Positions 1 through 64,000 of a stretch of 64,000 bases of DNA are shown in pieces. The notes under the pieces were generated by a model. The model saw nothing but the letters and a program-made list of their open reading frames with translations, ran no database searches and had not been told where the DNA came from. Each line of letters starts with the position of its first letter. Position 1 is the stretch's first letter. The stretch is from Natronococcus sp. A-GB7 (GTDB taxonomy: Archaea > Halobacteriota > Halobacteria > Halobacteriales > Natrialbaceae). The stretch covers positions 124,001 through 188,000 of the forward strand of contig NZ_JARUKV010000003.1 in the NCBI RefSeq assembly GCF_029688865.1, read 5' to 3'. Both the position numbers and the translations under genes were made by a program.

Positions 1-113
1 GACGGACCCGGTGCGGCCGGTCGAGAGCATGCCTCTCACTACTCCGATCGACGGGCTAAAATGGATCGCTTCGCTGACCATCCTGTAAACCAACTACGAC
101 GATACCTTTTCGG

Positions 114-782
114 CTACTTGCCCCGCTCGAGTCGACTTCCGATCCCCTCGGGCAGTCCCGCGGCCGAAACGGCGTCCCTGACGGCGCCGATGTCGTACTC
201 CACACGAGAGGTTTCGACGGTCATCGCCTCGAGGTCGACGACGGCGTAGGCTGCCCGCGGATCGCCGTTACGGGGCTGGCCGACGCTACCGGGGTTGAGG
301 ACGATCCCCTCGCCGTAGCGCTCGACGCCCTGAACGTGGGTGTGTCCGAGCACCAGAACGTCCTCCTCGCCGAGCATCCGGGGAGAGAACTCCTCCGGGT
401 ACGTGTACCGGGTGTAGCGTTCGGGATCGTCCGGGTGACCGTGAACGAGCTTCACCCGATCGTCACACGCCAGTCGCTCCTCGGGCAGGTCGGCGAGCCA
501 CTCGAGCTGATCGGCCGAAAGCTGCTCGAGGGCGTGTTCGACCCCGGCTTTGGCCATGCTGTTGAAGCGAAACGGCGTCTCCTCGACGACTGCGGCGTCG
601 TGGTTGCCCATCACGGTCGGCACCGCACGCTCGCGGAGTTCGTCGACGCAGGCCCCCGGCCAGGGGTTGTAGCCGACGACGTCGCCCGCACACAGGAGTT
701 CGTCGACGGGCGGCATGTCGGCGAGGACTGCCTCGAGGGCGACGCGATTGCCGTGAACGTCGGAGATGAGTCCGACTTGCAT
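114..782 (-). CDS. Metallophosphoesterase, YfcE/MJ0936-like
   Basis: This is a 222-residue calcineurin-like phosphoesterase, probably a cytoplasmic phosphodiesterase that uses two divalent metals. The full metal-binding series is visible in order: DVHGN near residue 8, GDVVGY near 33, GNHD near 59, a lone His in VHGHP near 113, and GHTH near 145. The protein is the usual length for the single-domain archaeal family and has no signal peptide. It starts with ATG and is transcribed leftwards, away from nothing recognisable at the window edge. The substrate cannot be told from sequence. The fold and metal site are secure; the physiological role is open. Confidence 0.88.
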   Translation of the reverse strand: MQVGLISDVHGNRVALEAVLADMPPVDELLCAGDVVGYNPWPGACVDELRERAVPTVMGNHDAAVVEETPFRFNSMAKAGVEHALEQLSADQLEWLADLPEERLACDDRVKLVHGHPDDPERYTRYTYPEEFSPRMLGEEDVLVLGHTHVQGVERYGEGIVLNPGSVGQPRNGDPRAAYAVVDLEAMTVETSRVEYDIGAVRDAVSAAGLPEGIGSRLERGK

Positions 783-889
783 ACCCGGAACTACAGCACG
801 GGGACTTGTAGGTCATCCGCCGGCAACGTGGACGGGTGGGGAACCAGGAGAGCGGCACTCGCCCGTTCGACCGAACGACGGTACCTCGA

Positions 890-1480
890 TTAGTCGCCGT
901 TCTCGATCGCCGTCTCGAACCCGTCGGCGGTCCGGGCGATGCCGGCCGCGCAGACGGCGTGTTCGAACTCGTGGTCGTACACCTCGCTCGCCGCTTCTTC
1001 GGCGGTGTCGGCCTCGAGGTCGAACGCCTCAGGAGCGTCCTTCTCGTAGGTCGCGACCAGCGTTGGCTCCTCGACGGTCTCGACGAGCAGCGCGTCTTTC
1101 CGAACCGTGCCGATCAGCGCCTCCCCGTCTCCTCCCAGAGTCGCCGCGATCCGGGGCGTATCGTAGTCGTCTTTCTCGTAATCCAGCGCGAGCAGGCTCT
1201 CCGCGAGGGCGTCCCGGGCGGGGTAGCCCAACTCGAGCTTCTCGGCGATCGGATCGACGTGGGAGCCGTTGCCGAAGGCGGCCGTCTCGCCCGTCGGCGT
1301 CTCGACGACTCGCAGGCAGTTGTAGGAGACGTAGGGGTTGTCCGTCTCGGGGGCGTCTTCGGTGGGGCCGACGGTGAGGGCCTCGTCTCGAGCGGTGAGC
1401 TTGCGGTTCGGGAACGACCTCGAGGAGACGCGGTAGGCGCCGACCTCGGGGCCGACGACGACGAATCGTCCGACGTACAT
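890..1480 (-). CDS. purO: IMP cyclohydrolase, archaeal PurO type
   Basis: PurO closes the ring of 5-formamidoimidazole-4-carboxamide ribotide to give IMP, the last step of archaeal purine synthesis, replacing the cyclohydrolase half of bacterial PurH. The 196-residue protein begins [12 protein letters not shown] and continues with the conserved [11 protein letters not shown] segment and a VSYNCLRV segment typical of the family. Length matches the usual roughly 200 residues. The open frame continues upstream, but the ATG at 1480 was chosen because homologues begin with MYVGRFV. The gene faces away from the HNH gene on the right and shares the short intergenic promoter region with it. Confidence 0.87.
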
Positions 1481-1559
1481 ACACGTGGCTGTACAGGGAG
1501 AGGTGAAGTGTGTGTCGATCTGTGCACTATCGTCGACTCCGCGTAGTCGCACGGAGTGA

Positions 1560-1567
1560 AATTTTAT
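1560..1567 (+). promoter_or_regulatory. TATA-like box for the HNH gene
   Basis: The A/T-only stretch AATTTTAT lies about 28 nt before the ATG at 1593. That is the distance expected between a haloarchaeal TATA box and a leaderless start. It supports 1593 over the upstream in-frame ATG at 1566, which would overlap the box itself. Confidence 0.45.
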
Positions 1568-1592
1568 GTTCAGCTGCACGACAACTTCAGGT

Positions 1593-2384
1593 ATGGCGAC
1601 GGAGGAGGTCTGTCTCGAGGCGTTGCGACGCGCCGCGGACGAACTCGGTGAATCACCGACGAAGGCGCAGTACGAGGATCTTGGACTGACGCCAGCCTCG
1701 GCGACGATCATTCGAACCATCGGTGGATGGAACGCGGCGAAAGAGCGAGCCGGGTTGGCGACCGAACCGTCCACCGGTTCCCGCACGCTACCGAAACCGG
1801 ACGACGTGAACCTCCCATTGGATACGGCCTGGGAGGAGCTTTCGGTCGACCAACGGTGGCACTATCGGAACGTCGAGCGGAATACCGAACGGACGCTGTC
1901 CCGCCGTTCGGGCCTCCGCTCGTGGCTCAACGACAAAAAACGGGAACAGGGCTGTTCGCGTTGCGATGTCGATACGCCGACCTGTCTCGACTTTCACCAT
2001 CGAGACGAAGAAACGAAACGGATGGCGGTCGGACGAATGATCACGTTCGGATACGGGAAGGACGCGCTCCGGAAAGAGATTCGGAAGTGTATCCTGCTCT
2101 GTGCCAACTGCCACCGAAAGCTCCACTACACGCCGCCGAAACGGGAGCGCAGACAGTGGGTTCACGATCGGAAACGCGCCGAGGGGTGCGAACGCTGCGG
2201 TGAATCGTCTCCGGCGTCTCTGGACTTTCATCACACGACCGATCGGAAGGAAGCGACCGTCGCGAGATTGATCTCGGACGATAGATCGAGAGAGCGGATT
2301 CGAACCGAAATCGAACGCTGTACCGTTCTCTGCGCGAACTGTCACCGGAGGGAACACCAGGATATCTTCGCCGCTGATCCCTGA
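1593..2384 (+). CDS. Tandem HNH/zinc-ribbon protein with homing-endonuclease-associated repeat
   Basis: The 263-residue protein starts with a helical repeat of the homing-endonuclease-associated (HNH_repeat) kind, residues about 5-55. Two copies of an HNH-like unit follow. Each has CxxC, then LDFHH, then LCANCHR and a final His; the first spans about residues 119-180 and the second about 195-255. Both copies keep all Cys and His residues, so both could bind zinc and cut DNA. Base composition is visibly less GC-rich than the neighbours, and a tRNA gene lies 110 nt downstream, so recent acquisition is possible. Such stand-alone proteins recur in haloarchaea without a known target. Nuclease activity is inferred from the motif only. 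Confidence 0.8.
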
Positions 2385-2495
2385 TCGCCGTCGGCCGATC
2401 AGGGAGACGGACGATCGTTCGTCGGAGTTCGTAACACTCTAATACGGACCCGCCGTTACGAGTAGATAGGTCGTCTCCGGTAGACGACGCGATAC

Positions 2496-2568
2496 AGTCC
2501 ATTGGGGTAGCGGCCAATCCTGAAGCCTTCTGGGGGCTTCGACCCTGGTTCGAATCCAGGATGGACTA
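2496..2568 (+). tRNA. tRNA-Gln (anticodon CTG)
   Basis: The sequence folds as a 73-nt tRNA. The acceptor stem AGTCCAT pairs perfectly with ATGGACT and is followed by discriminator A at 2568. The anticodon stem AAGCC/GGCTT encloses the loop TTCTGGG, giving anticodon CTG at 2530-2532, which reads CAG. The T arm CCTGG/CCAGG holds the loop TTCGAAT. No CCA is encoded and no intron interrupts the anticodon loop. A short T-rich run follows the gene and may end transcription. Confidence 0.95.
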
Positions 2569-2695
2569 CTTTCTCCCGATTTCATCTCGATCCGTTTCGT
2601 AGCGCCCGGCGTCGATCTCCAGTCGAAACGAAGGGGTCACCGGACGACCGTTCGGACCAGAACCCATATTCAGTCGGCCTCCCTAAGAGTCGGCG

Positions 2696-3439
2696 ATGAG
2701 ACGACGGAAGCTTCTCGCTACGGGAACGGCGGTGACGGCGGCGGCTATCGCGGGGTGTCTGGGCGACGACGATAGCGCCGACGGCTACGGACCCGAACAG
2801 GACTCGGTACCCGAGGAACGATCGATCGATCCCGACACCTACGAGATTCTCGAGGTCGGCGACGTCGACGTTCCGCTGGCGCCGCTCGAGGACGTCACCT
2901 ACTGGTACGAGCGTCGGGAGGCTCGGATCGTCGACGCCCGGGGCGCCGACCAGTACGACGACCTTCGGATCACGGGCGCGGCGCTCAGCAGCGCTCCGGA
3001 CGGCGTCTCGAACGATCCGGTCGAGGACTGGTCGACGGACGACCGCATCGTCACCTACTGCGTCTGTCCGCACGCGCTCGCCGGACAGCGGGCCGCGTCG
3101 CTGATCGACGCCGGCTACGAGAACGTCTATGCGCTCGACGAGGGGCTCGAGCCGTGGGTCGCCCAGGGGTATCCCGTCGAGGGCGAGCAGGCGACACGGA
3201 GTCTGACGTCGTATCGGATCCGCGGTCGGTCGGATCCCGCCTACGCCGACGAGTACGTTCACGCTCGAACCGTCGACTCCGATCAGAGCGAGCTGAGCAC
3301 CGTCGAGGACGACGGCAGCTACGAGCTGACGGTACACTTCACGGGTCTCGAGGCCGACTCGCTGCTCGAGATCGAGGCGCCGGACTACACCCGGGAGCTG
3401 ACACTCGAGGAGGCAACCGACGGCGTCGTCACCGCCTGA
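2696..3439 (+). CDS. Rhodanese-domain lipoprotein, probably Tat-exported
   Basis: The 247-residue precursor begins with MRRRKLLATG and a hydrophobic Ala-rich stretch ending in a lipobox, AIAGC, with Cys near residue 21. This is the usual pattern of haloarchaeal Tat lipoproteins anchored on the outer face of the membrane. A rhodanese fold follows (about residues 60-165) with ARIVDARG and a catalytic-loop Cys in the segment TYCVCPHALAG. A C-terminal beta-rich extension of about 80 residues is not recognised. Rhodaneses move sulfane sulfur through a Cys persulfide; an extracytoplasmic role in sulfur or thiol handling is inferred. A TATA-like CATATTC lies about 29 nt before the ATG, consistent with a leaderless start. 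Confidence 0.82.
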   Translation: MRRRKLLATGTAVTAAAIAGCLGDDDSADGYGPEQDSVPEERSIDPDTYEILEVGDVDVPLAPLEDVTYWYERREARIVDARGADQYDDLRITGAALSSAPDGVSNDPVEDWSTDDRIVTYCVCPHALAGQRAASLIDAGYENVYALDEGLEPWVAQGYPVEGEQATRSLTSYRIRGRSDPAYADEYVHARTVDSDQSELSTVEDDGSYELTVHFTGLEADSLLEIEAPDYTRELTLEEATDGVVTA

Positions 3440-3443
3440 ACTG

Positions 3444-4796
3444 TCAGTCGTCCGCCCTCCGCTCGTAGGCGCCGTCGCGCTCGAGTTCGCCGCGCCTCCG
3501 AAGGACCGACGGTGTCCGACAGATCCCCGGAGCACCCGTCACCTGCGGTACCGTACAGTTGTTGCAGCTCTCACAGAGAACCCGGATACCCTCACTACCG
3601 TTCGTGGACTCTGTTTCGAGTAGCCTAGCTCCTAGCCGTGGCTCAGCGTAGAACGGACGGGCCATCCCGACCATCTCGCAGGCGGTCGGCCTGGTTTCGC
3701 CGCCGAGCAGCCGATCCATCTCCCGACGCTCGCGGATCCCTCCTTCCGCGAGAACCGGAATCGAGACCCGCTCGCGCACCCGTCGACAGAACGCCTCGTT
3801 CCAGGCCGGTTCCGTGTCGTACTGCAGCGACTGGATCCGGTTCCCGACGGCGACGAGACGTTTGCGAGCCGCGCCGCCGAACGCGGCGTCGTACCCCTCC
3901 TGTAGTGCCTCGTTCTCCCAGGCCCGGTCAGGATACTTCCCGCGGACGATACTCATGTCCCAGACGACCGACGTCTGTACCGGGACGACGGCGTTGTACC
4001 CGATCTTCTCGAGTCGTCTGGCGATCTCGATCCCGTCCTCGAGCGAGAGCTTCCGTCGCACCAGCGGCGCCGGCGGAGCGGGAGTCTCCGCGGGCACCTT
4101 CGCTATTACGGGAACGTCGCCGGCCCGCTTTCGGATCTCGTCGCGGACGACGGCGAGAAAGCGCAGTCGCGCCTCCGGCGATCCCCCGAATTCGTCGTCC
4201 CGGCGGTTGTAGAACGGCGAGCAGAACTGCTGGACGATCCCCATGTTCGCCCCCGCAATGTGGATCCCGTCGTATCCCGCGTCGGCGGCGTATCCTGCCG
4301 CACGGCCGAAGTCGGCCGCGAGTTCGTACACCTCCTCGGTCTCGAGAACGCGGGGATCGTACGACAGGAAGCCGGCTCGATCGAGCGCCCGGAGCTGCCA
4401 GGGTGGCTCCGAGACCGCGAGTTGCTCGAGACCTGGATTCTCCCGGCGGTACTCGGCGTGCCAGGTCTCCATGCTCCGGAGCCCGCCGTGCTCGAGCTGG
4501 AGGAAGAGCTTGCTGCCGTGATCGTGGATCCGATCGGTCAGCCGCGAGAGTTCGGCGACAAACTCGGGGTCGTGAACGCGGGTCATCCCCGGGGCCGCAC
4601 AGCCGCCCTCGCCGCGGACGATCGTCGCCCCCTGACAGAGCAGTCCGACACCCGACGCGGCGGCGGGCTCGAGGTCCTCGATCAGCGTGTCGACGGCGTC
4701 GGGGCCGTTGCCCGCACACTCGAGCAATGGAGCTCGGTAGAGGCGGTTCGGAACGCGACAGTCGCCGATCTCGATCGGGTCCTCGAGGGTTGCCAT
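3444..4796 (-). CDS. NADH:flavin oxidoreductase, old yellow enzyme family
   Basis: A 450-residue FMN TIM-barrel enzyme of the OYE/2,4-dienoyl-CoA reductase superfamily. It opens with PIEIGDCRVPNRLYRAPL and carries the typical DAGYDGIHIAGA region, near residue 180, with the neighbouring FCSPFYNRR. Near residue 405 a cysteine series, CESCNNC followed 12 residues later by another Cys, resembles the iron-sulfur site of dienoyl-CoA reductases. The extra flavin/NAD domain of those longer enzymes is missing. The enzyme probably reduces an activated double bond using NAD(P)H; the substrate is unknown. It lies 42 nt downstream of the alcohol dehydrogenase on the same strand, so the two may be co-transcribed. 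Confidence 0.85.
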   Translation of the reverse strand: MATLEDPIEIGDCRVPNRLYRAPLLECAGNGPDAVDTLIEDLEPAAASGVGLLCQGATIVRGEGGCAAPGMTRVHDPEFVAELSRLTDRIHDHGSKLFLQLEHGGLRSMETWHAEYRRENPGLEQLAVSEPPWQLRALDRAGFLSYDPRVLETEEVYELAADFGRAAGYAADAGYDGIHIAGANMGIVQQFCSPFYNRRDDEFGGSPEARLRFLAVVRDEIRKRAGDVPVIAKVPAETPAPPAPLVRRKLSLEDGIEIARRLEKIGYNAVVPVQTSVVWDMSIVRGKYPDRAWENEALQEGYDAAFGGAARKRLVAVGNRIQSLQYDTEPAWNEAFCRRVRERVSIPVLAEGGIRERREMDRLLGGETRPTACEMVGMARPFYAEPRLGARLLETESTNGSEGIRVLCESCNNCTVPQVTGAPGICRTPSVLRRRGELERDGAYERRADD

Positions 4797-4838
4797 ACGC
4801 GATCCGTTCGGCGGCTCGCCACAAGAGCGTGCTGCCGA

Positions 4839-5882
4839 TCAGGGCGGCGTGATCACCGCCCGGCCCTCGATCTCACGGTGCTCGAGGCGCTCGGCGACGG
4901 TGTTGATGTCCGCGAGGTCGTAGATCTCGGTACGTAGCTCGACGTCGCCGCGGTCGACGAGCGCGACCAGCTCCTGGAGTTCGGCGTACTTCCCTACCAG
5001 GGTCCCCTTGAACGAGAACTCGCCGTTGACCAGCGCCTGGCAGGGTTCGTGGATGTGTCCGCCGTAGCCGATCACGTGGTGGTCGCCGCCTGCGGCGACC
5101 ATGTCTGGTGCCGCACCGGTCGTCTGATCGGCCCCGACGAAGTCGAGCACCTGCTGGGCGCCCTCGTCGTCGGTCAGATCCATCACGCTCTCCGCGAGGT
5201 CGTCCTCGCCGGAGTTGATCGTGTGGCGAGCGCCCAGCTCCTCGGCCAGCTCGAGAGCGTCGTCCTTCAGATCGGCGGCGACGATGTCGGCGGCGCTCAT
5301 CGCGTCGAGACACTGCAGCCCGATGTGGCCCAGTCCGCCGACGCCGATGACGACGCAGGTGTCGCCGGGATTGAGTTCGCGGACGGCCTTCTTCGTCGCG
5401 TGGTAGGCCGTGATCCCCGCGTCAGCGTGGGGGGCGATCTCGGTCGGATCGACGCCGTCGGGGAGCGGGATCACCGCGCGCTCGTTGGTCTGGAGGTACT
5501 CCGCGAACCCGCCGTTCGTGGTGAGCCCGTTGAACGCGCTGTTCTCGCAGTACATATCCTCGCCGAGCCGACACGGCCGACAGATGCCGCAGGTCTGGAC
5601 GGGGTGACAGATCACCGGGTCGCCCTCCTCGACGAGGGTTACCTCCTCGCCGACTTCCGCGACGATGCCCGCGTTCTCGTGGCCGAGCGTCATCGGCAGA
5701 TCCTGCGGGGCGTACTCCTCCCACATCCCCTCGATGATGTGGTTGTCGGTCTGACACCAGCCGGCGCCCGAGACCTCGACCAGGATCTCGTCGGATTTCT
5801 CGAGGGTCGGACGGTCGATCTCCTCTACCTCGAGGGCCTCGCTCATCTCGTCTGTGTACTCGTGAAGACGGGCTGCTTGCAT
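4839..5882 (-). CDS. Zinc-dependent alcohol dehydrogenase, MDR family
   Basis: A 347-residue medium-chain dehydrogenase that should interconvert an alcohol and the aldehyde or ketone with NAD(P). Catalytic zinc ligands appear in GWCQTDNH (near residue 42) and GHENAG (near 68). The structural zinc site C-x2-C-x2-C-x7-C lies at about residues 97-111. A Rossmann motif GVGGLGHIGLQ follows near 180, and a downstream acidic residue suits NAD. The gene is divergent from the amidohydrolase/DUF59 operon across 142 nt and just upstream of the OYE-type reductase. In actinobacterial propane/acetone monooxygenase clusters a similar ADH accompanies the same two partner types, which suggests a secondary-alcohol or ketone role; that is inference. 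Confidence 0.9.
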   Translation of the reverse strand: MQAARLHEYTDEMSEALEVEEIDRPTLEKSDEILVEVSGAGWCQTDNHIIEGMWEEYAPQDLPMTLGHENAGIVAEVGEEVTLVEEGDPVICHPVQTCGICRPCRLGEDMYCENSAFNGLTTNGGFAEYLQTNERAVIPLPDGVDPTEIAPHADAGITAYHATKKAVRELNPGDTCVVIGVGGLGHIGLQCLDAMSAADIVAADLKDDALELAEELGARHTINSGEDDLAESVMDLTDDEGAQQVLDFVGADQTTGAAPDMVAAGGDHHVIGYGGHIHEPCQALVNGEFSFKGTLVGKYAELQELVALVDRGDVELRTEIYDLADINTVAERLEHREIEGRAVITPP

Positions 5883-5999
5883 GATACCACGTCACACTTT
5901 GTCGTACTGAGTGAAAACGTTCGCCCAACGTATCGCTCCCCGAACACGATCGCTACCAGCGCGCCCTCTGGTCGGGAATCCATCACGAAGAATAATGGT

Positions 6000-6017
6000 T
6001 GTTGATACCTAGCAACA
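6000..6017. promoter_or_regulatory. Inverted repeat between ADH and amidohydrolase genes
   Basis: The arms TGTTG and CAACA are separated by 8 nt, just before the amidohydrolase ATG at 6025. They lie downstream of a TATA-like AATAAT near 5991. A repressor bound here would cover the likely transcription start of the rightward operon. The arms are short, so chance occurrence is possible. Confidence 0.3.
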
Positions 6018-6024
6018 TACCACG

Positions 6025-7089
6025 ATGTACGATCACAACGGCGAGGAGATCTTCGTCATCGACGGTCACGTCCATCTGTGGGACGCGACGGAGGGAAACA
6101 TCACCCACGAGGGTGGCGAGGAGTTCATCCAGTGTTTCTACGACTACCACACGACGTTCACCCCCGAGGAACGTCAGTGGAGCATCGAGGAGTACCGCAA
6201 GTACGGCGCCGAGCGGATGGTCGAGGACCTGTTCGAGAACGCTGCCGCGGATATGGCGATCTTCCAGCCGACCTACCTTACGGACTTCTACGGGGAGGGG
6301 TTCAACACGACCGAGCAAAACGCCGAGCTCGCGACCGAGTACCCCGAACGGTTCGTCCTCAACGGGAGCTTCGATCCCCGCGACGGCGAGGCCGGGTTGG
6401 AGCACCTCGAGGAACTGAACGATACCTACGACCTCCAGGGTGTGAAGGTCTACACCGCGGAGTGGCGCGACGAGTCGAAGGGGTGGCGGCTCGACGACGA
6501 GGCCGCCTTCGAGTACCTGGAGAAGTGCGAGGAGCTCGGCATCGAGAACATCCACGCCCACAAGGGGCCGACGATCCGACCGCTGAACCGCGACGCGTTC
6601 GACGTCGCCGATATCGACGACGCCGCGTCGTCGTTCCCGGATCTCAACTTCGTCGTCGAACACGTCGGGCTGCCACGACTGGACGACTTCTGCTGGATCG
6701 CCGCCCAGGAACCGAACGTCTACGGCGGGCTCGCGGTCGCCGCGCCGTTCGCCCAGAACCGCCCCGGCAAGTTCTCCGAGATCCTCTCCGAACTGCTTTG
6801 GTGGCTCGGCGAGGACCGGGTCCTGTTCGGCTCGGACTACGCCATCTGGAACCCCGACTGGCTCGTCGAGGCGGTTCTCGAGGCCGAACTCACTCAAGAA
6901 GATCGCATGGAGTACGGTGTCGAGTGGGATCTCGAGACCAAGCGGAAGGTGATGGGCGAGAACGCCGCCGAGCTGTACGACATCGATATTGACGAGAAGA
7001 AACGGCAGTTCCGCGAGGACGAGATCAGCGAGCAGTTCGGGCTCGAGGACCACTACGCGAGCGACGCCCCTGCGGCGGCCGACGACTGA
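6025..7089 (+). CDS. Amidohydrolase_2 family metal-dependent hydrolase
   Basis: The 354-residue protein is a TIM-barrel amidohydrolase of the ACMSD/PF04909 type. The first metal site appears as DGHVHLWD near residue 14. Further conserved elements are NIHAHKGP near 175, EHVGLPRLDDF near 212 and FGSDYAIWNP near 275, giving the expected H-x-H, H, H and D series. The C-terminus is acidic and unremarkable. Its stop codon overlaps the ATG of the next gene (TGATG), so the two are translationally coupled. The family includes decarboxylases and C-C or C-N hydrolases. Its place beside a MIP18-type protein and an ADH matches accessory genes of bacterial binuclear-iron monooxygenase operons, where its exact job is poorly known. 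Confidence 0.85.
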   Translation: MYDHNGEEIFVIDGHVHLWDATEGNITHEGGEEFIQCFYDYHTTFTPEERQWSIEEYRKYGAERMVEDLFENAAADMAIFQPTYLTDFYGEGFNTTEQNAELATEYPERFVLNGSFDPRDGEAGLEHLEELNDTYDLQGVKVYTAEWRDESKGWRLDDEAAFEYLEKCEELGIENIHAHKGPTIRPLNRDAFDVADIDDAASSFPDLNFVVEHVGLPRLDDFCWIAAQEPNVYGGLAVAAPFAQNRPGKFSEILSELLWWLGEDRVLFGSDYAIWNPDWLVEAVLEAELTQEDRMEYGVEWDLETKRKVMGENAAELYDIDIDEKKRQFREDEISEQFGLEDHYASDAPAAADD

Positions 7090-7856
7090 TGACCGGACCT
7101 CCCTCCGACGGCCTCACCCGCGAGGCCGTCCGCGACCGACTTGATCGAGTCACCGATCCCGAACTCGACCGCTCGATCGTCGCACTCGAGTACATCGACG
7201 GAATCGAACTCGACGCCGGAACGGTTACCGTTCACCTGACGCTGCCGACGGCGTGGTGCTCGCCCGCGTTCGCCTGGATGATGGCCGCCGACTCCCGCAC
7301 GGAGGTCGAGGAACTCCCCGCGGTCGAGCGAGCCCGGATCTACCTCCACGAGCACATGCACGAGATCGAGATCAACCGGGGCGTGAACGCGGGTCGATCG
7401 TTCCCGGAGGCGTTTCCCGACGCCGAGGACACCGTCGACGCCGTCCGTGCAGAACTCGACCGGAAGGCCAGAACCGCCCGCCAGTACGACGCCGTCGAGG
7501 CGCTGCTCGAGGCGGGCCTTGAGTCCGAGACGATCGTCTCGCTTCGGCCGCGGGATCTCGAACGCATCGACGGCGACGACCGCCTCTCTATCTACCTCGC
7601 GGATCGGGCGATCGCCGTCTCCGTCTCCGCGGAACCGATAGACCGCTATCTCGAGAAGGCCCGCGAGACGGGACTGGTCGACGCCGAAACGGACCCGCTG
7701 TTCCTCACTCCCGAAGGGGAGCCGATCGACCCCGACGAGTTCGAGCTGGTTCATCGACGAGGGCGGCTCGCACAGGTCAACATGTCGAGCCAGGGCGGGA
7801 TCTGCGACGGGCTGCGGGAGTCCCGGGAGCGACGGCTCGAGGTCGCGAACGACTGA
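7089..7856 (+). CDS. MIP18/DUF59-type iron-sulfur assembly-like protein with C-terminal extension
   Basis: Residues about 8-75 form a MIP18/DUF59 (PaaD/SufT-like) domain: the segment VTDPELDRSIVALEYIDG and a single Cys in TAWCSPAFAWMM fit that family. DUF59 proteins help insert iron or iron-sulfur centres. The remaining 170 residues are an extension without a fold I recognise, rich in acidic and helical sequence, so the protein is more than twice the length of a plain DUF59 protein. It overlaps the upstream amidohydrolase gene by one base. An equally extended DUF59 protein next to an amidohydrolase is a feature of propane and acetone monooxygenase clusters, where it may mature the diiron enzyme. 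That link is inferred from memory of those clusters. Confidence 0.75.
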   Translation: MTGPPSDGLTREAVRDRLDRVTDPELDRSIVALEYIDGIELDAGTVTVHLTLPTAWCSPAFAWMMAADSRTEVEELPAVERARIYLHEHMHEIEINRGVNAGRSFPEAFPDAEDTVDAVRAELDRKARTARQYDAVEALLEAGLESETIVSLRPRDLERIDGDDRLSIYLADRAIAVSVSAEPIDRYLEKARETGLVDAETDPLFLTPEGEPIDPDEFELVHRRGRLAQVNMSSQGGICDGLRESRERRLEVAND

Positions 7857-7872
7857 CCGACCGGCCGGGCGC

Positions 7873-9042
7873 TCAGGATCGGGAATCGACCGCGATCGGC
7901 TCGTCGCCGTTCTTGTCGGAATCGACCGTTTCATCGCCGATCGTCCCGGCTTGCTCTCGATCGGTTTCGGTCAGGTCGACCGTCGCACCGAGCTCCTCGA
8001 GGGTCTCGTCGTCGGGGCTCGCCCAGGGGAGGAGTTCACACTGCTCTCGCACGATCTCGCTTTTCTGGTCGACGAAGATGTCGGTCCACACGCCGTACTC
8101 ACAGCGGATCGCCTCCTCGTCGTCGGGAACGGTCACCGTCTCGCCGTCGACGTTCATCGCGAGTTGCGCGCGGATCTCGGCGTCGGTGAACTCGTCGCCG
8201 TCGACGTGGGTCGCGAACCAGTCGACCACCTCGTCGTTGTCCAGCTCGACGACGAAGGTGATCTCCCGACTCTCTCCGGGCGGGATGTTCGTATCGTAGG
8301 TCCCGCGGAGTAGCTCGACCTCGTGGGCGTCCCACTCGGCGACCGACCGCTGGTTGAACGCCATCTCGCCGGTCATCGCGGGCGTCGGCAGCGGATGGAC
8401 GTTCGGGTTGTGGATCTCGTAGGTCAGGTAGAGCTCCGTTCGTTCGTCGGTCACCTCACCCCACTCGGCGTCGGTGTCCCGAATTTCGACGGTCGGTTCG
8501 ACCGCTCCAGTTCCGGAGTCGACCGGCGAGAGCGAGTGCTCTCCCTCCTGTTCGGCGAGCGTCTCCTCGATCATCGGCTCGAGGTCGGTCTCGACCTCGT
8601 CCTCGTGGGTGTGGGCGGGCGATCCCGAGAGCGGTCCGACCGTCGCGTGGGCCGTCAGGTCGACTTCGAGTGCGCTTGTCTCGCCGTTTCGGACGTGCGA
8701 GGCCCACCACGACGGTAGCCGATCGTACTCGAGGTCGGTCCGAAGCTCAGTCGTCGAGTTCCCCGCCGGAACCGCGACGTCGTCGGCCGACCCAGTCGCG
8801 AGAGCCACGTCGTTCATCGCGAGGTCGTACTCGACGCTCAGATCGTCGACCTCGACGCCCGGATTAGGGTTGTCGACCCAGACGGCCGTGATCACCTCGA
8901 TCCGTTCGTCTTCCACCTCGCCCCACGCGTTGTCCTCGAGGCCGGCGTCGGGGAGACCGAGCACACCCGCCGCGGCGAGTCCTCCGAGCGCAGTTGCAGC
9001 GCAGAGACCGACCGCGAGAACGAGTTGAAGATACCGTTTCAT
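7873..9042 (-). CDS. LEA type 2 (WHy) domain protein, two tandem domains
   Basis: A 389-residue protein that begins MKRYLQLVLAVGLCAATALG, an N-terminal membrane anchor or signal. Two LEA_2/WHy beta-sandwich domains follow, about residues 40-150 and 195-320. Each starts with a segment like DAEWGEVTDERTELYLTYEI and an NPN motif (DNPNPG, HNPNVHP). The second also contains GTYDTNIPPGESREI. LEA_2 domains are linked to desiccation and salt tolerance and to non-enzymatic protein protection. The C-terminal 60 residues are acidic and without a recognisable fold. The protein probably sits on the outer membrane face. It converges with the DUF59 gene across 16 nt. Confidence 0.78.
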   Translation of the reverse strand: MKRYLQLVLAVGLCAATALGGLAAAGVLGLPDAGLEDNAWGEVEDERIEVITAVWVDNPNPGVEVDDLSVEYDLAMNDVALATGSADDVAVPAGNSTTELRTDLEYDRLPSWWASHVRNGETSALEVDLTAHATVGPLSGSPAHTHEDEVETDLEPMIEETLAEQEGEHSLSPVDSGTGAVEPTVEIRDTDAEWGEVTDERTELYLTYEIHNPNVHPLPTPAMTGEMAFNQRSVAEWDAHEVELLRGTYDTNIPPGESREITFVVELDNDEVVDWFATHVDGDEFTDAEIRAQLAMNVDGETVTVPDDEEAIRCEYGVWTDIFVDQKSEIVREQCELLPWASPDDETLEELGATVDLTETDREQAGTIGDETVDSDKNGDEPIAVDSRS

Positions 9043-9148
9043 GACGAGCCAACCGAGCTCGATCGATATATTCTTTCGGAGGAGTGGTGAAATATCCCCA
9101 CCGACTCTCGTCTCCGAGACGGTCCGAGAGCGGGGACGGCGACGCCGG

Positions 9149-9646
9149 TTACTTCTCGACCTCGAGCAGCGCCACCCGCTCGCGGACCAGCGCGCCCAGC
9201 GAGGCGTCGGTCGCCGCGCGCTCGCGGTCCGGTATCTCGAAGAACTCCTGGAGGACGTCCTCGTCTGGCGCCTCGAGGGTCGGTTCCGAGCCGGCGAACG
9301 CCGCGAGCTCCCGGACGTCCTCGAGCGCCGCGGCTTCCTCGCCCCCGTCCGCGAGGACGACGGCCCGGTTTCGCCCCTCGCCGACGCCCATCTCGAGCGC
9401 CCGATCGATCTGGCGGCGCCCGGCGGCGTACAGCAGGATCTCGACGGCCCGGTCGCGGGCGACGTTCTCGCCGCGATCGATCGATCGGTCCGCGAGCTCG
9501 ACGGCGCGCTCGAGGTGGCGAGGCCCGGCGACGTAGCGCGCGTCGAACGCCTGCAGGGTGGTTCCGTGCGTCTCGCCGATCTCGCCGATCTCGGCGACGA
9601 ACGAATCGAGGTCGTCGACGTCGAGAACGCATTCGAGGGACTCCAT
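9149..9646 (-). CDS. KEOPS complex subunit Cgi121
   Basis: The 165-residue protein matches haloarchaeal Cgi121, the KEOPS subunit that helps recruit tRNA to the Kae1-Bud32 core for N6-threonylcarbamoyl-adenosine (t6A37) formation. Recognisable segments are LQAFDARYVAG near residue 33, HLERAVELADRSI near 45, and ARDRAVEILLYAAGRRQID near 65, followed by GVGEGRNRAVVL. Its ATG overlaps the TGA of hel308 by one base (TGATG), so it is likely translated by coupling after the helicase. The size fits the family. The gap to the LEA_2 gene holds only a short AT-rich patch. Confidence 0.85.
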   Translation of the reverse strand: MESLECVLDVDDLDSFVAEIGEIGETHGTTLQAFDARYVAGPRHLERAVELADRSIDRGENVARDRAVEILLYAAGRRQIDRALEMGVGEGRNRAVVLADGGEEAAALEDVRELAAFAGSEPTLEAPDEDVLQEFFEIPDRERAATDASLGALVRERVALLEVEK

Positions 9647-11982
9647 CAGAAATCACCCAGGCTGGACTGACTCTCCTCGTCGTCGGTCGCGGTCGCCTCC
9701 GTCTCGGCAGTGCTGTCGTCGCTCGAGTCCGTCGCCGCGGCCGACGCGTCGGCCTCGACGCCGTCCATCGAGGGGTCCTCGCGGCCGACGTTCTCGAGGA
9801 TGTTCTCGGCCGTCTTCTTGCCTTTGAGTGCGCCGAGAACGACCGACTTGTCCGCGCTGCGGAGGTCGGCGGGCGTCTGGATGCCGACCTCGTACAGGTC
9901 TCGGGCGCGTTTGCGCCCGACGCCGCGGACCGAGACGAGCTCGAGCAGCTCCTCGCCGACGCCGTGTTCGACGCGGGCGCGGGCCTCGCGGACCGCGACG
10001 GTCCACTCGCTGTCGATCTCCGCGGCCAGCGACTCGGCCGCGCCGAGGAGCCACTCGGCGGTGTCGACCTTCCCGCGCAGGTCGCCCGGCCCGATCTTGT
10101 ACCGTTCGGTGATCCGTTCCTCGTCGTCCTCCTCGGCCCAGTCCTCGAGCAGTTTCCCCGTCTTCAGGGCCGCGAGCCAGTCCTCGAAGCGGTCCTCCTC
10201 GAACTCGCTGGGCGCGTCGCCGAGCAGCTCGGTCTCGCGTTCGTAGTACAGTTCGCCGAACTTCTCGTCCTCGCCCGAACGGAGGTAGAGCTCGTACATA
10301 TCCGGCGTGCGGGAGATCAGCTGATAGAGTCCCAGCGCGGTGGGTCGATCGTCGGCGTCCTCGAGTCCGTGGACGATCGTCGCGGCGCTCATCGGATCCA
10401 GGTAGAGCCGCGAGACGGTGTGGCCGAGGCTGGTGGCCTCGAGGTCTTCGCTTCGTCCGCCACTGTCCGCGAGGTCGGCTGCGGTCGTGAACGCGCCGGT
10501 GTCAGCCCCTCCGTCACCGCGGTCGCGCTCCACGAAATCGTTGCGCTCGAGGTAGTCGAGCACGCTGTCGGTCACCGTCTCGAGCCGACCCGCCTCCGAT
10601 GACTGGCTTGCGTACAGCGTCGCCTCGAGGAACTCGAGCAATCCCTCTCGCGTGCGGGCGAAGCCTGAGGCGATCGTAGCGAGCACGTGGGTCCGCAGCG
10701 CGGGTTCTGCGGCGAGCTTCGAGCGAACGGGCTCGGGGTCGGCCCAGACGTAGCGGTCGAACAGCTCCTCGCTCTCGTCGTGGCTCTTCGCGAGCAACAC
10801 GGCCTCACCGTAGGGGTCGAGCCCCGGTCGTCCGGCACGGCCCATCATCTGGTGGACCTCGAGGACGTCGAGCGGGGCCATTCCACCCGCACTCGGATCG
10901 AATCGCCGCCAGTCCCTGACGATGACTCGCCGGGCCGGAGTGTTCACCCCTGCGGCGAGGGTGGGCGTCGCCGAGATCACCTTCAGCAGGCGCTCGCGGA
11001 AGGCGTCCTCGACGAGCGAGCGCTGGGTGCTCGAGAGGCCGGCGTGGTGGAACGCCGACCCTCGCTCGACGCAGTCGGCGAGGTCCGTGCTCGTCTCGGT
11101 GTCGCTGTCGTCGCGGATCTCCTCGGCCAGTTCGGCGAGGTCGTTCCGTTCGTCGTCGGTCAGCTCCCGGCTCGTCACCTGTCCCAGCCGCCGGGCTGCG
11201 GCCTCGGCGTTGCGCCGCGAGTTGACGAACACGAGCGAGGACCCGCCTTCCTGGACGATGTCGCGGACGAGGGCGGCCTCCTGCTTTTCGCTCCCTTCGA
11301 CGGGCACCTCGCGGGTCGAGCCGTCGTCGAAGTTCAGGGCGTTGCCGTAGTGGACGCCCATCTGCAGGTCGATCGGCCGCCAGTCGGTGTCGACGAGTTC
11401 GGCGTCGAGCCACGCCGCAATTTCGTCGGCGTTGCCGACCGTGGCCGACAGCGCGACGGTCTGGAGGTCGGGGTTGAGACGGCGCAGTTTGGCGAGGGTG
11501 ACCTCGAGCGTCGGCCCCCGGTTGCGGTCGTCGATGAGGTGAACCTCGTCGCTGACGACACAGGTGAGCTCGGAGAGCCAGCTCGCGCCGTTGCGGACGA
11601 GCGAGTCGACCTTCTCGCTGGTGGCGACGACGATGTCCTTCGTGGCGAGCCAGTCGCTGGTCGACTCGTAGTTGCCGGTGGTCACGCCGACGTCGACGCC
11701 GAACGACTCGTAGGCCGCGAACTCCTCGCGTTTCTCGCTGGCGAGCGCCCGCAGCGGCACGATGTACAGTGCCTTCCCGCCGCGCTCGATCGCCGACAGC
11801 ATCGACAGCGCGGCGATCATGGTCTTCCCGCTCGCCGTGGGGACGGCCGCGACGAGGTTCTCCCCCTCGGTCGCGCCGGCCTCGACGGCCTCGGCCTGGG
11901 GCGGGTAGAGCTCCTCGATCCCCTCGCTGCGGAAGTGCTCGACGGCGCCGGGCGGGAGCCCCGACAGCTCCTCGATGTTCAT
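9646..11982 (-). CDS. hel308: ATP-dependent DNA helicase Hel308
   Basis: This 778-residue superfamily-2 helicase unwinds lagging-strand structures at stalled forks in archaea. Walker A VPTASGKT is at residues 48-55, and the DEAH-box variant DEVHLID follows near 146. SATVGN (motif III), FVNSRRNAE (motif IV) and MMGRAGRPG (motif VI, near 363) are all present. The C-terminus carries a helix-hairpin-helix ([13 protein letters not shown], near 670) and an acidic tail ending SSLGDF. The open frame runs another 116 codons upstream, but the ATG at 11982 gives [12 protein letters not shown], the family start. The tail is longer and more acidic than in non-halophiles. Confidence 0.93.
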
Positions 11983-12265
11983 TACCCGCAGTTGGCGCGT
12001 CCTGCGGTTTAAACTGTCGTCTTCGGGGACTCGGGGCACCGACGAACCACCTCCGGGCTCGGGTTCACTCCCGGAGCTCCCCCCGCTGCCGGTGAGACGT
12101 CGCGAGTCTATACCGATCCACCAACCGTTCCGAGACCGAACGCCAGCAAGGACGGGCGAGGAACTCCCTCGAGCCCGGTCTACTCCGTCGGTTCGGTGGC
12201 TCGTCCACGCTGGCGCACCGTCCATGGGCGACAGACCGATTGCGGTGGCGCTCGAAACCGATGAC

Positions 12266-12700
12266 ATGGCCGATCCCGACCGCGTCCTCGTTCCCACGTT
12301 CGGTCGACCGCGAGAGGACGAGGCCCTCACTTACGCCCTCGAGACGTTTCCCGAGGCCGACGTCACGCTACTCGCGGTGGTCACGCCGCTCGACGCGCCG
12401 ATGAGCGAAGGGGGAGTGCTCGAGCGCGACGAGGCCCGGGCCGACGAGGCTCGAGACTGCGCGACCCGACTGCTCGCGTCGATCGCCGATCCGTCCGCGA
12501 CCGACCGAGTCGGGATCGAAACCGCGGCGGGCCGACCCGGGACGGTCGTTCCTCGATACGCGACAAACCACGACGTCGATCAGGTCGTCATGCACGGCCA
12601 CGACCGCACGTCGTCGGGGCTTCTCAGACGGGTTCTCGGCCGCGGAATCGCCGCGACGGTCGTCGAACGGATCGATCGCCCGGTGACGGTGCTCGAGTGA
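12266..12700 (+). CDS. Universal stress protein, UspA family
   Basis: A 144-residue single-domain Usp that begins [13 protein letters not shown], with the strand-helix start [20 protein letters not shown]. It ends with the nucleotide-loop region [18 protein letters not shown] and the strand DRPVTVLE. The family binds ATP or AMP and acts in stress adaptation by a poorly defined mechanism. ATG codons at 12224 and 12266 are both in frame; the later one puts the first beta strand at the usual distance from the N-terminus. It converges with the phosphate permease across 2 nt. Confidence 0.82.
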
Positions 12701-12702
12701 GA

Positions 12703-13926
12703 TCAGCCGCCGATGACCGCTGCGAGCGCTCGATAGAGCCCGTAGCCGACGAGTATCGAACTCCCCAGCGTCAGCAACCAGAACGTGACGGTAAAGCCGA
12801 TCTTCCGTTTCGAGACGCCGGCCGAGCCCGCGGCCAGCCCGCCGCCGATGACTCCCGAGAGGATGATGTTGTTCAGCGAGATCGGAATGCCGAGTGCGAT
12901 CGCCAGCTGGGCGATGACGAACCCAGGGACGAGCGCCGCAATCGAGCGCCGCACCCCGAGCTGGGCGTACTCCCGCGATGTGGCCTGTAACAGTCGCGGT
13001 GCGCCCATCCAGGCGCCGGCAAGGATCCCGGCGGCCCCCAGCGCGAGCAGCGTGATTCCCGGCAGTCCGAGTTCGATCCGAAACAGATTCTCGAGGGGAC
13101 CGGTCGCGAGTCCGACCTGCGATCCCCCCGAGGAGAACGCGACGATGCTGCCGAGGACGAGCAGGAACGATCGGATGCCGTCCTCGACGGAGTCGAGCAC
13201 TCGCTTGCGGACCCAGAAGAACGCGAGGGCGCCGACGACGACCGTCACGAGAACGGTGCCGAGGTCGACGTCTCCGACCAGCACCGGCCCGCCGCCGAAC
13301 TGGCGGGAGACGAACCTCGCGAGAGTCCCCTGGTCAGCCGTCGGGTCGGGGATAACGCCGAGCCGGATGTTCGCGACGATCGCGCCGACGATACCCGCGA
13401 GCAGCGGGACTCCGACGGACTCGGGGATGTCGTCTCGACGCAGGGTGATTGCCGTCGCGTACGCCAGCCCGCCGGACATAAACGGCACCAGCAACCAGAA
13501 GGTGCCGAGGCGCTGGTAGGTTGCCATCGCCGGATCGCCGCCCAGCGAGAGGCCGACGCCGACCATCGCGCCCGTCGTCGCGAACGCCGCGGGGATCGGG
13601 TATCGGGTGTAGATCCCGACCGCCATGAACGTCGCGGCGGTCATCAGTCCGGCCGTGGCCGCAAGGGGTGTGATCGTGACGCCGTCGATGAGATCCGCAC
13701 CGACCGTCTCGGAGATGCTCCCGCCCTGCATGAGCGCGCCGGCAGCCGCGAGCAGGCCGATGACGAACGCCGCCCGCATCGTCGAGATCGCGTTCGCGCC
13801 GATGGCGGGTGCAAACGGCGGCGAGTTGCTGTTCGCCCCCAGCACCCACGCCATGAACAGACAGGTGACGATGGCGGTTCCAACGAGAACGGCGAACGAC
13901 AGAGCGACCATTCGGTGGAAAGACAC
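12703..13926 (-). CDS. Inorganic phosphate transporter, Pit family
   Basis: A 407-residue permease with about ten membrane segments. It should bring in phosphate, usually as a metal-phosphate complex, using the proton or sodium gradient. The family signatures appear as GANSNSPPFAPAIGANAIS near residue 30 (in place of the usual GANDVAN-like sequence). A second repeat near residue 310 is GAWMGAPRLLQATSREYAQLG. The inverted-repeat topology with a long central loop fits PF01384. No PhoU-like regulator is next to it, which is a common partner of Pit in archaea. The ATG at 13926 is followed at once by the first hydrophobic helix. Confidence 0.88.
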   Translation of the reverse strand: MSFHRMVALSFAVLVGTAIVTCLFMAWVLGANSNSPPFAPAIGANAISTMRAAFVIGLLAAAGALMQGGSISETVGADLIDGVTITPLAATAGLMTAATFMAVGIYTRYPIPAAFATTGAMVGVGLSLGGDPAMATYQRLGTFWLLVPFMSGGLAYATAITLRRDDIPESVGVPLLAGIVGAIVANIRLGVIPDPTADQGTLARFVSRQFGGGPVLVGDVDLGTVLVTVVVGALAFFWVRKRVLDSVEDGIRSFLLVLGSIVAFSSGGSQVGLATGPLENLFRIELGLPGITLLALGAAGILAGAWMGAPRLLQATSREYAQLGVRRSIAALVPGFVIAQLAIALGIPISLNNIILSGVIGGGLAAGSAGVSKRKIGFTVTFWLLTLGSSILVGYGLYRALAAVIGG

Positions 13927-14003
13927 TCACTCTCGCAGGACAAAAACGTTCGTTCACCGCGGCTGTCGTTCGGCGGGCCATCGCCTCTCGGATCGAAGGG
14001 CGG

Positions 14004-14738
14004 CTACGCTTCCGGAACCTCGTAGCTTCCCTCGAGGTGATCGATCAGTTCGCCGACGAACGCGGGATCGTACGTCCAGACGCCGTCGTACTCCCCGGGC
14101 TGGCGCTCCTCGGCGACCAGCGCACAGCTCTGACGGTCGGTGTCGGCGGCCTCGAAGACGACGAACCAGAACCGACCGATCTCGCCCGACGCGGAGACCA
14201 CCGACGGCCCTTCGAGGGGCGCGTCCCACGCGTCGTCGAGAAACGCCGTTACCGAGAGCGTTCCCCGAGCCGCCAGGCGCTCGTACACCGCGAGCTGATC
14301 GGCGAACGCCGCCTCGCGCTGGAAGCCGGCGTACAGGGTGCCGTCGGCGACTCGCCACGCTCGCTCCTCGATCTCCCGCGAGACCGCGAGCAGCTGTCGC
14401 CGACCGGCCGAGGCGAACGGCGTCCCATCCAGAAAGTCGAGCAGCTCCCGGAGGTCGACGTCGGTCTCCTCGAGCGTCCAGGGCGGGTGGATCTCCGGCG
14501 AGAGGATCGCGTCGAACCCCTCGAGACCCAGCGCGCCTCGGAACTCGCCGTCGGAATCGCGGATCACCACGAACCCGTTCTCGAACGCCGCGGCTCGGCG
14601 GTACTCGACCGCGACGTTCCGGCTCGTGAACTGGCGCTGTAGGTCGACCGCGACGTCGCTATCGCTCGCGTGTACCTCGAGTCGCTTTCGGTCGGCTTCG
14701 GCGCGCTCGAGCGCTTCGTCGAGCGTCTCGAGACTCAT
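14004..14738 (-). CDS. DICT sensory domain protein
   Basis: The 244-residue protein belongs to the haloarchaeal DICT-domain regulators. Its N-terminal third is a coiled DNA-binding-like or spacer region with FTSRNVAVEYRRA. The DICT part contains ENGFVVIRDSDGEFRGALG near 55, and the C-terminal part contains IGRFWFVVFEAADTDRQSCAL near 185. The product is cytoplasmic. DICT proteins pair with HTH or GGDEF outputs and are thought to sense light or small ligands, but none has a firm ligand. Its ATG overlaps the stop of the upstream winged-helix gene by four bases (ATGA), so the two form a coupled operon. The target genes are unknown. Confidence 0.8.
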   Translation of the reverse strand: MSLETLDEALERAEADRKRLEVHASDSDVAVDLQRQFTSRNVAVEYRRAAAFENGFVVIRDSDGEFRGALGLEGFDAILSPEIHPPWTLEETDVDLRELLDFLDGTPFASAGRRQLLAVSREIEERAWRVADGTLYAGFQREAAFADQLAVYERLAARGTLSVTAFLDDAWDAPLEGPSVVSASGEIGRFWFVVFEAADTDRQSCALVAEERQPGEYDGVWTYDPAFVGELIDHLEGSYEVPEA

Positions 14739-15097
14739 TCACCGACCCCGAGCACGTCGTAGACGGCCGGCGGTACGTCGACCTCCTCGACCGTCCCGTC
14801 GACCGGATCGAACCCGATCAGCCCGTGGTCCTGGAGCCGGGGGAGGACCGAGTGATGGAGGTAAATGTACGCTCGCTCGTACTCCGACTCGCCGCCTATC
14901 CGGCCGTCCTCGGCGGCGACGGAGCCGGTGATGGCAGCGGCGAGTTCGTCGACTGTCGCGTTCGGGTGATCGTACAGGTACGCGAGCGTGATGCGGACCT
15001 CCCGCGTCGAGAGAAGTCCGAGGAGTTCGTCGACGTCGTGCTCGGACACGGCGTCCGCGAGCGCGGAGAGATCCTCGAGACTATCTTTCATGATCAT
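14735..15097 (-). CDS. Winged-helix regulator (DUF7344-like)
   Basis: A 120-residue protein with one winged helix-turn-helix: LLGLLSTREVRITLAYLYDH (about residues 25-45), ATVDELAAAI, then IYLHHSVLPRLQDHGLIGFD. This is the layout of small haloarchaeal DUF7344-type regulators. An in-frame ATG two codons later is an equally good start; a TATA-like TTATAC about 26 nt upstream suits either. The gene is the first of a coupled pair with the DICT protein, which may be its sensory partner. DNA binding is inferred from the fold only. Confidence 0.72.
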   Translation of the reverse strand: MIMKDSLEDLSALADAVSEHDVDELLGLLSTREVRITLAYLYDHPNATVDELAAAITGSVAAEDGRIGGESEYERAYIYLHHSVLPRLQDHGLIGFDPVDGTVEEVDVPPAVYDVLGVGE

Positions 15098-15283
15098 TCA
15101 TTTACTTAGATCCTCGACGGTATAAGCCGTATCCTGTTCGATCGGGACAGTCGTCGGTCGAAATATATCAGAAAATGGAGGCTGTCGAACACATTCCGTC
15201 CCAGAGCGAGGGGAGGGTCGGGAGCCCGACGCTCGGTCGCCACGACCGCTAACGATTTACGACGATCAGTCCAACTCTCGGCC

Positions 15284-15529
15284 ATGAGAGTCGAGTTCGA
15301 CGAGGAGACCTGTATCGGGATGTACCAGTGTGTCGCCGAGTGGGACGCCTTCGAGAAGGACAAGTCGGCGGGGAAGGCGATCCTCGAGGACAGCGAGGAA
15401 GTCGAGGACGGACTCTTCGTCCGCGAGGTGCCCGAGGAGGCCGAACTCGACGCGAAGTTCGCGGCCCGGACCTGTCCCGTCGACGCGATCACGATCTACG
15501 ACGACGACGGCGAGCAGTTGATTCCCTGA
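15284..15529 (+). CDS. [3Fe-4S]-type ferredoxin, probable P450 partner
   Basis: The 81-residue protein has three cysteines in the pattern C-x5-C (ETCIGMYQC) and a distal CP in ARTCPVDAI. The second Cys of the usual CxxCxxC is absent. This is the arrangement of small ferredoxins that carry a [3Fe-4S] cluster and deliver electrons to cytochrome P450s. An acidic stretch of about 35 residues between the motifs fits a halophilic surface. The P450 gene lies 750 nt downstream on the same strand, with an HTH_10 regulator between them on the opposite strand. A TATA-like TTTA about 27 nt before the ATG suggests a separate leaderless promoter. Confidence 0.82.
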   Translation: MRVEFDEETCIGMYQCVAEWDAFEKDKSAGKAILEDSEEVEDGLFVREVPEEAELDAKFAARTCPVDAITIYDDDGEQLIP

Positions 15530-15541
15530 CCGGCCGCTTTT

Positions 15542-16195
15542 CTACCGCCGTAGCGCCGCATCGACCAGCTCCCTCTCCGCCGACCGCAGCAGCGTCGACG
15601 CCGCGCTCTCGGAACACTCGAGCTCCTCGGCTACCGTCGCGAGTTCGCCGCTCCGGGGGATTTCGTAGTAGCCTGCGTCGCGGGCGACCTCGAGCGCTTC
15701 GAACTGTCTGGCCGTGAGTCGGCCGGCCAGGGTCTCCGAGCGGCGCTGGTGTTCGCTCACGCGCGTGACCTCGACGTCGACGCCGTCGGGGGCACGCTCG
15801 AGTAGCCCCGACATGGCTTCGGGCTCTCCGAGGACGGTGACGTGGACGTTCTCCCGACCAGTGTAGACCATCGGCGGCACGACCACCAGCCCGGGAACGT
15901 CGAACGTTCCCAGCAGGGTGGCGTCGGCCGCCCGCAGGTCCATCTCGACGTAGCCGTAGAACGTGTCCGTATCGATCGGCGTGACGTCGTACCGGCGAAC
16001 TGAGTCGAGATCCTCGGCCAGGTTTCCGAGTGCGCCGGGGTCGCCGACGATCAGCGAGAGAAAGCGCACGGTTTCGGACTCTTCGTCGACTTCCCAGGAG
16101 AGCACTTCCTCGCGCCGGAACGACTCGAGTGGCTCCTCGGGCGCCGGCAGTTGCATCGACGGCGGAAGCCGGAGCGTGAGGTCTGCCGACTGCAT
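15542..16195 (-). CDS. HTH_10 (bacterio-opsin activator-like) regulator
   Basis: The 217-residue protein has a mixed alpha/beta N-terminal part (residues 1-155) of the kind found in haloarchaeal Bat-like regulators. A C-terminal HTH_10 domain follows, containing LTARQFEALEVARDAGYYEIP near 165 and ELECSESAASTLLRSAE near 195. The ATG at 16195 was chosen over longer frames because homologues start close to this point and a TATA-like box lies 21-27 nt upstream. It sits between the ferredoxin and P450 genes and diverges from the P450, so it is a natural candidate to control them. No ligand-binding domain such as PAS is present. Confidence 0.82.
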   Translation of the reverse strand: MQSADLTLRLPPSMQLPAPEEPLESFRREEVLSWEVDEESETVRFLSLIVGDPGALGNLAEDLDSVRRYDVTPIDTDTFYGYVEMDLRAADATLLGTFDVPGLVVVPPMVYTGRENVHVTVLGEPEAMSGLLERAPDGVDVEVTRVSEHQRRSETLAGRLTARQFEALEVARDAGYYEIPRSGELATVAEELECSESAASTLLRSAERELVDAALRR

Positions 16196-16209
16196 ACCGG
16201 TCGTTCGAC

Positions 16210-16222
16210 GAGATAATATAAA
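16210..16222. promoter_or_regulatory. AT-rich promoter element between HTH_10 and P450 genes
   Basis: The sequence AGATAATATAAAG is the only AT-rich patch in the 81-nt divergent gap. It is well placed as a TATA box for the leftward regulator start at 16195. On the other strand it could serve the P450 with a leader of about 35 nt. A shared promoter would tie the regulator to the P450. Confidence 0.4.
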
Positions 16223-16276
16223 GAAGTTCAGTGCTTCGGGAGAGCACCGACACTCGTTCGCTTCGAAGAAGCGGGT

Positions 16277-17734
16277 ATGAGCGAGACGCGCACGACGTCG
16301 GACGACCGTGACCAGCCGACGACCGACGCGGACGACGACACCGGACCGACGCGAGCGGTGATCGGAACGCCGCCGCCCGGTCCGCGCGGGCTTCCACTGG
16401 TCGACAGCACCCTCGCGTTCGCTCGCGACCCGATCGAGTTCCTCTCCTCGATGCGCGAGTACGGCGACGTCGCCCGGTACGAGGCCTTTGGCCGCGAGTT
16501 CGTGGTCGTCTCGGACCCCGGGCTCGTCGAGGAGGTTGTCGTCGCCCGCGACGACGAGTTCTGGCGCGGGGAGTTCGAACACGAGTTCGGCGAACTGCTC
16601 GACGTCGAGGGACTGTTCTTCGCGGAGGGCGAGCGCTGGCGCCGCCAGCGTCTGCTCCTCCAGAACGCCTTCACGCCGGCGCGAATTCGGAGCTACGCCG
16701 ACGATATGGTTGCGGAAACCACACGGCTGGTCGAGAGCTGGTCGGACGGCGAAGCCGTCGACGTTCGAGAGGCGATGTCGACACTGACGCTACGAGCGCT
16801 GACGCGGTCGCTGTTCGATCTCGAGTTCGGGGACGGACGCGCCGATCGCGTGCGACGCTGGGTCCACGCCATGGGCGCGTACAGCGACAGCGAGTTCTTC
16901 GGCGCTCGTGCCGTACTGCCGACGTGGATTCCGAACCGGGCCGAACGCGAGTACCGTCGCGCGACGGCCGACGTCGAGGCGCTCGTCGAAGGGCTGGTCG
17001 CAGAACGTCGCCAGTCCGACGCGGACGGCGACGACTTACTCTCCTTGCTCGCGATGAACGACTACCCCGACGGCTCGAGGCCGTCGGTCGAGGAGATCAC
17101 CGACCAGTTGCAGCTGTTCCTGCTGGCCGGCCACGAGACAACGGCGACCGCGCTGACCTACGCTTGCTGGCTGCTGGCCGACGACGACGCCGAGGACGTT
17201 CGGTCGCGACTCGAGCGGGAGGTCGATGCCGTCTGTGGCGACCGGGATCCGACGTTCGCTGACCTGCCCGACCTGACGGTCACGGAGGCCGTCGGCCGGG
17301 AGGCGATGCGCCTCTACCCGCCGCTGCCGTTCCTGCAGCGCGAGCCCCACGAGGAGACCGCGCTCGCCGGCTACCGGCTCGGTCCGGGAACGACGGTCCA
17401 GTTGAACATGTACGGCATCCACCGCGACGAGCGATGGTGGGCCGATCCGGACGCGTTCCGGCCGGGCCGATGGGTGGCGAACGGCGAGGACGCGGACGGG
17501 GACGAGCGATCCGTCCTCGCCGATCCCGACGACCGCCCCGAGTACGCCTACTTCCCTTTCGGCAGCGGCTCGCACCACTGCATCGGGATGCGGTTCGCGA
17601 TGACCGAACTCCAGCTCTCGCTGGCGACGATGGTTCGACGCGTCGACCTCGAGCGAGTGACGGAGTCGATCGACCCCACGCCGAAAGTCTCGCTCGATCC
17701 CGGCCCCGTCGAGATGCGGGTCCGAAAGCGGTGA
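16277..17734 (+). CDS. Cytochrome P450
   Basis: A complete 485-residue soluble P450 monooxygenase. The I-helix oxygen-activation motif AGHETTATA begins at residue 284. The K-helix ExxR is E342-R345 in GREAMRLYPP. The haem-thiolate loop is FGSGSHHCIG, with the haem ligand at Cys435. An acidic Thr/Asp-rich leader of about 40 residues precedes PPPGPRGLPLV, typical of P450s that begin just before the proline hinge; no membrane anchor is seen. The upstream ferredoxin could supply electrons. The substrate is unknown. The class is bacterial-like (CYP102/CYP110/CYP147-type helices), and haloarchaea probably gained such genes by transfer. Confidence 0.93.
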   Translation: MSETRTTSDDRDQPTTDADDDTGPTRAVIGTPPPGPRGLPLVDSTLAFARDPIEFLSSMREYGDVARYEAFGREFVVVSDPGLVEEVVVARDDEFWRGEFEHEFGELLDVEGLFFAEGERWRRQRLLLQNAFTPARIRSYADDMVAETTRLVESWSDGEAVDVREAMSTLTLRALTRSLFDLEFGDGRADRVRRWVHAMGAYSDSEFFGARAVLPTWIPNRAEREYRRATADVEALVEGLVAERRQSDADGDDLLSLLAMNDYPDGSRPSVEEITDQLQLFLLAGHETTATALTYACWLLADDDAEDVRSRLEREVDAVCGDRDPTFADLPDLTVTEAVGREAMRLYPPLPFLQREPHEETALAGYRLGPGTTVQLNMYGIHRDERWWADPDAFRPGRWVANGEDADGDERSVLADPDDRPEYAYFPFGSGSHHCIGMRFAMTELQLSLATMVRRVDLERVTESIDPTPKVSLDPGPVEMRVRKR

Positions 17735-17749
17735 CCGCTCCTCGATCCG

Positions 17750-18080
17750 CTACCTGTGGATCAGCCGATTCAACCCGTACAGGCCCTCGACCTCGTCGGT
17801 CGGTGTGATCTCGAGGTGGGCGTCGTGACGGTGCGATCGGCGAACGAACGCCGACTCGAGGCTGGCCCGTTCGGCCGCGACGATATCGCTCTCGTTGTCC
17901 CCGACGTAGAGCACCGACTCCGGTGGCGCCGTCGGATTCTCGAGTGCGCGCTCGAGGTAGTGCGCGTCCGGTTTCTTCAGCCGAAGGCTCTCGACGGTCA
18001 TCTCGCGGCCGTAGGAGATGTCGACGCACGTCGACGAGTACGCCGTTGCTGTCGAAGAGCACGGCGTCGCACCCCGTCAC
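17750..18080 (-). pseudogene. HAD-superfamily hydrolase, internally deleted and frameshifted
   Basis: Two pieces of one HAD phosphatase lie in different frames. The first, from a GTG at 18080, reads TGCDAVLFDSNGVLVD: a motif I with Asn where the second catalytic Asp normally stands. The second reads MTVESLRLKKPDAHYLERAL and later LYVGDNESDIVAAERA, the motif III Lys region and motif IV. The cap domain and motif II, roughly 90-110 residues, are missing. The junction falls near 18030 between two close GTCGAC repeats (ctcGTCGACgtgcGTCGACatc), so a repeat-mediated deletion is plausible. The product could not be active. It converges with the P450 gene. Confidence 0.75.
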
Positions 18081-18167
18081 GCGCAGTGAAGCTCCGAACG
18101 GCCAGTTGATCGTTTCGGTCGGATGTCCGTGCGAAAAACGGTCGAGTTGCAGTTCGAGACGAACCGA

Positions 18168-19082
18168 CTACGCGATCTCGTCGTACTGCTCGGAGAGCTT
18201 CTCGGCGGCCTCGCCGAGCTGGTTGCGCTCGAACTCGGTCAGGTCCCACTCGACGATCTCCTCGACGCCGTCGGCGCCGAGCTTGGCCGGGACACCGAAG
18301 GCGGTGTCCTCGTGGCCGTACTCGCCCTCGAGGACGACGCTGCAGGGGAGCACCTCGCCCGTATCGCGGAGGATGGCCTCGACGGTGTGGCCGACGCCCG
18401 TCGCGGGGCCCCACTGGGTGGCGCCTTTCTTTTCGATGACGTTCATCGCCGAGGTCTGGAGTTCCTCGAGCAGCTCCGCCTTCTCGTCGTCGGTGAACTC
18501 GAGATCCTTCCCGTTCACTCGCACCTTCGAGAAGGCGGGAACCTGCGCATCGCCGTGTTCGCCGAGGATCGTCGCCTCGACGTTTTGTACGGGGACGTCG
18601 AAGCGCTGGGCGATCACGTAGCGAAAGCGGGCGGAGTCGAGCCGACCGCCGAAGCCGACCACCTGCCCGCGCGCGCGGTCGCCGGCCTCGTAGAGGTGGC
18701 GGTTGAGCAGGTCGACGGGGTTCGAGGTGGTGACGGTGACGAAGTCGTCGTTGTGCTCGGCCAGCGAGGAGCCGATGTCCTCCATGATCGGCGCGTTGTC
18801 GCCGGCCAGATCGATCCGGGTCTGGCCGGGCTGGCGCGGGATCCCGGCCGTGATGACGACGACGTCCGAACCGGCGGTGTCCTCGTACTCGCCCTTTCGG
18901 ATCGTCGTGTTCGAATCGTAGGCGACGCCGTGGTTCGTGTCGGCGGCCTGGCCGATCGTCGTATCCTCCTGATCCGGGATGTCGACGAAGACGAGTTCGT
19001 CCGCGATGTCTCGGAGCGCGATGTTGTAGCCTGCGGCGGCCCCGACCGTGCCGGCCGCGCCGACTACGCTAACTTTCGTCAT
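18168..19082 (-). CDS. mdh: Malate dehydrogenase, LDH-like haloarchaeal type
   Basis: A 304-residue NAD-dependent malate dehydrogenase of the tetrameric LDH-like group, the well-studied haloarchaeal enzyme of the citric acid cycle. The Rossmann start [19 protein letters not shown] is at residues 7-25, followed by [13 protein letters not shown], with the substrate-specificity Arg, near 85. [10 protein letters not shown] is near 125, and the catalytic His is in GEHGDAQVP near 180. Many surface acidic residues fit halophily. The ATG at 19082 gives [11 protein letters not shown], the family start; a longer frame upstream is not used. A TTTAA box about 30 nt upstream suggests a leaderless transcript. 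Confidence 0.94.
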
Positions 19083-19263
19083 ACCACGTGAAACTGCACC
19101 ATCCCAGGCGTTAAATCCGTCGGATCGTCCACGCTCGCCCGAGACTGACGATGGATTATACGTCAATCGTCGAAATACGCCGTCGGGCTCGGCCGTCGAC
19201 CGAGTCGGCCGAGTCCGGACGCTTTCACAATTGCTATCACCTCTCCCTCGAGCTATCGGTCTC

Positions 19264-20487
19264 ATGGATCGGAACGATCGCCGAATCGCCCGCTTTACCA
19301 TGCTCGGCCACGCGACGTTCCACCTCTACGAGCTGACGATCCCGCTGTTCGTCGTCGTCTGGCTCGAGGCGTTCGACGTTTCCGCGGCCGTCCTCGGGAC
19401 GGTGGTCGCCGTCGGCTACGCGCTCATCGGTATCGGGGCGCTCCCCAGCGGCGCGCTCGCGGACTCCTACGGCTCGAAGCGACTCGTCGTCCTCTCGATG
19501 GCCGGGATGGGTGGGGGGTTCGTGCTGATCGCGCTCGCACCGTCGCTCCCGCTGCTCGCGCTCGCGCTCGTACTCTGGGGTGCTGCAGCCAGTCTGTACC
19601 ATCCCGCAGGACTGTCGTTGATCACCCGCGGCTCGGAGCGCCAGGGAACCGTCCTCGCGTACCACGGCGTCGCCGGTAACGTCGGCACCGCCGTCGGCCC
19701 CCTCGTCGCCGCGCTCTTGCTTACGGTTCTGGACTGGCGGCTCGTCGCCGGACTGTTCGCCGTCCCCGCCGTCCTCGCGATCCTCGTCGCGGGCCGGCTC
19801 GAGTTCGCCGAGCGGACGGCGATCGATCCCGACGAGTCGACGGCGAGCGACGCCGACGGCCTCTCGGCGATCGTCGCGCAGTCGCGGCTGTTGTTCGTCG
19901 GCAGCTTCCTGCTCGTCTTCGCCATCGCCGTTCTCGCGGGAACGTACTACCGCGGGCTGTTCACGTTCCTCCCCGACGTGCTGGCGGGGCTACCGGTGTT
20001 CGAGCCGGTTGAAATCGCGGGTGAGACCGTCGAACCGAGCCAGTACGCCTACGCCGGCCTGCTGCTCGTCGGCGCCGCGGGCCAGTACGCCGGCGGACGG
20101 CTGAGCGACAGCCGCTCGCCCGAGCGAACGATCGTCGCCGTCTTCCTCGCGCTGATCGTCGTCTCGCTGTCGTTCCCCGTCGTCACGTCGTTCGGCCTGT
20201 TCGCGACGGTCGCGATCTGTGCGCTGCTGGGCTTTTTCGTCTTCATGGAGGCACCGATCCACCAGGCGCTTATCGGCGAGTACGTCGCCGCTGACGTCCA
20301 GGGACTGTCGTTCGGCTACACCTACCTCGGCGTGTTCGGGATCGGCGCCGCGGGTGCGTCGATCGCCGGAATCGCGCTCACCTACGGCGGTACGGCTCTC
20401 CTGTTCGTCGCGCTCGCGGCGCTTCCGACCGGCGGGCTCGTCCTCGCCGCGATCCTCGTCGCTCGTTCTCGGCGCCCGTCGCCGTAG
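19264..20487 (+). CDS. MFS permease
   Basis: A 407-residue major facilitator with about 12 membrane helices. It begins [24 protein letters not shown]. The MFS loop 2-3 signature appears as [13 protein letters not shown] near residue 65, with a weaker copy, [17 protein letters not shown], near 280. The large loop between helices 6 and 7 carries a run of Asp and Glu. Substrate cannot be inferred; the closest impression is of drug or metabolite exporters of the YfmO/FSR kind. The ATG at 19264 follows an unused in-frame stretch that reads as non-coding. Neighbours on both sides are unrelated. Confidence 0.85.
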
Positions 20488-20532
20488 CTCGGGACCGAAT
20501 CGGTCTTCCCGCTTGCCGTCGCTCCCTCGAGC

Positions 20533-20979
20533 ATGCGCGTCAGCGTCATCGGCGGCGGACGGATCGAGAGTGAAGCGACTGCCCGGGCCGAGGCCGTCGG
20601 TCGGGAGCTCGGCCGTCGGGGACACACGGTCGTCTGTGGCGGGCTCGGCGGGACGATGGAGGCGGTCTGTCGCGGCGCCAAAGCCGAAGGCGGATCGACG
20701 GTCGGCATCCTCCCGACGGAGCGACCGGACGATGCGAACGAGTACGTCGACGTTCCGATCGCGACCGGGCTCGGTCACGCCAGGAACGCGCTCGTCCCGC
20801 TGAACGGCGAGGCGGTGATCGCCCTCGCGGGGAGCCACGGCACCCTCTCGGAGATCGGCTTCGCCGGCGTCTACGACCGCCCCGTCGTCGGCCTCGAGAC
20901 CCACGACCTGCCCGGCGTCGACGCCGTCGAGACGCCCGAGGCCGCGGTCGACGCCGTCGAAGCCGCAGTTTCGGACTGA
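20533..20979 (+). CDS. TIGR00725/LOG-like nucleotide-binding (SLOG) protein
   Basis: The 148-residue protein has a Rossmann-like SLOG fold. It opens MRVSVIGGGRIESEATARAE and continues with CGGLGGTMEAVCRGAKAEGG (near residue 38), GILPTERPDDANEYVDVPI, and a closing ALAGSHGTLSEIGFA (near 98), the PGGxGTxxE-like motif. Family members bind nucleotides or molybdopterin-like ligands; related LOG proteins release cytokinins from nucleotides. The function in archaea is not established. It begins 45 nt after the MFS gene on the same strand and could be co-transcribed. Confidence 0.83.
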   Translation: MRVSVIGGGRIESEATARAEAVGRELGRRGHTVVCGGLGGTMEAVCRGAKAEGGSTVGILPTERPDDANEYVDVPIATGLGHARNALVPLNGEAVIALAGSHGTLSEIGFAGVYDRPVVGLETHDLPGVDAVETPEAAVDAVEAAVSD

Positions 20980-21116
20980 GCCTCTCCTCGAGTCTCGTCG
21001 TCCGGACTGTCTCCGTGAGGGACGATAACAGATAACACCCGAAACGTCGACTCTACAACCGACGTTCCGGAACGGCGGAAGCGACCGACCGCCCGGAGCG
21101 ATCACGAGGTGAGAGC

Positions 21117-21551
21117 ATGGCAACCCAGACCGAATCCAACACGGAACTCGTTCGCCAGTATCTGGCCGCGTTCAACGACCGGGATCGGGAGGCCCTGTCG
21201 GAACTCCTCGCGGAGGACGTGGTTGAGCACGGCATCCACGACGAACTCCACGGCGTCGACGAACTTCTCGAGAAGCTCGAGGCGCACTTCGAGCCGTTCC
21301 CGGACTACTCGGGGACGACCGAGGCGATGGTCACCGAGGGCGATCTGGTCGCGGTCCGGTATGCGGTCAGCGGGACTCACACCGGCGAGTACCGCGACGT
21401 GGAGCCGACGGGCCACGTCGCGGAGTGGACCGGCATGGCCATGTACCGGATCGAAGACGGCGAGATCGCCGAGGTCTGGCTCGAGGAGGACCGGCTCGAA
21501 CTGCTCGAGCAACTCGAGGTCGTCGACCCCCCGGCCCACCTCCGGATCTGA
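21117..21551 (+). CDS. SnoaL-like / ester cyclase domain protein
   Basis: A 144-residue NTF2-fold protein of the SnoaL-like polyketide cyclase family. Typical elements are LVRQYLAAFNDRDREALSEL at residues 10-29, EHGIHDELHGVDELLEKLEA, and the central strand TEGDLVAVRYAVSGTHTGEY. The C-terminal part reads WTGMAMYRIEDGEIAEVWLEEDRL. The family mostly binds small hydrophobic ligands; many haloarchaeal members have no assigned reaction. It is followed 37 nt later by an acetyltransferase gene. Confidence 0.83.
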   Translation: MATQTESNTELVRQYLAAFNDRDREALSELLAEDVVEHGIHDELHGVDELLEKLEAHFEPFPDYSGTTEAMVTEGDLVAVRYAVSGTHTGEYRDVEPTGHVAEWTGMAMYRIEDGEIAEVWLEEDRLELLEQLEVVDPPAHLRI

Positions 21552-21588
21552 TCGGTACCCCTTTTTTCCGTCCCGGCTATCCTCGAGC

Positions 21589-22011
21589 GTGAGCGACGAC
21601 AGCGATCCGTACACGGTACACGAACGGCTCCCCGACCCGGACACGTTCGCCCGCCTGCGGGAGGTGACCGGGATGTCCTCGCGCTCCCGCGAGGGGATCG
21701 AGCGCGGACTGCCGAACTCGATCCACGCCGCGATCGCGATTCACGAGCCGACCGGCGAGACCGTCGGAATGGGACGGCTCGTCGGTGACGGCGGTACGGT
21801 CTATCAGGTCTGCGACATGGCGGTCCACCCGGACCACCAGGGCCGAGGACTCGGGACGCGAATTATGAAGCGACTCGAGGCATACCTCGAGCGCGAGGCG
21901 CCCCCGGAGGCGTACGTCAACCTGGTCGCCGACGTCGACGGCTTCTACGAGCGCTTCGGCTACGAGGAGCTCCGTCCCGCGTCGAAGGGGATGCACCGCT
22001 GGATCGACTGA
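21589..22011 (+). CDS. GNAT family N-acetyltransferase
   Basis: A 140-residue GNAT protein. The acetyl-CoA loop is VCDMAVHPDHQGRGLGTRIM (residues about 74-93), with the QGRGLGT motif A, followed by LEREAPPEAYVNLVADVDGFYERFGY. The probable start is GTG at 21589, since the first ATG in frame falls inside the domain and the sequence before it reads as non-coding. The family moves acetyl groups to amines on small molecules or proteins; the acceptor is unknown. Its position right after the SnoaL-like gene suggests a common transcript. Confidence 0.82.
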   Translation: MSDDSDPYTVHERLPDPDTFARLREVTGMSSRSREGIERGLPNSIHAAIAIHEPTGETVGMGRLVGDGGTVYQVCDMAVHPDHQGRGLGTRIMKRLEAYLEREAPPEAYVNLVADVDGFYERFGYEELRPASKGMHRWID

Positions 22012-22056
22012 GCTCCTGTCGCAGCTTTTTCGACGCTCGGGCGCCTTTCGACGGGT

Positions 22057-22809
22057 ATGAGCGACTTCGACAAGGAAGCCGAGCGCGAGAAGCTTCGTGA
22101 GAAGTACGAGCGCGACAAGGCCGATCGGGAGGCTACCCAGCGGATGAGCGACCTCCTGCTCAAGGGAGCGACGATGACCAACAGCCACTGTGGCACCTGC
22201 GGCGACCCGCTGTTCCAGCAGAACGGGACGACGTTCTGTCCGAGCTGTCACGGCAACCCCGACGCCGTCCAGGGAACGGAGCTCGAGGCCCAGCCGGCCG
22301 AGGACGCGGCTCCACAGGACGACGCCGACGCCACCACCGACGAGGAGTCGGATCGACCCCAGCCCGAGATCGACGGCACGCGGTCCGAGACCGACGAGAA
22401 CGGGCCCGAGACGGCACCCGAGCGTCCGGGCCAGGGCCAGACCGCCGACACCGATCCGGCAGGCGACGCGAGCGCACGCCCGTCCTCGCCGCCGTCGAGC
22501 TCGACGGCCGACGGAGAGGTCAGAACGCAGTCCCAGGACGACCCGCCTCGCGATCCGGAGTCCGATCGAGCACAGCGCGACCGACACCACGACGAGTCGC
22601 GACGCCCCGCCGAACCGTCGCGACGGCCGATCGACTCGCGAACGCGAGCGTCGTCGGGAGCCGGCGACCTCGAGGACGCCCGCGCCTCGCTGGTCGCCGC
22701 CCTCGAGAAGTTCTCACGGGAGGCGAGCGAGACGGACGATCCCCGCTACGCCCGGGAGTGTCTCGAGGCTGCCCGCGAGGCCGGAGAAACCCTCGAGACG
22801 CTGCGTTAG
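22057..22809 (+). CDS. Zinc-ribbon protein, Sjogren autoantigen 1 / UPF0148 family
   Basis: The 250-residue protein has the archaeal UPF0148 core. A charged helix, EAEREKLREKYERDKADREA, starts at residue 6. Then comes MSDLLLKGATMTNSHCGTCG with a zinc ribbon CxxC...CxxC (Cys near 47, 50, 65 and 68, in CPSCHGNP). After residue 80 the chain becomes a 120-residue low-complexity acidic and Pro/Ser-rich linker, then a C-terminal helical hairpin, SLVAALEKFSREASETDDPR. The core occurs across archaea without a known function. A TATA-like CTTTTTC lies about 27 nt before the ATG. The last four bases overlap the convergent DCC gene. Confidence 0.82.
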   Translation: MSDFDKEAEREKLREKYERDKADREATQRMSDLLLKGATMTNSHCGTCGDPLFQQNGTTFCPSCHGNPDAVQGTELEAQPAEDAAPQDDADATTDEESDRPQPEIDGTRSETDENGPETAPERPGQGQTADTDPAGDASARPSSPPSSSTADGEVRTQSQDDPPRDPESDRAQRDRHHDESRRPAEPSRRPIDSRTRASSGAGDLEDARASLVAALEKFSREASETDDPRYARECLEAAREAGETLETLR

Positions 22810-23222
22810 TCGAGAAACCGCTCCTGGACGTTTCCGGTCGGCATCATACACTGATCTTTCTTGCCGAACACCCGGTACCGGTTGGCGGCGACGACGTCGT
22901 ACCCCCAGTCCCGCAGTCGTTGCGGGAGATATCGTAGCGGTCGCCCGAGCGCGTAGACGCCGCCGAGATGCTCGCCGATCCGGAGGACGGCTGCGGACTT
23001 GACGTAGGCGTCCTCGCCCTCGATCAGGACGATCGAATCGAGGTGATCCTCGGCGAGACCGTGGTCGGTCAGCAGCCGCTGGCCGACGTCGGACTGCAGC
23101 GACGCGAAGTGAAAGACCTCCTCGTCGTCCCGCGGCACAATAAACTGGACGAAGCCGGCACAGAGGTTACAGACGCCGTCGAAGAGGACGATCGGCGCGT
23201 CCTCGGGGATCTCCTCGCTCAT
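22806..23222 (-). CDS. DCC family thiol-disulfide oxidoreductase (DUF393)
   Basis: A 138-residue DCC/YuxK protein named for its DxxCxxC start, seen here as VLFDGVCNLCAGFVQF at residues 12-27. The two cysteines are three apart, a thioredoxin-like redox pair. Other family features are YALGRPLRYLPQRLRDWGYD near residue 92 and NRYRVFGKKDQCMMP near 115. It follows the HTTM-domain membrane protein by 76 nt on the same strand. DCC and HTTM proteins are often neighbours or fused in bacteria, so a joint redox or carboxylase-like role at the membrane is possible. The reaction is not known. Confidence 0.85.
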   Translation of the reverse strand: MSEEIPEDAPIVLFDGVCNLCAGFVQFIVPRDDEEVFHFASLQSDVGQRLLTDHGLAEDHLDSIVLIEGEDAYVKSAAVLRIGEHLGGVYALGRPLRYLPQRLRDWGYDVVAANRYRVFGKKDQCMMPTGNVQERFLD

Positions 23223-23298
23223 CGGGTACCAGTTCGGAGCGCTCGCAGTTCAGAATTCCGATCGGGGTCTCGATCCCGAGGATTCGACGGCTCGGTCC

Positions 23299-24897
23299 TC
23301 AGAAGTCGGGTGGCTGAATCTCCGTCGGCTCGTTGTCTCCACAGCCGTGTGCGGAGACCGGTCTGACGTCTCGATCGCGGTCCTCGGGATCGCTCACGGT
23401 GTCCATGCCGACGCTCTCGACCACCTGATACATGTTGACGTGGGTAAGCTCCGTTCCGTGTTCGTCCTCCCAGCTCGCACAGATGTAGTCGGCCAGATAC
23501 TCGTCGGCGTCGTTGGTTCCCTGGATCCCGCCGCGGCGGACGCTGTTCATGTAGAACCGCTCCCGGTAGGAGCCGTACTGCGCCTGGAGCTGGCTCCCCT
23601 CGTAGGGTCGGTCGTAGGAGACCGACGCCTGGCCGTTGTAGACGTCGACCACCTCGCCGTCGGCGGTCTGTGCCGGGAAGACGTAGTAGCTGTCGCTCGT
23701 CCGCGGGGTCGGCGCGAAGACGCTCCAGTCGGGCTGGTCGATGCTCAACTGCTGGGCGCGGTCCTCGATCTGTTCCTCGACGACGGTCTCCTCGTCGGCC
23801 AGGCCGCCGAACGGAATCGTGGAGAGGGCCACGAACAGCACTATCGACAGGACGACGACGCCGATCGCCGCGTTGTAGCCGATCTCCCGCGTGCGCCGCT
23901 GGCGTTCGCCGCCGATTCGGACGTCCGGAACGCGTCTCGCGAACCGCACGAGGCGTTCCCGCCGGGCCTCGAGCCGGTCTAAATCGAGCTCGAGGAAGCG
24001 AGCGATCGCCTTCAGATCGTCCCAGAACTGCGCCTGGAGGAACAGCATTACGCCGGCGATCGCGACGTAGGGGAACGCACCGATCCGTACCGTGACGATG
24101 AACGAGGCGTGCGAGGCCACGAACATCCCGACGAGGGCTATCCGCAGTCGACCGCGCAGCACGAACAGCAGCCAGGAGAAAATCAGCATGTAGAACCACG
24201 TCAACCCGCCGATCTGGAGCAGCGTCTGAAACTCTCGGAGATAGGGTGCGAGGAAGAACGTCGTGTCGTGGAGCCCCATGATCAACGGCGTCGCCTCGCC
24301 GCTCGTCCAGAGCTCGTCCTGGGCCTTGTGGTAGCCGTTGACGATATACATGACGACCATCTGGGCGAGAATGAGCGCCGACGCGACGCTGGCGATTCCC
24401 TCCCGGGGCTGGCGGTCGGCGTGGACGGCGTCGATCGACCACCGCTCGCCCAGCGGGAGGAAGATCGCCCAGAACAACAGGAGCCGGAACAGCGTGTCGG
24501 CGTAGCTCAACACCAGCGGATTGTGGTGGTCGAGCGAGACCACGAGCAGGAAGGAGAGGATCGTCGCGATCCGGGTCTTGTAGCCGACGATGAGCTGGAC
24601 GGCGATCAACCCCTGGAGCACGAACAGGCCGGCGATAACGGTCGGATCGGTCGTGTAGTGATAGATCGATATGGCCCCCTCGGAGCTCATCGCCTGGGCC
24701 AGCGACTGGGGGACGGCGCCGTCGTTCGTATAGTAAAACGAGAAGTTCCGACTCCGCAAGAGCAGATCGGCGACGATCAACAGTCCGGCGAGGATGCGAA
24801 ACACCGCGAGCGTCCGGGTGTCGATCCGGACCCGATCCGCGACCGCCTGGCGGAGCCGTCCAGCGAGAGTGCCGGAGCCGGACGCAGCGCTACGCAT
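23299..24897 (-). CDS. HTTM (vitamin K-dependent gamma-carboxylase-like) membrane protein
   Basis: The 532-residue protein has an HTTM domain with several membrane helices. The N-terminal part contains RTLAVFRILAGLLIVADLL near 30, SFYYTNDGAVPQ, and the signature LDHHNPLVLSYADTLFRLLL near 125. LGERWSIDA and VNGYHKAQDELWTSGEATP follow. The last 180 residues form an extracytoplasmic domain with PDWSVFAPTPRTSDSYYVFP. HTTM proteins share the membrane core of vitamin K-dependent gamma-carboxylase but lack proof of that reaction. The partner downstream is the DCC thiol-disulfide gene. No close promoter is evident; an AT-rich box lies far upstream near 25130. Confidence 0.85.
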   Translation of the reverse strand: MRSAASGSGTLAGRLRQAVADRVRIDTRTLAVFRILAGLLIVADLLLRSRNFSFYYTNDGAVPQSLAQAMSSEGAISIYHYTTDPTVIAGLFVLQGLIAVQLIVGYKTRIATILSFLLVVSLDHHNPLVLSYADTLFRLLLFWAIFLPLGERWSIDAVHADRQPREGIASVASALILAQMVVMYIVNGYHKAQDELWTSGEATPLIMGLHDTTFFLAPYLREFQTLLQIGGLTWFYMLIFSWLLFVLRGRLRIALVGMFVASHASFIVTVRIGAFPYVAIAGVMLFLQAQFWDDLKAIARFLELDLDRLEARRERLVRFARRVPDVRIGGERQRRTREIGYNAAIGVVVLSIVLFVALSTIPFGGLADEETVVEEQIEDRAQQLSIDQPDWSVFAPTPRTSDSYYVFPAQTADGEVVDVYNGQASVSYDRPYEGSQLQAQYGSYRERFYMNSVRRGGIQGTNDADEYLADYICASWEDEHGTELTHVNMYQVVESVGMDTVSDPEDRDRDVRPVSAHGCGDNEPTEIQPPDF

Positions 24898-25196
24898 CGC
24901 TCTCCGGCCGAAGCAGGCCGGTGTATCGAACTCGGATCCGTCCCGGAGATCGTCGGACTCCGGTTTCGTGACTGTACTCGCGGTGTGTGTCGTCGCCCAT
25001 TCTGTAGCACCCCTCCGCTACTCGCCCGATCCCAGGTTCCCCGGGCCGAGAACGAGAGAGTTCCCGCGTCCCGACTGCCGAGGGAGCGGGTCGGTTGTCT
25101 CTTCGATAATCGAGACGCGACCGATATATATTTTCCGTCCATATTCACCGAAAGCTGTAGTCGGAAATTTCCACGAACCGTTCGCCGTCTCGTCGG
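24898..25196. other. Intergenic region between HTTM and hef genes
   Basis: Just under 300 nt hold no convincing gene. A short reading frame on the minus strand here has no recognisable domain and atypical composition. Two items stand out: a small hairpin CGGCC/GGCCG near 24905-24920, and a strongly AT-rich TATATATTTT at about 25128-25137, probably a promoter for leftward transcription of the HTTM gene with a long leader. Nothing else is seen. Confidence 0.5.
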
Positions 25197-27695
25197 TTAA
25201 CCGGTGTACTCGCTGCCGATCACGTCGCGGATCCGCTCCGCGGTGACCTGGCCCACGCCGTCGGCTTCCGTCAGTTCGTCCTCGGTCGCGATCATCACTG
25301 CCTCGACAGTGCCGAACTCCTCGAGCAGCGCCCGGGCGGTGACGGGACCGATCTCGGCGATCGATGAGACGACGTACTCCTGCTGTTCGGCCATCGTCTT
25401 CGCCTGTTTTTCGCCGTGGACCGACACCTCTCGGTCGGCGGTCTCCTGCTCTCGTCCGGCGATCACCGCGAGCAGTTCGGTCGTGTCGCTCTCGCTTTCG
25501 GTCCGGAGAACGCTCGCGCCGAAGTCGACGGCCAGACTCGAGAGCGCGCCCCGGACGGCGTTGGGATGGACGTCCCGCTGTTCGTACAGTCCCTCGCCTT
25601 CGACGATCACGATCGGTCGGGCGTAGTGACGGCCCATCGCGCCGACCTGCTCGAACACCGAGCGGTCGCCGCCGACAAGCGAGTCGACGAAGTCCGCGAC
25701 GGACTTGCGCTCGACGGCGACCCGATCCGAGAGCACGTAGTCGCCGATTTCCAGCGTCTCGAGGCGCACCTCGTACTCCTCGCGTCTCGAGAGCTCGCGG
25801 GCGATGTTGGCGTCCATCTCGCGCTGGTCGGCGACGACCTCGACCGTCTCGCCCTCGGCGTGGGGCTCGTGGGTCTGGACGCTTCCTTCCGATACCGAAT
25901 CGCCGCCGTCCGGCCCGTCGGATTCCTCGTCGTCGTCCGACTCGTCGTCGCTCGATTCCCCATCGCTGCTACTCGAATCCGTCGATTCCTCGCGGAACTC
26001 CTGCAATCCTGGTCGATCGCCAACCCCCCCGTTTCCGCTGGAAGATCCGCTCCCTTCCTGCGGTTTTCCGCCTTCAGTGTCCACTTTCGCTCCGCTCTCG
26101 AACGCGGCCAGGGACTGCTGGGCGTCGTCGAGTTCCTCCTCGAGGTCGTCAGCCATCCCCTTCAGCTCCCGGAGTTCGGACTCCATCTCCTTCTCGCGAC
26201 GTTTCGAGATCCAGAAGTAGGCCTCGTCGCGGGTGTCCTCGGCCAGCAGGACGACGACCCGACCCTCCGACTGGCGTCCCGTCCGACCCTTGCGCTGGAT
26301 CGACCGGATCGCCGTCGGGACGGGCTCGTAGAACAGCACGAGGTCGACTTCGGGGACGTCCAGTCCCTCCTCGGCGACCGACGTCGAGACCAGCACCTCG
26401 AACTCGCCGCCCCGGAAGGCGTCGAGCACCTCCTGTTGTTCCTTTTGTGTCATCCCGTCGCTCCCTTCGCGGTCGCCCTGGCCGACGAACCGCTTGGCGT
26501 CGAAGCTCTCGCTCAGAAAGTCGGTCAGCGCCTCCGCGGTGTCGCGCGATTCGGTGAAGATGATGACGCGCTCGCCGCCCTCGAGTCCGAGCGTCTCGGC
26601 GAGCAGCATTCGCGTCTTCCGATACTTGGGGTGGAGCTGGTCGAAGCTCTCGGCCTTCCGCATCGACTCCCGAACCCGGGGGTCGGAGACCATCCGCTGG
26701 CTGGCCTTCGAGGCTCCCGAGGAGCGAGCCTGATTGCGCTGGCGGTCGAAGTATCGCCTGAGGGCCTCGACGCTCTGGGTCTCGACGAGGGTGACGGCCT
26801 GGCGGAGCTTCATCACCTCCGCGTGGACGGACATCCCCTCGAACCCCTCCGACTGATCGTTGTTGATCAGCTTCTGGAGCTCCGCGCGCATTCGGTTCAG
26901 GTCCTTCTGGGACTGGTCGGGCTGGGTCGAGGACGCGACGCCGAGCTCCTTTAACTTCTCGAGGCGATCTTTGATCACCTCGTTTAGCGCGTCGCGGATC
27001 TCGAGGACCTCCTCGGGGAGGTCGATCCGTTCCCACTCGACGTCGGTGTCGTGGGTGAACTCCGCGACGTCGGCGTCCTCCTCGGTCATCACCTCTACTT
27101 CCTGCAGGCCGAGGTTCTCACAGACCTCGAGAATGGCCTCCTCGTCGCCGCCCGGCGAGGCGCTCATTCCGGTGACGAGCGGCTCGTTCGCGTCGGCGTG
27201 GTAGCGCTCGGCGATGTAGTTGTAGGCGTAGTCGCCGGTGGCGCGGTGGCACTCGTCGAACGTGCAGTGGGTGACGTCGGCGAGGGAGATTCTGGAGCCG
27301 ACGAGGTCGTTCTCGATCACCTGCGGGGTGGCCATCACGATCGTCGCCTCCTCCCACAGTGCAGCCCGGTCGTCGGGGCTGACGTCGCCGGTGAAGACGA
27401 CGATCTCGTCGTCCGGTATCTGGAGGGCCTCGCGGTAGAACTCGGCGTGTTGCTGGACGAGGGGCTTGGTGGGGGCGAGCATCAGCGACGTGCCGCCGAC
27501 CTCCTCGAGCCTGCGGGCGGTCACCAGCAGGCTCACCGTCGTTTTCCCCAGTCCCGTCGGGAGACAGACGAGCGTGTGGTGGTTCGCGGCCGTCCCCGCG
27601 AGCTTGAGCTGGTAGAGCCGGCGCTCGAGGAAATTCGGCTCGAGCAGGGGGTGGTCGATCGTCGGCTGGCCGCCGTCCTCGTCCGTCGCTGCCAT
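25197..27695 (-). CDS. hef: Hef: fork-structure helicase and ERCC4/XPF nuclease
   Basis: An 832-residue fusion of a superfamily-2 helicase and an XPF-type nuclease. It acts on forked or cross-linked DNA and is the archaeal relative of FANCM/XPF. Walker A LPTGLGKTT is at 45-53, DECHR follows near 147, GMSASPGG near 183, and RKGRTGRQSEGRVVVL (motif VI) near 462. A Ser/Asp/Gly-rich linker of about 80 residues joins the helicase to the ERCC4 nuclease. The nuclease motif GDYVLSDRVAVERKS lies at about residues 670-685, and a tandem helix-hairpin-helix ends the protein (SIAEIGPVTARALLEEFG, GVGQVTAERI). All catalytic motifs are intact. Confidence 0.94.
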   Translation of the reverse strand: MAATDEDGGQPTIDHPLLEPNFLERRLYQLKLAGTAANHHTLVCLPTGLGKTTVSLLVTARRLEEVGGTSLMLAPTKPLVQQHAEFYREALQIPDDEIVVFTGDVSPDDRAALWEEATIVMATPQVIENDLVGSRISLADVTHCTFDECHRATGDYAYNYIAERYHADANEPLVTGMSASPGGDEEAILEVCENLGLQEVEVMTEEDADVAEFTHDTDVEWERIDLPEEVLEIRDALNEVIKDRLEKLKELGVASSTQPDQSQKDLNRMRAELQKLINNDQSEGFEGMSVHAEVMKLRQAVTLVETQSVEALRRYFDRQRNQARSSGASKASQRMVSDPRVRESMRKAESFDQLHPKYRKTRMLLAETLGLEGGERVIIFTESRDTAEALTDFLSESFDAKRFVGQGDREGSDGMTQKEQQEVLDAFRGGEFEVLVSTSVAEEGLDVPEVDLVLFYEPVPTAIRSIQRKGRTGRQSEGRVVVLLAEDTRDEAYFWISKRREKEMESELRELKGMADDLEEELDDAQQSLAAFESGAKVDTEGGKPQEGSGSSSGNGGVGDRPGLQEFREESTDSSSSDGESSDDESDDDEESDGPDGGDSVSEGSVQTHEPHAEGETVEVVADQREMDANIARELSRREEYEVRLETLEIGDYVLSDRVAVERKSVADFVDSLVGGDRSVFEQVGAMGRHYARPIVIVEGEGLYEQRDVHPNAVRGALSSLAVDFGASVLRTESESDTTELLAVIAGREQETADREVSVHGEKQAKTMAEQQEYVVSSIAEIGPVTARALLEEFGTVEAVMIATEDELTEADGVGQVTAERIRDVIGSEYTG

Positions 27696-27794
27696 TGCCG
27701 GGCGTTCATCCTCGCCGCGAATAAGGGTTCGCGTATCGGGGTGAAAGTGAAACCGGAAGGAAATCCTTTGATGGAACGGGGTGAAGACGGTCTT

Positions 27795-28013
27795 GTGAGC
27801 GAACGAATCCGCGTCTCCGACGCGACCTACGTGAAACTTGAGTCGCTACGAGCGGACGGAGAGACGTTCGACGACGTCATCTCCCGCCTGCTCGACGAGC
27901 GGTATCGGCGAGTCCATGCCGGAGCCGGATACTGGTGTGACAGCGACGCGTCCGAGTGTGCGCGGCGAACTCGAGCCGAACTGAAGCGCGAAATCGGTTT
28001 CCAGCGTTGCTGA
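27795..28013 (+). CDS. VapB-like small antitoxin-type protein
   Basis: The 72-residue protein reads SERIRVSDATYVKLESLR and then DDVISRLLDERYR, the ribbon-helix-helix-like pattern of haloarchaeal VapB-type antitoxins. The GTG at 27795 is preferred over an ATG at 27771 because homologues begin MSERIRV and a TATA-like TTTG sits about 27 nt upstream. No VapC/PIN toxin gene follows; the next gene is tspO. So it is an orphan, or it regulates something else. The C-terminal half, with two Cys, is not typical of the family. Confidence 0.6.
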   Translation: MSERIRVSDATYVKLESLRADGETFDDVISRLLDERYRRVHAGAGYWCDSDASECARRTRAELKREIGFQRC

Positions 28014-28082
28014 CAGAGCTGCTGTACCGCCCCCGTATGTTGCAACGTAACCCTCCAAGCGGCTGCATCTCGACGAGGACGT

Positions 28083-28583
28083 ATGGAAACCTCGAGGAAC
28101 ACTCTCGGTCTGCCGGAGCCGCGATCGATCCTCACGGCGATCGGCGTCGTCGTCCTGGTCAACGCCGTCGGCAGCGCGCCCGCCCTGATCTCGTCGTCGG
28201 ATACGGCCTGGTTCCAGGCGCTCGACAAGCCGTGGTTCTACCCGCCCGGTATCGCCTTCTCGATCGTCTGGACGCTGCTGTTCACCTTGCTCGGTGTCGC
28301 GCTCTGGCTCGTCTGGCGTAGCGACAGCGACGGTCGGCGACTCGCCCTCGGCCTGTTCGTCGTCCAGATGGCGGTCAACGTCTCGTGGACGCCCGCCTTC
28401 TTCTCACTCGAGCAGCTGCTCGTCGCGTTCGGGATCATCGTCACCCTCTGGGTGCTTGTCGTCGCGACCATCGTCGCTTTCCGGCGGGTCGATCGCCGCG
28501 CGGCTGCCCTGCTCGTGCCCTACCTCGCCTGGATCACGTTCGCTGCCGTGCTCAACTTCGAGATCTGGCGACTGAACGCGTAG
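28083..28583 (+). CDS. tspO: TspO/MBR family protein
   Basis: A 166-residue membrane protein with five predicted helices, the TspO (peripheral benzodiazepine receptor) fold. Recognisable pieces are WFQALDKPWFYPPGIAFSIVWTLLF (helix 2 region, around residue 40-65), and NVSWTPAFFSLEQLL, where the usual NxxWxxxFF motif appears. LLVPYLAWITFAAVLNFEIWRLN forms the last helix. TspO binds porphyrins and is implicated in tetrapyrrole handling and stress; in haloarchaea its role is open. The length fits the family. It is a single gene between the antitoxin-like protein and a hairpin-rich gap. Confidence 0.92.
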   Translation: METSRNTLGLPEPRSILTAIGVVVLVNAVGSAPALISSSDTAWFQALDKPWFYPPGIAFSIVWTLLFTLLGVALWLVWRSDSDGRRLALGLFVVQMAVNVSWTPAFFSLEQLLVAFGIIVTLWVLVVATIVAFRRVDRRAAALLVPYLAWITFAAVLNFEIWRLNA

Positions 28584-28623
28584 GGCAAGAAACGGGTTTC
28601 CACCTCTCCCCGCGGCGCGCGCT

Positions 28624-28654
28624 GAGTCGCGGCGAGTGAAGCGAGACGCGACTC
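28624..28654. repeat. Inverted repeat downstream of tspO
   Basis: The arms GAGTCGCG (28624-28631) and CGCGACTC (28647-28654) flank a 15-nt loop. Farther out CCCC (28608-28611) faces GGGG (28667-28670). The region from 28600 to 28720 is made of GAGTGAGCGAG-type low-complexity sequence that is frequent between haloarchaeal genes. No reading frame of interest occupies this gap of 267 nt. Confidence 0.45.
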
Positions 28655-28850
28655 GATGTCGCGCGAGGGGCGAGTGAGCGAGTCCACGAGCGAACGAGTC
28701 GGCTGGGGAGGGCGTGGCGATCCCATGTGTTTCGTGCGAGCAGAATGCTTCCCAAGTCGAAATTACGATACAACTCCGTACCTCTCGGTCAAAGTCTGCA
28801 CCCCCGATCGGGTAGGTCGGCAGCCTCGCTGTCGAACAGAACCCCTTCTC

Positions 28851-29783
28851 TCAACACTCCTGTGGCTTCCGCGGTCGGTCCGGATCGACCGCGTGCGCGA
28901 GCACCTCGAGCCCGGTCCCCAGCGGGTACTCGAGGATCTGTCGTGGCTCCTCGAGCACGCGTCCGAACACCAGCTCCGACAGTCGAGCGACGGGGTTCCA
29001 AGTGTCGTAGTAGGCGTCGTACACACCGCCCATCGCCTCGGTTTCCATATAGCCACAGAGGACGTACCCCTCGGGTCGGCGCTCGAGGACGATCGACTCG
29101 GTGTACATGTTCTCGGCCTCGAGCATCTCCCCGCTCCAGCGTTCGATCGGGCCGAGGTCGATCTCGCCCGCCGCGACGCGCCGCGAGAGGCCGGCGAACC
29201 GATCCGCGAGCCGCTCGGCCAGCCCCGGCTTCAGGTGTAACTGGACGAGGTCGACGTCGACGCCGTTCTCGAGCTCCGCCCCGCTGACGACGAGCGGGCC
29301 GTCGTCGGTCCCCGTCGCGCTACGAGGCCGATTCGGATTGACCGCGTGGACCAGTAACTCCCGATCGACGCGGGCTTCCCCGGTGGCGATCGCGTCGTGC
29401 TCGAGGGGAAACGCTGCGTCGACACGCGACTCGGGATCCTTCCAGTCAACCATCACGGAGCGGGGCACCTCGACGTACCAGATCAGTTCGGGATCGTCGC
29501 CCGCGTCGAGAAACAGCGAGGCCGTGGTCGCACCCTCGAGGCCGAGCAGCGATTGCGGATCGTCGGGGTCGGCACAGCGCTCTACAACGGCTTCGCGAAC
29601 CGACTCGAGCCGATCCCCGTCGATGCGCCGGCGGACGAGAAACGCGCTCGCGTGGCGCTCGGTGATATATCTCGAGTCGCTCGCTGCCGACCCGCGACGC
29701 CTGCGATACTGTGCGTAGCCCAGGCCAGCGACGACGACGGTTCCCAGCGCGAGACTTCGGCGTCCCCACGGTCGAGCGTCCAT
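28851..29783 (-). CDS. Membrane-anchored protein with two DUF6176-like repeats
   Basis: The protein (310 residues from the ATG at 29783) starts with RRSLALGTVVVAGLGYAQYRRRR, one membrane anchor. Two similar alpha/beta units follow. The first, about residues 30-105, starts SAFLVRRRIDGDRLESVREA. The second, about residues 170-300, starts DLVQLHLKPGLAERLADRF, and both continue with a Glu/Thr-rich strand. They look like a DUF6176-type fold, of unknown function and common in haloarchaea. A longer frame starts at 29837, but this would run into the divergent promoter. No enzyme motif is seen. Confidence 0.55.
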   Translation of the reverse strand: MDARPWGRRSLALGTVVVAGLGYAQYRRRRGSAASDSRYITERHASAFLVRRRIDGDRLESVREAVVERCADPDDPQSLLGLEGATTASLFLDAGDDPELIWYVEVPRSVMVDWKDPESRVDAAFPLEHDAIATGEARVDRELLVHAVNPNRPRSATGTDDGPLVVSGAELENGVDVDLVQLHLKPGLAERLADRFAGLSRRVAAGEIDLGPIERWSGEMLEAENMYTESIVLERRPEGYVLCGYMETEAMGGVYDAYYDTWNPVARLSELVFGRVLEEPRQILEYPLGTGLEVLAHAVDPDRPRKPQEC

Positions 29784-29840
29784 ACCAAATAGTCCGCGCG
29801 AGCGACGTTCGCAGTGTTCCCGAAACCTATCGGCCATTCA

Positions 29841-29849
29841 AGTATATCC
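29841..29849 (+). promoter_or_regulatory. TATA-like box for HTH_10 gene
   Basis: AGTATATCC lies about 22-26 nt before the GTG at 29867. It supports a leaderless start there for the regulator. Confidence 0.45.
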
Positions 29850-29866
29850 CGTCCGTACGACCGACC

Positions 29867-30511
29867 GTGAAGTCCGTCGGCATCGAACTGCGCTACGACC
29901 GCCACGCGCTCTCGCCGATCCACGAGGGGATCTGTTCGTCGCCCGCCCTCGAGCGCGAGCTGATCCTCGGGGGGCAGGCCGTCGACGGCGTCGAGACGAT
30001 CACGTCGTTCGTCGACGGCGATCCGGCTGCCTACGAGCCGTTGCTCGCCGACAGCGAGCGGGTTCGCGAGTACGAACTCACGCCCGCCGAGGACGGCTTC
30101 TTCCTCTACCTGCGCCAGGAGCTCGGCCCCGAGGGAATCTCGCTGCTGGATGCGCTCGCACAGGAGACGGTCGTCGTCGTGCCGCCGATCGAGATTCGTG
30201 CGGATCGGACGATGCGGCTGACGCTCGTGGGCCACCCCGACGACCTCGGGACGATCCTCGAGACGGTTCCCGACGGCGTCTCGCTGGACGTGCTGTGGGC
30301 CCGCGACGAGCTGACGGTTTCCGGGAGCGTCTCGGATCGCCAGCGCGAAGCGCTCGAGGCCGCTCGAGAGCTCGGCTACTACGAGGTCCCGCGCCGGAAC
30401 GGAATCGAGGCCGTCGCGGCCGAACTCGAGTGTGCCGTTTCGACGGCCTCCGAACTGCTGCGGCGGGGCGAGGCGGCGGCCGTAAACGGCGTTCTCGACG
30501 GGGAGCCGTGA
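29867..30511 (+). CDS. HTH_10 (bacterio-opsin activator-like) regulator
   Basis: The 214-residue protein is a second Bat-like regulator with the same architecture as the one near the P450. It starts VKSVGIELRYDRHALSPIHE and has an alpha/beta domain to about residue 150. HTH_10 follows with SDRQREALEAARELGYYEVP near 155 and ELECAVSTASELLRRGE near 185. The GTG start is chosen from the TATA distance and family length. It diverges from the DUF6176-like gene, so that neighbour is a possible target. No sensory PAS domain is present. Confidence 0.82.
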   Translation: MKSVGIELRYDRHALSPIHEGICSSPALERELILGGQAVDGVETITSFVDGDPAAYEPLLADSERVREYELTPAEDGFFLYLRQELGPEGISLLDALAQETVVVVPPIEIRADRTMRLTLVGHPDDLGTILETVPDGVSLDVLWARDELTVSGSVSDRQREALEAARELGYYEVPRRNGIEAVAAELECAVSTASELLRRGEAAAVNGVLDGEP

Positions 30512-30630
30512 ACGATCCGAAGAACGGACGAGCGGGATGTGCACCGATCCCAGAGCGGTTCGCGTTTTAGCGTCCGAACGAGGCGCGGAGCGTCTCGGCA
30601 ACGTTCCAGGAACCCTTCGAGTTTCGGCGT

Positions 30631-30659
30631 GCGCGTAAGACCTACGGTCTTGCGAGCGC
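30631..30659. repeat. Hairpin in the 243-nt gap after the HTH_10 gene
   Basis: AAGACC (30637-30642) pairs with GGTCTT (30646-30651) across a 3-nt loop; outer GCGC bases extend the stem with a small bulge. The surrounding 30560-30720 has no gene signals. It reads like a dispersed intergenic element that I have seen in other haloarchaeal genomes, where it is often mis-called as a short protein. Confidence 0.35.
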
Positions 30660-30754
30660 CGCAGCCGGCAGGGTTCTCACCTCGAGGGATCGTAACCGCC
30701 ACTCGCCAAAGTTCCTTGGATAATTGACTGATCCTCCACAAAACATTTGCGTAC

Positions 30755-30994
30755 ATGATGTACCTCTCCGGTATGTACGGCGATTCGAACCCGACCCGCG
30801 CTTTCGGGAGCGTTCACGCGGTGCTCATAGCCGTTCTCGCACTGGCGATCGGCGGGACGTTCGGATTGTCCTATTTCGGACTGTCGGGCGGGTCGATCGG
30901 TGCCGCCTTTATTCTCATTTTTGCCAGTTTGCTGGCTCTTGGGTGGCCCCTGCTTCGGAAGGCCCAACCGCGCCACGACCGGAATCGTGAGTGA
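30755..30994 (+). CDS. Small two-helix membrane protein
   Basis: A 79-residue protein with two membrane helices: HAVLIAVLALAIGGTFGLSYF (about residues 21-41) and GAAFILIFASLLALGWPLL (about 48-66). A basic tail, RKAQPRHDRNRE, suggests the C-terminus is cytoplasmic. An ATG at 30773 is an alternative start. I recognise no family. It stands alone, with the dolichol kinase gene converging on it. Confidence 0.5.
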   Translation: MMYLSGMYGDSNPTRAFGSVHAVLIAVLALAIGGTFGLSYFGLSGGSIGAAFILIFASLLALGWPLLRKAQPRHDRNRE

Positions 30995-31077
30995 TTCCTC
31001 GAGCGTGGTCGCCGTCCTCGAGCGGTCGTGATCGACGACGACCGACTCCGAATACCGACCCTTGCACCCACTTGTTG

Positions 31078-31665
31078 CTACAGAAACTCGAGTGCCAGAT
31101 ACGCCAGCACGCTCGCGTAGATCGGGATGGTGAGGTTGTCGTCGACGATGAACTCGCCGATCCGCACCTTGACGCCGTCGGCGATCGTCGCCCCCACCGC
31201 CGCGGCGAGCACGGCCAGGGGTGCCTCGTAGAGGAAGGGGGCGGCAAGAACGGCGCTGACGACGAACATCGTCACGAGCACCTTCGGCCCCTTAACGGTC
31301 TTGAGGGTGTCGTCCGAGACCGCGCCGCTGATCGGGTCGCCGATCGCCAGCATCAACATGGCGGGAAGGGCGATCGCGGGCTGGAAGAGGAGCACGGCGA
31401 CCGCCATGCTGACCATGTAGTAGCCGTAGCCGGCGAACTGGTCCTGTTCGTACTCGCGGGTGAGCTTGTCGTAGATCGTCCAGTCGAGCCCGACACGTAG
31501 TCGGAGGAACTCGAGGCCGATGACGCCGAGCGCGAGGATCACCATCAGCACGCGAAACCGGTCCCAGGTAAGTCCGAGCTCGAGGAAGCTAGCGAGGAGG
31601 TACAGCGCGACCAGCCCCGCCCCGCTCGAGTGGACGAGACGGCGCTTCAGTTCGTCGGCCATCAC
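31078..31665 (-). CDS. Dolichol kinase / CTP-dependent lipid kinase
   Basis: A 195-residue protein with six to seven membrane helices. It begins ELKRRLVHSSGAGLVALYLL and has the nucleotide-binding-like loop AIGDPISGAVSDDTLKTVKGPK, about residue 120 onward, matching haloarchaeal dolichol kinase/DGK1-like proteins. Such enzymes phosphorylate a lipid alcohol with CTP, feeding dolichyl-phosphate to N-glycosylation of S-layer proteins. It shares membrane topology with phosphatidate cytidylyltransferases, so substrate assignment rests on family similarity. It lies just right of the HalOD1 gene. Confidence 0.8.
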   Translation of the reverse strand: MMADELKRRLVHSSGAGLVALYLLASFLELGLTWDRFRVLMVILALGVIGLEFLRLRVGLDWTIYDKLTREYEQDQFAGYGYYMVSMAVAVLLFQPAIALPAMLMLAIGDPISGAVSDDTLKTVKGPKVLVTMFVVSAVLAAPFLYEAPLAVLAAAVGATIADGVKVRIGEFIVDDNLTIPIYASVLAYLALEFL

Positions 31666-31760
31666 CGCAATCCTCGAAAGACGGTACCTTCAGTCCGTCG
31701 GTTACGTTTGCGACCGATCCGACGGGACTCGGAGCCCGATTCTCGAGCGTCGCCTGGAGC

Positions 31761-32093
31761 TCACTCGTCCGGCGATTCGACGGCGACGGTGCCGCGACTC
31801 GAGACCGTCACCTGGCAGCCCTCGTAGGAAAAGGTCACCTCGACGGGCGTGTCACGGTTCGACGCCACGAGGTCGACGAGCGCCTCGGGATCGACGGTCG
31901 CAAACAGCGGCGACAGATCCTCGCTCTTGCGGTTCGTAACGGCCGCGACGGTCTCGACGATCGCCATGACGGCGGTGGTGTAATCGGTGCCGAAACGGGC
32001 GTACGATGCGTCGGCGGTTGGGTCGTATCCCACGACGTCCTCACCGAGCCCCGCAGCGGACGTCACATCGGATTCGGTCGTATTATCGTTCAC
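31761..32093 (-). CDS. HalOD1 output-domain protein
   Basis: A 110-residue protein made almost only of a HalOD1 domain, which occurs as an output module in haloarchaeal signalling. The domain reads TTAVMAIVETVAAVTNRKSED (about residues 39-59), DLSPLFATVDPEALVDLV and VEVTFSYEGCQVTVSSRG. The GTG at 32093 is used. A CCTTACC box about 30 nt upstream is a possible promoter. Its genomic neighbour is a PAS/HTH_10 regulator, so a shared signalling role is conceivable. What HalOD1 does biochemically is not known. Confidence 0.82.
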   Translation of the reverse strand: MNDNTTESDVTSAAGLGEDVVGYDPTADASYARFGTDYTTAVMAIVETVAAVTNRKSEDLSPLFATVDPEALVDLVASNRDTPVEVTFSYEGCQVTVSSRGTVAVESPDE

Positions 32094-32140
32094 GGCTCCC
32101 TCTTATGACTGACGTCGTGGTAAGGGGGGACGCTGACCAG

Positions 32141-33283
32141 TCAGCGTGCCTCCGCACCCGACTTTTCGAAGAGGTGACGGAACACCGTCCGTTGGGCCTT
32201 GCGAAGGTGCTGGTTGAACGTCTGTCGCGTCACGCCGAACCGATCTGCCAGTTCGTCGCCGGTGCTCGTTCTCGGCGTGTCGAAATAACCGCCGAAGTAC
32301 GCGGCGTCGAGCACGGCGAGCTGGCGCTCGGTGAGCGCGTCGGCGACGACGTCGTACAGCAGGTGCGGCGAGTAGACGAGATCTTCCGACACCAGTTCAA
32401 CGTCCGGGTGAAACTCCCGGATCCCGTCGGCGGCCAGCCGGGGGTCGACGTCGCCCGGAAGCTCCCCGAGGAACCGCACTTCGTCCGGAGCGATGACGAT
32501 CGTTCGGGCGCGACCGCCGAGGGAGGGAAAGACCTGTGCGACCGTCGTCGACTCGGCTTGGGCTTCGACGCGGTTGTGGCCACCGATCGAACTGAGCAGC
32601 CGAACGTCGATGTAGTGGGGCACTTCCTCGACGGCGGTGACGAAGTCGCTCGCCGAGAGATCCGACGTTCCCATGTACTGGACGGTCGTCCCGTCGGGCA
32701 ACGGGACGATAGAGTCGATCTCGATTCGCGTCTCGCCGCCCTCGATCCGGAGCGACGGCGGGACCGCCGACTCGCTGGCACGAAACTCGAGTCGGCGGAC
32801 GTGGTCGCTGGTCAGTCGCTTCTCGCGTCGCTTCAGCTGCGTCACGTCCTCGAACGCGACGACGACGTACTCGACGTCTCCCTCCTCGTTCGGAACGGGA
32901 GCGGTGTTGCTCGAGAGCCACCGCTCGGAGCCGTCGGACAGTTCGATCCAGTGTTCGAATCCGAACACCGGTTCGCCGGTCTCGAAGACGCGACTCACGG
33001 GATTCTCCTCGTCCGGAACGGGCCGCCCGTCGTCGTAGTAGATGTTCCACTCGCCCGAGTCGTACGTTCGGTCGGTGATCTCATCCCGCGAGAGGTCGAG
33101 CGTCGCCACCGCCCGCTCGTTCGCAAAGACCATCTCCCCCGTCGAATCGACGACGATAGTGCCGACCGGATTCACGTCGAACACCCGTCGGGCGAGATCC
33201 TCGGGTGGTGTACACGCCCGTTCGTCCCCCCACTCTTCGGTCGATCCCTCCTCGGAACGGCCGTCCGTCGATCGGTCGTTCAC
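32141..33283 (-). CDS. PAS / Bat-like / HTH_10 regulator
   Basis: A 380-residue regulator with three parts. A PAS domain occupies about residues 30-150 and has AVPNEEGDVEYVVVAFEDVTQL-like sequence at its end. A Bat-type alpha/beta region follows to about 310. A C-terminal HTH_10 region reads LTERQLAVLDAAYFGGYFDTP and RFGVTRQTFNQHLRKAQ. PAS domains bind flavin, haem or small molecules, so the protein may sense light, oxygen or redox state. The GTG at 33283 gives VNDRSTDG and was chosen over a far-upstream ATG that reads as non-coding. Targets are unknown. Confidence 0.85.
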   Translation of the reverse strand: MNDRSTDGRSEEGSTEEWGDERACTPPEDLARRVFDVNPVGTIVVDSTGEMVFANERAVATLDLSRDEITDRTYDSGEWNIYYDDGRPVPDEENPVSRVFETGEPVFGFEHWIELSDGSERWLSSNTAPVPNEEGDVEYVVVAFEDVTQLKRREKRLTSDHVRRLEFRASESAVPPSLRIEGGETRIEIDSIVPLPDGTTVQYMGTSDLSASDFVTAVEEVPHYIDVRLLSSIGGHNRVEAQAESTTVAQVFPSLGGRARTIVIAPDEVRFLGELPGDVDPRLAADGIREFHPDVELVSEDLVYSPHLLYDVVADALTERQLAVLDAAYFGGYFDTPRTSTGDELADRFGVTRQTFNQHLRKAQRTVFRHLFEKSGAEAR

Positions 33284-33457
33284 CGATCCACCCCCGGTCG
33301 GCGACGCCGACGCTCCGCGGTAGGGCAATCGACTGGCAACGGGATGACTCGAAACGGGATCATGTCGCCGGTACGGTCCCAACGAATATGTGTGTTCCAC
33401 AGGCTCCCACCACAACGGAATCCGCCGATTCGGGGGTCCTCCGCCTCGATCACGGTG

Positions 33458-34447
33458 CTACCGCTCGAGTTCGTGCGACCGCCGACGCTCCTCGGGGAAG
33501 ATACTCTCCGGCAGGTACGCCGAGACGACCCAGTTCGGGGCGTTGACCGCCTCGCTGACCTTCAGGTCGACGGCGGCCGAACACAGCATGTACGCCTCCG
33601 CTCGCTCGAGTCCGCGTTCGGCCACCATGTGGTCGATCTGTTGGCGAATCGCCGCTCTCGACGCCTCGAGCAGATCGTCGCCGACCCCGGTCGTCCCGTA
33701 CATCGGCTCGTCCCGACCGGTCGGCGTGAACGGCCCCGTCGTCTCGAACTGAGGCTGTTCGATCGACATCTCCGAACGAAGGCTGAACCGACACGTCACC
33801 GTCATCGGCGCCTCGATCCCGGTGCCACAGACTTCGCCGTCGCCCTGTGCCGCGTGGCAGTCGCCGACCGAGAACAGCGCGTCCTCGACGGCGACGGGGA
33901 GGAACAGCCTCGAGTCCGCCGTGAGGTGTTTGATATCGAGGTTTCCGCCGACCGACCGCGGCGGGAACGTGCTGTGGGCCCCTTCCTCGGCGGGTGCGAC
34001 ACCGATCACGCCGGGGAACGGATCGATCGGGACCTCGATCCCGTCGACGAACCGGGCGACGCCGTCCTCGAGCTCCCAGACGTACAGATCCGGCTCCGGA
34101 AACTCGTCGGCCAGGAGTCCGAGCTCCATCGCTCCGGGCAGGATCAGCGTCTGTCCCCACCCCTCGTGCTCGAGGGCGAGCAGTTCGACCTCGAGGACGT
34201 CGCCTGGCCGAGCCCCCTCGATCGCGACCGGTCCCGTCAGCGGATGGATCGGCTCGACGTCGATCGCCGCGATATCCTCGGCCGTCGAGCCGGGGCCGAG
34301 CTGTCCGTTCGTCGCGTCCCGACAGTCGAATCGGACGACGTCGCCCGGCTCGACCGTCAGCGCCGGCTCGAGGTTGTTGTCCCAGCTGCTGTGAACCGCG
34401 TCGTCCGCGCTCACCCGATGATCCACCGAGTACGTCTCGCCTGACAT
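33458..34447 (-). CDS. Acetamidase/formamidase family protein
   Basis: The 329-residue protein is an FmdA/AmdA-family amidase that hydrolyses short amides to the acid and ammonia. Markers are GDVVRFDCRDATNGQLGPGS near 32, TGPVAIEGARPGDVLEVELL near 70, and PPRSVGGNLDIKHL near 165. The catalytic region has VGDCHAAQGDGEVCGTGIE near 192. A TTATTTTAT box about 27-33 nt upstream of the ATG suggests a leaderless start. Ammonia released here would feed glutamine synthesis; no amide permease is nearby, although the peptide importer is 4 kb away. Confidence 0.88.
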   Translation of the reverse strand: MSGETYSVDHRVSADDAVHSSWDNNLEPALTVEPGDVVRFDCRDATNGQLGPGSTAEDIAAIDVEPIHPLTGPVAIEGARPGDVLEVELLALEHEGWGQTLILPGAMELGLLADEFPEPDLYVWELEDGVARFVDGIEVPIDPFPGVIGVAPAEEGAHSTFPPRSVGGNLDIKHLTADSRLFLPVAVEDALFSVGDCHAAQGDGEVCGTGIEAPMTVTCRFSLRSEMSIEQPQFETTGPFTPTGRDEPMYGTTGVGDDLLEASRAAIRQQIDHMVAERGLERAEAYMLCSAAVDLKVSEAVNAPNWVVSAYLPESIFPEERRRSHELER

Positions 34448-34541
34448 TCGAATACGGTATGAGGGCCAATAAAATAAGGATACTGCGACAATCGCTGTAT
34501 CGGTGGCCGTCGCCTCAGGTCGACCTCGAGAGATGGCGACG

Positions 34542-36311
34542 CTACAGCGCCTCGAACTCGCGGTCGCCGTTCCGGATCGCGGCCAGCGTCTCGGCGAGGT
34601 CGTCGACGGACAGTCGCTTCTGGTCGGTCGAGTCCCGCTCGCGGACGGTGACGGTCGTCTCCTCGGCCTCGACGGTCTCGTAGTCGATCGTCACGCAGAA
34701 CGGCGTGCCGACCTCGTCCTGGCGGCGGTAGCGCCGACCGATGTTACCAGAGTCGTCGTAGGTGATCGATAGGCCCGCCTCGCGGAGGTCGTCGACGACG
34801 TCGTTCGCGACGGCCTCGAGCTCGTCGTCGCTCTGTAGGGGGAAGACGCCGACGAAGGTGGGCGCGACCTCGGGGTCGAGCTCGAGGTAGGTTCGCTCCT
34901 CACCGTCGACCTCGTCCTCGCTGTAGGCGTGATGGAGCACGGTGTAGACGACCCGATCGACGCCGAAGGAGGGTTCGATCACGTGGGGCGTGACGTGCTC
35001 GCCGGCGATCGTCTCCTCGTCGACCGAGAACCCGGTCTTCTCGACGGGGAGCTCGTGGGTTTCGCCCTCGAGTTCGATCTCGACGCTGTCGCCCTCAAAT
35101 GCCGATCGGTCGCGCTCCGCGAGGGCCTCGAGCTCGGCGACGACGTCCTGGGCTGCGCCGCCGAACTCCGGCCCGAGGAAGCTCATGTCGGGATCGACGG
35201 TCGCCCGTTCGACGGTCTTGGGCTCGTCGTACTGCTTGAAGACGGTAAAGCGGTCCTCGGAGTACTCCTCGTGTTTCGAGAGGTCGTAGTCGGTCCGGTT
35301 GGCGAAGCCGGCCATCTCGATCCAGTTCCCATCGATTTCGCTCTCTGCGTCCCAGCAGTCCGCGGCGTAGTGGGCCCGCTCGCCCGAGAGGTGCTGGCGG
35401 AACCGGAACCGATCCATGTCGACGCCGACGGCCTCGTACCACGGTTTGGCGATCCCGAGGAAGTACGCGACCCATGCGTCGCCGATGATCCCCTCCTCGA
35501 CGGCCGCACCGATCGTCGTCTCGATCTCCGCCCCGTCCTCGTCGTTCTGCTCGCTGACGGGGTACAGGCGGACCTCGACGTCCTCGACGCGTTCGAGGGG
35601 TGGTTCGTCCTCCTCGGGATCGACGAAGTACTCGAGTTCGGCCTGGGTGAACTCCCGCGTCCGAATAATGGATCTGCGCGGACTGATCTCGTTGCGGTAG
35701 GCTCGCCCGATCTGGGTGACGCCGAAGGGAAGCTGGTTGCGGGCGTACTCCTTCAGGCGCGGGAACTCGACGAAGATCCCCTGTGCGGTCTCGGGGCGCA
35801 GGTAGCCCGGCTGGGAGTCGCCGGGGCCGATGTTCGTATCGAACATCAGGTTGAACGTCTCGACGGCCTGGCCCGCCAGCCCCGCGCCACAGGCGGGACA
35901 GACGAGTTCGTACTCGGCGATGACCTCCTCGACCTCCGGAATGGGGAGACTCTCGGCGTCCTCGTACTCGGTGTTGTCCTCGACGACGTGGTCTGCACGG
36001 CTGCTCTCGCCACACTCCGGACACTCGATCAGCATGTCGTCGAACCCCTCGAGGTGGCCCGACGCCTCGAAGACCGGCTCGGGCATGATCGTCGGCGCGT
36101 CGATCTCCATATTGCCCTCCGCGACGGCGAAGCGGTCGCGCCAGGCGTCCTCGACGTTCCCCTTCAGCGACGCGCCCTGCGGACCGAACGTGTAGAAGCC
36201 GCCGACGCCGCCGTAGGCGCCCGAGGACTGGAAGAAGTAGCCTCGACGCTTGGCGAGTTCGACCAGCTTCTCGCTGGTGGGCTGGTCCGTCGCGTCGTTC
36301 GCCTCACTCAT
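34542..36311 (-). CDS. glyS: Glycyl-tRNA synthetase, class II
   Basis: A 589-residue eukaryotic/archaeal-type glycyl-tRNA synthetase, alpha2 form, which charges tRNA-Gly with glycine. It opens KLVELAKRRGYFFQSSGAYG and contains a zinc-like set, CPECGE (near 73) and CPACGA (near 114). Motif 2 appears around IGRAYRNEISPRR (residue 205) and motif 3 around EPSFGVDRVVYTVLHHAY (near 445). A C-terminal anticodon domain begins LDPEVAPTFVGVFPLQ. The length matches the family. The start overlaps the end of the upstream CBS gene by eight bases, so these two are coupled. Confidence 0.95.
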   Translation of the reverse strand: MSEANDATDQPTSEKLVELAKRRGYFFQSSGAYGGVGGFYTFGPQGASLKGNVEDAWRDRFAVAEGNMEIDAPTIMPEPVFEASGHLEGFDDMLIECPECGESSRADHVVEDNTEYEDAESLPIPEVEEVIAEYELVCPACGAGLAGQAVETFNLMFDTNIGPGDSQPGYLRPETAQGIFVEFPRLKEYARNQLPFGVTQIGRAYRNEISPRRSIIRTREFTQAELEYFVDPEEDEPPLERVEDVEVRLYPVSEQNDEDGAEIETTIGAAVEEGIIGDAWVAYFLGIAKPWYEAVGVDMDRFRFRQHLSGERAHYAADCWDAESEIDGNWIEMAGFANRTDYDLSKHEEYSEDRFTVFKQYDEPKTVERATVDPDMSFLGPEFGGAAQDVVAELEALAERDRSAFEGDSVEIELEGETHELPVEKTGFSVDEETIAGEHVTPHVIEPSFGVDRVVYTVLHHAYSEDEVDGEERTYLELDPEVAPTFVGVFPLQSDDELEAVANDVVDDLREAGLSITYDDSGNIGRRYRRQDEVGTPFCVTIDYETVEAEETTVTVRERDSTDQKRLSVDDLAETLAAIRNGDREFEAL

Positions 36312-37155
36312 AGAGCGCCTCCAGGAGGTCGACGTCTCGCACGACGCCGACGAGCTGTTCGCCCGTCACCATCGGGAGCTGTTCGATGTCGTTGCTGATC
36401 ATCTTCTGTGCGGCGTCCTGGATCGACGTCTGCGCCGAGACCGTCACCACGTCTTCGCTCATGAACTCCCGGACGGAGCCGTTCGGGATCTCGATGTCCC
36501 GCGTCGGCAGGTAACGACTCCCGACGCCCTTGATTCCCTCCCAGGACCACTGGGCGTCCTGGTCTGGGAAGTTGTCGCCAGTCTCCTCCTCGCCCTCGAC
36601 GATGCGGGCGACGTCGATGATATCGACCTCCGTGAGCACGCCGCTCATCTTTCCGTCGTCGTCCAGCGCGACGGTGTAGGGAACGTTCGCGTAGTACAGC
36701 TCGCGCTCGGCGACCGGCAGCGGCGCACCCTCGTAGGTCGTGTTGACGTTCCCGCTCGAGTGGCCCTCGACGGTGTCGTCGGTCTCCTGGTCGCCGGTCG
36801 CGATCGCGTGGACGACGTCGGTCACCGTGACGATCCCCTCGAACGCCCCATCAACCACCGGGATTCGTCGCTCACCCTCGTCGAACATCAGCCGGGCGAC
36901 CTCCTCGAGGGAGGTGTCGGCCGTCGTCGAGGGCACGTCGTCCATCAGCATGACGAGCTGGTCCTCGTCGGGCTGTTCGATCAGGACGTCCCGCGAGACC
37001 AGCCCGCGGTACTCCACCTCGCCCCCTTCCTCCGCGACGACCGGAACTGACGAGAACGACTGTTCCTGCAGGTACTCGAGGACGTCCTCGCGAGTGCCTG
37101 GTAACTCGACGGTCACCACGTCTTCCCGCGGCGTCATCGCGTCGGCTACGTTCAT
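36304..37155 (-). CDS. Four-CBS-domain protein
   Basis: The 283-residue protein is built from four CBS repeats in two Bateman pairs. They start MNVADAMTPREDVVTVELP, then a second near residue 70, a third after 150, and a fourth, GSVREFMSEDVVTVSAQTSI, near 225. CBS pairs bind adenosyl compounds such as AMP, ATP or SAM. In archaea such stand-alone proteins are thought to sense energy state, but a function here is not proven. It is the first gene of a coupled pair with glyS. A TATA box TTTATAC about 30 nt upstream fits leaderless initiation of the pair. Confidence 0.88.
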   Translation of the reverse strand: MNVADAMTPREDVVTVELPGTREDVLEYLQEQSFSSVPVVAEEGGEVEYRGLVSRDVLIEQPDEDQLVMLMDDVPSTTADTSLEEVARLMFDEGERRIPVVDGAFEGIVTVTDVVHAIATGDQETDDTVEGHSSGNVNTTYEGAPLPVAERELYYANVPYTVALDDDGKMSGVLTEVDIIDVARIVEGEEETGDNFPDQDAQWSWEGIKGVGSRYLPTRDIEIPNGSVREFMSEDVVTVSAQTSIQDAAQKMISNDIEQLPMVTGEQLVGVVRDVDLLEALYE

Positions 37156-37256
37156 TATGGTACCCGGTACGGCGAAAATGAGTATAAACCCAGTGTTTCA
37201 CCTGCGGACGGGTGCGCCCGACCTCGTGCAGACGGCGAACGGACCGATCCGACGCG

Positions 37257-37264
37257 TTTATATG
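37257..37264 (+). promoter_or_regulatory. TATA-like box upstream of the small gene at 37290
   Basis: TTTATATG lies about 27-30 nt before two adjacent ATG codons (37287 and 37290). This spacing points to a leaderless transcript. Confidence 0.45.
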
Positions 37265-37289
37265 TGGGAGGCATTCACATTCATGTATG

Positions 37290-37448
37290 ATGTCATCTGA
37301 TGTCACTCTCGTCGGTGACGAGACGGTCGTCGGTGCGGTCGATCCGACCGAGTCCGGTGACCGCTACGTTATCGCGGACGTCTCGACGGACGACGCATGG
37401 CTCTCGATGCGGGCCGACGACGCGCCGACGCTGCCGTCGATGCAGTAA
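37290..37448 (+). CDS. Small acidic haloarchaeal protein
   Basis: A 52-residue protein, MSSDVTLVGDETVVGAVDPT and then DRYVIADVSTDDAWLSMRAD. It has no membrane segment and is strongly acidic. It recalls the short DUF7556-type proteins seen in haloarchaea, whose function is unknown. The ATG at 37287, one codon earlier, is an equally possible start. The leaderless TATA spacing and the typical amino-acid make-up support it as real. Confidence 0.6.
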   Translation: MSSDVTLVGDETVVGAVDPTESGDRYVIADVSTDDAWLSMRADDAPTLPSMQ

Positions 37449-37517
37449 GCCACAGTTTCGCGAGTGGCCGCCCGTCTCCCCACAGTATTTGCGCCTCAGG
37501 CACCTCCTTCTCCATAG

Positions 37518-38024
37518 ATGGTTGGACCGACCCCACGGAGCGACCGGAGCGAACGATCCGGTGCCGACGCCGACGACTCCCGGTATACGACCGCGAACTT
37601 CCTCGCCGCGCTGGTTCCGACGGCGCTGGCGCGACGACTGCTCCGCGTCTCCGTCGAAACCGACCGCCAGGTCTACGACCGCGACGACTCCGTCGAGATC
37701 ACCGTCGAGTTCAAGAATCCGTTGCCGGTGCCGATCGATATCCCGACCCCCGAGCAGCGCCGGTGGGGGTGGACGGTCGACGGACTCCTCGAGGCCAGCG
37801 ACGAGAATCGCTACACCCGCAGCCGGCCGAGTTCCTTCTCGTTCGCCGGCGGGGAACGGAAGCGAACGTCGTTCGTCTGGAACGGTCGATTCGAGCGACA
37901 CCACGAGAACGGGCCCCGCGAGTCGGTCGTTCCCGATCCCGGCGAGTACGAGATCCGTGTCTTCGTGGCGACCCACGAGGGGACGTTCCGACCGACTGCC
38001 ACCACCACCGTCACGCTCCGTTAA
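37518..38024 (+). CDS. Ig-like beta-sandwich protein, BsuPI-like
   Basis: The 168-residue protein has an acidic leader of about 45 residues, then a likely beta-sandwich domain: SVETDRQVYDRDDSVEITVE, then FKNPLPVPIDIPTPEQRRWG, and a last strand GEYEIRVFVATHEGTF. This resembles BsuPI/intracellular proteinase inhibitor-type domains and related haloarchaeal families. No signal peptide is visible. A TATA-like AGTATTT lies 27-33 nt before the ATG. Function is not known. Confidence 0.6.
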   Translation: MVGPTPRSDRSERSGADADDSRYTTANFLAALVPTALARRLLRVSVETDRQVYDRDDSVEITVEFKNPLPVPIDIPTPEQRRWGWTVDGLLEASDENRYTRSRPSSFSFAGGERKRTSFVWNGRFERHHENGPRESVVPDPGEYEIRVFVATHEGTFRPTATTTVTLR

Positions 38025-38076
38025 AAGAACCCGTTACGTCGATCGTCCGTCGACTCCTCTCGAGTGCGACCGTCGA

Positions 38077-38232
38077 CTACCCGGTTAGCATCCCGCCGGC
38101 CGGAGCCTGCATTTCGGGTCGGCCGTCGTCGCTCGTCTGAACGCCGGTGAACTCCGGCGAGTTGTCGATCGCTCGTCGCGCCTTCGCACCGAACACGGCG
38201 GTCGTCGTCAGGATGGACATAATCTTACTCAT
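38077..38232 (-). CDS. Small haloarchaeal protein of unknown function
   Basis: A 51-residue protein, MSKIMSILTTTAVFGAKARR at the N-terminus and ending PAGGMLTG. A clear TATAAA box lies about 40 nt upstream of the ATG, near 38266-38271, so it is probably expressed with a short leader. The N-terminal part is amphipathic; no domain is recognised. It stands between the BsuPI-like gene and the peptide transporter operon. Confidence 0.5.
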   Translation of the reverse strand: MSKIMSILTTTAVFGAKARRAIDNSPEFTGVQTSDDGRPEMQAPAGGMLTG

Positions 38233-38407
38233 TCACGAGTTAATACTGGCCCTGGCCGCTTAAGACTTTATACCACCAAAGATAGTGCTGTATACTAGTT
38301 CCCACGGGATACGTCTCACCCTATCAAACGGCGGCGAGCAGAGTTATCGGACCTAACGAGCGCACGGCTCACGGATCGGAACGCGCCTCGGAGAAGGTCG
38401 CCGGGGA

Positions 38408-39754
38408 TCAGCGGTGGAGGTGACAGGCTGCGAAGTGGGTATCGGTACCGTACTCCGGCTGAACCTCGTAGGCCGGCCGCTCGGTCGCACAGATACTTTC
38501 GCGGGCGAACGACTCGAGCAGGAGCTCGCGGGCCTCTCTCCAGTCGTCGTGATCGTCGGCGACGTCCTCGGACGCCGCGTCGGGATCGGTCGCGACGAGA
38601 TCGATCGCCTCCGCGACGATCTCACCGGCCTCGCCGCGGGGAAGGTTCCCGCCGAAGAACTCCTGGCGGAGCTCGCCCGCGGGCATCGGCTCGAACGTTC
38701 GGCGCTTGACCGACCGCATGAACGCCCGCGTGTGGCCCCACTCCTCGTCGGTCCACTCGTACCCCTCGGGAGCGATCAGGCGCGGACACCGGGTTCGGAA
38801 CCGACAGCCCGAGGGCGGATCGATCGGGCTCGGCACCTCACCCTCGAGAACGCCCCGGGCGTCTCGCTCCCGCGGGTCGGGGACGGGGATCGAGTCGAGC
38901 AGCGCCCGCGTGTAGGGATGCTGGGGGTTCTCGAACAGTTCCTCTTTGTCGGCGAGTTCGACGATATTCCCCAGGTACATCACCGCGACGCGATCGGAGA
39001 TATGGCGGATCACCGAGAGGTCGTGGGCGATAAAGAGGTAAGTCAGGCCGAACTCCTCCTGAAGCTCCTCCATCGTGTTCAGCACCTGGGCCTGAATCGA
39101 GACGTCGAGCGCCGAGACGGGCTCGTCACAGACGATGAACTCCGGATCGACCGACAGCGCTCGCGCGAGGTTGACCCGCTGGCGCTGTCCACCGGAGAAC
39201 GCGTGCGGGTAGCGGTTGTAGTGATGGGGGTCGAGCCCGACCTTCTCGAGCAGCTCCTTCGCCCGCTGCTCGCGGCCCTCGCCGTCCAACATTCCGTGGG
39301 CTTGCATCGGCTCCTCGACGATCTTGCCGACCTTCATTCGCGGGTCGAGCGAGGCCTGAGGATCCTGGAAAATCATCTGGATCTCCGACCGTTTCTGCCG
39401 GAGTTCTTCGCCGCTCATCTCCGCCAGATCCTGCCCCTTGAAGTCGATCGTTCCCTCCGTCGGCTTGAGTAGCCGCAACAGCGTCCGACCGAGCGTACTC
39501 TTCCCGCAGCCCGACTCGCCGACGAGCCCCAGGGTTTCGCCCCGGCGGATCTCGAAGTCCACGTCGTCGACGGCCTTGACTTGTTGCTGGCCGACTTCGA
39601 TCGGCGGGAACTGGCTCGAGTCGAAGGAGAGCCCGCTCAGGAGTCCCGAGTCCTGGTTGAAGTACTTCTTCAGGTTCCGAACCCGGACCAGCGGCTCGCC
39701 ATGACTGGTCTCGCTTGCCGTTCCCGAGTCGGCCGGACTACTCACCGTCTTCAC
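38408..39754 (-). CDS. Peptide ABC importer ATPase, OppF/DppF type
   Basis: A 448-residue ATPase that powers the peptide importer. Walker [12 protein letters not shown] is near residue 80, the ABC signature [15 protein letters not shown] near 185, and Walker [14 protein letters not shown] near 205. The usual OppF C-terminal cysteine set is present (CRFRTRC near 318, ESIC near 420, AACHLH at the end), but a segment of about 90 residues is inserted between the second and third Cys. That makes the protein about 110 residues longer than most. It overlaps the end of the OppD gene by 17 bases and is the last gene of the operon. Confidence 0.9.
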
Positions 39755-40853
39755 CTCCCGGCGTGCTCGCGGTTAGCTGTGGCTCTTTCTCGAGCGGCGG
39801 GCTCTCGTCGTAGCCGACGTCGAAGACGTCGTGTTTGACGCAGGCCGCGTTGTGCGGGTAGCCGTCGGCGCGGTCTACCTCCTTGGGTTCCGGATGCACC
39901 CGCTGGCAGACCTCTCTGGCGTCGGGACAGCGCGGGTGGAACCGACAGCCCGATGGCGGCGAGATCGCTTCCGGCATCACACCCTCGATCGGTTCGAGTT
40001 CCTCGACCGTGCGGTCGGGCCGAGGCATCGACTTCAACAGCGCCTGCGTGTAGGGGTGTTTGGTGTCGTAGAACAGCTCGTCGACCGGCGCCTGCTCGAT
40101 GATTTCCCCGAGGTACATGACGTTGACCCGGTCGCAGATCTCCGCGACGACGCCCATGTCGTGGGTGACCCAGACGAAGCTCGTGCCGTACTTCTCCTGG
40201 AGGTCGTCGACGAGGTCGATGATCTGACCCTCGACCGTGACGTCGAGTGCTGTCGTCGGCTCGTCGGCGATGATGAGACTCGGCTCGCAGGCCAGCGCCA
40301 TTGCGATCAACACCCGCTGGCGCATCCCGCCGGAGAACTGGTGGGGATACTCTTCGTAGCGCTCCTCGGGATCGGGAATGCCGACCTCTCGGAGCATATC
40401 GATCGCCTCCTGCTTGGCTTCCTTGCCGGAGAGGTCGCGGTTGAGCTCGATGAACTCCCGGATCTGTCCCCCAACCGTGAAGACGGGGTTGAGTGACTCC
40501 ATCGGATCCTGAAAGATGACGGCGATCTCGTTGCCACGGATCCGGTCGCGTACCGCCTTGTTCGAGAGCATGTCCTCGCGCTCGCGGAGTTCGCCGTCGG
40601 GACCCTCCTCGAGTCCGAAGAGCGTCTCGCCCTTGTAGGTAATCTCGCCGGCGACGATCTCGCCGGGGTGTTCGACGAGCCGCAGCAGGCTCATCGAGGC
40701 GACGCTCTTCCCGGCGCCGCTCTCCCCGACGAGGCCGACGATTTCGCCCTCGTGAACCTCGAAGGAGATTCCGTCGACTGCCCGCACTGTACCAGCGTTC
40801 GTAAAGAACTGCGTCTTGAGATTTTCGACGCGAAGTAGTGGTTCGGAACTCAT
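39738..40853 (-). CDS. Peptide ABC importer ATPase, OppD/DppD type
   Basis: A 371-residue ATPase with Walker [12 protein letters not shown] near residue 40, signature [15 protein letters not shown] near 167, and Walker [13 protein letters not shown] near 190. The C-terminal cysteine cluster [14 protein letters not shown] near 310 and a later AAC are the standard OppD set, thought to bind an iron-sulfur cluster. It pairs with the OppF-type ATPase and follows the OppC permease gene by two bases. It is not distinguishable between dipeptide, oligopeptide and nickel import by sequence alone. Confidence 0.92.
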
Positions 40854-40855
40854 TG

Positions 40856-41857
40856 TTAGTCCTCAAGTCGTGGGTCGAGAGCGTCCTGGAGACCGTCTCC
40901 GAAGAGGTTGAACCCCATAATCGTGATCATGATCGCCAGTCCCGGCCAGATTGACAGCCAGACGTTCGAGTGCATGTAGCCGTGAGAGGTGTTGAGCATC
41001 TCGCCCCAGTCCGGCGTCGGGGGTTGGGCCCCGAATCCGAGGAACGAGAGGCCGGCGACGATGAGGATCGTCACGCCGATCTGCAGGGTGGCGTACACCA
41101 TCACCGGCGCGAAGCTGTTGGGGATAATATGCCGGAGGATGATGTTTCGGTCCTTTACTCCGGCCGCCCGCGCGGCCTCGATGTAGTCCATCTCGCGGAC
41201 GGACAACACCTCGCTGCGGATAATCCGAGCGAACACCGGCACGAACGCGAGTCCAACGCCGACGATCGCGAACCGGACGTCCGGACTGCCGCCGCTGACG
41301 AAGACGGTAAAGACGATGATGAGGATCAGCGGTGGGATCGCGTACACCGTCTCGACGGCACGCATCAGCGCGTCGTCGACCCAGCCGCCGTAGTAGCCGG
41401 CGACGGCCCCGACGGCCGTGCCGCCGACCAGTCCGAGAAACGTCGCGGCGATCCCGACGGTAACCGATACCTGGGCTCCGTAGACGATTCGGGTGAAGTA
41501 GTCCCGACCGTTCGGATCGGTACCCAGCGGGTGCGAGAGCGAGCCGTCGGCGTGGAACACAGGCGGTTGGTTCGTCTCGGCCTCGCCCGGTGCCGGCAGC
41601 CGTTCGGGATGTTCGAAGAACGGGAGCGCCTCGGCGAACGTAAAGTCCGACATCGCGCCGAACGTGAGCCGGGAGAGGTTGCCATCGACGAGCGTGTAGG
41701 TCGTGATCGCGAGAACGAACCCGATAACGTACAGTCCCCAGCGGGCAGTCGTGTCCTGTTTTATTTTCCTGACGGTATTTCGCCACCCGGTGTCTGGCTC
41801 GACTCCCTTTTCGGCCGGTTCGGATCCGCTTCCGACCTGTGATTCACCTACTGCCAT
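40856..41857 (-). CDS. Peptide ABC importer permease, OppC/DppC type
   Basis: A 333-residue permease. It has one N-terminal helix, then a large extracytoplasmic loop of about 60 residues containing HPLGTDPNGRDYFTRIVYGA. Next come five membrane helices with the EAA loop EAARAAGVKDRNIILRHIIPN near 230. Together with the OppB-type permease it forms the channel. The gene is tightly linked: OppD begins two bases after it ends and OppB ends two bases before it begins. The initial 40 residues are acidic and soluble. Confidence 0.92.
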   Translation of the reverse strand: MAVGESQVGSGSEPAEKGVEPDTGWRNTVRKIKQDTTARWGLYVIGFVLAITTYTLVDGNLSRLTFGAMSDFTFAEALPFFEHPERLPAPGEAETNQPPVFHADGSLSHPLGTDPNGRDYFTRIVYGAQVSVTVGIAATFLGLVGGTAVGAVAGYYGGWVDDALMRAVETVYAIPPLILIIVFTVFVSGGSPDVRFAIVGVGLAFVPVFARIIRSEVLSVREMDYIEAARAAGVKDRNIILRHIIPNSFAPVMVYATLQIGVTILIVAGLSFLGFGAQPPTPDWGEMLNTSHGYMHSNVWLSIWPGLAIMITIMGFNLFGDGLQDALDPRLED

Positions 41858-41859
41858 GA

Positions 41860-42858
41860 TTACTCACTCTCCCCGTACGTGACGCGTGGATCGATGTACG
41901 CGTACGCGATGTCGGTAATGACGACACCGATAACGAACATCGTCGCGATGATCATCGTAATTCCCATGATAAGCTGATAGTCGAGTTGTATGATCGCCTC
42001 GTAGAACAGCCGTCCGAGCCCGTTGATGTCGAAGACGAACTCGATGAGGACGGAGCCCCCCAGCGCTGTCGAGAGGTTGAGTCCGACGATCGTAATGATT
42101 GGCAGCTGAGCGACCTGGAACGCGTGCTTCCGCATGATCGTCCGTTCGGGGACGCCGTAGGCTCGCGCGAGCTTGACGTACTCCCCCTGCAGGGACTCGA
42201 TCATCTGGGTGCGTTCGACCCGCATCAGGGTCGCCATCTGGAGCGTCCCGAGTGCGATCATCGGCAACAGCAGATGGCGTATCACCTGGTAGAAGTGTTC
42301 GCCGTATCCGTCGTGGCCGTACGTCTCCGGCGACCACCACGGATAGACGAGGTCGCTGGAGGGCAACCAGCCGAGCTGGACTGCAAAAATCAGGATCAGC
42401 ATGATCCCGATCCAGAACGATGGCGTGCTCACGCCGAACAGCGCGACGATGCGCGAGACGTGATCGAAGGGGTCGTTGCGTCGCTTGGCGGCGATAATAC
42501 CGAGAGGGATCGACGTGGCGAGCGCGAACACGTACGCCGAGAGCACGAGCAACAGGGTTGGACCGATCCGGTTAGTGATCAGCTCGGCGACGGACGCGTT
42601 CCGGTGGAAGCTATGGCCCATATCACCCTGCACGAGACCGCCCATGTAGGTGAGATACCGCTCGTGTATCGGTTGGTCGAGTCCGTACTGTGCTTCGATC
42701 CGCTCGATCGTCTCCTGATCGGCTTCCTGTCCCTGTAGCATGAGCCTGACCGGATCGCCGGGGGTCAGGTTGGCGAGAGCGAAGGTAAGGATAGAAACAC
42801 CAATCAGAACCGGGATTGCCTGAACGAGTCGATAGGTCGTGTAGCGAAGGAGTCCCAT
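41860..42858 (-). CDS. Peptide ABC importer permease, OppB/DppB type
   Basis: A 332-residue inner permease with six helices. It begins MGLLRYTTYRLVQAIPVLIG and has PGDPVRLMLQGQEADQE, QYGLDQPIHERYLTYMGGL and the EAA loop KLARAYGVPERTIMRKHAF near 230. The ATG at 42858 matches the family start; the open frame before it is unlikely to be translated. It is the second gene of the operon, after the substrate-binding protein with a 96-nt gap. Confidence 0.92.
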   Translation of the reverse strand: MGLLRYTTYRLVQAIPVLIGVSILTFALANLTPGDPVRLMLQGQEADQETIERIEAQYGLDQPIHERYLTYMGGLVQGDMGHSFHRNASVAELITNRIGPTLLLVLSAYVFALATSIPLGIIAAKRRNDPFDHVSRIVALFGVSTPSFWIGIMLILIFAVQLGWLPSSDLVYPWWSPETYGHDGYGEHFYQVIRHLLLPMIALGTLQMATLMRVERTQMIESLQGEYVKLARAYGVPERTIMRKHAFQVAQLPIITIVGLNLSTALGGSVLIEFVFDINGLGRLFYEAIIQLDYQLIMGITMIIATMFVIGVVITDIAYAYIDPRVTYGESE

Positions 42859-42954
42859 ATATCGGACTGTAATCGGATTATTATTTCGGTTATTTAATTC
42901 CTTCCGTGTGGAACGGGTTACGCATCGAGGAATCGAATTCGACACCCGGTGACG

Positions 42955-44634
42955 CTACTCGTCGATCCAGGTGTTCTGGTACTCGGAGACGATACGCGGG
43001 TTGTAGCTCACCGAGGGATGTGCGTGGAGGTCCTTGACCTCCTCGCGAGCGGCCATCGTGTTGTGCTCGGAGTAGGCCGGCAGCACCGGCATCTGCTCGA
43101 TGATCTCCTCGGTAACGTCGATGTACAGCTCACGCCGTTCCTCCTGGTCGGCGCTCTGGCGGGCGTTCATGATGTTGTCGTGGAACTCGCCCTGGCCCTC
43201 GTAGAAGTGACCCTGCCCGACGCCTTCCTGGCTCTCGTGGAAGAGGTTGTAGTAGTAGACGTCGGGGTCCGGACCGCCGGTCCAGCCCAGCAGGTACATC
43301 TCGTAGTCGTCGGCGTTGCCGGTCGGATAGGTGTCGACGAGCGTCGCGAACGACATCCCCTGAACGTCCGCTCCGTATCCGATCTCGCTGAGCCGCGACC
43401 CGATCCGCTCGGCCAGCGCCTCGCGCGGTCCACCCTCGGGCGCGATGATGCGCGGTTCCCAGTCGTCGGGGACGCCGGCTTCCTCGAGCAGCTCCTGAGC
43501 CTGGTCAGGATCGTACTCGGGCATCTGTTCCTGCCAGTCGTCGACTGGGAAGTCCCACTCACCTTCCTCGTTAGTGATCTGCGGGACCGGGCTCGAGAGC
43601 GCGTCGGCTGCGGGGCCGAGGTGGTCGTCGACGAAATCCTGCATTGAGAACGAGTGACCGACTGCGCGGCGCACGTCGGGATCGGTCGTCTCTCCCTCGT
43701 TGCAGTTGAACGCTAGGTACATGTACGACGGGCTGCGCGAGCCGTGGATCCGGACGCCGTCCGCGCCGTCGACCTCGTCCCACTCCGTCGCGGGCACGGT
43801 GTCGATGACGTCGGTGTCGCCGGCGAGGATCTGTGCGACGCGGTTCGCGTCGTCGGGGGTCGCCTCGAACCGGATCTGCTCGACGTACGGCTGGGGCTCG
43901 TCCCAGTAGTCGTCCCAGCGCTCGAGTTCGACGTACTCCCCTTCCTGGAAGTCGGCGAACTGGAAGGGACCGGAGCCGATCGGATCCGTGTTGAACGCGT
44001 CGGTGTCCTCCGTTCGAAGGTCCTCGGGAACGACGTTGATCACGACTGTCGAGAGCGTGAAGGGCCCGTAGGGGTGTTCGAGGTTAACTTCGAGCGAGTA
44101 GTCGTCGATCGCCTCGGCCGACTCGATCATCGCGTACGTCGCCGCGTTCTGTGTCTCTTCTTCGACCGGTGCGGTAAAGGAGTGGGCGGCGTCGCTTGCG
44201 GTGACCTCGTCGCCGTTGTGGAACTCGATACCCTCTTGGATGTCGATGTAGTACGTCTCGCCGTCGTCGTCTTCCTCGGGCATCCCGTCGGCGATCTTCG
44301 GTTCGACTCCGAGGCCGTCGTCCCACTCGTAGAGGCCGTCGAACACCAGGTTGACGACCTGCTGGCTGTAGGAGTCGAACGTGACGACAGGGTCGAAGTC
44401 TTCGTCTCTGTCGGCCGGCTGGAGGAACTCGAGGGAGTCGCTCCGGTCCTGGTCGTCGGGCTCTTCCCCGTCGTGTTGGTACTCGCTGATATCTGCGACC
44501 TCGTCCTCACCGTTACCGTTGCCGTTTTCGTCGTCGCCGTTCCCACCGATGCACCCTGCAACAGCCGCTGCGGAAACCGCAGCACCCGAGGCGAGCATGT
44601 GCCGTCGGGTCCATACCTGCTGGTTGTTTGCCAT
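42955..44634 (-). CDS. Peptide ABC importer substrate-binding lipoprotein
   Basis: The 559-residue precursor carries a Tat signal, TRRHMLASGAAVSAAAVAGC, with twin Arg and lipobox Cys at about residue 29. The mature protein is an SBP_bac_5 domain anchored to the outer membrane face. A Gly/Asp/Asn-rich linker, GNGDDENGNGNGEDE, follows the Cys. Typical core pieces are ADGMPEEDDDGETYYIDIQ, NTDPIGSGPFQFADFQEGEY near 225 and VRRAVGHSFSMQDFVDDHLG near 325. It binds peptides or related solutes and hands them to the OppBC permease. GTG at 44640 is a nearly equal start. Confidence 0.93.
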   Translation of the reverse strand: MANNQQVWTRRHMLASGAAVSAAAVAGCIGGNGDDENGNGNGEDEVADISEYQHDGEEPDDQDRSDSLEFLQPADRDEDFDPVVTFDSYSQQVVNLVFDGLYEWDDGLGVEPKIADGMPEEDDDGETYYIDIQEGIEFHNGDEVTASDAAHSFTAPVEEETQNAATYAMIESAEAIDDYSLEVNLEHPYGPFTLSTVVINVVPEDLRTEDTDAFNTDPIGSGPFQFADFQEGEYVELERWDDYWDEPQPYVEQIRFEATPDDANRVAQILAGDTDVIDTVPATEWDEVDGADGVRIHGSRSPSYMYLAFNCNEGETTDPDVRRAVGHSFSMQDFVDDHLGPAADALSSPVPQITNEEGEWDFPVDDWQEQMPEYDPDQAQELLEEAGVPDDWEPRIIAPEGGPREALAERIGSRLSEIGYGADVQGMSFATLVDTYPTGNADDYEMYLLGWTGGPDPDVYYYNLFHESQEGVGQGHFYEGQGEFHDNIMNARQSADQEERRELYIDVTEEIIEQMPVLPAYSEHNTMAAREEVKDLHAHPSVSYNPRIVSEYQNTWIDE

Positions 44635-44660
44635 TCTCACAGTAATGGCCGTAGAGACAA

Positions 44661-44669
44661 ACTATATAT
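44661..44669 (-). promoter_or_regulatory. TATA box of the peptide importer operon
   Basis: On the minus strand TATATA lies about 27-32 nt before the GTG/ATG starts at 44640/44634. Farther upstream (44735-44780) is a second AT-rich patch and the near-palindrome TGTGTTCACACA at 44730-44741, a possible operator. Confidence 0.45.
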
Positions 44670-44895
44670 GTTTTGGTTTATGGTGAACGAGTACCGCCCG
44701 CGGAGACACCTTTGTACACTGTAGGTCTCTTGTGTTCACACACCTTGTTCATCCATATATGATTTTTTATAATTTTATATGTGTGGTGCCGCTGGTAGGC
44801 CGATTTCCCCCTTCGAGCGAACGAGGCGCGTTCGACACCGACGAAGTCGGCTGTGACCGGTGCGCTTTTTCTCCCGGCCGACACAGTAGTGTCGT

Positions 44896-44988
44896 ATGAA
44901 CTATCGAGCCGTCGAGATCAGGGACGAGCACGCCGGTAGCCTCGAGGGCGAGTACGACGAGACGACCGAACCCGGCTCCCGGCTCTGA
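44896..44988 (+). pseudogene. Remnant of a PPC-domain DNA-binding protein gene
   Basis: A 30-codon frame reads MNYRAVEIRDEHAGS and ends EYDETTEPGSRL just before the polC start. Haloarchaeal PPC-domain DNA-binding proteins, often directly upstream of polC, begin MNYRAVE and end in a DETT-hydrophobic tail. So both ends look kept while about 100 residues of the middle are gone, in frame. A CTTTTTC element about 27 nt upstream could still drive it, and it may supply the leader for polC. The alternative is an unrelated short gene. Confidence 0.5.
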
Positions 44989-44989
44989 G

Positions 44990-47900
44990 ATGCGCGAGGA
45001 AGACGAACGCTACTTCGAGCGACTCGAGTCCCAGCTCGATACCGCGTTCGACGTCGCCGAGCGGGCCAAAGAACGCGGCGGCGATCCGAAACCCGAAGTC
45101 GAGATCCCGGTTGCCAAGGACATGGCCGACCGCGTCGAGAACATCCTCGGGATCGACGGCGTCGCCGAGCGCGTCCGCGACCTCGAGGGCGAGATGAGCC
45201 GCGAGGAGGCCGCCCTCGAACTCGCGGAGGACTTCGCGGAGGGGCGAGTCGGCGACTACGAGACGAGAGCCGGCAAGGTCGAGGGGGCGGTCCGCACTGC
45301 AGTCGCCCTGCTCACCGAAGGCGTCGTCGCCGCCCCCATCGAGGGGATCGACAGGGTCGAACTGCTCGAGAACGACGACGGCACCGAGTTCGTCAACGTC
45401 TACTACGCGGGGCCGATCCGCTCGGCCGGCGGGACCGCACAGGCACTCTCGGTGCTCGTCGCCGACTACACGCGCGCGCTCGTCGGGATCGAACAGTACG
45501 ACGCGCGCCAGGAGGAGGTCGAGCGCTACGCCGAGGAGATCGGCCTCTACGACAAGGAGACGGGGCTGCAGTACACCCCGAAGGACAAGGAGACGAAGTT
45601 CATCGCCAAACACCTTCCGATCATGTTAGACGGGGAGGCTACCGGCGACGAGGAGGTGTCGGGCTTTCGGGACCTGGAGCGCGTCGATACCAACAACGCC
45701 CGCGGCGGGATGTGTCTCGTCCTGGCCGAGGGGATCGCGCTGAAGGCCCCGAAGATTCAGCGCTACACCTCCGCGCTCGACGAGATCGACTGGCCCTGGC
45801 TGCAGGACCTCATCGACGGCAACTACGCAGACGACGCGGCCGACGCGGAAGAAGACGAGGGCAACGAACCGGACGAGGAGTCCGACGGCGACGACGAGCG
45901 CGAGACGGAGCCGGCCGAACCCGAGGGCCCCGTCCGAGCGAAGCCGTCCCAGAAGTTCCTCCGGGATCTGATCGCCGGCCGTCCCGTTTTCTCTCATCCG
46001 AGCGCCGAAGGCGGCTTTCGGCTCCGGTACGGCCGTGCGCGTAACCACGGCTTTGCGACCGGCGGGATCCACCCCGCGACGATGCACCTCCTCGACGACT
46101 TCCTCGCGACCGGAACCCAGATCAAGACCGAGCGGCCGGGCAAGGCCCACGGAATCGTCCCCGTCGACACGATCGACGGCCCGACGGTCAAACTGGCCAA
46201 CGGCGACGTCCGCCGGATCGACGACCCCCAGGAGGCCCTCGAGATCAGAAACGGCGTCGAGCGGATCCTCGACGCCGGGGAGTACCTGGTCAACTACGGC
46301 GAGTTCGTCGAGAACAACCACCCGCTCTCGCCGGCCTCGTACGTCTTCGAGTGGTGGATCCAGGATCTCGAGGCTGCGGGTGCGGACGTTCAGGCCTTCG
46401 AGGACGATCCCCGGATCGATCTCGAGAACCCTGACGCCGACCGGGCCCTCGAGTGGGCCACAGCGTACGACGCACCGCTTCACCCCCAGTACACCTACCT
46501 CTGGCACGACATCTCCGTCGCGGAGTTCCGTACGCTCGCCGACGCGGTCGCGAACGGTCGGGTCGAGCGCCCCGACGAAGGCGCCGGAACGCTCGTCCTC
46601 GCACACGACGAGACCGTCCGCGAGGCCCTCGAGGCGATCATCGTCGAGCACCGCCAGCGTCCCGACGACGGCCGGATCGAGATCGACGACTGGAAACCGT
46701 TCGCTCACACTGTGGGCTGTGAGCCCAGAGAAACGGTCGCCGACGGCGCGGCAGCCGACCCCGACGCCCGGGATCGACGTCCGACCGTCGAACTCGAGCG
46801 CACCTGGAGCGACGACGATCTCTCCGAGCGCGCCCGCACGTGGGGCCACGAGGAGGAAGGCGACAACGCCGTCGAGGCGGTCAACGAGGTCGCGCCCTTC
46901 GCGGTTCGAGAGCGTGCGCCCACGCGCGTCGGCAATCGGATGGGACGACCCGAAAAGTCGGAGCGCCGGGACCTGAGCCCGCCGGTCCACACCCTGTTCC
47001 CGATCGGCGAGGCCGGGGGTCCACAGCGCAACGTCGCCGACGCGGCCAAACACGCCGAGACGATGTCCGATACGCCCGGCGTCGTCGAACTCGAGATCGG
47101 TCGCCAGCGCTGCGAGAACTGCGGGACGGAGACGTTCAAGAATCGGTGTCCGGACTGCAACGAACGGACGACGCCCGACTACCGCTGTCCCGACTGCGAG
47201 ACGCAGATCGAACCCGACGAGGCGGGTCGCGTCGAGTGTGGCCACTGCGAGGTCGAGGCGACCTGCGTCGAGCGCCGCGAGGTCGACCTCAACGAACAGT
47301 ACCGCGATGCCCTCGAGTCGGTCGGCGAGCGCGAGAACGCCTTCGAGATCCTCAAGGGCGTGAAGGGACTCACGTCGACGACGAAGGTTCCCGAACCGAT
47401 CGAGAAGGGTGTTCTCCGAGCGAAACACGACGTCTCGTCGTTCAAGGACGGCACCGTCCGCTACGACATGACCGACCTGCCCGTCACCTCCGTACGGGCC
47501 ACCGAACTCGACGTCGACGTCGGCCAGCTTCAGGCGCTCGGCTACGAGGCGGACATCCACGGCGACCCCCTCGTCCACGAGGACCAGCTGGTCGAGCTGA
47601 AGGTGCAGGATATCGTCCTCTCGGACGGCGCCGCCGAGCACATGATGCAGACCGCCGACTTCATCGACGATCTGCTCGAGCAGTACTACGGGCTCGAGCC
47701 GTTCTACGAGCTCGAGGATCGACAGGAGCTCGTCGGCGAGCTGGTGTTCGGGATGGCGCCGCACACGAGCGCCGCAACTGTCGGGAGAGTGATCGGTTTC
47801 ACGAGCGCGGCAGTCGGATACGCGCATCCGTACTTTCACGCCGCGAAACGCCGCAACTGCGACGGAGACGAGGATTGCGTAATGCTCCTCATGGACGGGT

Positions 47901-48604
47901 TATTGAACTTTAGTGAAAGCTTCTTGCCAAACCAGCGCGGGGGGAAGATGGACGCACCTCTGGTCATGTCCTCGAGGATCGACCCCTCCGAGATCGACGA
48001 CGAGGCCCACAACATGGACATCGCCTCGCAGTACCCTCGCGAGTTCTACGAGGCGACCTTGGAGCAGGCCGACCCCGGCGAGGTCGACATTCGGATCGGC
48101 GAGGACACGCTGGGCACCGACGGCGAGTACACCGGGTTCGAACACACCCACGACGTCACCGACATCGCGATGGGGCCCGACCTGTCGGCGTACAAGACGC
48201 TCGGGTCGATGATGGAGAAGATGGACGCCCAGCTCGAGCTCTCCCGGAAGCTCCGGGCCGTCGACGAGACCGACGTCGCCGAGCGAGTGATCGAGTACCA
48301 CTTCCTGCCGGATCTGATCGGGAACCTGCGGGCCTTCTCTCGCCAGGAGACCCGCTGTCTCGACTGCGGCGAGAAGTTCCGCCGGATGCCCCTGACCGGG
48401 GACTGTCGGGAGTGTGGCGGCCGCGTCAACCTTACGGTCCACCAGGGGTCGGTCAACAAGTACATGCAGACCGCGATCCAGGTTGCCGACGAGTACGACT
48501 GCCAGGACTACACGAAACAGCGCCTCGAGGTGCTCGAGAAGTCCCTCGAGAGCATCTTCGAGAACGACAAGAACAAGCAGTCGGGAATAGAGGACTTCAT
48601 GTAA
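44990..48604 (+). CDS. polC: DNA polymerase D (II) large subunit DP2
   Basis: The 1204-residue DP2 is the catalytic subunit of the replicative family D polymerase, partner of DP1. The invariant N-x-D-G-D-E-D site is N956-D962 in NCDGDEDCVMLLMDG. Zinc motifs are at about residues 705-765 (CENCGTETF, CPDC, CPDCETQ, CGHCEVEATC) and at about 1122-1145 (CLDCGEKFRR, CRECGG). The C-terminus KQSGIEDFM resembles a PCNA-binding PIP box. An acidic insert of about 45 residues sits near residue 285. There is no intein, although many haloarchaeal copies have one near the catalytic NxDGDED/GGKMDAPLV region. Confidence 0.96.
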   Translation: MREEDERYFERLESQLDTAFDVAERAKERGGDPKPEVEIPVAKDMADRVENILGIDGVAERVRDLEGEMSREEAALELAEDFAEGRVGDYETRAGKVEGAVRTAVALLTEGVVAAPIEGIDRVELLENDDGTEFVNVYYAGPIRSAGGTAQALSVLVADYTRALVGIEQYDARQEEVERYAEEIGLYDKETGLQYTPKDKETKFIAKHLPIMLDGEATGDEEVSGFRDLERVDTNNARGGMCLVLAEGIALKAPKIQRYTSALDEIDWPWLQDLIDGNYADDAADAEEDEGNEPDEESDGDDERETEPAEPEGPVRAKPSQKFLRDLIAGRPVFSHPSAEGGFRLRYGRARNHGFATGGIHPATMHLLDDFLATGTQIKTERPGKAHGIVPVDTIDGPTVKLANGDVRRIDDPQEALEIRNGVERILDAGEYLVNYGEFVENNHPLSPASYVFEWWIQDLEAAGADVQAFEDDPRIDLENPDADRALEWATAYDAPLHPQYTYLWHDISVAEFRTLADAVANGRVERPDEGAGTLVLAHDETVREALEAIIVEHRQRPDDGRIEIDDWKPFAHTVGCEPRETVADGAAADPDARDRRPTVELERTWSDDDLSERARTWGHEEEGDNAVEAVNEVAPFAVRERAPTRVGNRMGRPEKSERRDLSPPVHTLFPIGEAGGPQRNVADAAKHAETMSDTPGVVELEIGRQRCENCGTETFKNRCPDCNERTTPDYRCPDCETQIEPDEAGRVECGHCEVEATCVERREVDLNEQYRDALESVGERENAFEILKGVKGLTSTTKVPEPIEKGVLRAKHDVSSFKDGTVRYDMTDLPVTSVRATELDVDVGQLQALGYEADIHGDPLVHEDQLVELKVQDIVLSDGAAEHMMQTADFIDDLLEQYYGLEPFYELEDRQELVGELVFGMAPHTSAATVGRVIGFTSAAVGYAHPYFHAAKRRNCDGDEDCVMLLMDGLLNFSESFLPNQRGGKMDAPLVMSSRIDPSEIDDEAHNMDIASQYPREFYEATLEQADPGEVDIRIGEDTLGTDGEYTGFEHTHDVTDIAMGPDLSAYKTLGSMMEKMDAQLELSRKLRAVDETDVAERVIEYHFLPDLIGNLRAFSRQETRCLDCGEKFRRMPLTGDCRECGGRVNLTVHQGSVNKYMQTAIQVADEYDCQDYTKQRLEVLEKSLESIFENDKNKQSGIEDFM

Positions 48605-48698
48605 CTTTGTGAGTTCGTTCGTCGATCTCCTGTCGGTGCTATATTTACCAGTAGACTGAAGGCAAAAATCCGATACCGTGGTGTGTTGTCTCCCTGCT

Positions 48699-50234
48699 AT
48701 GGGCCACGACAACTGTTGTAGTGGTAGTATCGCTCCCGACCCGGAGGCGCTCCCGTCGGTCGCAACCGAGCGGCGATCGTTCATCAAGGGAGTCGGTACA
48801 CTCACCGGGGGTGCTGCCCTCTCCGGCCGAGCGGCTGCCGACGACAGCGACGAGAAGAGTGATTCGGACCGCACGGAGGAGTGTCGAAACGCGATCACCT
48901 TCATTCACGACGGGATGGGCCCGACTCAGGTCACGGGCGCTCGCTACCTCAAGGCCTACCAGGAGGATGCAGAGCAGTTCCCGCTGAACGCCGATCCGTC
49001 CGAGACGCCGCTGCACATGGACCGCCACGAGGCCCACGGGACGATGACCGTCTTCCCCGACGATCCCAACGAGATCGTCATCGACTCGGCGGCTGGAGCG
49101 ACGAGTCCTGGCGCGATCGACTGTGCCGCCTCGGCCACCGGGATCGGTGCCGGGGTCAAGACGTACAACGGCGCGATCGGCGGCATCAGAAACGAGGACG
49201 GCGAGTTCGTTCCCGTCGAGACGATCCTCGAGGCGGCCAGCGATGCGGGGCTCGCGACGGGGCTGGTGACGACCACGCGGATCACCCACGCGACGCCGGC
49301 GGCGTTCGCCGCCCACGTCCCCCACCGGTCGATGGAGGACGAGATCGCCGAGCAGTACATCGACGAGGCCGACGTCGACGTCCTGTTGGGCGGTGGAAAG
49401 GCCCACTTCGATCCCGACCAGCGCGACGACGGGCGGGACCTGCTGGGTGCCGCAGAAGAGAACGGCTATCAGATCGTCGAGACCGCCGACGAACTCGGTG
49501 ACGTGGATCAGACACCCGTCCTCGGACTCTTCACCGAGGACGACAGCCACCTGAACTACTACCTCGATCGCCAGTCCGACACGACCCAGCCGGGATTGGT
49601 CGAAATGACTGAGAAGGCCCTCGATCTGCTCTCGAGGAACGACGAGGGCTTTTTCGTCATGGTCGAGGCGGGACGGGTCGATCACTGCGGACACAAAAAC
49701 GATCCGGCGATCCTCGACGAACAGCTCGAAGGTGACCGAGCCGTCGGCACCTGCCTCGACTTCGCGCGGGACGATGGGACGGCACCGACGACCGTCGTAA
49801 CGACAGCGGACCACGAGTGTGGCGGCTTCTCGCTCGGTCGCGACGGGATATACAACGTCGACTACGAGATGATCGACGCGCTCCAGGCCAGCGTCACCGA
49901 GGGGATCGTACCCGCGATCGACGAGGACGTCGAGGACGTTGCAGACCTCCAGACCGTCATGTCCGAAGTCGCCGGAATCGAACTCGAGGACGTGGATCGA
50001 AACCATTCCGACGCCGATATCTACCGAGCGATCGATCTCGGTCCACTGTACGCCGAGGTTCCTGCGCTTCGAGACATGCTCAACAGACAGATGCTGATCG
50101 ACTTCACCTCTCACGGTCACACAGGCGTCGACGTGCCGCTGTACGCCGACGGGCCGAACGCCGAGTTCTTCGACCGAGCGCGGGACAACACCGATATCGC
50201 CGACGTGATGGCCGACGCGCTAGGCGTCAAGTGA
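48699..50234 (+). CDS. Alkaline phosphatase, PhoA family
   Basis: A 511-residue PhoA-like phosphomonoesterase exported by Tat: TERRSFIKGVGTLTGG (residues 23-38) then an Ala-rich stretch. Metal-binding parts are HDGMGPTQ (near 70), GRVDHCGHKND (near 327), TTADHECGG (near 370) and HGHTGVDVPLYADGP (near 475). The nucleophile region is odd: VIDSAAGAT (Ser130) is followed by IDCAASATGIGAGVKTYNG (Cys142), so the motif is doubled and the second copy has Cys at the Ser position. The GTG at 48678 is an alternative start. A TATA-like CTATATTTA lies at 48639-48647. Confidence 0.9.
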   Translation: MGHDNCCSGSIAPDPEALPSVATERRSFIKGVGTLTGGAALSGRAAADDSDEKSDSDRTEECRNAITFIHDGMGPTQVTGARYLKAYQEDAEQFPLNADPSETPLHMDRHEAHGTMTVFPDDPNEIVIDSAAGATSPGAIDCAASATGIGAGVKTYNGAIGGIRNEDGEFVPVETILEAASDAGLATGLVTTTRITHATPAAFAAHVPHRSMEDEIAEQYIDEADVDVLLGGGKAHFDPDQRDDGRDLLGAAEENGYQIVETADELGDVDQTPVLGLFTEDDSHLNYYLDRQSDTTQPGLVEMTEKALDLLSRNDEGFFVMVEAGRVDHCGHKNDPAILDEQLEGDRAVGTCLDFARDDGTAPTTVVTTADHECGGFSLGRDGIYNVDYEMIDALQASVTEGIVPAIDEDVEDVADLQTVMSEVAGIELEDVDRNHSDADIYRAIDLGPLYAEVPALRDMLNRQMLIDFTSHGHTGVDVPLYADGPNAEFFDRARDNTDIADVMADALGVK

Positions 50235-50496
50235 CGAGTCACGCCTGGCTCGAGCGTCTCGCCGGGAATTTCGATTTTCGGAGGGCTGATGCCGGAGCCT
50301 CCACCGTTGTCGTTCGGTAGTCGCTTCGCTCTCGTCCGACCGTGATCGGGCCCAGCTGGAATTGGTATCGCGTCTAGTGATTTATATCTGTGTTGGCAGT
50401 TGTTCTGCAGCGCACAGAACGCTCTCGAGAACGGGACACTCAGTCCGTCCGAAGACCGTACGTCCTTTATGTTCGTCCGGAGCGTCGGGGATGGGT

Positions 50497-50796
50497 ATGA
50501 CCGAAGAACAGGATACGCCCCGTCTCGGGTTCGGGACGAGGATCTACACCGAGGACGGAACGCAGGTCGGCCGCGTCCGCGGGTTCGACGAGGACGGATT
50601 CTACGTCACGGCTCGAGAGGGCCTCGAGGGGATGAGCGTCGAGCACGTCCGATCGGGCAAGGAGTTCGGCGAGGCGGAGCTGATGTGGCGCTGCTGGGAG
50701 TGTGGCGAGATGGGACGGCTCAACTCCGAGCTACCCGAGAGCTGTCCGTCCTGTGGCGCCGATCGCGAGGATCTGTACTACTGGACCGAGGACTAA
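50497..50796 (+). CDS. Rubredoxin-like zinc-ribbon protein
   Basis: The 99-residue protein starts with a small beta region, LGFGTRIYTEDGTQVGRVRG. A C-terminal rubredoxin-like knuckle pair follows: CWECGEMG (near residue 70) and CPSCGADREDLYYWTED (near 86). This is a common haloarchaeal protein (DUF7130-like) that probably binds zinc or iron; the role is unknown. ATG at 50491 is an alternative start; the TTTATG box at 50466-50471 fits leaderless initiation at 50497. Confidence 0.72.
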   Translation: MTEEQDTPRLGFGTRIYTEDGTQVGRVRGFDEDGFYVTAREGLEGMSVEHVRSGKEFGEAELMWRCWECGEMGRLNSELPESCPSCGADREDLYYWTED

Positions 50797-50835
50797 CGAC
50801 AATCGTTTTCACCGCTCCGAAACCACCCTCGAGCG

Positions 50836-51735
50836 ATGCAGATCGTCATCTTCGGCGCCGGCAGCCTCGGGAGCCTCGTCGGCGCCGTCCTCGCGCGCGA
50901 CCACGAGGTAACGCTCGTCGGTCGCGAGAGCCACGTTACGGCCGTTCGAGAGCGCGGGCTCGTCCTCGAGGGCGAGCTCGAGGCGACGGTCGAGCCGCGG
51001 GCGACGACCGACGGGGCTGGACTCGCGGCCGACCTCGCGGTCGTGACGGTGAAATCCTACGACACGAGAGGGGCCGCCGAAACGCTCGCGACGGGGGCGT
51101 TCGACGCCGTCCTCTCCCTGCAAAACGGGATGGGAAACGAGACGGTGCTCGCCGATGCGCTGGACGAGCCCGTCCTCGCCGGGACGGCCTCCTACGGCGC
51201 CGTCCTGCGGGAGCCGGGGATCGTCGAGTGTACCGGTATCGGTGAGCTCGTCCTCGGCGACCGTCGCGGGGGCGAATCCGCGATCGCCGACCGTACCGCC
51301 GACGCCTTCCGTTCGGCCGGGCTCGAAGCGACCGTCTCCGAGGCGATGCCCCGTCGGCTGTGGGAGAAGCTCGCGGTCAACGCTGCGATCAACCCGGTGA
51401 CGGCGCTGACCGCGACCGAGAACGCGGCGGTGCTCGAGGAGCCGGCTGCCGACCTCGCTCGAGGGGCGACCCGCGAGACGGCCCGCGTCGCCCGTGCCGA
51501 GGGCGTCGGGCTCTCGAACCGCGAGGCGCTCGCGGCGACGGAGCGAGTCGTCGAGGAGACGGCGGCGAACACCTCCTCGATGCGCCAGGACGTCCTCGCG
51601 GAACGCCGAACCGAGATCGACGCGATCAACGGCTACGTTCTCGAGCGAGCGGTCGAACACGGGCTCGAGGTCCCGACGAATCGCACGCTCGCGGCGCTCG
51701 TGCGAGCGTGGGAACGGGGACGTGGTCTGCGGTAG
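50836..51735 (+). CDS. panE: 2-Dehydropantoate 2-reductase
   Basis: A 299-residue ketopantoate reductase that makes pantoate with NAD(P)H in coenzyme A synthesis. The Rossmann loop QIVIFGAGSLGSLVGAVLA spans residues 2-20. Later features are VTVKSYDTRGAAE near 72 and LQNGMGNETVL near 95. The catalytic Lys appears in MPRRLWEKLAVNAAINPVTA, near 180. The length fits the family. A TTTTC box about 27 nt upstream suggests a leaderless start. The gene follows the rubredoxin-like protein by 39 nt. Confidence 0.9.
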   Translation: MQIVIFGAGSLGSLVGAVLARDHEVTLVGRESHVTAVRERGLVLEGELEATVEPRATTDGAGLAADLAVVTVKSYDTRGAAETLATGAFDAVLSLQNGMGNETVLADALDEPVLAGTASYGAVLREPGIVECTGIGELVLGDRRGGESAIADRTADAFRSAGLEATVSEAMPRRLWEKLAVNAAINPVTALTATENAAVLEEPAADLARGATRETARVARAEGVGLSNREALAATERVVEETAANTSSMRQDVLAERRTEIDAINGYVLERAVEHGLEVPTNRTLAALVRAWERGRGLR

Positions 51736-51789
51736 AGTCCGGCAGCTCTCGACTCGAGCGAAAACACGAGAACGGATCGAAACGACGCC

Positions 51790-52146
51790 TTAGAACGGAG
51801 CCTCGGGTCCTTCGTCGGCCTCGCCGTCGTCGACGGTCTCGCCGGGGAACGACGGCTCCATGCCGCCACCCATGTCGTCGCCGCCATCCATACCGGTGTG
51901 GGCGTTGACCTTCTCGATCTCGGGAATTTCCTTGACCATTCGGCTCTTGATCGCCTGGATCGTCATCGGCGAAATTCCACAGCCACTGCAGGCGCCACCG
52001 AGCGCGATGGTGACCTCGCCGGACTCGCGGTCGAGGTCCTGAATCGCCGCCGAGCCGCCGTGCATCTGGATCTGCGGGAAGTTCCGTCGCAGGAAGTTCG
52101 AGACGCGGTCCTCGAGGTCGTCTCCGTCCTGAGTTTCGGTGCTCAT
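51790..52146 (-). CDS. NifU C-terminal domain iron-sulfur scaffold
   Basis: The 118-residue protein is a Nfu-type scaffold. It has HGGSAAIQDLDRESGEVTIALGGAC (residues about 29-53) and the cluster-binding CSGCGISPMTIQA, with Cys about residues 53 and 56. Two such subunits hold one iron-sulfur cluster for delivery to apoproteins. The last 40 residues are Gly/Met/Asp-rich and disordered. It converges with panE. No other Suf/Isc gene is near, except the DUF59-like protein 44 kb to the left. Confidence 0.9.
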   Translation of the reverse strand: MSTETQDGDDLEDRVSNFLRRNFPQIQMHGGSAAIQDLDRESGEVTIALGGACSGCGISPMTIQAIKSRMVKEIPEIEKVNAHTGMDGGDDMGGGMEPSFPGETVDDGEADEGPEAPF

Positions 52147-52194
52147 GTCTCGCCGTTGGGGGCGAACCTCCCTAAACCTTCCGTCGCTTCCCGT

Positions 52195-52512
52195 TCAGTC
52201 GAACTCGAAGACTCGCTCGAGTTCGCGCTCGATCTCCTCGACGTAAATCTCGAGGATCTCCTCGAAACGGTCCTCCTCGACCAGCACGCCCGTAACCCGG
52301 TCGTAGGGGTCGTCGGGAAGTTCGACGCGGAACTCGCCGTTTCCGTCGTAGAAGGGTTCACTTTCGTTCAGGACCTGCTGGTCGATCGCGTGGACCAGTT
52401 CGGAGTCGTAGCGGTCGTTCATCCGGTTGAACGCGTTCTTGTACGCCTGCTGGAGTTCGGGGAAGTAGTTGGCGTACTTGTCCTCGAACTTCTCGGGGTC
52501 GAACTCTGCCAT
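52195..52512 (-). CDS. DUF5783-like haloarchaeal protein
   Basis: A 105-residue soluble protein, MAEFDPEKFEDKYANYFPEL at the start, a centre of NAFNRMNDRYDSELVHAIDQ, and an acidic helical end, EEIERELERVFEFD. This is a well-conserved haloarchaeal family without known function. The start at 52512 was chosen because the frame before it lacks family similarity. It faces the same direction as the NifU gene, 48 nt away. Confidence 0.75.
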   Translation of the reverse strand: MAEFDPEKFEDKYANYFPELQQAYKNAFNRMNDRYDSELVHAIDQQVLNESEPFYDGNGEFRVELPDDPYDRVTGVLVEEDRFEEILEIYVEEIERELERVFEFD

Positions 52513-52675
52513 ACCGTCTACGAACGCGAGCGAGGACAAAAGTCGGACGATCGGCCGCTTGACCCCCGTTAACACAGACACTAGTAACGACCCTGACACG
52601 GTACGGGGTTCCTACATACGACCCACGCACACGCAGGCGGCACCACCATCCCTCTCACCGGGATAGCGAGCCACG

Positions 52676-53056
52676 ATGTCATCCGATCAACACCCCGTCC
52701 CCCCGGAAGCCCTTCCACCGGGATGGGGGCCGGTCGAGTGCTGCCGTGGCTACCTCGCGTACCGTCACGCTCGACCGCCGATCGAACTCATTGCGGACCG
52801 GACCACCGCCGACGGTTTCCACCCCGGGCTCGGACTGAGCCACTGCTGGGAACTGCAGTACCAGTACGCACTCGACGACCGGGCGATTACCGAGTGCATC
52901 GGTCGCGTGCCGACCCGGCAGGCGGCCGTCGAGGGACTGCTCGAGTGTATGTCCCGACTGCACGACCGCCTCGAGAACCGGACCGACCCGCTCGAGATTC
53001 GGACCGTTCTGGACGGCGTCTCGCTCGGCGACGCGATTCCGGACGGTTCCCGCTGA
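52676..53056 (+). CDS. Haloarchaeal protein of unknown function
   Basis: A 126-residue protein, LPPGWGPVECCRGYLAYRHA near the start, then WELQYQYALDDRAITECIG and a last helix LLECMSRLHDRLENRT. Two adjacent Cys near residue 21 and a WELQY centre are distinctive. It is soluble and has no enzyme signature that I know. The start is the first ATG after a GC-rich gap. It is not linked to either neighbour. Confidence 0.55.
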   Translation: MSSDQHPVPPEALPPGWGPVECCRGYLAYRHARPPIELIADRTTADGFHPGLGLSHCWELQYQYALDDRAITECIGRVPTRQAAVEGLLECMSRLHDRLENRTDPLEIRTVLDGVSLGDAIPDGSR

Positions 53057-53308
53057 GGGCCCGGACTCGTGTCCGCCGTAATGACCTCTTACTCGGCCGT
53101 TCGCATCCAGTTACGGCCACTGCAGTTTCTACGACCGGTCGGGTCAGAAGCGAGTTCGCCGCCATCGGTCTCTCGTGGTGAGGCAGTCGGCTCCGGACGG
53201 AGCCAATAAATTGTATATTACGATATAGAATCCGTCGGCGAGGCGTGGCGGAGCGCTTATGCGACCGACCGAACTACCGTGTACAACGGACGCTACTCGA
53301 GAGGTCTC

Positions 53309-54061
53309 ATGACAGCTCAGATCCCTTTCGCCATCGACTTTCACGTTCACTCGGACGACTCCTACGACGGTCACGAACCGATCGAGCTCGTTCTCGAGCA
53401 CGCGGCGGATATCGGGCTCGACGGAGTCGTCATCACCGACCACGACGAGATCGGTGAGTCACTCCGGGCCGCCGAGATCGCGCCGGAGTACGGCCTCGTC
53501 GGAATTCCGGGTGTCGAGGTATCGACGCGACACGGCCACCTGCTGGCGATCGGCGTCGAGGAGCGACCCGATCCGGGCCAGCCGTTCATGGAGACGGTCG
53601 AGACGGTTCGCGACCTCGGCGGCGTCGCGATCGTTCCACACCCGTTCCAGCGCAGCCGCCACGGCGTTCGCAAGCGCCACATCGAGGACGCGGACGCGAT
53701 CGAGGTCTACAACTCGATGCTGTTTACCGGCTACCGCAACCGCCGAGCACGAACGTTCGCCAGACGGCGAGAGTACCCCGAGATCGGCGCCAGCGACGCT
53801 CACTACCTGCCGAACGTCGGCCGCGCCTACACCGAGATCCTCGTCACACCGGACGCCGCGAACCCCACCAAAGCCGAGATCGACGGCGATGACCTCATCG
53901 ACGCCATCCTCGAGGGACGGACCCAGATCCGAGGCAAGCGCACGCCGGTGTACAAAAGCTCGATCCAGTACGCCAAGGGAGCGGTCCGGAAGTCGACGTA
54001 TCTGTTGACCTCGCGTGCGCCGCTGGTGCCGACGGTGCCGGCGTCGATGGACCGCTCCTAA
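53309..54061 (+). CDS. PHP-domain phosphoesterase
   Basis: A 250-residue PHP-fold protein with a trinuclear-metal-type site: DFHVHSDDSYDGHEP near residue 9, VITDHDEIG near 44, GIPGVEVSTRHGHLLAIG near 66, and VPHPFQRSRHG near 113. GASDAHYLPNVGRAY follows near 160. Such proteins hydrolyse phosphate esters, for example histidinol phosphate or 3',5'-bisnucleotides; the substrate here is unknown. GTG at 53279 is an alternative start. Its stop overlaps that of the convergent RecJ-like gene by four bases. A hairpin GGCTCC/GGAGCC and AT-rich stretch lie in the 252-nt gap upstream. Confidence 0.88.
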   Translation: MTAQIPFAIDFHVHSDDSYDGHEPIELVLEHAADIGLDGVVITDHDEIGESLRAAEIAPEYGLVGIPGVEVSTRHGHLLAIGVEERPDPGQPFMETVETVRDLGGVAIVPHPFQRSRHGVRKRHIEDADAIEVYNSMLFTGYRNRRARTFARRREYPEIGASDAHYLPNVGRAYTEILVTPDAANPTKAEIDGDDLIDAILEGRTQIRGKRTPVYKSSIQYAKGAVRKSTYLLTSRAPLVPTVPASMDRS

Positions 54062-55563
54062 CCGAGCTGGTCGCCGACGATCTCGTCGGCCCGTTCGACG
54101 AACTCCGCCTCCGCCCCCTTCGGAACCGTCGCACCGGCGGCGACGTCGTGGCCCCCGCCGTCGCCGCCGACCGCCCGCGAGGCCTCGCCCATTACCCGCG
54201 AGAGATCCAGTCCCTTCCGGACGAGACTGTGGGTACTACGGGCCGAGACCTTGATCTCCTCGACGTCGGTCTCGGCTCCGTCGTCATCGTCTCCACCCTT
54301 TTCGGCGAACGCGAGGATCGGCTTCGATCGGCTGATCCCGTCGTTGCCCATCGCCATCCCGGCGACGATCCCGACGATCGTCTCGCGGATGCGATCCTCG
54401 GCGTGGAACCACTGGACGTGTGCCTCGTGGGTGACGCCCTCCTCGGTGACGAGGTCGATCCCCTCCGAGAGGTTTCGGCGGTGGTTGCGCAGGAGCTTGC
54501 GAGCGCGCTCGAGTGCGCCCTCCCGATCGCCCAGGCAGACGCCGAGGCCGACGTCGGCTCGCTCGTAGCGGGCGGTCGCGTTCAGCAGCGTCGAAAACTC
54601 GCTGGCGTCCCGTAGCTCCGTGCCGACCGGCTCCTCGCTGAGCACGTAGCTGGTGGCGACGAGCCCGTCGATCTTCGACGCGGGGACGCCCCGCTCGACG
54701 GCTCGCTTGACGAGGGCGCTGGCGACGGTCTGTTGTTCCTCCCTGGTCAGCTCGGCCCAGCAGCGCCACTCGCCGTCGGACTGTAACTCGAGGCCGAGCC
54801 CGTCGAGAAACGAGAGGGCCCCGCGCTGGTCGTTCGAGATCCCGGGGATGCGGACGTCGGTCGCGTACTCGAGGAGCTTCGGCAACGGGCGGGTCTGTTT
54901 GCCGTACAGCGCGAGGTCGGTCCCGGTCTCGACGACGCCGGCCTCGACGCCCTCGGCGACGATGCCCTCGTTGGCGCCGTGGAGTTCGCCGCCGGACGCC
55001 TGCATGTCACCGACGGCGCCGACCACCGCGAGGGCGGCGAGGTCGCGGTTGTCGGCGCGTGCGGTCGCGGTTCCTCCGTCCGCCGCCGTGATCGGTCCGC
55101 CGTCGTCGTCGGTTCCGGCCGTGAGTTCGGCGAGCGCCCGCGCGAGAACGTAGCTCGCTCCCGCACCCGACAGCTCCGAGGCGCCGTCGATCCCGAACAG
55201 CAGCGGGTTGAGGTGGTAGTCGGTCTCGTGGTCGGCGGGCTGGTGGTGGTCGGCGATGACCGGCGTGAACGCGCCCGCGTCCTCGTACTCGCCGATGATA
55301 TCGAGCTGGCCGCTGCCGAAGTCCGTGAACAACACGGTGTCGTAGTCGGTCGCGGCGATGTCGGCGATCGCGGCCTCGTCGAGCTGTTTCTCGAAGACGC
55401 TCTCGAAGGGGATCCCCGCGCGCTCGAGTGCCCGTGCGGCGATCGCGGCGCTGGTCAGTCCGTCGGCGTCGATGTGGGAGGCGAGCAGCACTCGATCGCA
55501 GTCACGGAGGTGTCGTGCGCACGCGAGCGCTCGGTCGTCGAGTTCGGGAACCGGTCCGGTCAT
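54058..55563 (-). CDS. RecJ-like DHH-family phosphoesterase
   Basis: A 501-residue DHH/DHHA1 protein, probably a single-strand-specific nuclease or related phosphodiesterase that acts in DNA repair or replication. The DHH motifs are SHIDADGLTSAAIAARAL (residues 29-46), TDFGSG near 85, IADHHQPADHETDYHLNPL near 103-121, and the GDMQASGG region near 187. The C-terminal DHHA1 has GGDGGGHDVAAGATVP near 470. Archaea have several RecJ paralogues; which one this is cannot be told here. No signal peptide is present. Confidence 0.85.
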   Translation of the reverse strand: MTGPVPELDDRALACARHLRDCDRVLLASHIDADGLTSAAIAARALERAGIPFESVFEKQLDEAAIADIAATDYDTVLFTDFGSGQLDIIGEYEDAGAFTPVIADHHQPADHETDYHLNPLLFGIDGASELSGAGASYVLARALAELTAGTDDDGGPITAADGGTATARADNRDLAALAVVGAVGDMQASGGELHGANEGIVAEGVEAGVVETGTDLALYGKQTRPLPKLLEYATDVRIPGISNDQRGALSFLDGLGLELQSDGEWRCWAELTREEQQTVASALVKRAVERGVPASKIDGLVATSYVLSEEPVGTELRDASEFSTLLNATARYERADVGLGVCLGDREGALERARKLLRNHRRNLSEGIDLVTEEGVTHEAHVQWFHAEDRIRETIVGIVAGMAMGNDGISRSKPILAFAEKGGDDDDGAETDVEEIKVSARSTHSLVRKGLDLSRVMGEASRAVGGDGGGHDVAAGATVPKGAEAEFVERADEIVGDQLG

Positions 55564-55623
55564 CGGTTCATCGGTCGATTGTGAGTCGGCATACGGGATA
55601 AAGCTCCGGTCCCGGCCGAACGG

Positions 55624-55974
55624 TTAGGCGGCGATCGGGGAGTTCCCCGACAGCAGCAGGATGACGTTGTTCGTCACGAGCACGAGGTAGACGGCGACCA
55701 TCCCGCCGACGAACCGACGGTCGATCGGATCGGAGAGGAGGTGTCCGATCGCGACGACGATCGCGGCGTAACAGATCGCGGCGACGGCGACGCCCGGCAG
55801 GCCGAGCAGTTCGTAGAACAGCACGGTAACGGGATTGAGTTCGGTCGCGTAGGGTACCAGAAAGAACAGCGTGGCGGCGACCATGTCGATCCCCCAGAGG
55901 ACGAAAAACGCGGCCCGGAGCCCGACCGTTCCCGGGGGGTCGAGTTCGAGCGTGTGAGATCGTTCTACCGTCAT
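55624..55974 (-). CDS. Small membrane protein, DUF5658-like
   Basis: The 116-residue protein has three membrane helices: TVGLRAAFFVLWGIDMVAAT (about residues 16-35), VTVLFYELLGLPGVAVAAIC, and FVGGMVAVYLVLVTNNVILL near 90. A short polar segment, ATELNPV, between the first two recalls DUF5658 proteins with an E-L-N-P motif. Function is unknown. It is upstream of the RecJ-like gene on the same strand, separated by 60 nt. Confidence 0.55.
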   Translation of the reverse strand: MTVERSHTLELDPPGTVGLRAAFFVLWGIDMVAATLFFLVPYATELNPVTVLFYELLGLPGVAVAAICYAAIVVAIGHLLSDPIDRRFVGGMVAVYLVLVTNNVILLLSGNSPIAA

Positions 55975-56119
55975 TCGACGCCCACTAGCCGTCCGGAGAG
56001 ATTATGAAGCATCCTTGCGAGAGCCAACTGTGACGCCTTCGCACGGCCCCTGACGGGTTCGGGCCGGCTCCTTCGAGCGCCCGCCACCGCCCTCGTTCGA
56101 TCCGACAGCCGAGAGGCGA

Positions 56120-56863
56120 TCAGTCGCGGTACGTCGGCGCTGCAGTCTCGACGGTCTCGCAGGCCAGCGCGTCGAAGGTCGCCTCGCTCGCGACCACGTC
56201 GACGTCGATTCCGCGCTCGGCGGCCGTCTCCCGGGTTGGTTCCCCGATGACGCCGACGGTCGCGTCCTCGAGCCCATCGACCGCTTCCTCGCGAAGGCCC
56301 CGTTCCCCTGCGGCCTCGAGGAAGTGATCGACGGTCAACGAGGAGGTAAAGCAGGCGGCGTCGAGCTCGCCGCCGGCCGCCCGCTCGGCCGATACGCCGC
56401 TGCCCTCGGGTCGGACGAGCCGGTAGAGGATCGTCTCGTGGACGTACGCACCGGCGGCCTCGAACCCGTCCAGAAGGACGGGACTGCCGTGGTCGCTGCG
56501 GGCGACCTCGATCCGGGCGCCGTCGATTCGATCGGAGAGGGTGACGACCAGGCCGCTCGAGGTGTACTCGTCGGGAACGACGTCGACCTCGTAGCCCGCC
56601 TCGCGGACGGCCGCGGCCGTCTTCGGGCCGATCGCACAGACGGTCGCGTTGCCGGGGTTCCAGCCCGAGTCGGCGACGAGTTCGGCGCCGGTTTTGCTCG
56701 TCAGGACGACGTAGTCGGCGTCCTCTCGAGGCGTAGCGTCGGCTGCTTCGATCGACAGCATCGGATCCGGAACCGGCGTCGCGCCAAGCGAGTCGATCAG
56801 TTCGACCGCGTCGGCGAGCCGTTCGTCGTCGGGTCGGAACACCGCGACGGAAAGGTCTCGCAT
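56120..56863 (-). CDS. hemD: Uroporphyrinogen-III synthase
   Basis: A 247-residue protein that closes hydroxymethylbilane with inversion of ring D. HemD is weakly conserved; the fit rests on RDLSVAVFRPDDERLADAVE at the N-terminus, TSKTGAELVADSGWNPG near 55, and CAIGPKTAAAVREAGYEVDV near 75. The second domain has ACFTSSLTVDHFLEAAGERG and GVIGEPTRETAAERGIDVDV near 210. Position is the main support: it follows hemC and cobA in the usual haloarchaeal order, with only four bases after cobA. Confidence 0.88.
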   Translation of the reverse strand: MRDLSVAVFRPDDERLADAVELIDSLGATPVPDPMLSIEAADATPREDADYVVLTSKTGAELVADSGWNPGNATVCAIGPKTAAAVREAGYEVDVVPDEYTSSGLVVTLSDRIDGARIEVARSDHGSPVLLDGFEAAGAYVHETILYRLVRPEGSGVSAERAAGGELDAACFTSSLTVDHFLEAAGERGLREEAVDGLEDATVGVIGEPTRETAAERGIDVDVVASEATFDALACETVETAAPTYRD

Positions 56864-56867
56864 CCGG

Positions 56868-57674
56868 TTACACCTCCCCGTCCGTCGCCGTCGTCTCGCT
56901 CGCCGTCTCGTTGGCGAGGAACTCGAAGACGGTCGCTCTGGTCGCGGCGACCTCGCCGATGACGGTCACTGCGGGCGGCCTGATTCCGACCTCGTCGCGG
57001 GCGCCGACGATCGTCTCGAGGGTTCCCGTCGCGACCTGCTGGTTCGACCAGGTGGCGCGCTCGACGAGCGCGACCGGCGTCTCGGAGGCCATCCCGGCCT
57101 CGAGCAGCGCGTCGGTGTAGTCGGGGAGGCGCTTGACGCCCATCAGCACGACGATGGTGCCGCCGACGGCGGCCAGGGCCTCCCAGTCGACAGCCGACTC
57201 GGATTTCGTGGGGTCCTCGTGGCCCGTGACCACCGACAGCGAGGAGGCGTGGTCGCGGTGGGTAACCGGAATCCCGGCGACGGCGGGCGCGGCGGTCGCG
57301 GAGGTGACGCCGGGGACGATCTCGAAGGGAACGCCGTGCTCCGCGAGGTGTTCGGCCTCCTCGCCGCCGCGGCCGAAGACGAACGAGTCGCCGCCCTTCA
57401 GCCGGACGATGGAGTTCCCCTCGCGGGCGAGTTCGACGAGTCGCTCGTTGATCTCCGACTGGGGAGTACGCTCACCGCCCGCCCGCTTGCCGACGTCCTC
57501 ACAGCGCTCCGGAGAGAGACCGTCGAGGATCTCGGGGCCGGGCAGCCTGTCGTGGAGGACGACGTCGGCGCGCTCGAGCAGTCGCTTCCCCTTCACGGTC
57601 AACAGCTCCGGATCGCCCGGCCCGCTGCCGACGAGGTAGACGGTTCCGGGCTCCGGGTCGACGATGTCGGCCAT
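56868..57674 (-). CDS. cobA: Uroporphyrinogen-III C-methyltransferase
   Basis: A 268-residue SAM-dependent methyltransferase that adds two methyl groups to uroporphyrinogen III, giving precorrin-2 for sirohaem, archaeal haem and cobamide. Signatures are GTVYLVGSGPGDPELLTVKG (residues 10-29), RLKGGDSFVFGRGGEEAEHL near 93, and GVTSATAAPAVAGIPVTHRD near 125. It is a single-domain enzyme without a CysG dehydrogenase part. The ATG at 57674 overlaps the hemC stop by one base. A long open frame upstream is not translated. Confidence 0.94.
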   Translation of the reverse strand: MADIVDPEPGTVYLVGSGPGDPELLTVKGKRLLERADVVLHDRLPGPEILDGLSPERCEDVGKRAGGERTPQSEINERLVELAREGNSIVRLKGGDSFVFGRGGEEAEHLAEHGVPFEIVPGVTSATAAPAVAGIPVTHRDHASSLSVVTGHEDPTKSESAVDWEALAAVGGTIVVLMGVKRLPDYTDALLEAGMASETPVALVERATWSNQQVATGTLETIVGARDEVGIRPPAVTVIGEVAATRATVFEFLANETASETTATDGEV

Positions 57675-58798
57675 CACTTCCCCTCCGGTTGCTCCTCCGG
57701 CGCTGGCTCGGCGTCTTCGCGGGCGGCGTCGATCAGCTTCGCGGCCCCGCGGTCGGCGAGGTCGGCGGCGAACTCGCGGGCGGCCTCGGCGTGGCGCTCG
57801 ACGGGCAGATCCCGGCTCGCCGCGACGGACTCCTCGCCGTCGCGGTCGAAGACCGTGACCGTGGCGCGGACGTACTCGCCCTGGATGACGCCGTAGACGC
57901 CGATCGGGGCGATACAGCCCCCGCCCAGCTCCGCGAGCACGGTACGCTCGACGGTCGTCTCGACGCGACTCCGGGGATGGTCGAGCAGCGTCTGGAGGTC
58001 GTCCGCGGTCTCGCCGTCGACCGCGGTAACCGCCAGAGCCCCCTGTCCCGGCGCGGGGACGAACGTCGTCGGCGACAGCTGCTGGTAGTCGACGGAGTGG
58101 GTGAGGCCGCTGCGCTCGAGGCCGGCCTCGGCGAGCACGATCGCGTCGTACTCGGTCTCGACCTCCCGGCCCAGCGCCCCCTTCTCGAGCTCGGAGAGGT
58201 CGTCGAACCAGTCGTCGACGGTGCGGTCGTACTCGGGTTCGAAGTCGTCGTCCCCGACGTTTCCCTTCCGCTCCTTGTCGGCCTCGCTTCGCTCCTGGTG
58301 TTCGGCCTGCAGCGACGGTGCGAGCAGCTTCTCGAGGCGCGTGTCGACGTTCCCCCGTAGCGGCTCGACCTCGAGGTCCGGTCGCTCCGATAGCAGCTGT
58401 GCGCGCCGGCGCAGGCTCGAGGTGCCGACGGTCGCCCCGTCGGGCAACTCCCCGAGGGTGGCGCCGTCGGGCGTGACGAGGACGTCGCCCGGCCGCCCTC
58501 GCTCGGGGACCGCCGCCGTTACGAGCTCCTCGGGCTGGTCGGTCGGCATGTCCTTCATCGAGTGGATCGCGCCGTCGACCTCCCCCTCGAGGATCCGCTC
58601 GTCGAGTTCGCGGACGAACGCCCCCGTCTTCCCCAGTCGGTGGATCAGTTCGTCCCGTATCTGGTCGCCCGTCGTCTCGACGGTGACGAGCTCGACCTCG
58701 TACCGTCGCTCCTCGAGGGCCTCCTGTACGAGTGCGGCCTGTCGCCGGGCCAGGTCCGACCCCCGCGTCGCCAGTCGCAGCGTCCCGCGCGTTCTCAT
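57674..58798 (-). CDS. hemC: Porphobilinogen deaminase (hydroxymethylbilane synthase)
   Basis: HemC joins four porphobilinogens into hydroxymethylbilane. The 374-residue protein begins RGTLRLATRGSDLARRQAAL and has HSMKDMPTDQP near 80. The dipyrromethane-cofactor Cys appears in LGGGCIAPIGVYG near 295. It is about 60 residues longer than usual because of an acidic Glu/Asp/Ser/Lys-rich insert at about residues 160-215. A GCTTTTCAT box at about 58826-58833 suits leaderless transcription of the hemC-cobA-hemD operon. Confidence 0.94.
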   Translation of the reverse strand: MRTRGTLRLATRGSDLARRQAALVQEALEERRYEVELVTVETTGDQIRDELIHRLGKTGAFVRELDERILEGEVDGAIHSMKDMPTDQPEELVTAAVPERGRPGDVLVTPDGATLGELPDGATVGTSSLRRRAQLLSERPDLEVEPLRGNVDTRLEKLLAPSLQAEHQERSEADKERKGNVGDDDFEPEYDRTVDDWFDDLSELEKGALGREVETEYDAIVLAEAGLERSGLTHSVDYQQLSPTTFVPAPGQGALAVTAVDGETADDLQTLLDHPRSRVETTVERTVLAELGGGCIAPIGVYGVIQGEYVRATVTVFDRDGEESVAASRDLPVERHAEAAREFAADLADRGAAKLIDAAREDAEPAPEEQPEGK

Positions 58799-58943
58799 AG
58801 GCGGTACTCGTCGCCTGAGGTATGAAAAGCGCACGCTTGTCGGTCACACTTTCGAACCGAGCTCCGATCGCTCCGTTTCCCGCTGTGGAGCCGACGACAT
58901 GTTCGGGACTGGCTTTATTAGCGAGTGCTAACTATCGTTCTCC

Positions 58944-59309
58944 GTGACAGACACACTCTACGACCGTCTCGGGGGCCGAGACGCGATCGGAGCCGTCGTC
59001 GACGAGTTCTACGATCGGGTGCTCGAGGACGAGCGAGTCGCGTACTATTTCGAGGACGTCGACATGCAGAAACAGCGGGCCCACCAGACGCAGTTCATCA
59101 GCTCCGTTACCGGTGGCCCCGTCGAGTACTCAGGTGCGGAGATGGAGGCGGCCCACGAGGGGATGGGGATCACGCCGACGGAGTTCGACGCGATCGCGAC
59201 CCACCTCGACGAGACGCTGGCGTCGTTCGACGTCGACGACGAGGACCGACGGGCCGTCATGGAGGCGGTCGCGAGCTACCGGCCGGCCATCGTCACCGCG
59301 TCGGACTGA
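58944..59309 (+). CDS. Group I truncated haemoglobin
   Basis: A 121-residue trHbN-like globin. It begins TLYDRLGGRDAIGAVVDEFY (residues 4-23), contains VAYYFEDVDMQKQRAHQTQF near 37, GGPVEYSGAEMEAAHEGMGI near 68, and the proximal His in the AAHEGM segment near 77. Such globins bind oxygen or detoxify nitric oxide. The GTG at 58944 was chosen; a GCTTTATTA box about 27 nt upstream supports it. It diverges from hemC, so it sits next to the pathway that makes its haem. Confidence 0.9.
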   Translation: MTDTLYDRLGGRDAIGAVVDEFYDRVLEDERVAYYFEDVDMQKQRAHQTQFISSVTGGPVEYSGAEMEAAHEGMGITPTEFDAIATHLDETLASFDVDDEDRRAVMEAVASYRPAIVTASD

Positions 59310-59315
59310 GCGCGA

Positions 59316-60002
59316 TCACGGCGTTCCGAGGGTTCGGTGGCGCCGCAGCAGGTAGTAGCCGGCGAGGATCGGCTGTAACGGCGCCACGAACAGGGTCAGG
59401 AAGGCGAATCCGAGGTAGAGTCCGGGGTTCGGCCGCCAGGTAGTACTTCGGGTACAGACGTAGGCCGCGTCCTGGTGGATCGCGATCGGAAACGTTCCGA
59501 ACGCGATCGCCCCCGAGAGCCCGATCACGGTAAACAACGGCCCCGGAAACGCGAGGACGACGGCGACGACCGCCGCGACGAGTCCGATCACTGTCGTTCC
59601 GAACGAGATCGCGACGACGAGCCACCACTCCGACCAACCCGGCGGGGTCCCGAAGCGACGGTGGCGTCGAAAGAGGTAGACGACGCCCGCGATCGGGGCC
59701 CACAACAGCGCGAAGGCGGCGTTGAGCCACGGGTTCGGTCGCCACTCCCCGCTCGCCAGCGGCTGTCGACGGACCCGCCGGGCGTCCAGCAGGAGCGCCC
59801 CCGCCAACCCGATCGTCAGAAGCGTGTACCCGAACGTGCCGAACAGGACCAGCCCCCGCTGAAGCAACGGGACCCCGAGATCGGCCTCCCGGAGCACCCC
59901 GATGACTCCGACGCCGATCACCGGCGGGAACAGATAGAGCAGCCGCTCCGCGACGCGGGCCCAGTCGAGCTCGGCGGCACTCGAGGGGAACTCGAGGTCC
60001 AT
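59316..60002 (-). CDS. Membrane protein of two repeated four-helix halves
   Basis: The 228-residue protein has about eight membrane helices in two halves. Each half ends with the same block: EWRPNPWLNAAFALLWAPIA with FRRHRRFGTP in the first half (ending near 125), and TWRPNPGLYLGFAFLTLFVA with LRRHRTLGTP in the second (ending at 228). This shows an internal duplication. No family name is evident to me. It converges with the globin gene and is encoded next to hemL on the same strand, 76 nt downstream. Confidence 0.6.
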   Translation of the reverse strand: MDLEFPSSAAELDWARVAERLLYLFPPVIGVGVIGVLREADLGVPLLQRGLVLFGTFGYTLLTIGLAGALLLDARRVRRQPLASGEWRPNPWLNAAFALLWAPIAGVVYLFRRHRRFGTPPGWSEWWLVVAISFGTTVIGLVAAVVAVVLAFPGPLFTVIGLSGAIAFGTFPIAIHQDAAYVCTRSTTWRPNPGLYLGFAFLTLFVAPLQPILAGYYLLRRHRTLGTP

Positions 60003-60078
60003 CAGCCGCCCGCGGTGCTCGAGTCGGCCGACGTTCGTCCGTCCCTTAGCTTCCGACGGTCCGCCATCACCGTTGCGA

Positions 60079-61425
60079 CTACAGCGCCTCCTTGTACGCC
60101 TCGAGGGTCTCCTCGACGTCCTCCTCGGTGTGGCCGTAGCTGACGAACTGGCACTCGAACTGGTTCTGCGAGAGGAACACGCCCCGCTCTTTCATCTGAC
60201 CCCAGAAGATCCGCCGCCAGCGGTCGGTCTCGGCGTTTTTGACGTCGGCCGCGTTCTTCGGACAGCTGTCGTAGCGCGGGCAGGTCGGCCGCTGTCGACA
60301 CCCGTTCGAGCACTGCTCCTCGAGGGAGTTCGCGCCCGGTCCGTCGCGGGTGAAGATCACCTTGAACATGCTGTCGGTACCGGTGACGGTGTAACTCGGC
60401 GCCTGGTCGGCGAGGACCTCAGTCAGCCCGCTTCGCAGCTGCTCGCCGAGCCCGTTGACGTGGCCGTAGACGTCGTTCTCGGCGGCGAACTGCAGGGTCT
60501 CGAGGCCCGCGGCCATCGTGACGGGGTGGCCGGAGAACGTACCGGCCTGGAACACCGGACCCGAGGGCGCCAGCTGTTCGACGATCTCGGCGCGGCCGCC
60601 GAGCGCGCCGACGGGGAAGCCGCCGCCGACGATCTTGCCGAACGTCGTCAGGTCGGGGGTGACGCCGAGCTCGCTCTGAGCACAGCCCAGCCCGCCGACG
60701 CGGAATCCCGTGATCACCTCGTCGAAGATCAGCAAGGAGCCGTGTTCGTCGGTGATCTTGCGGAGGAACTCGTGGTAGCCGTCCTCGGGGTAGACGACGC
60801 CGTGGTTCGCCAGGATGGGTTCGGTCATGACGGCCGCGATGTCGTCGCCGTGTTCCTCGAAGACCTCGCGAACGGCGTCCTCGTCGTTGAACGGTACCGG
60901 AAGCGTGTGTTCGGCGAAAGACTGCGGAACGCCCGCCGACGACGGAGCCGGATTCTCGGCGTCGCCCTCGACCAGCGTCGACTCCTGTGCGCCGTGGTAC
61001 CCGCCCTGCATGACGACGATCTTGTTCCGACCCGTGTACCCTCGAGCGAGTCGCACCGCGGAGGTCGTCGCCTCGGTGCCGGAGTTGACGAAGCGGATCT
61101 TCTCGACGCTGGGGACGTGGCGAACGACGAACTCCGCCAGATCGACCTCGATCTCGGTCGGGGTGCCGTACATCGGCCCCTCGCTGGCGTTTCGCTGGAT
61201 GCCCGCGCGAACGGGTTCGGGAAGGTCGTGGCCCAGCAGCAGCGGACCCAGCCCCATCACCCAGTCGATGTATCGGTTGCCGTCAGCGTCGATGACGTGA
61301 CCGCCGTCGCCCTTCTGGACGAAGAACGGGTAGGGTTCGATCGCCGCGCGAACCGCCGAGTTGACGCCCCCGGGCATCACCGACAGCGCCCGGTCGTACA
61401 GGTCGCGTGAGTGGTCGTCGGTCAT
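60079..61425 (-). CDS. hemL: Glutamate-1-semialdehyde 2,1-aminomutase
   Basis: A 448-residue PLP enzyme that makes 5-aminolevulinate from glutamate-1-semialdehyde in the C5 route. The start reads [20 protein letters not shown], then [13 protein letters not shown] near 55, [20 protein letters not shown] near 115, and the PLP Lys in [16 protein letters not shown] near 267. A cysteine set C-x3-C-x5-C-x5-C (C372, C376, C382, C388) lies in a short insert before the C-terminal part and is not part of the classical enzyme. An ACTTTGCC box at about 61450-61457 suits leaderless initiation. Confidence 0.95.
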
Positions 61426-61551
61426 GGGCGAGCCTTACGAGCGGGACGGCAAAGTAGTACCGAGGTTCGCTCGTCGGCCGCGCTCGAGCGCGGTCGACAC
61501 GCTCGCGACCTCGAGCCGATGGAAGAAGCCGCGACGCACGTTCCGACCCGA

Positions 61552-63303
61552 TCAGACCGCGTCGGTCCCGGTCTTGCCGGTCCGGATCTGGACGGCGCGT
61601 TCGACGGGAGTAACGAAGACCTTTCCATCGCCGGGTTCGCCGGTGTTCGCCCCCTCACAGATCGCGTCGACGACGGTCTCGGCAGGAATGTCGGCGACGA
61701 CGCACTCGATCTTGACCTTCTGGTGGAGGTCAACGGTGTACTCCTCGCCGCGCCACTGGCCCTTCTTGGCGGGCTGTGAGCCCCGCCCGGAGACGTTCGT
61801 CACCGTCAGCGACGGTGCGCCGGCCTCGGCCAGCGACTGCTTGACCGCGCCGAGGCGGTCGGGGCGAACGATAGCGGTAACCATCTTGATCTCGCCGCCG
61901 TTCGGGCTTCCCCCGTCGGTCCGAATGCGCTCATCGTCGACGCTTCCGCCGTCCGTCGCGACGTCTGGACCGCCGAACTCGGGGTAGGTGTCGACGCCGT
62001 GTTCGGTGACGTCGAGCCCGTCGCGCTCGTGTTCGGGGGTCACGCGGGCCTGTCCGATCGCCTTGAACGCGCCCCAGACGGCGGCAGTCGCGGCGACCGT
62101 CCAGACCGTGATCGTGGCGACGCCGATGGCCTGAGGGGCGAACGCGCTCGCCTCGATCGAGAGGATCCCGCCGGCGACGACGCCGCCGCCGATCGCGGTT
62201 CCCTCGATCGACCACAGCGGGTAGATGAGCAATCCGAGCATCCCCGCGGTCCCGTGAACCGGGAACACCGCACAGACGTCGTCGATCTTGAGCCGCTCGT
62301 CGACGAACTTGAAGACGATCGGAAGCTGCGCGCCGGCGAGGAAGCCGATCGCGATCGCACCCATCGGGGTGATGAGGTTCGTCGGACCGGTGACGCCGAC
62401 CAGCCCCGCGAGCATCCCGTTCGCGACGTACAGCGTGTCGACCTTGCCGTTTATCGCCAGCGAGACGCTCGAGGCGCCGAGTGCACCAAGCCCCATCCCG
62501 AGGGCGGTGACCATCGCGACGCTACCGACGTACTCGAAGTCGGCCAGCCCGACGACCTCGCCGGCCGCCGCGCCGGCGTCGACGTCGACGACCGTTGCGG
62601 CCGTCCCGACGTTGAAGCCGAACCAGCCGAAACAGAGGATCAGCGTCCCCAGTACGGCGAACGTCATCGAGTGCCCTGGGATGATGTTGACGCTGCCGTC
62701 CTCGTTGTACTTGTCCATCCGCGCGCCGAGGATCCAAGCTGCGGTGAGCCCGGCGACGCCGCCGACGCCGTGGACGACCATCCCACCCGCGAAGTCAGCA
62801 AACCCGAGGCTCGCGAGGATCGGCTCCCCGCCCGGGGCGTACCAGACCATCGCGGCGACGACCGGGTAGATGACCGCTGCGAGCAGGAACGTGTACGTAA
62901 TGTACGCCCGAAGCTTCGCGCGGCCCGCGACGGCCCCGGAGACGATCGTGGCCGCGGTCATCGCGAACACCGCGCTGAACAGCCACATCGCCCAGTCGAA
63001 CGATCCCTCGCCGAACATCGTCAGCGGCCCGGCGTCGCCGCCGCCCAGCGCCGCGCCGACGTTGTTCGAGAGCCCCATCCCGATTACGAAGAAGACGAAG
63101 ATGCCGACCGCCCAGGTCAGCATGTTCTTCGTCAGCTGGTTCGCGACGTTCTTCGAGCGGACCTGCCCTGCCTCGAGCATCGCGAAGCCGGCGTGCATGA
63201 AGAATATCAGGAACGTCACCGTCAGCGCCCACATCAGGTTCATCCCCGTCGCGAGCTGTTCGATATCGGCCGTCGAGACCTCGAGTGCGATCGGTTCGAT
63301 CAC
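61552..63303 (-). CDS. Ammonium transporter fused to a P-II (GlnB/GlnK) domain
   Basis: The 583-residue protein (from the GTG at 63303) joins an Amt channel (residues about 1-415, eleven helices) to a P-II signalling domain (about 472-583). The Amt part has [39 protein letters not shown] and [12 protein letters not shown]. The linker of about 55 residues is acidic and flexible. The P-II part starts [20 protein letters not shown]; its T-loop [13 protein letters not shown] keeps the Tyr aligned with Tyr51 of E. coli GlnB, while the Tyr46 position is Trp. P-II proteins normally block Amt when nitrogen is plentiful; here the regulator is on the same chain. An ATG at 63444 is an alternative start. 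Confidence 0.9.
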
Positions 63304-63784
63304 GAATCGCTCACCTCGTTCGTAGGACTTCTGCTCGAGTTCTGTAAGCGATCGTCCACTCTCTGTGCTATACCTTCCGTGTATGTGTTCTGGTTCACGG
63401 GTAACGGTGATGGAAGTGAATAGTATAAGGCTTAGCCTTGACATCCGGTCGTATATTGATGGATATTTGCGTCAGGCGTAGATATCTATAGGCAGTTTAA
63501 TCCGTATAAGGGGATTCGAATCGGACTCAGACTGGTGTTTCGATCGCCGATACGACGGTTACGAACGATACCATCCTGAGATAATCGGTCTTCGACGTAA
63601 ATTTCTCCGTCACCGCAGCCGATCGTAGCCCGCGCGGAAAGTGTTGCCGACAGTTTCCCGCCGCGGGCTCGCCGTTGGACGTTCGTCCGAAACTGCTTCG
63701 CAGTGCTTCACCGACCGTTTGGCCACTCGATCGGCCGATTCTCCCGCGCTTTTCCCATCAAAAACGGTTCACGTCGGGCACCGC
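63304..63784. other. Amt/P-II intergenic region
   Basis: This 481-nt stretch has no gene that I can support. Reading leftwards it holds T-run and hairpins below the P-II gene (GGAC-GTTC-GTCC at 63677-63688 and ACTGC-TTC-GCAGT at 63692-63704). AT-rich promoter-like patches follow at about 63360-63377 (GTATAGC) and 63420-63428 (TTATACT) on the minus strand. Either could drive the amt fusion with its own leader. The first 140 nt remain open in the amt frame, so part may be coding if the upstream ATG at 63444 is used. Confidence 0.55.
63760..63764 (-). terminator. Oligo-T tract after the P-II gene
   Basis: Five T residues on the minus strand begin 20 nt after the TGA of the P-II gene, followed by further T and A. 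Archaeal transcription often stops at such tracts. Confidence 0.4.
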
Positions 63785-64000
63785 TCAAACCGCGTCGGTC
63801 CCGGTCTTGCCGGTCCGAATCTGGACGGCGCGTTCGACGGGAGTAACGAAGACCTTTCCGTCACCGGGCTCGCCGGTGTTCGCGCCCTCACAGATCGCGT
63901 CGACGACGGTTTCAGCGGGAATATCGGCGACGACGCACTCGATCTTGACCTTCTGGTGGAGGTCGACGGTGTACTCCTCGCCGCGCCACTGGCCCTTCTT
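63785..64000 (-). CDS. P-II (GlnK-like) protein, 3' part only
   Basis: The last 71 codons of a P-II gene run off the window edge; the visible C-terminus starts [19 protein letters not shown] and ends [11 protein letters not shown]. Over this length the protein is identical to the P-II domain fused to Amt 2 kb away. The DNA differs at about 11 positions, all synonymous. The T-loop Tyr51 equivalent and the ATP-binding [11 protein letters not shown] are present. Whether this copy is stand-alone or fused to another transporter cannot be seen. Confidence 0.9.

Follow-up and report, generated by a model that had tools for sequence, protein, structure and literature searches.

Why would a haloarchaeon carry three genes that look like the accessory genes of a bacterial diiron monooxygenase (SDIMO) operon? 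Propane/acetone oxygenase operons include an amidohydrolase gene and a DUF59 gene to which, to our knowledge, no role has been assigned; that they aid the oxygenase is the natural suspicion. The trio considered here lies in a 64,000-nucleotide window of the Natronococcus sp. A-GB7 genome, and its products were classified using Pfam. It comprises: a Zn-dependent medium-chain alcohol dehydrogenase (ADH; 4839..5882, minus strand, 347 aa); an Amidohydro_2 enzyme (AMH; 6025..7089, plus strand, 354 aa); and D59 (7089..7856, plus strand, 255 aa), in which a DUF59 (MIP18/FeS_assembly_P) domain at residues ~11-87 is joined to a ~170-residue extension. The reading frames stand exactly where the original prediction had placed them, with the ADH divergent from a coupled AMH-D59 pair: the stop codon of AMH overlaps the start codon of D59 in a TGATG, and the 142-bp divergent intergenic region (5883..6024) is presumed to act as a two-way promoter. 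An AAGARTAATG-like element ~45 bp 5' of the AMH start is kept in an alignment of 16 loci from the window's family.

The AMH protein covers the whole Amidohydro_2 profile (3.5e-48; 165 bits against a Pfam cut-off of 26.4), and its full-length domain displays the canonical metal ligands of this family, namely HxH, His, His and Asp (H15, H17, H179, H213 and D271); these and K141 are invariant in alignments A4 and A6 (59 and 51 sequences). The predicted structure (pLDDT 90.9; structure predictions for the module proteins leave out the plasmid rows) is nearest in fold to 3irs and to the ACMSD/LigW/dihydroxybenzoate decarboxylase group. With the Amidohydro_2 decarboxylases and hydratases (ACMSD, LigW, LigJ) and 3irs it shares the TIM-barrel fold and the canonical ligands, but at an identity of only 11-19% the likeness is one of fold alone. 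AMH shares an HK motif and D196 not with those enzymes but with a branch of amidohydrolases paired with DUF59 or NifU genes, to which we return below.

Proteins with a DUF59 domain elsewhere serve in Fe-S assembly for many clients. The Pfam match of D59 to FeS_assembly_P (5.4e-14; 52.7 bits against a cut-off of 23.5) is limited to residues 11-82, so that the remaining ~170 residues form a genuine extension without a named family. The predicted structure (pLDDT 94.2) places the DUF59 domain with 3cq2 and CIAO2B (6tbn), whereas structure comparison of the model found no convincing PDB match for the extension. The N-terminal fold and a conserved cysteine (C57) are thus common to D59 and the MIP18/DUF59 Fe-S carriers SufT, PaaD and CIAO2B, while the extension with its invariant H89 and C239 is a feature of D59's own. 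Four residues (C57, H89, C239 and R246) are invariant in the 46 sequences of alignment A5, the first three being of the metal-ligand type. The ADH is recovered by both ADH_N (2e-26) and ADH_zinc_N (8e-23), which confirms that it is a Zn-ADH and may make it a secondary ADH of the Rhodococcus ruber ADH-A and Gordonia Adh1 type; its best solved relatives are the Aeropyrum ADH (1h2b, 7e-99), followed by R. ruber ADH-A (2xaa, 8e-61).

A strong match to D59 (E<=1e-43) is present in 87 of 292 Halobacteria genomes. Linkage was counted in 60 fetched haloarchaeal loci: AMH adjoins D59 in every one, and an ADH of >60% identity lies beside the pair in 55 (52 divergent; 3 co-directional downstream, with the gene order AMH-D59-ADH). 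Neighbour genes, called with a codon-usage gene caller and then clustered, included no further widespread member in these loci, the commonest others being an FAD-protein (10 of 42 loci) and a 2-oxoacid dehydrogenase E1 gene (8 of 42); apart from the trio itself, no gene set around the pair is widely conserved. An OYE-type reductase upstream (3444..4796) had been put forward as part of the set. Its ortholog is found in 15 of the 19 loci that come from the window's own family but in none of the 41 others, within a block that includes phosphoesterase, IMP cyclohydrolase, rhodanese and helicase genes; hence, it is local synteny and stands outside the module.

The likeness to SDIMO accessory genes, which the original prediction had drawn, proves to be one of homology, in sequence as well as in gene order. 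Propane/acetone SDIMO clusters of the Gordonia TY-5 and M. smegmatis/M. goodii Mim type, with their amidohydrolase, DUF59 protein, ADH and GroEL-like protein, contain a homologous AMH, a D59 whose homology spans the entire protein and takes in the extension, and a Zn-ADH, with the AMH-D59 order kept. Plasmid-borne relatives, mostly in SDIMO clusters, are 50-61% identical to AMH and about 27-40% identical to D59, in both cases over nearly the full length. The haloarchaeal trio differs from these clusters in having neither oxygenase subunits nor a linked GroEL, in its usually divergent ADH, and in its AMHs, which form a single archaeal clade (100/100). Elsewhere in the AMH tree the SDIMO-linked sequences are interspersed with SDIMO-free ones, at two positions or more. 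A tree in which only the SDIMO-linked loci are held together has a p-AU of about 1e-56, and one in which all SDIMO-bearing genomes are held together a p-AU of 0.047; several separate captures of the module by SDIMO operons are thus indicated, a claim that is weaker at the genome level.

In Bacteria AMH and D59 are adjacent in 87 of 89 loci, both exceptions being at contig ends. SDIMO-free loci with AMH and D59, with or without ADH, are found in Thermomicrobium, Thermogemmatispora, Chloroflexus, Poribacteria and Bacillota: these are the same genes (AMH 53-62% and D59 about 31-38% identical), co-directional, in some cases without ADH, and in genomes mostly without PF02332. A PF02332 search (3/3 positive controls) of 20 bacterial genomes in which the pair stands apart from any SDIMO found no such oxygenase anywhere in 13, which belong to Chloroflexota, Poribacteria, Bacillota and one alphaproteobacterium. 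No common pathway theme emerged from the Pfam domains of 20 neighbours of SDIMO-free bacterial pairs. A link to methylglyoxal was considered and set aside, being limited to two cases (gloA in Rhizobium N324 and DJ-1/PfpI in Peribacillus).

One alternative that we regard as unlikely is that only AMH and D59 belong together, with the ADH a frequent neighbour of independent function. No ADH lies beside 5 of the 60 haloarchaeal pairs, nor beside several of the pairs in bacteria, and the orthology of the ADH is weaker than that of AMH and D59 because the ADHs of the bacterial trios are only ~45-51% identical to that of the window and the ADH tree mixes lineages. Against this, the ADH recurs beside the pair, in varied orders, in Halobacteria, Chloroflexota, Poribacteria, Bacillota, Actinobacteria and Proteobacteria. 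Further, in Mycobacterium sp. AT1 the amidohydrolase, an unknown protein and the ADH have moved together and are separated from the oxygenase, which keeps GroEL beside it (PMC6849523).

The pairing extends beyond close relatives. Of 13 amidohydrolases more distant from AMH (120-245 bits against its profile), 12 directly adjoin a DUF59 (10) or NifU (2) gene, one of these being a second pair in the Natronococcus genome. The thirteenth is truncated. By comparison, such a neighbour is lacking beside four weak amidohydrolases (33-47 bits, from two UbiD-linked loci) and beside four further Amidohydro_2 genes in the Natronococcus genome. As these distant pairs lie outside oxygenase clusters, the protein of the iron-sulphur-carrier type travels with the amidohydrolase itself. 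Our literature search found no paper linking an amidohydrolase with DUF59 in this sense, and it is apparently unreported that this amidohydrolase branch is almost always paired with an Fe/Fe-S-carrier-type gene. H17, K141, H179, K180, D196 and H213 are kept in the distant branch, whereas H15 is replaced by V/A/S and D271 by G/E, suggesting a metal site unlike that of canonical amidohydrolases. There is a small chance that AMH is itself an iron-dependent enzyme of unusual chemistry, for instance with a His-rich Fe site, to which D59- or NifU-type partners supply iron or a cluster. That two distinct iron-sulphur carrier families fill the partner role fits such a view; however, the AMH of the window retains every canonical ligand, and the alignment of the distant group around D271 is uncertain.

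It is also quite unlikely that D59 acts in trans, maturing the metal or Fe-S centre of some other iron oxygenase or enzyme, and that its place beside AMH reflects co-regulation only. Its DUF59 domain is similar to CIAO2B and further proteins involved in Fe-S targeting, and its nearest named NCBIfam family is PaaD of the phenylacetyl-CoA epoxidase (1.4e-8, far below the family's cut-off). The conservation of the pair across domains with the ADH as the only constant third gene, and the retention of the DUF59/NifU gene by distant amidohydrolases in unrelated neighbourhoods, argue otherwise.

The original prediction had offered two alternatives, maturation of a remote oxygenase or a freestanding pathway, and the distribution of SDIMOs favours the second. 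Neither PF02332 (Phenol_Hydrox, the diiron hydroxylase alpha/beta subunits) nor PF02406 (MmoB/DmpM coupling protein) finds a match in this 99%-complete genome, the latter being absent from four congeners as well. Both models perform in controls: PF02332 matches in three haloarchaea, and PF02406 in genomes G064 and G217 and a Bradyrhizobium control. Those three SDIMO-bearing haloarchaea, out of the 292, all lack D59, and none of the 87 D59 genomes has an SDIMO. The original prediction had also supposed that its oxygenase link would fail if trio genomes consistently lacked a diiron oxygenase and the proteins grouped with unrelated families: the former is what Halobacteria display, yet the proteins are true relatives of their SDIMO-linked counterparts. 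As it had noted, no dedicated chaperonin is near the trio; none of the five Cpn60/thermosome genes of the genome is on its contig (C23). Although AMH and D59 orthologs lie within SDIMO operons of Proteobacteria and Actinobacteria, and an SDIMO is present elsewhere in 7 of the 20 bacterial genomes with a separate pair, so that a link in trans may exist for several such pairs in alphaproteobacteria, it is highly improbable that the Natronococcus trio matures a diiron monooxygenase whose genes lie at a remote locus: for PF02332-type oxygenases this is contradicted unless the gene falls in an assembly gap. The GroEL-like protein, moreover, was the essential one in published heterologous expression (PMC6849523), which also counts against this alternative.

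As the trio stands alone without an oxygenase, as it does in several bacterial phyla, it is probably a small metabolic unit of its own rather than a set of maturation parts. We therefore lean towards a freestanding metabolic module, in which D59 loads or activates AMH, the ADH interconverts alcohol and ketone, and which SDIMO operons have in common with the haloarchaea, using it for C3 compounds. Here AMH would be the amidohydrolase-fold metalloenzyme and D59, encoded in an overlapping frame, its dedicated partner: D59 would carry iron or an Fe-S cluster and load or activate AMH with the help of three residues, C57 in the DUF59 domain plus H89 and C239 in the extension; gene linkage is the basis on which we propose this dedication. 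The Zn-ADH would act upstream of AMH, converting an alcohol to a ketone (or hydroxyketone) or the reverse, and haloarchaea would obtain the substrate without an oxygenase. We infer the metal loading, the order of these steps and the C3-type substrate, and propose that the module is found in bacterial propane/acetone SDIMO operons because their C3 alcohol/ketone product feeds into it. More tentatively, AMH and D59 may constitute a single, as yet undescribed enzyme system, in which an enzyme of the amidohydrolase fold depends on an obligatory DUF59- or NifU-type carrier that either loads its iron or Fe-S centre or shares that centre with it. Such a system would be spread in Archaea and Bacteria; its haloarchaeal substrate would be a small ketone or hydroxyketone, and operons for C3-alkane oxygenases would have captured it repeatedly. 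That archaea and bacteria without the oxygenase have the same unit, and that the carrier gene is kept in unrelated settings, points to a metabolic role of its own, and the role of the amidohydrolase/DUF59 unit is directly accessible in the oxygenase-free hosts.

The alcohol dehydrogenase (ADH) of the trio is Zn-dependent (4839-5882, minus strand; Pfam ADH_N/ADH_zinc_N), the amidohydrolase (AMH; 6025-7089, plus strand) matches Pfam Amidohydro_2 over its full length, and the DUF59 protein (D59; 7089-7856, plus strand) carries FeS_assembly_P at residues 11-82, its start codon overlapping the AMH stop. Open reading frames and Pfam domains agree with the original prediction's description of gene content around 4839-7856. 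No Pfam family covers the other ~170 residues of D59, and against the named NCBIfam equivalogs every score fell well under its own cut-off. ADH and AMH diverge from a 142 bp spacer with an AAGARTAATG-like element ~45 bp 5' of the AMH start (about 5980-5990), kept in 16 loci of the window's family; spacer and element are consistent with joint regulation of the divergent genes. Elsewhere in the window, an HNH endonuclease with a homing-endonuclease-associated repeat (1566-2384), variably present among relatives, lies between the IMP cyclohydrolase and rhodanese genes.

The suggested resemblance of the trio to accessory genes of the diiron monooxygenases (SDIMOs) of propane/acetone clusters proves to be homology: the D59 extension can be aligned end to end with SDIMO-linked proteins, and plasmid-borne AMH relatives (50-61% identity, 91-95% coverage) adjoin D59. 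The annotated gene orders agree. SDIMO clusters of Caballeronia, Aminobacter, Bradyrhizobium, Ponticoccus and Paracoccus run from alpha subunit, reductase, beta subunit and MmoB into AMH, D59 and GroEL, with ADH close by in most, and Rhodococcus aetherivorans has the order AMH-D59-ADH-GroEL. One SDIMO cluster, in Bradyrhizobium sp. CER78, has two tandem D59 copies (L184:11017-12564). In Gordonia and mycobacteria the propane monooxygenase genes are followed by genes for an amidohydrolase, an unknown protein, ADH and a GroEL-like protein; the chromosome of Mycobacterium sp. AT1 has the first of these three at a separate site, with only GroEL still beside the oxygenase (PMC6849523). An oxygenase gene-cluster figure (ISME J 2022; PMC9213486) marks one gene for an amidohydrolase and one for iron-sulphur cluster assembly, and in Amycolatopsis grown on acetone and 2-hydroxyisobutyrate an amidohydrolase-like protein and Adh1 are abundant (PMC7176365).

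D59 matches occur in 108 of 292 Halobacteria genomes: by our own count the match is strong (E<=1e-43) in 87 of them and weak and partial, such as PaaD, in 21. AMH adjoins D59 in all 60 fetched haloarchaeal loci, where AMHs are 67-98% identical, and an ADH (>60% identity) lies near the pair in 55 of the 60 (52 divergent, three downstream and co-directional). Outside the window's family, the trio is the sole widely kept gene set. The OYE-type reductase gene (3444-4796), proposed as a possible further member, does not belong to it: it is present in 15/19 loci of the window's family versus 0/41 others, and co-occurs with further genes of one chromosomal block. A 2-oxoacid dehydrogenase E1-alpha-like gene a few kb from the trio in 8/42 non-family haloarchaeal loci (e.g. 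L047:12802-13950) may reflect genus-level synteny. One genome has D59 in two overlapping pieces (G271:C4:541011-541823, locus L087), with AMH and ADH retained; this looks like a frameshift.

The trio is regularly found in genomes that have no SDIMO. The window's own genome has no match to PF02332 (Phenol_Hydrox), and neither it nor four congeners match PF02406 (MmoB). SDIMOs are present in 3/292 Halobacteria genomes, none among the 87 with strong D59 matches, a non-overlap that alone is not significant. The haloarchaeal SDIMO loci L107 (G064:C1:2867001-2886900), L108 (G217) and L109 (G095) have two PF02332 subunits each, without AMH or D59; MmoB is seen in G064 and G217, and G064 also has an IclR regulator, transposase and peroxidase nearby. 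Scanning 84,980 species genomes yielded 80 bacterial loci. With nine bacterial plasmid loci included, D59 adjoins AMH in 87/89, the other two being contig ends; SDIMO genes are found at 65 of the 89 and lacking at 24. Among genomes with an SDIMO-free pair, many of them draft MAGs in which single absences weigh little, 7/20 have PF02332 elsewhere and 13/20 nowhere (Thermomicrobium, Thermogemmatispora, Chloroflexus, Ktedonobacterales, other Chloroflexota, three Poribacteria, three Bacillota and one alphaproteobacterium); all three positive controls matched PF02332.

Haloarchaeal AMHs form a single clade (100/100) apart from every bacterial AMH. The SDIMO-linked AMHs fall into two groups, actinobacterial and proteobacterial, each with SDIMO-free members inside or beside it. 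The data reject a single clade of all SDIMO-linked loci (p-AU about 1e-56), though marginally (p 0.047) once alphaproteobacterial genomes with an SDIMO elsewhere count as linked. The D59 tree has groups similar to those of AMH. The ADH tree is more mixed, and haloarchaeal and most bacterial trio ADHs are 45-51% identical; hence, ADH may have been exchanged. We read these trees as those of a module separable from its oxygenase context and plausibly older than it, the root not being firmly placed.

More distant AMH relatives (24-36% by tblastn) directly adjoin a short DUF59 gene in Natrinema, Natronorubrum, Haloarcula, Sinorhizobium, Sphingopyxis, Rhodococcus oxybenzonivorans, Bradyrhizobium, Nonomuraea, Streptomyces and the window's own genome, where the second pair (contig C29, L219:6930-8443) lies beside aldehyde dehydrogenase and SDR genes. 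Their settings are unrelated: thiolase and 2-oxoacid dehydrogenase; aldehyde dehydrogenase and SDR; CoA ligases. In Shinella and Ensifer a NifU-domain protein replaces DUF59 beside the amidohydrolase (L198:3989-5292, L199:3803-5118). DUF59/PaaD-like domains and the NifU C-terminal domain have related folds and both serve Fe-S cluster assembly. The swap suggests that what the paired amidohydrolases have in common is a need for iron or Fe-S to be supplied. Of 13 amidohydrolases with AMH-profile scores of 120-245 bits, 12 have such a partner, and the gene of the remaining one is truncated. No DUF59/NifU neighbour was found for those at 33-47 bits, at two UbiD-linked loci, or for the own genome's other four Amidohydro_2 genes. 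Judging from gene neighbourhoods, the DUF59 gene belongs with the amidohydrolase.

In D59, C57 (in the DUF59 domain), H89, C239 and R246 are invariant across 46 archaeal and bacterial proteins. In its confident AlphaFold2 model (pLDDT 94.2) the N-terminal ~87 residues match both DUF59 structures and CIAO2B, a human CIA factor; the modelled extension has no convincing match among solved structures. AMH invariantly retains the canonical ligands H15, H17, H179, H213 and D271, plus K141; its model (pLDDT 90.9) is nearest to the uncharacterised 3irs and the ACMSD/LigW/dihydroxybenzoate decarboxylase group (11-19% identity). The distant DUF59/NifU-paired branch keeps H17, K141, H179, K180, D196 and H213, with H15 and D271 replaced (the alignment near D271 being less sure); its metal site therefore differs.

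All three genes come from known families, and bacterial operons already display the set. Its widespread, oxygenase-free haloarchaeal form is new, as is the near-constant pairing of the amidohydrolase branch with an Fe/Fe-S carrier-type gene, of which we found no report in the literature searched. The trio is a conserved, oxygenase-independent three-gene unit, in which AMH keeps its active-site metal signature and D59 a Cys/His/Cys set. In this unit, D59 would deliver or hold iron or an Fe-S cluster for AMH, and ADH would interconvert alcohol and ketone; the substrate may be a small C3-type alcohol or ketone, as this is the common metabolite space of module-carrying SDIMO operons.
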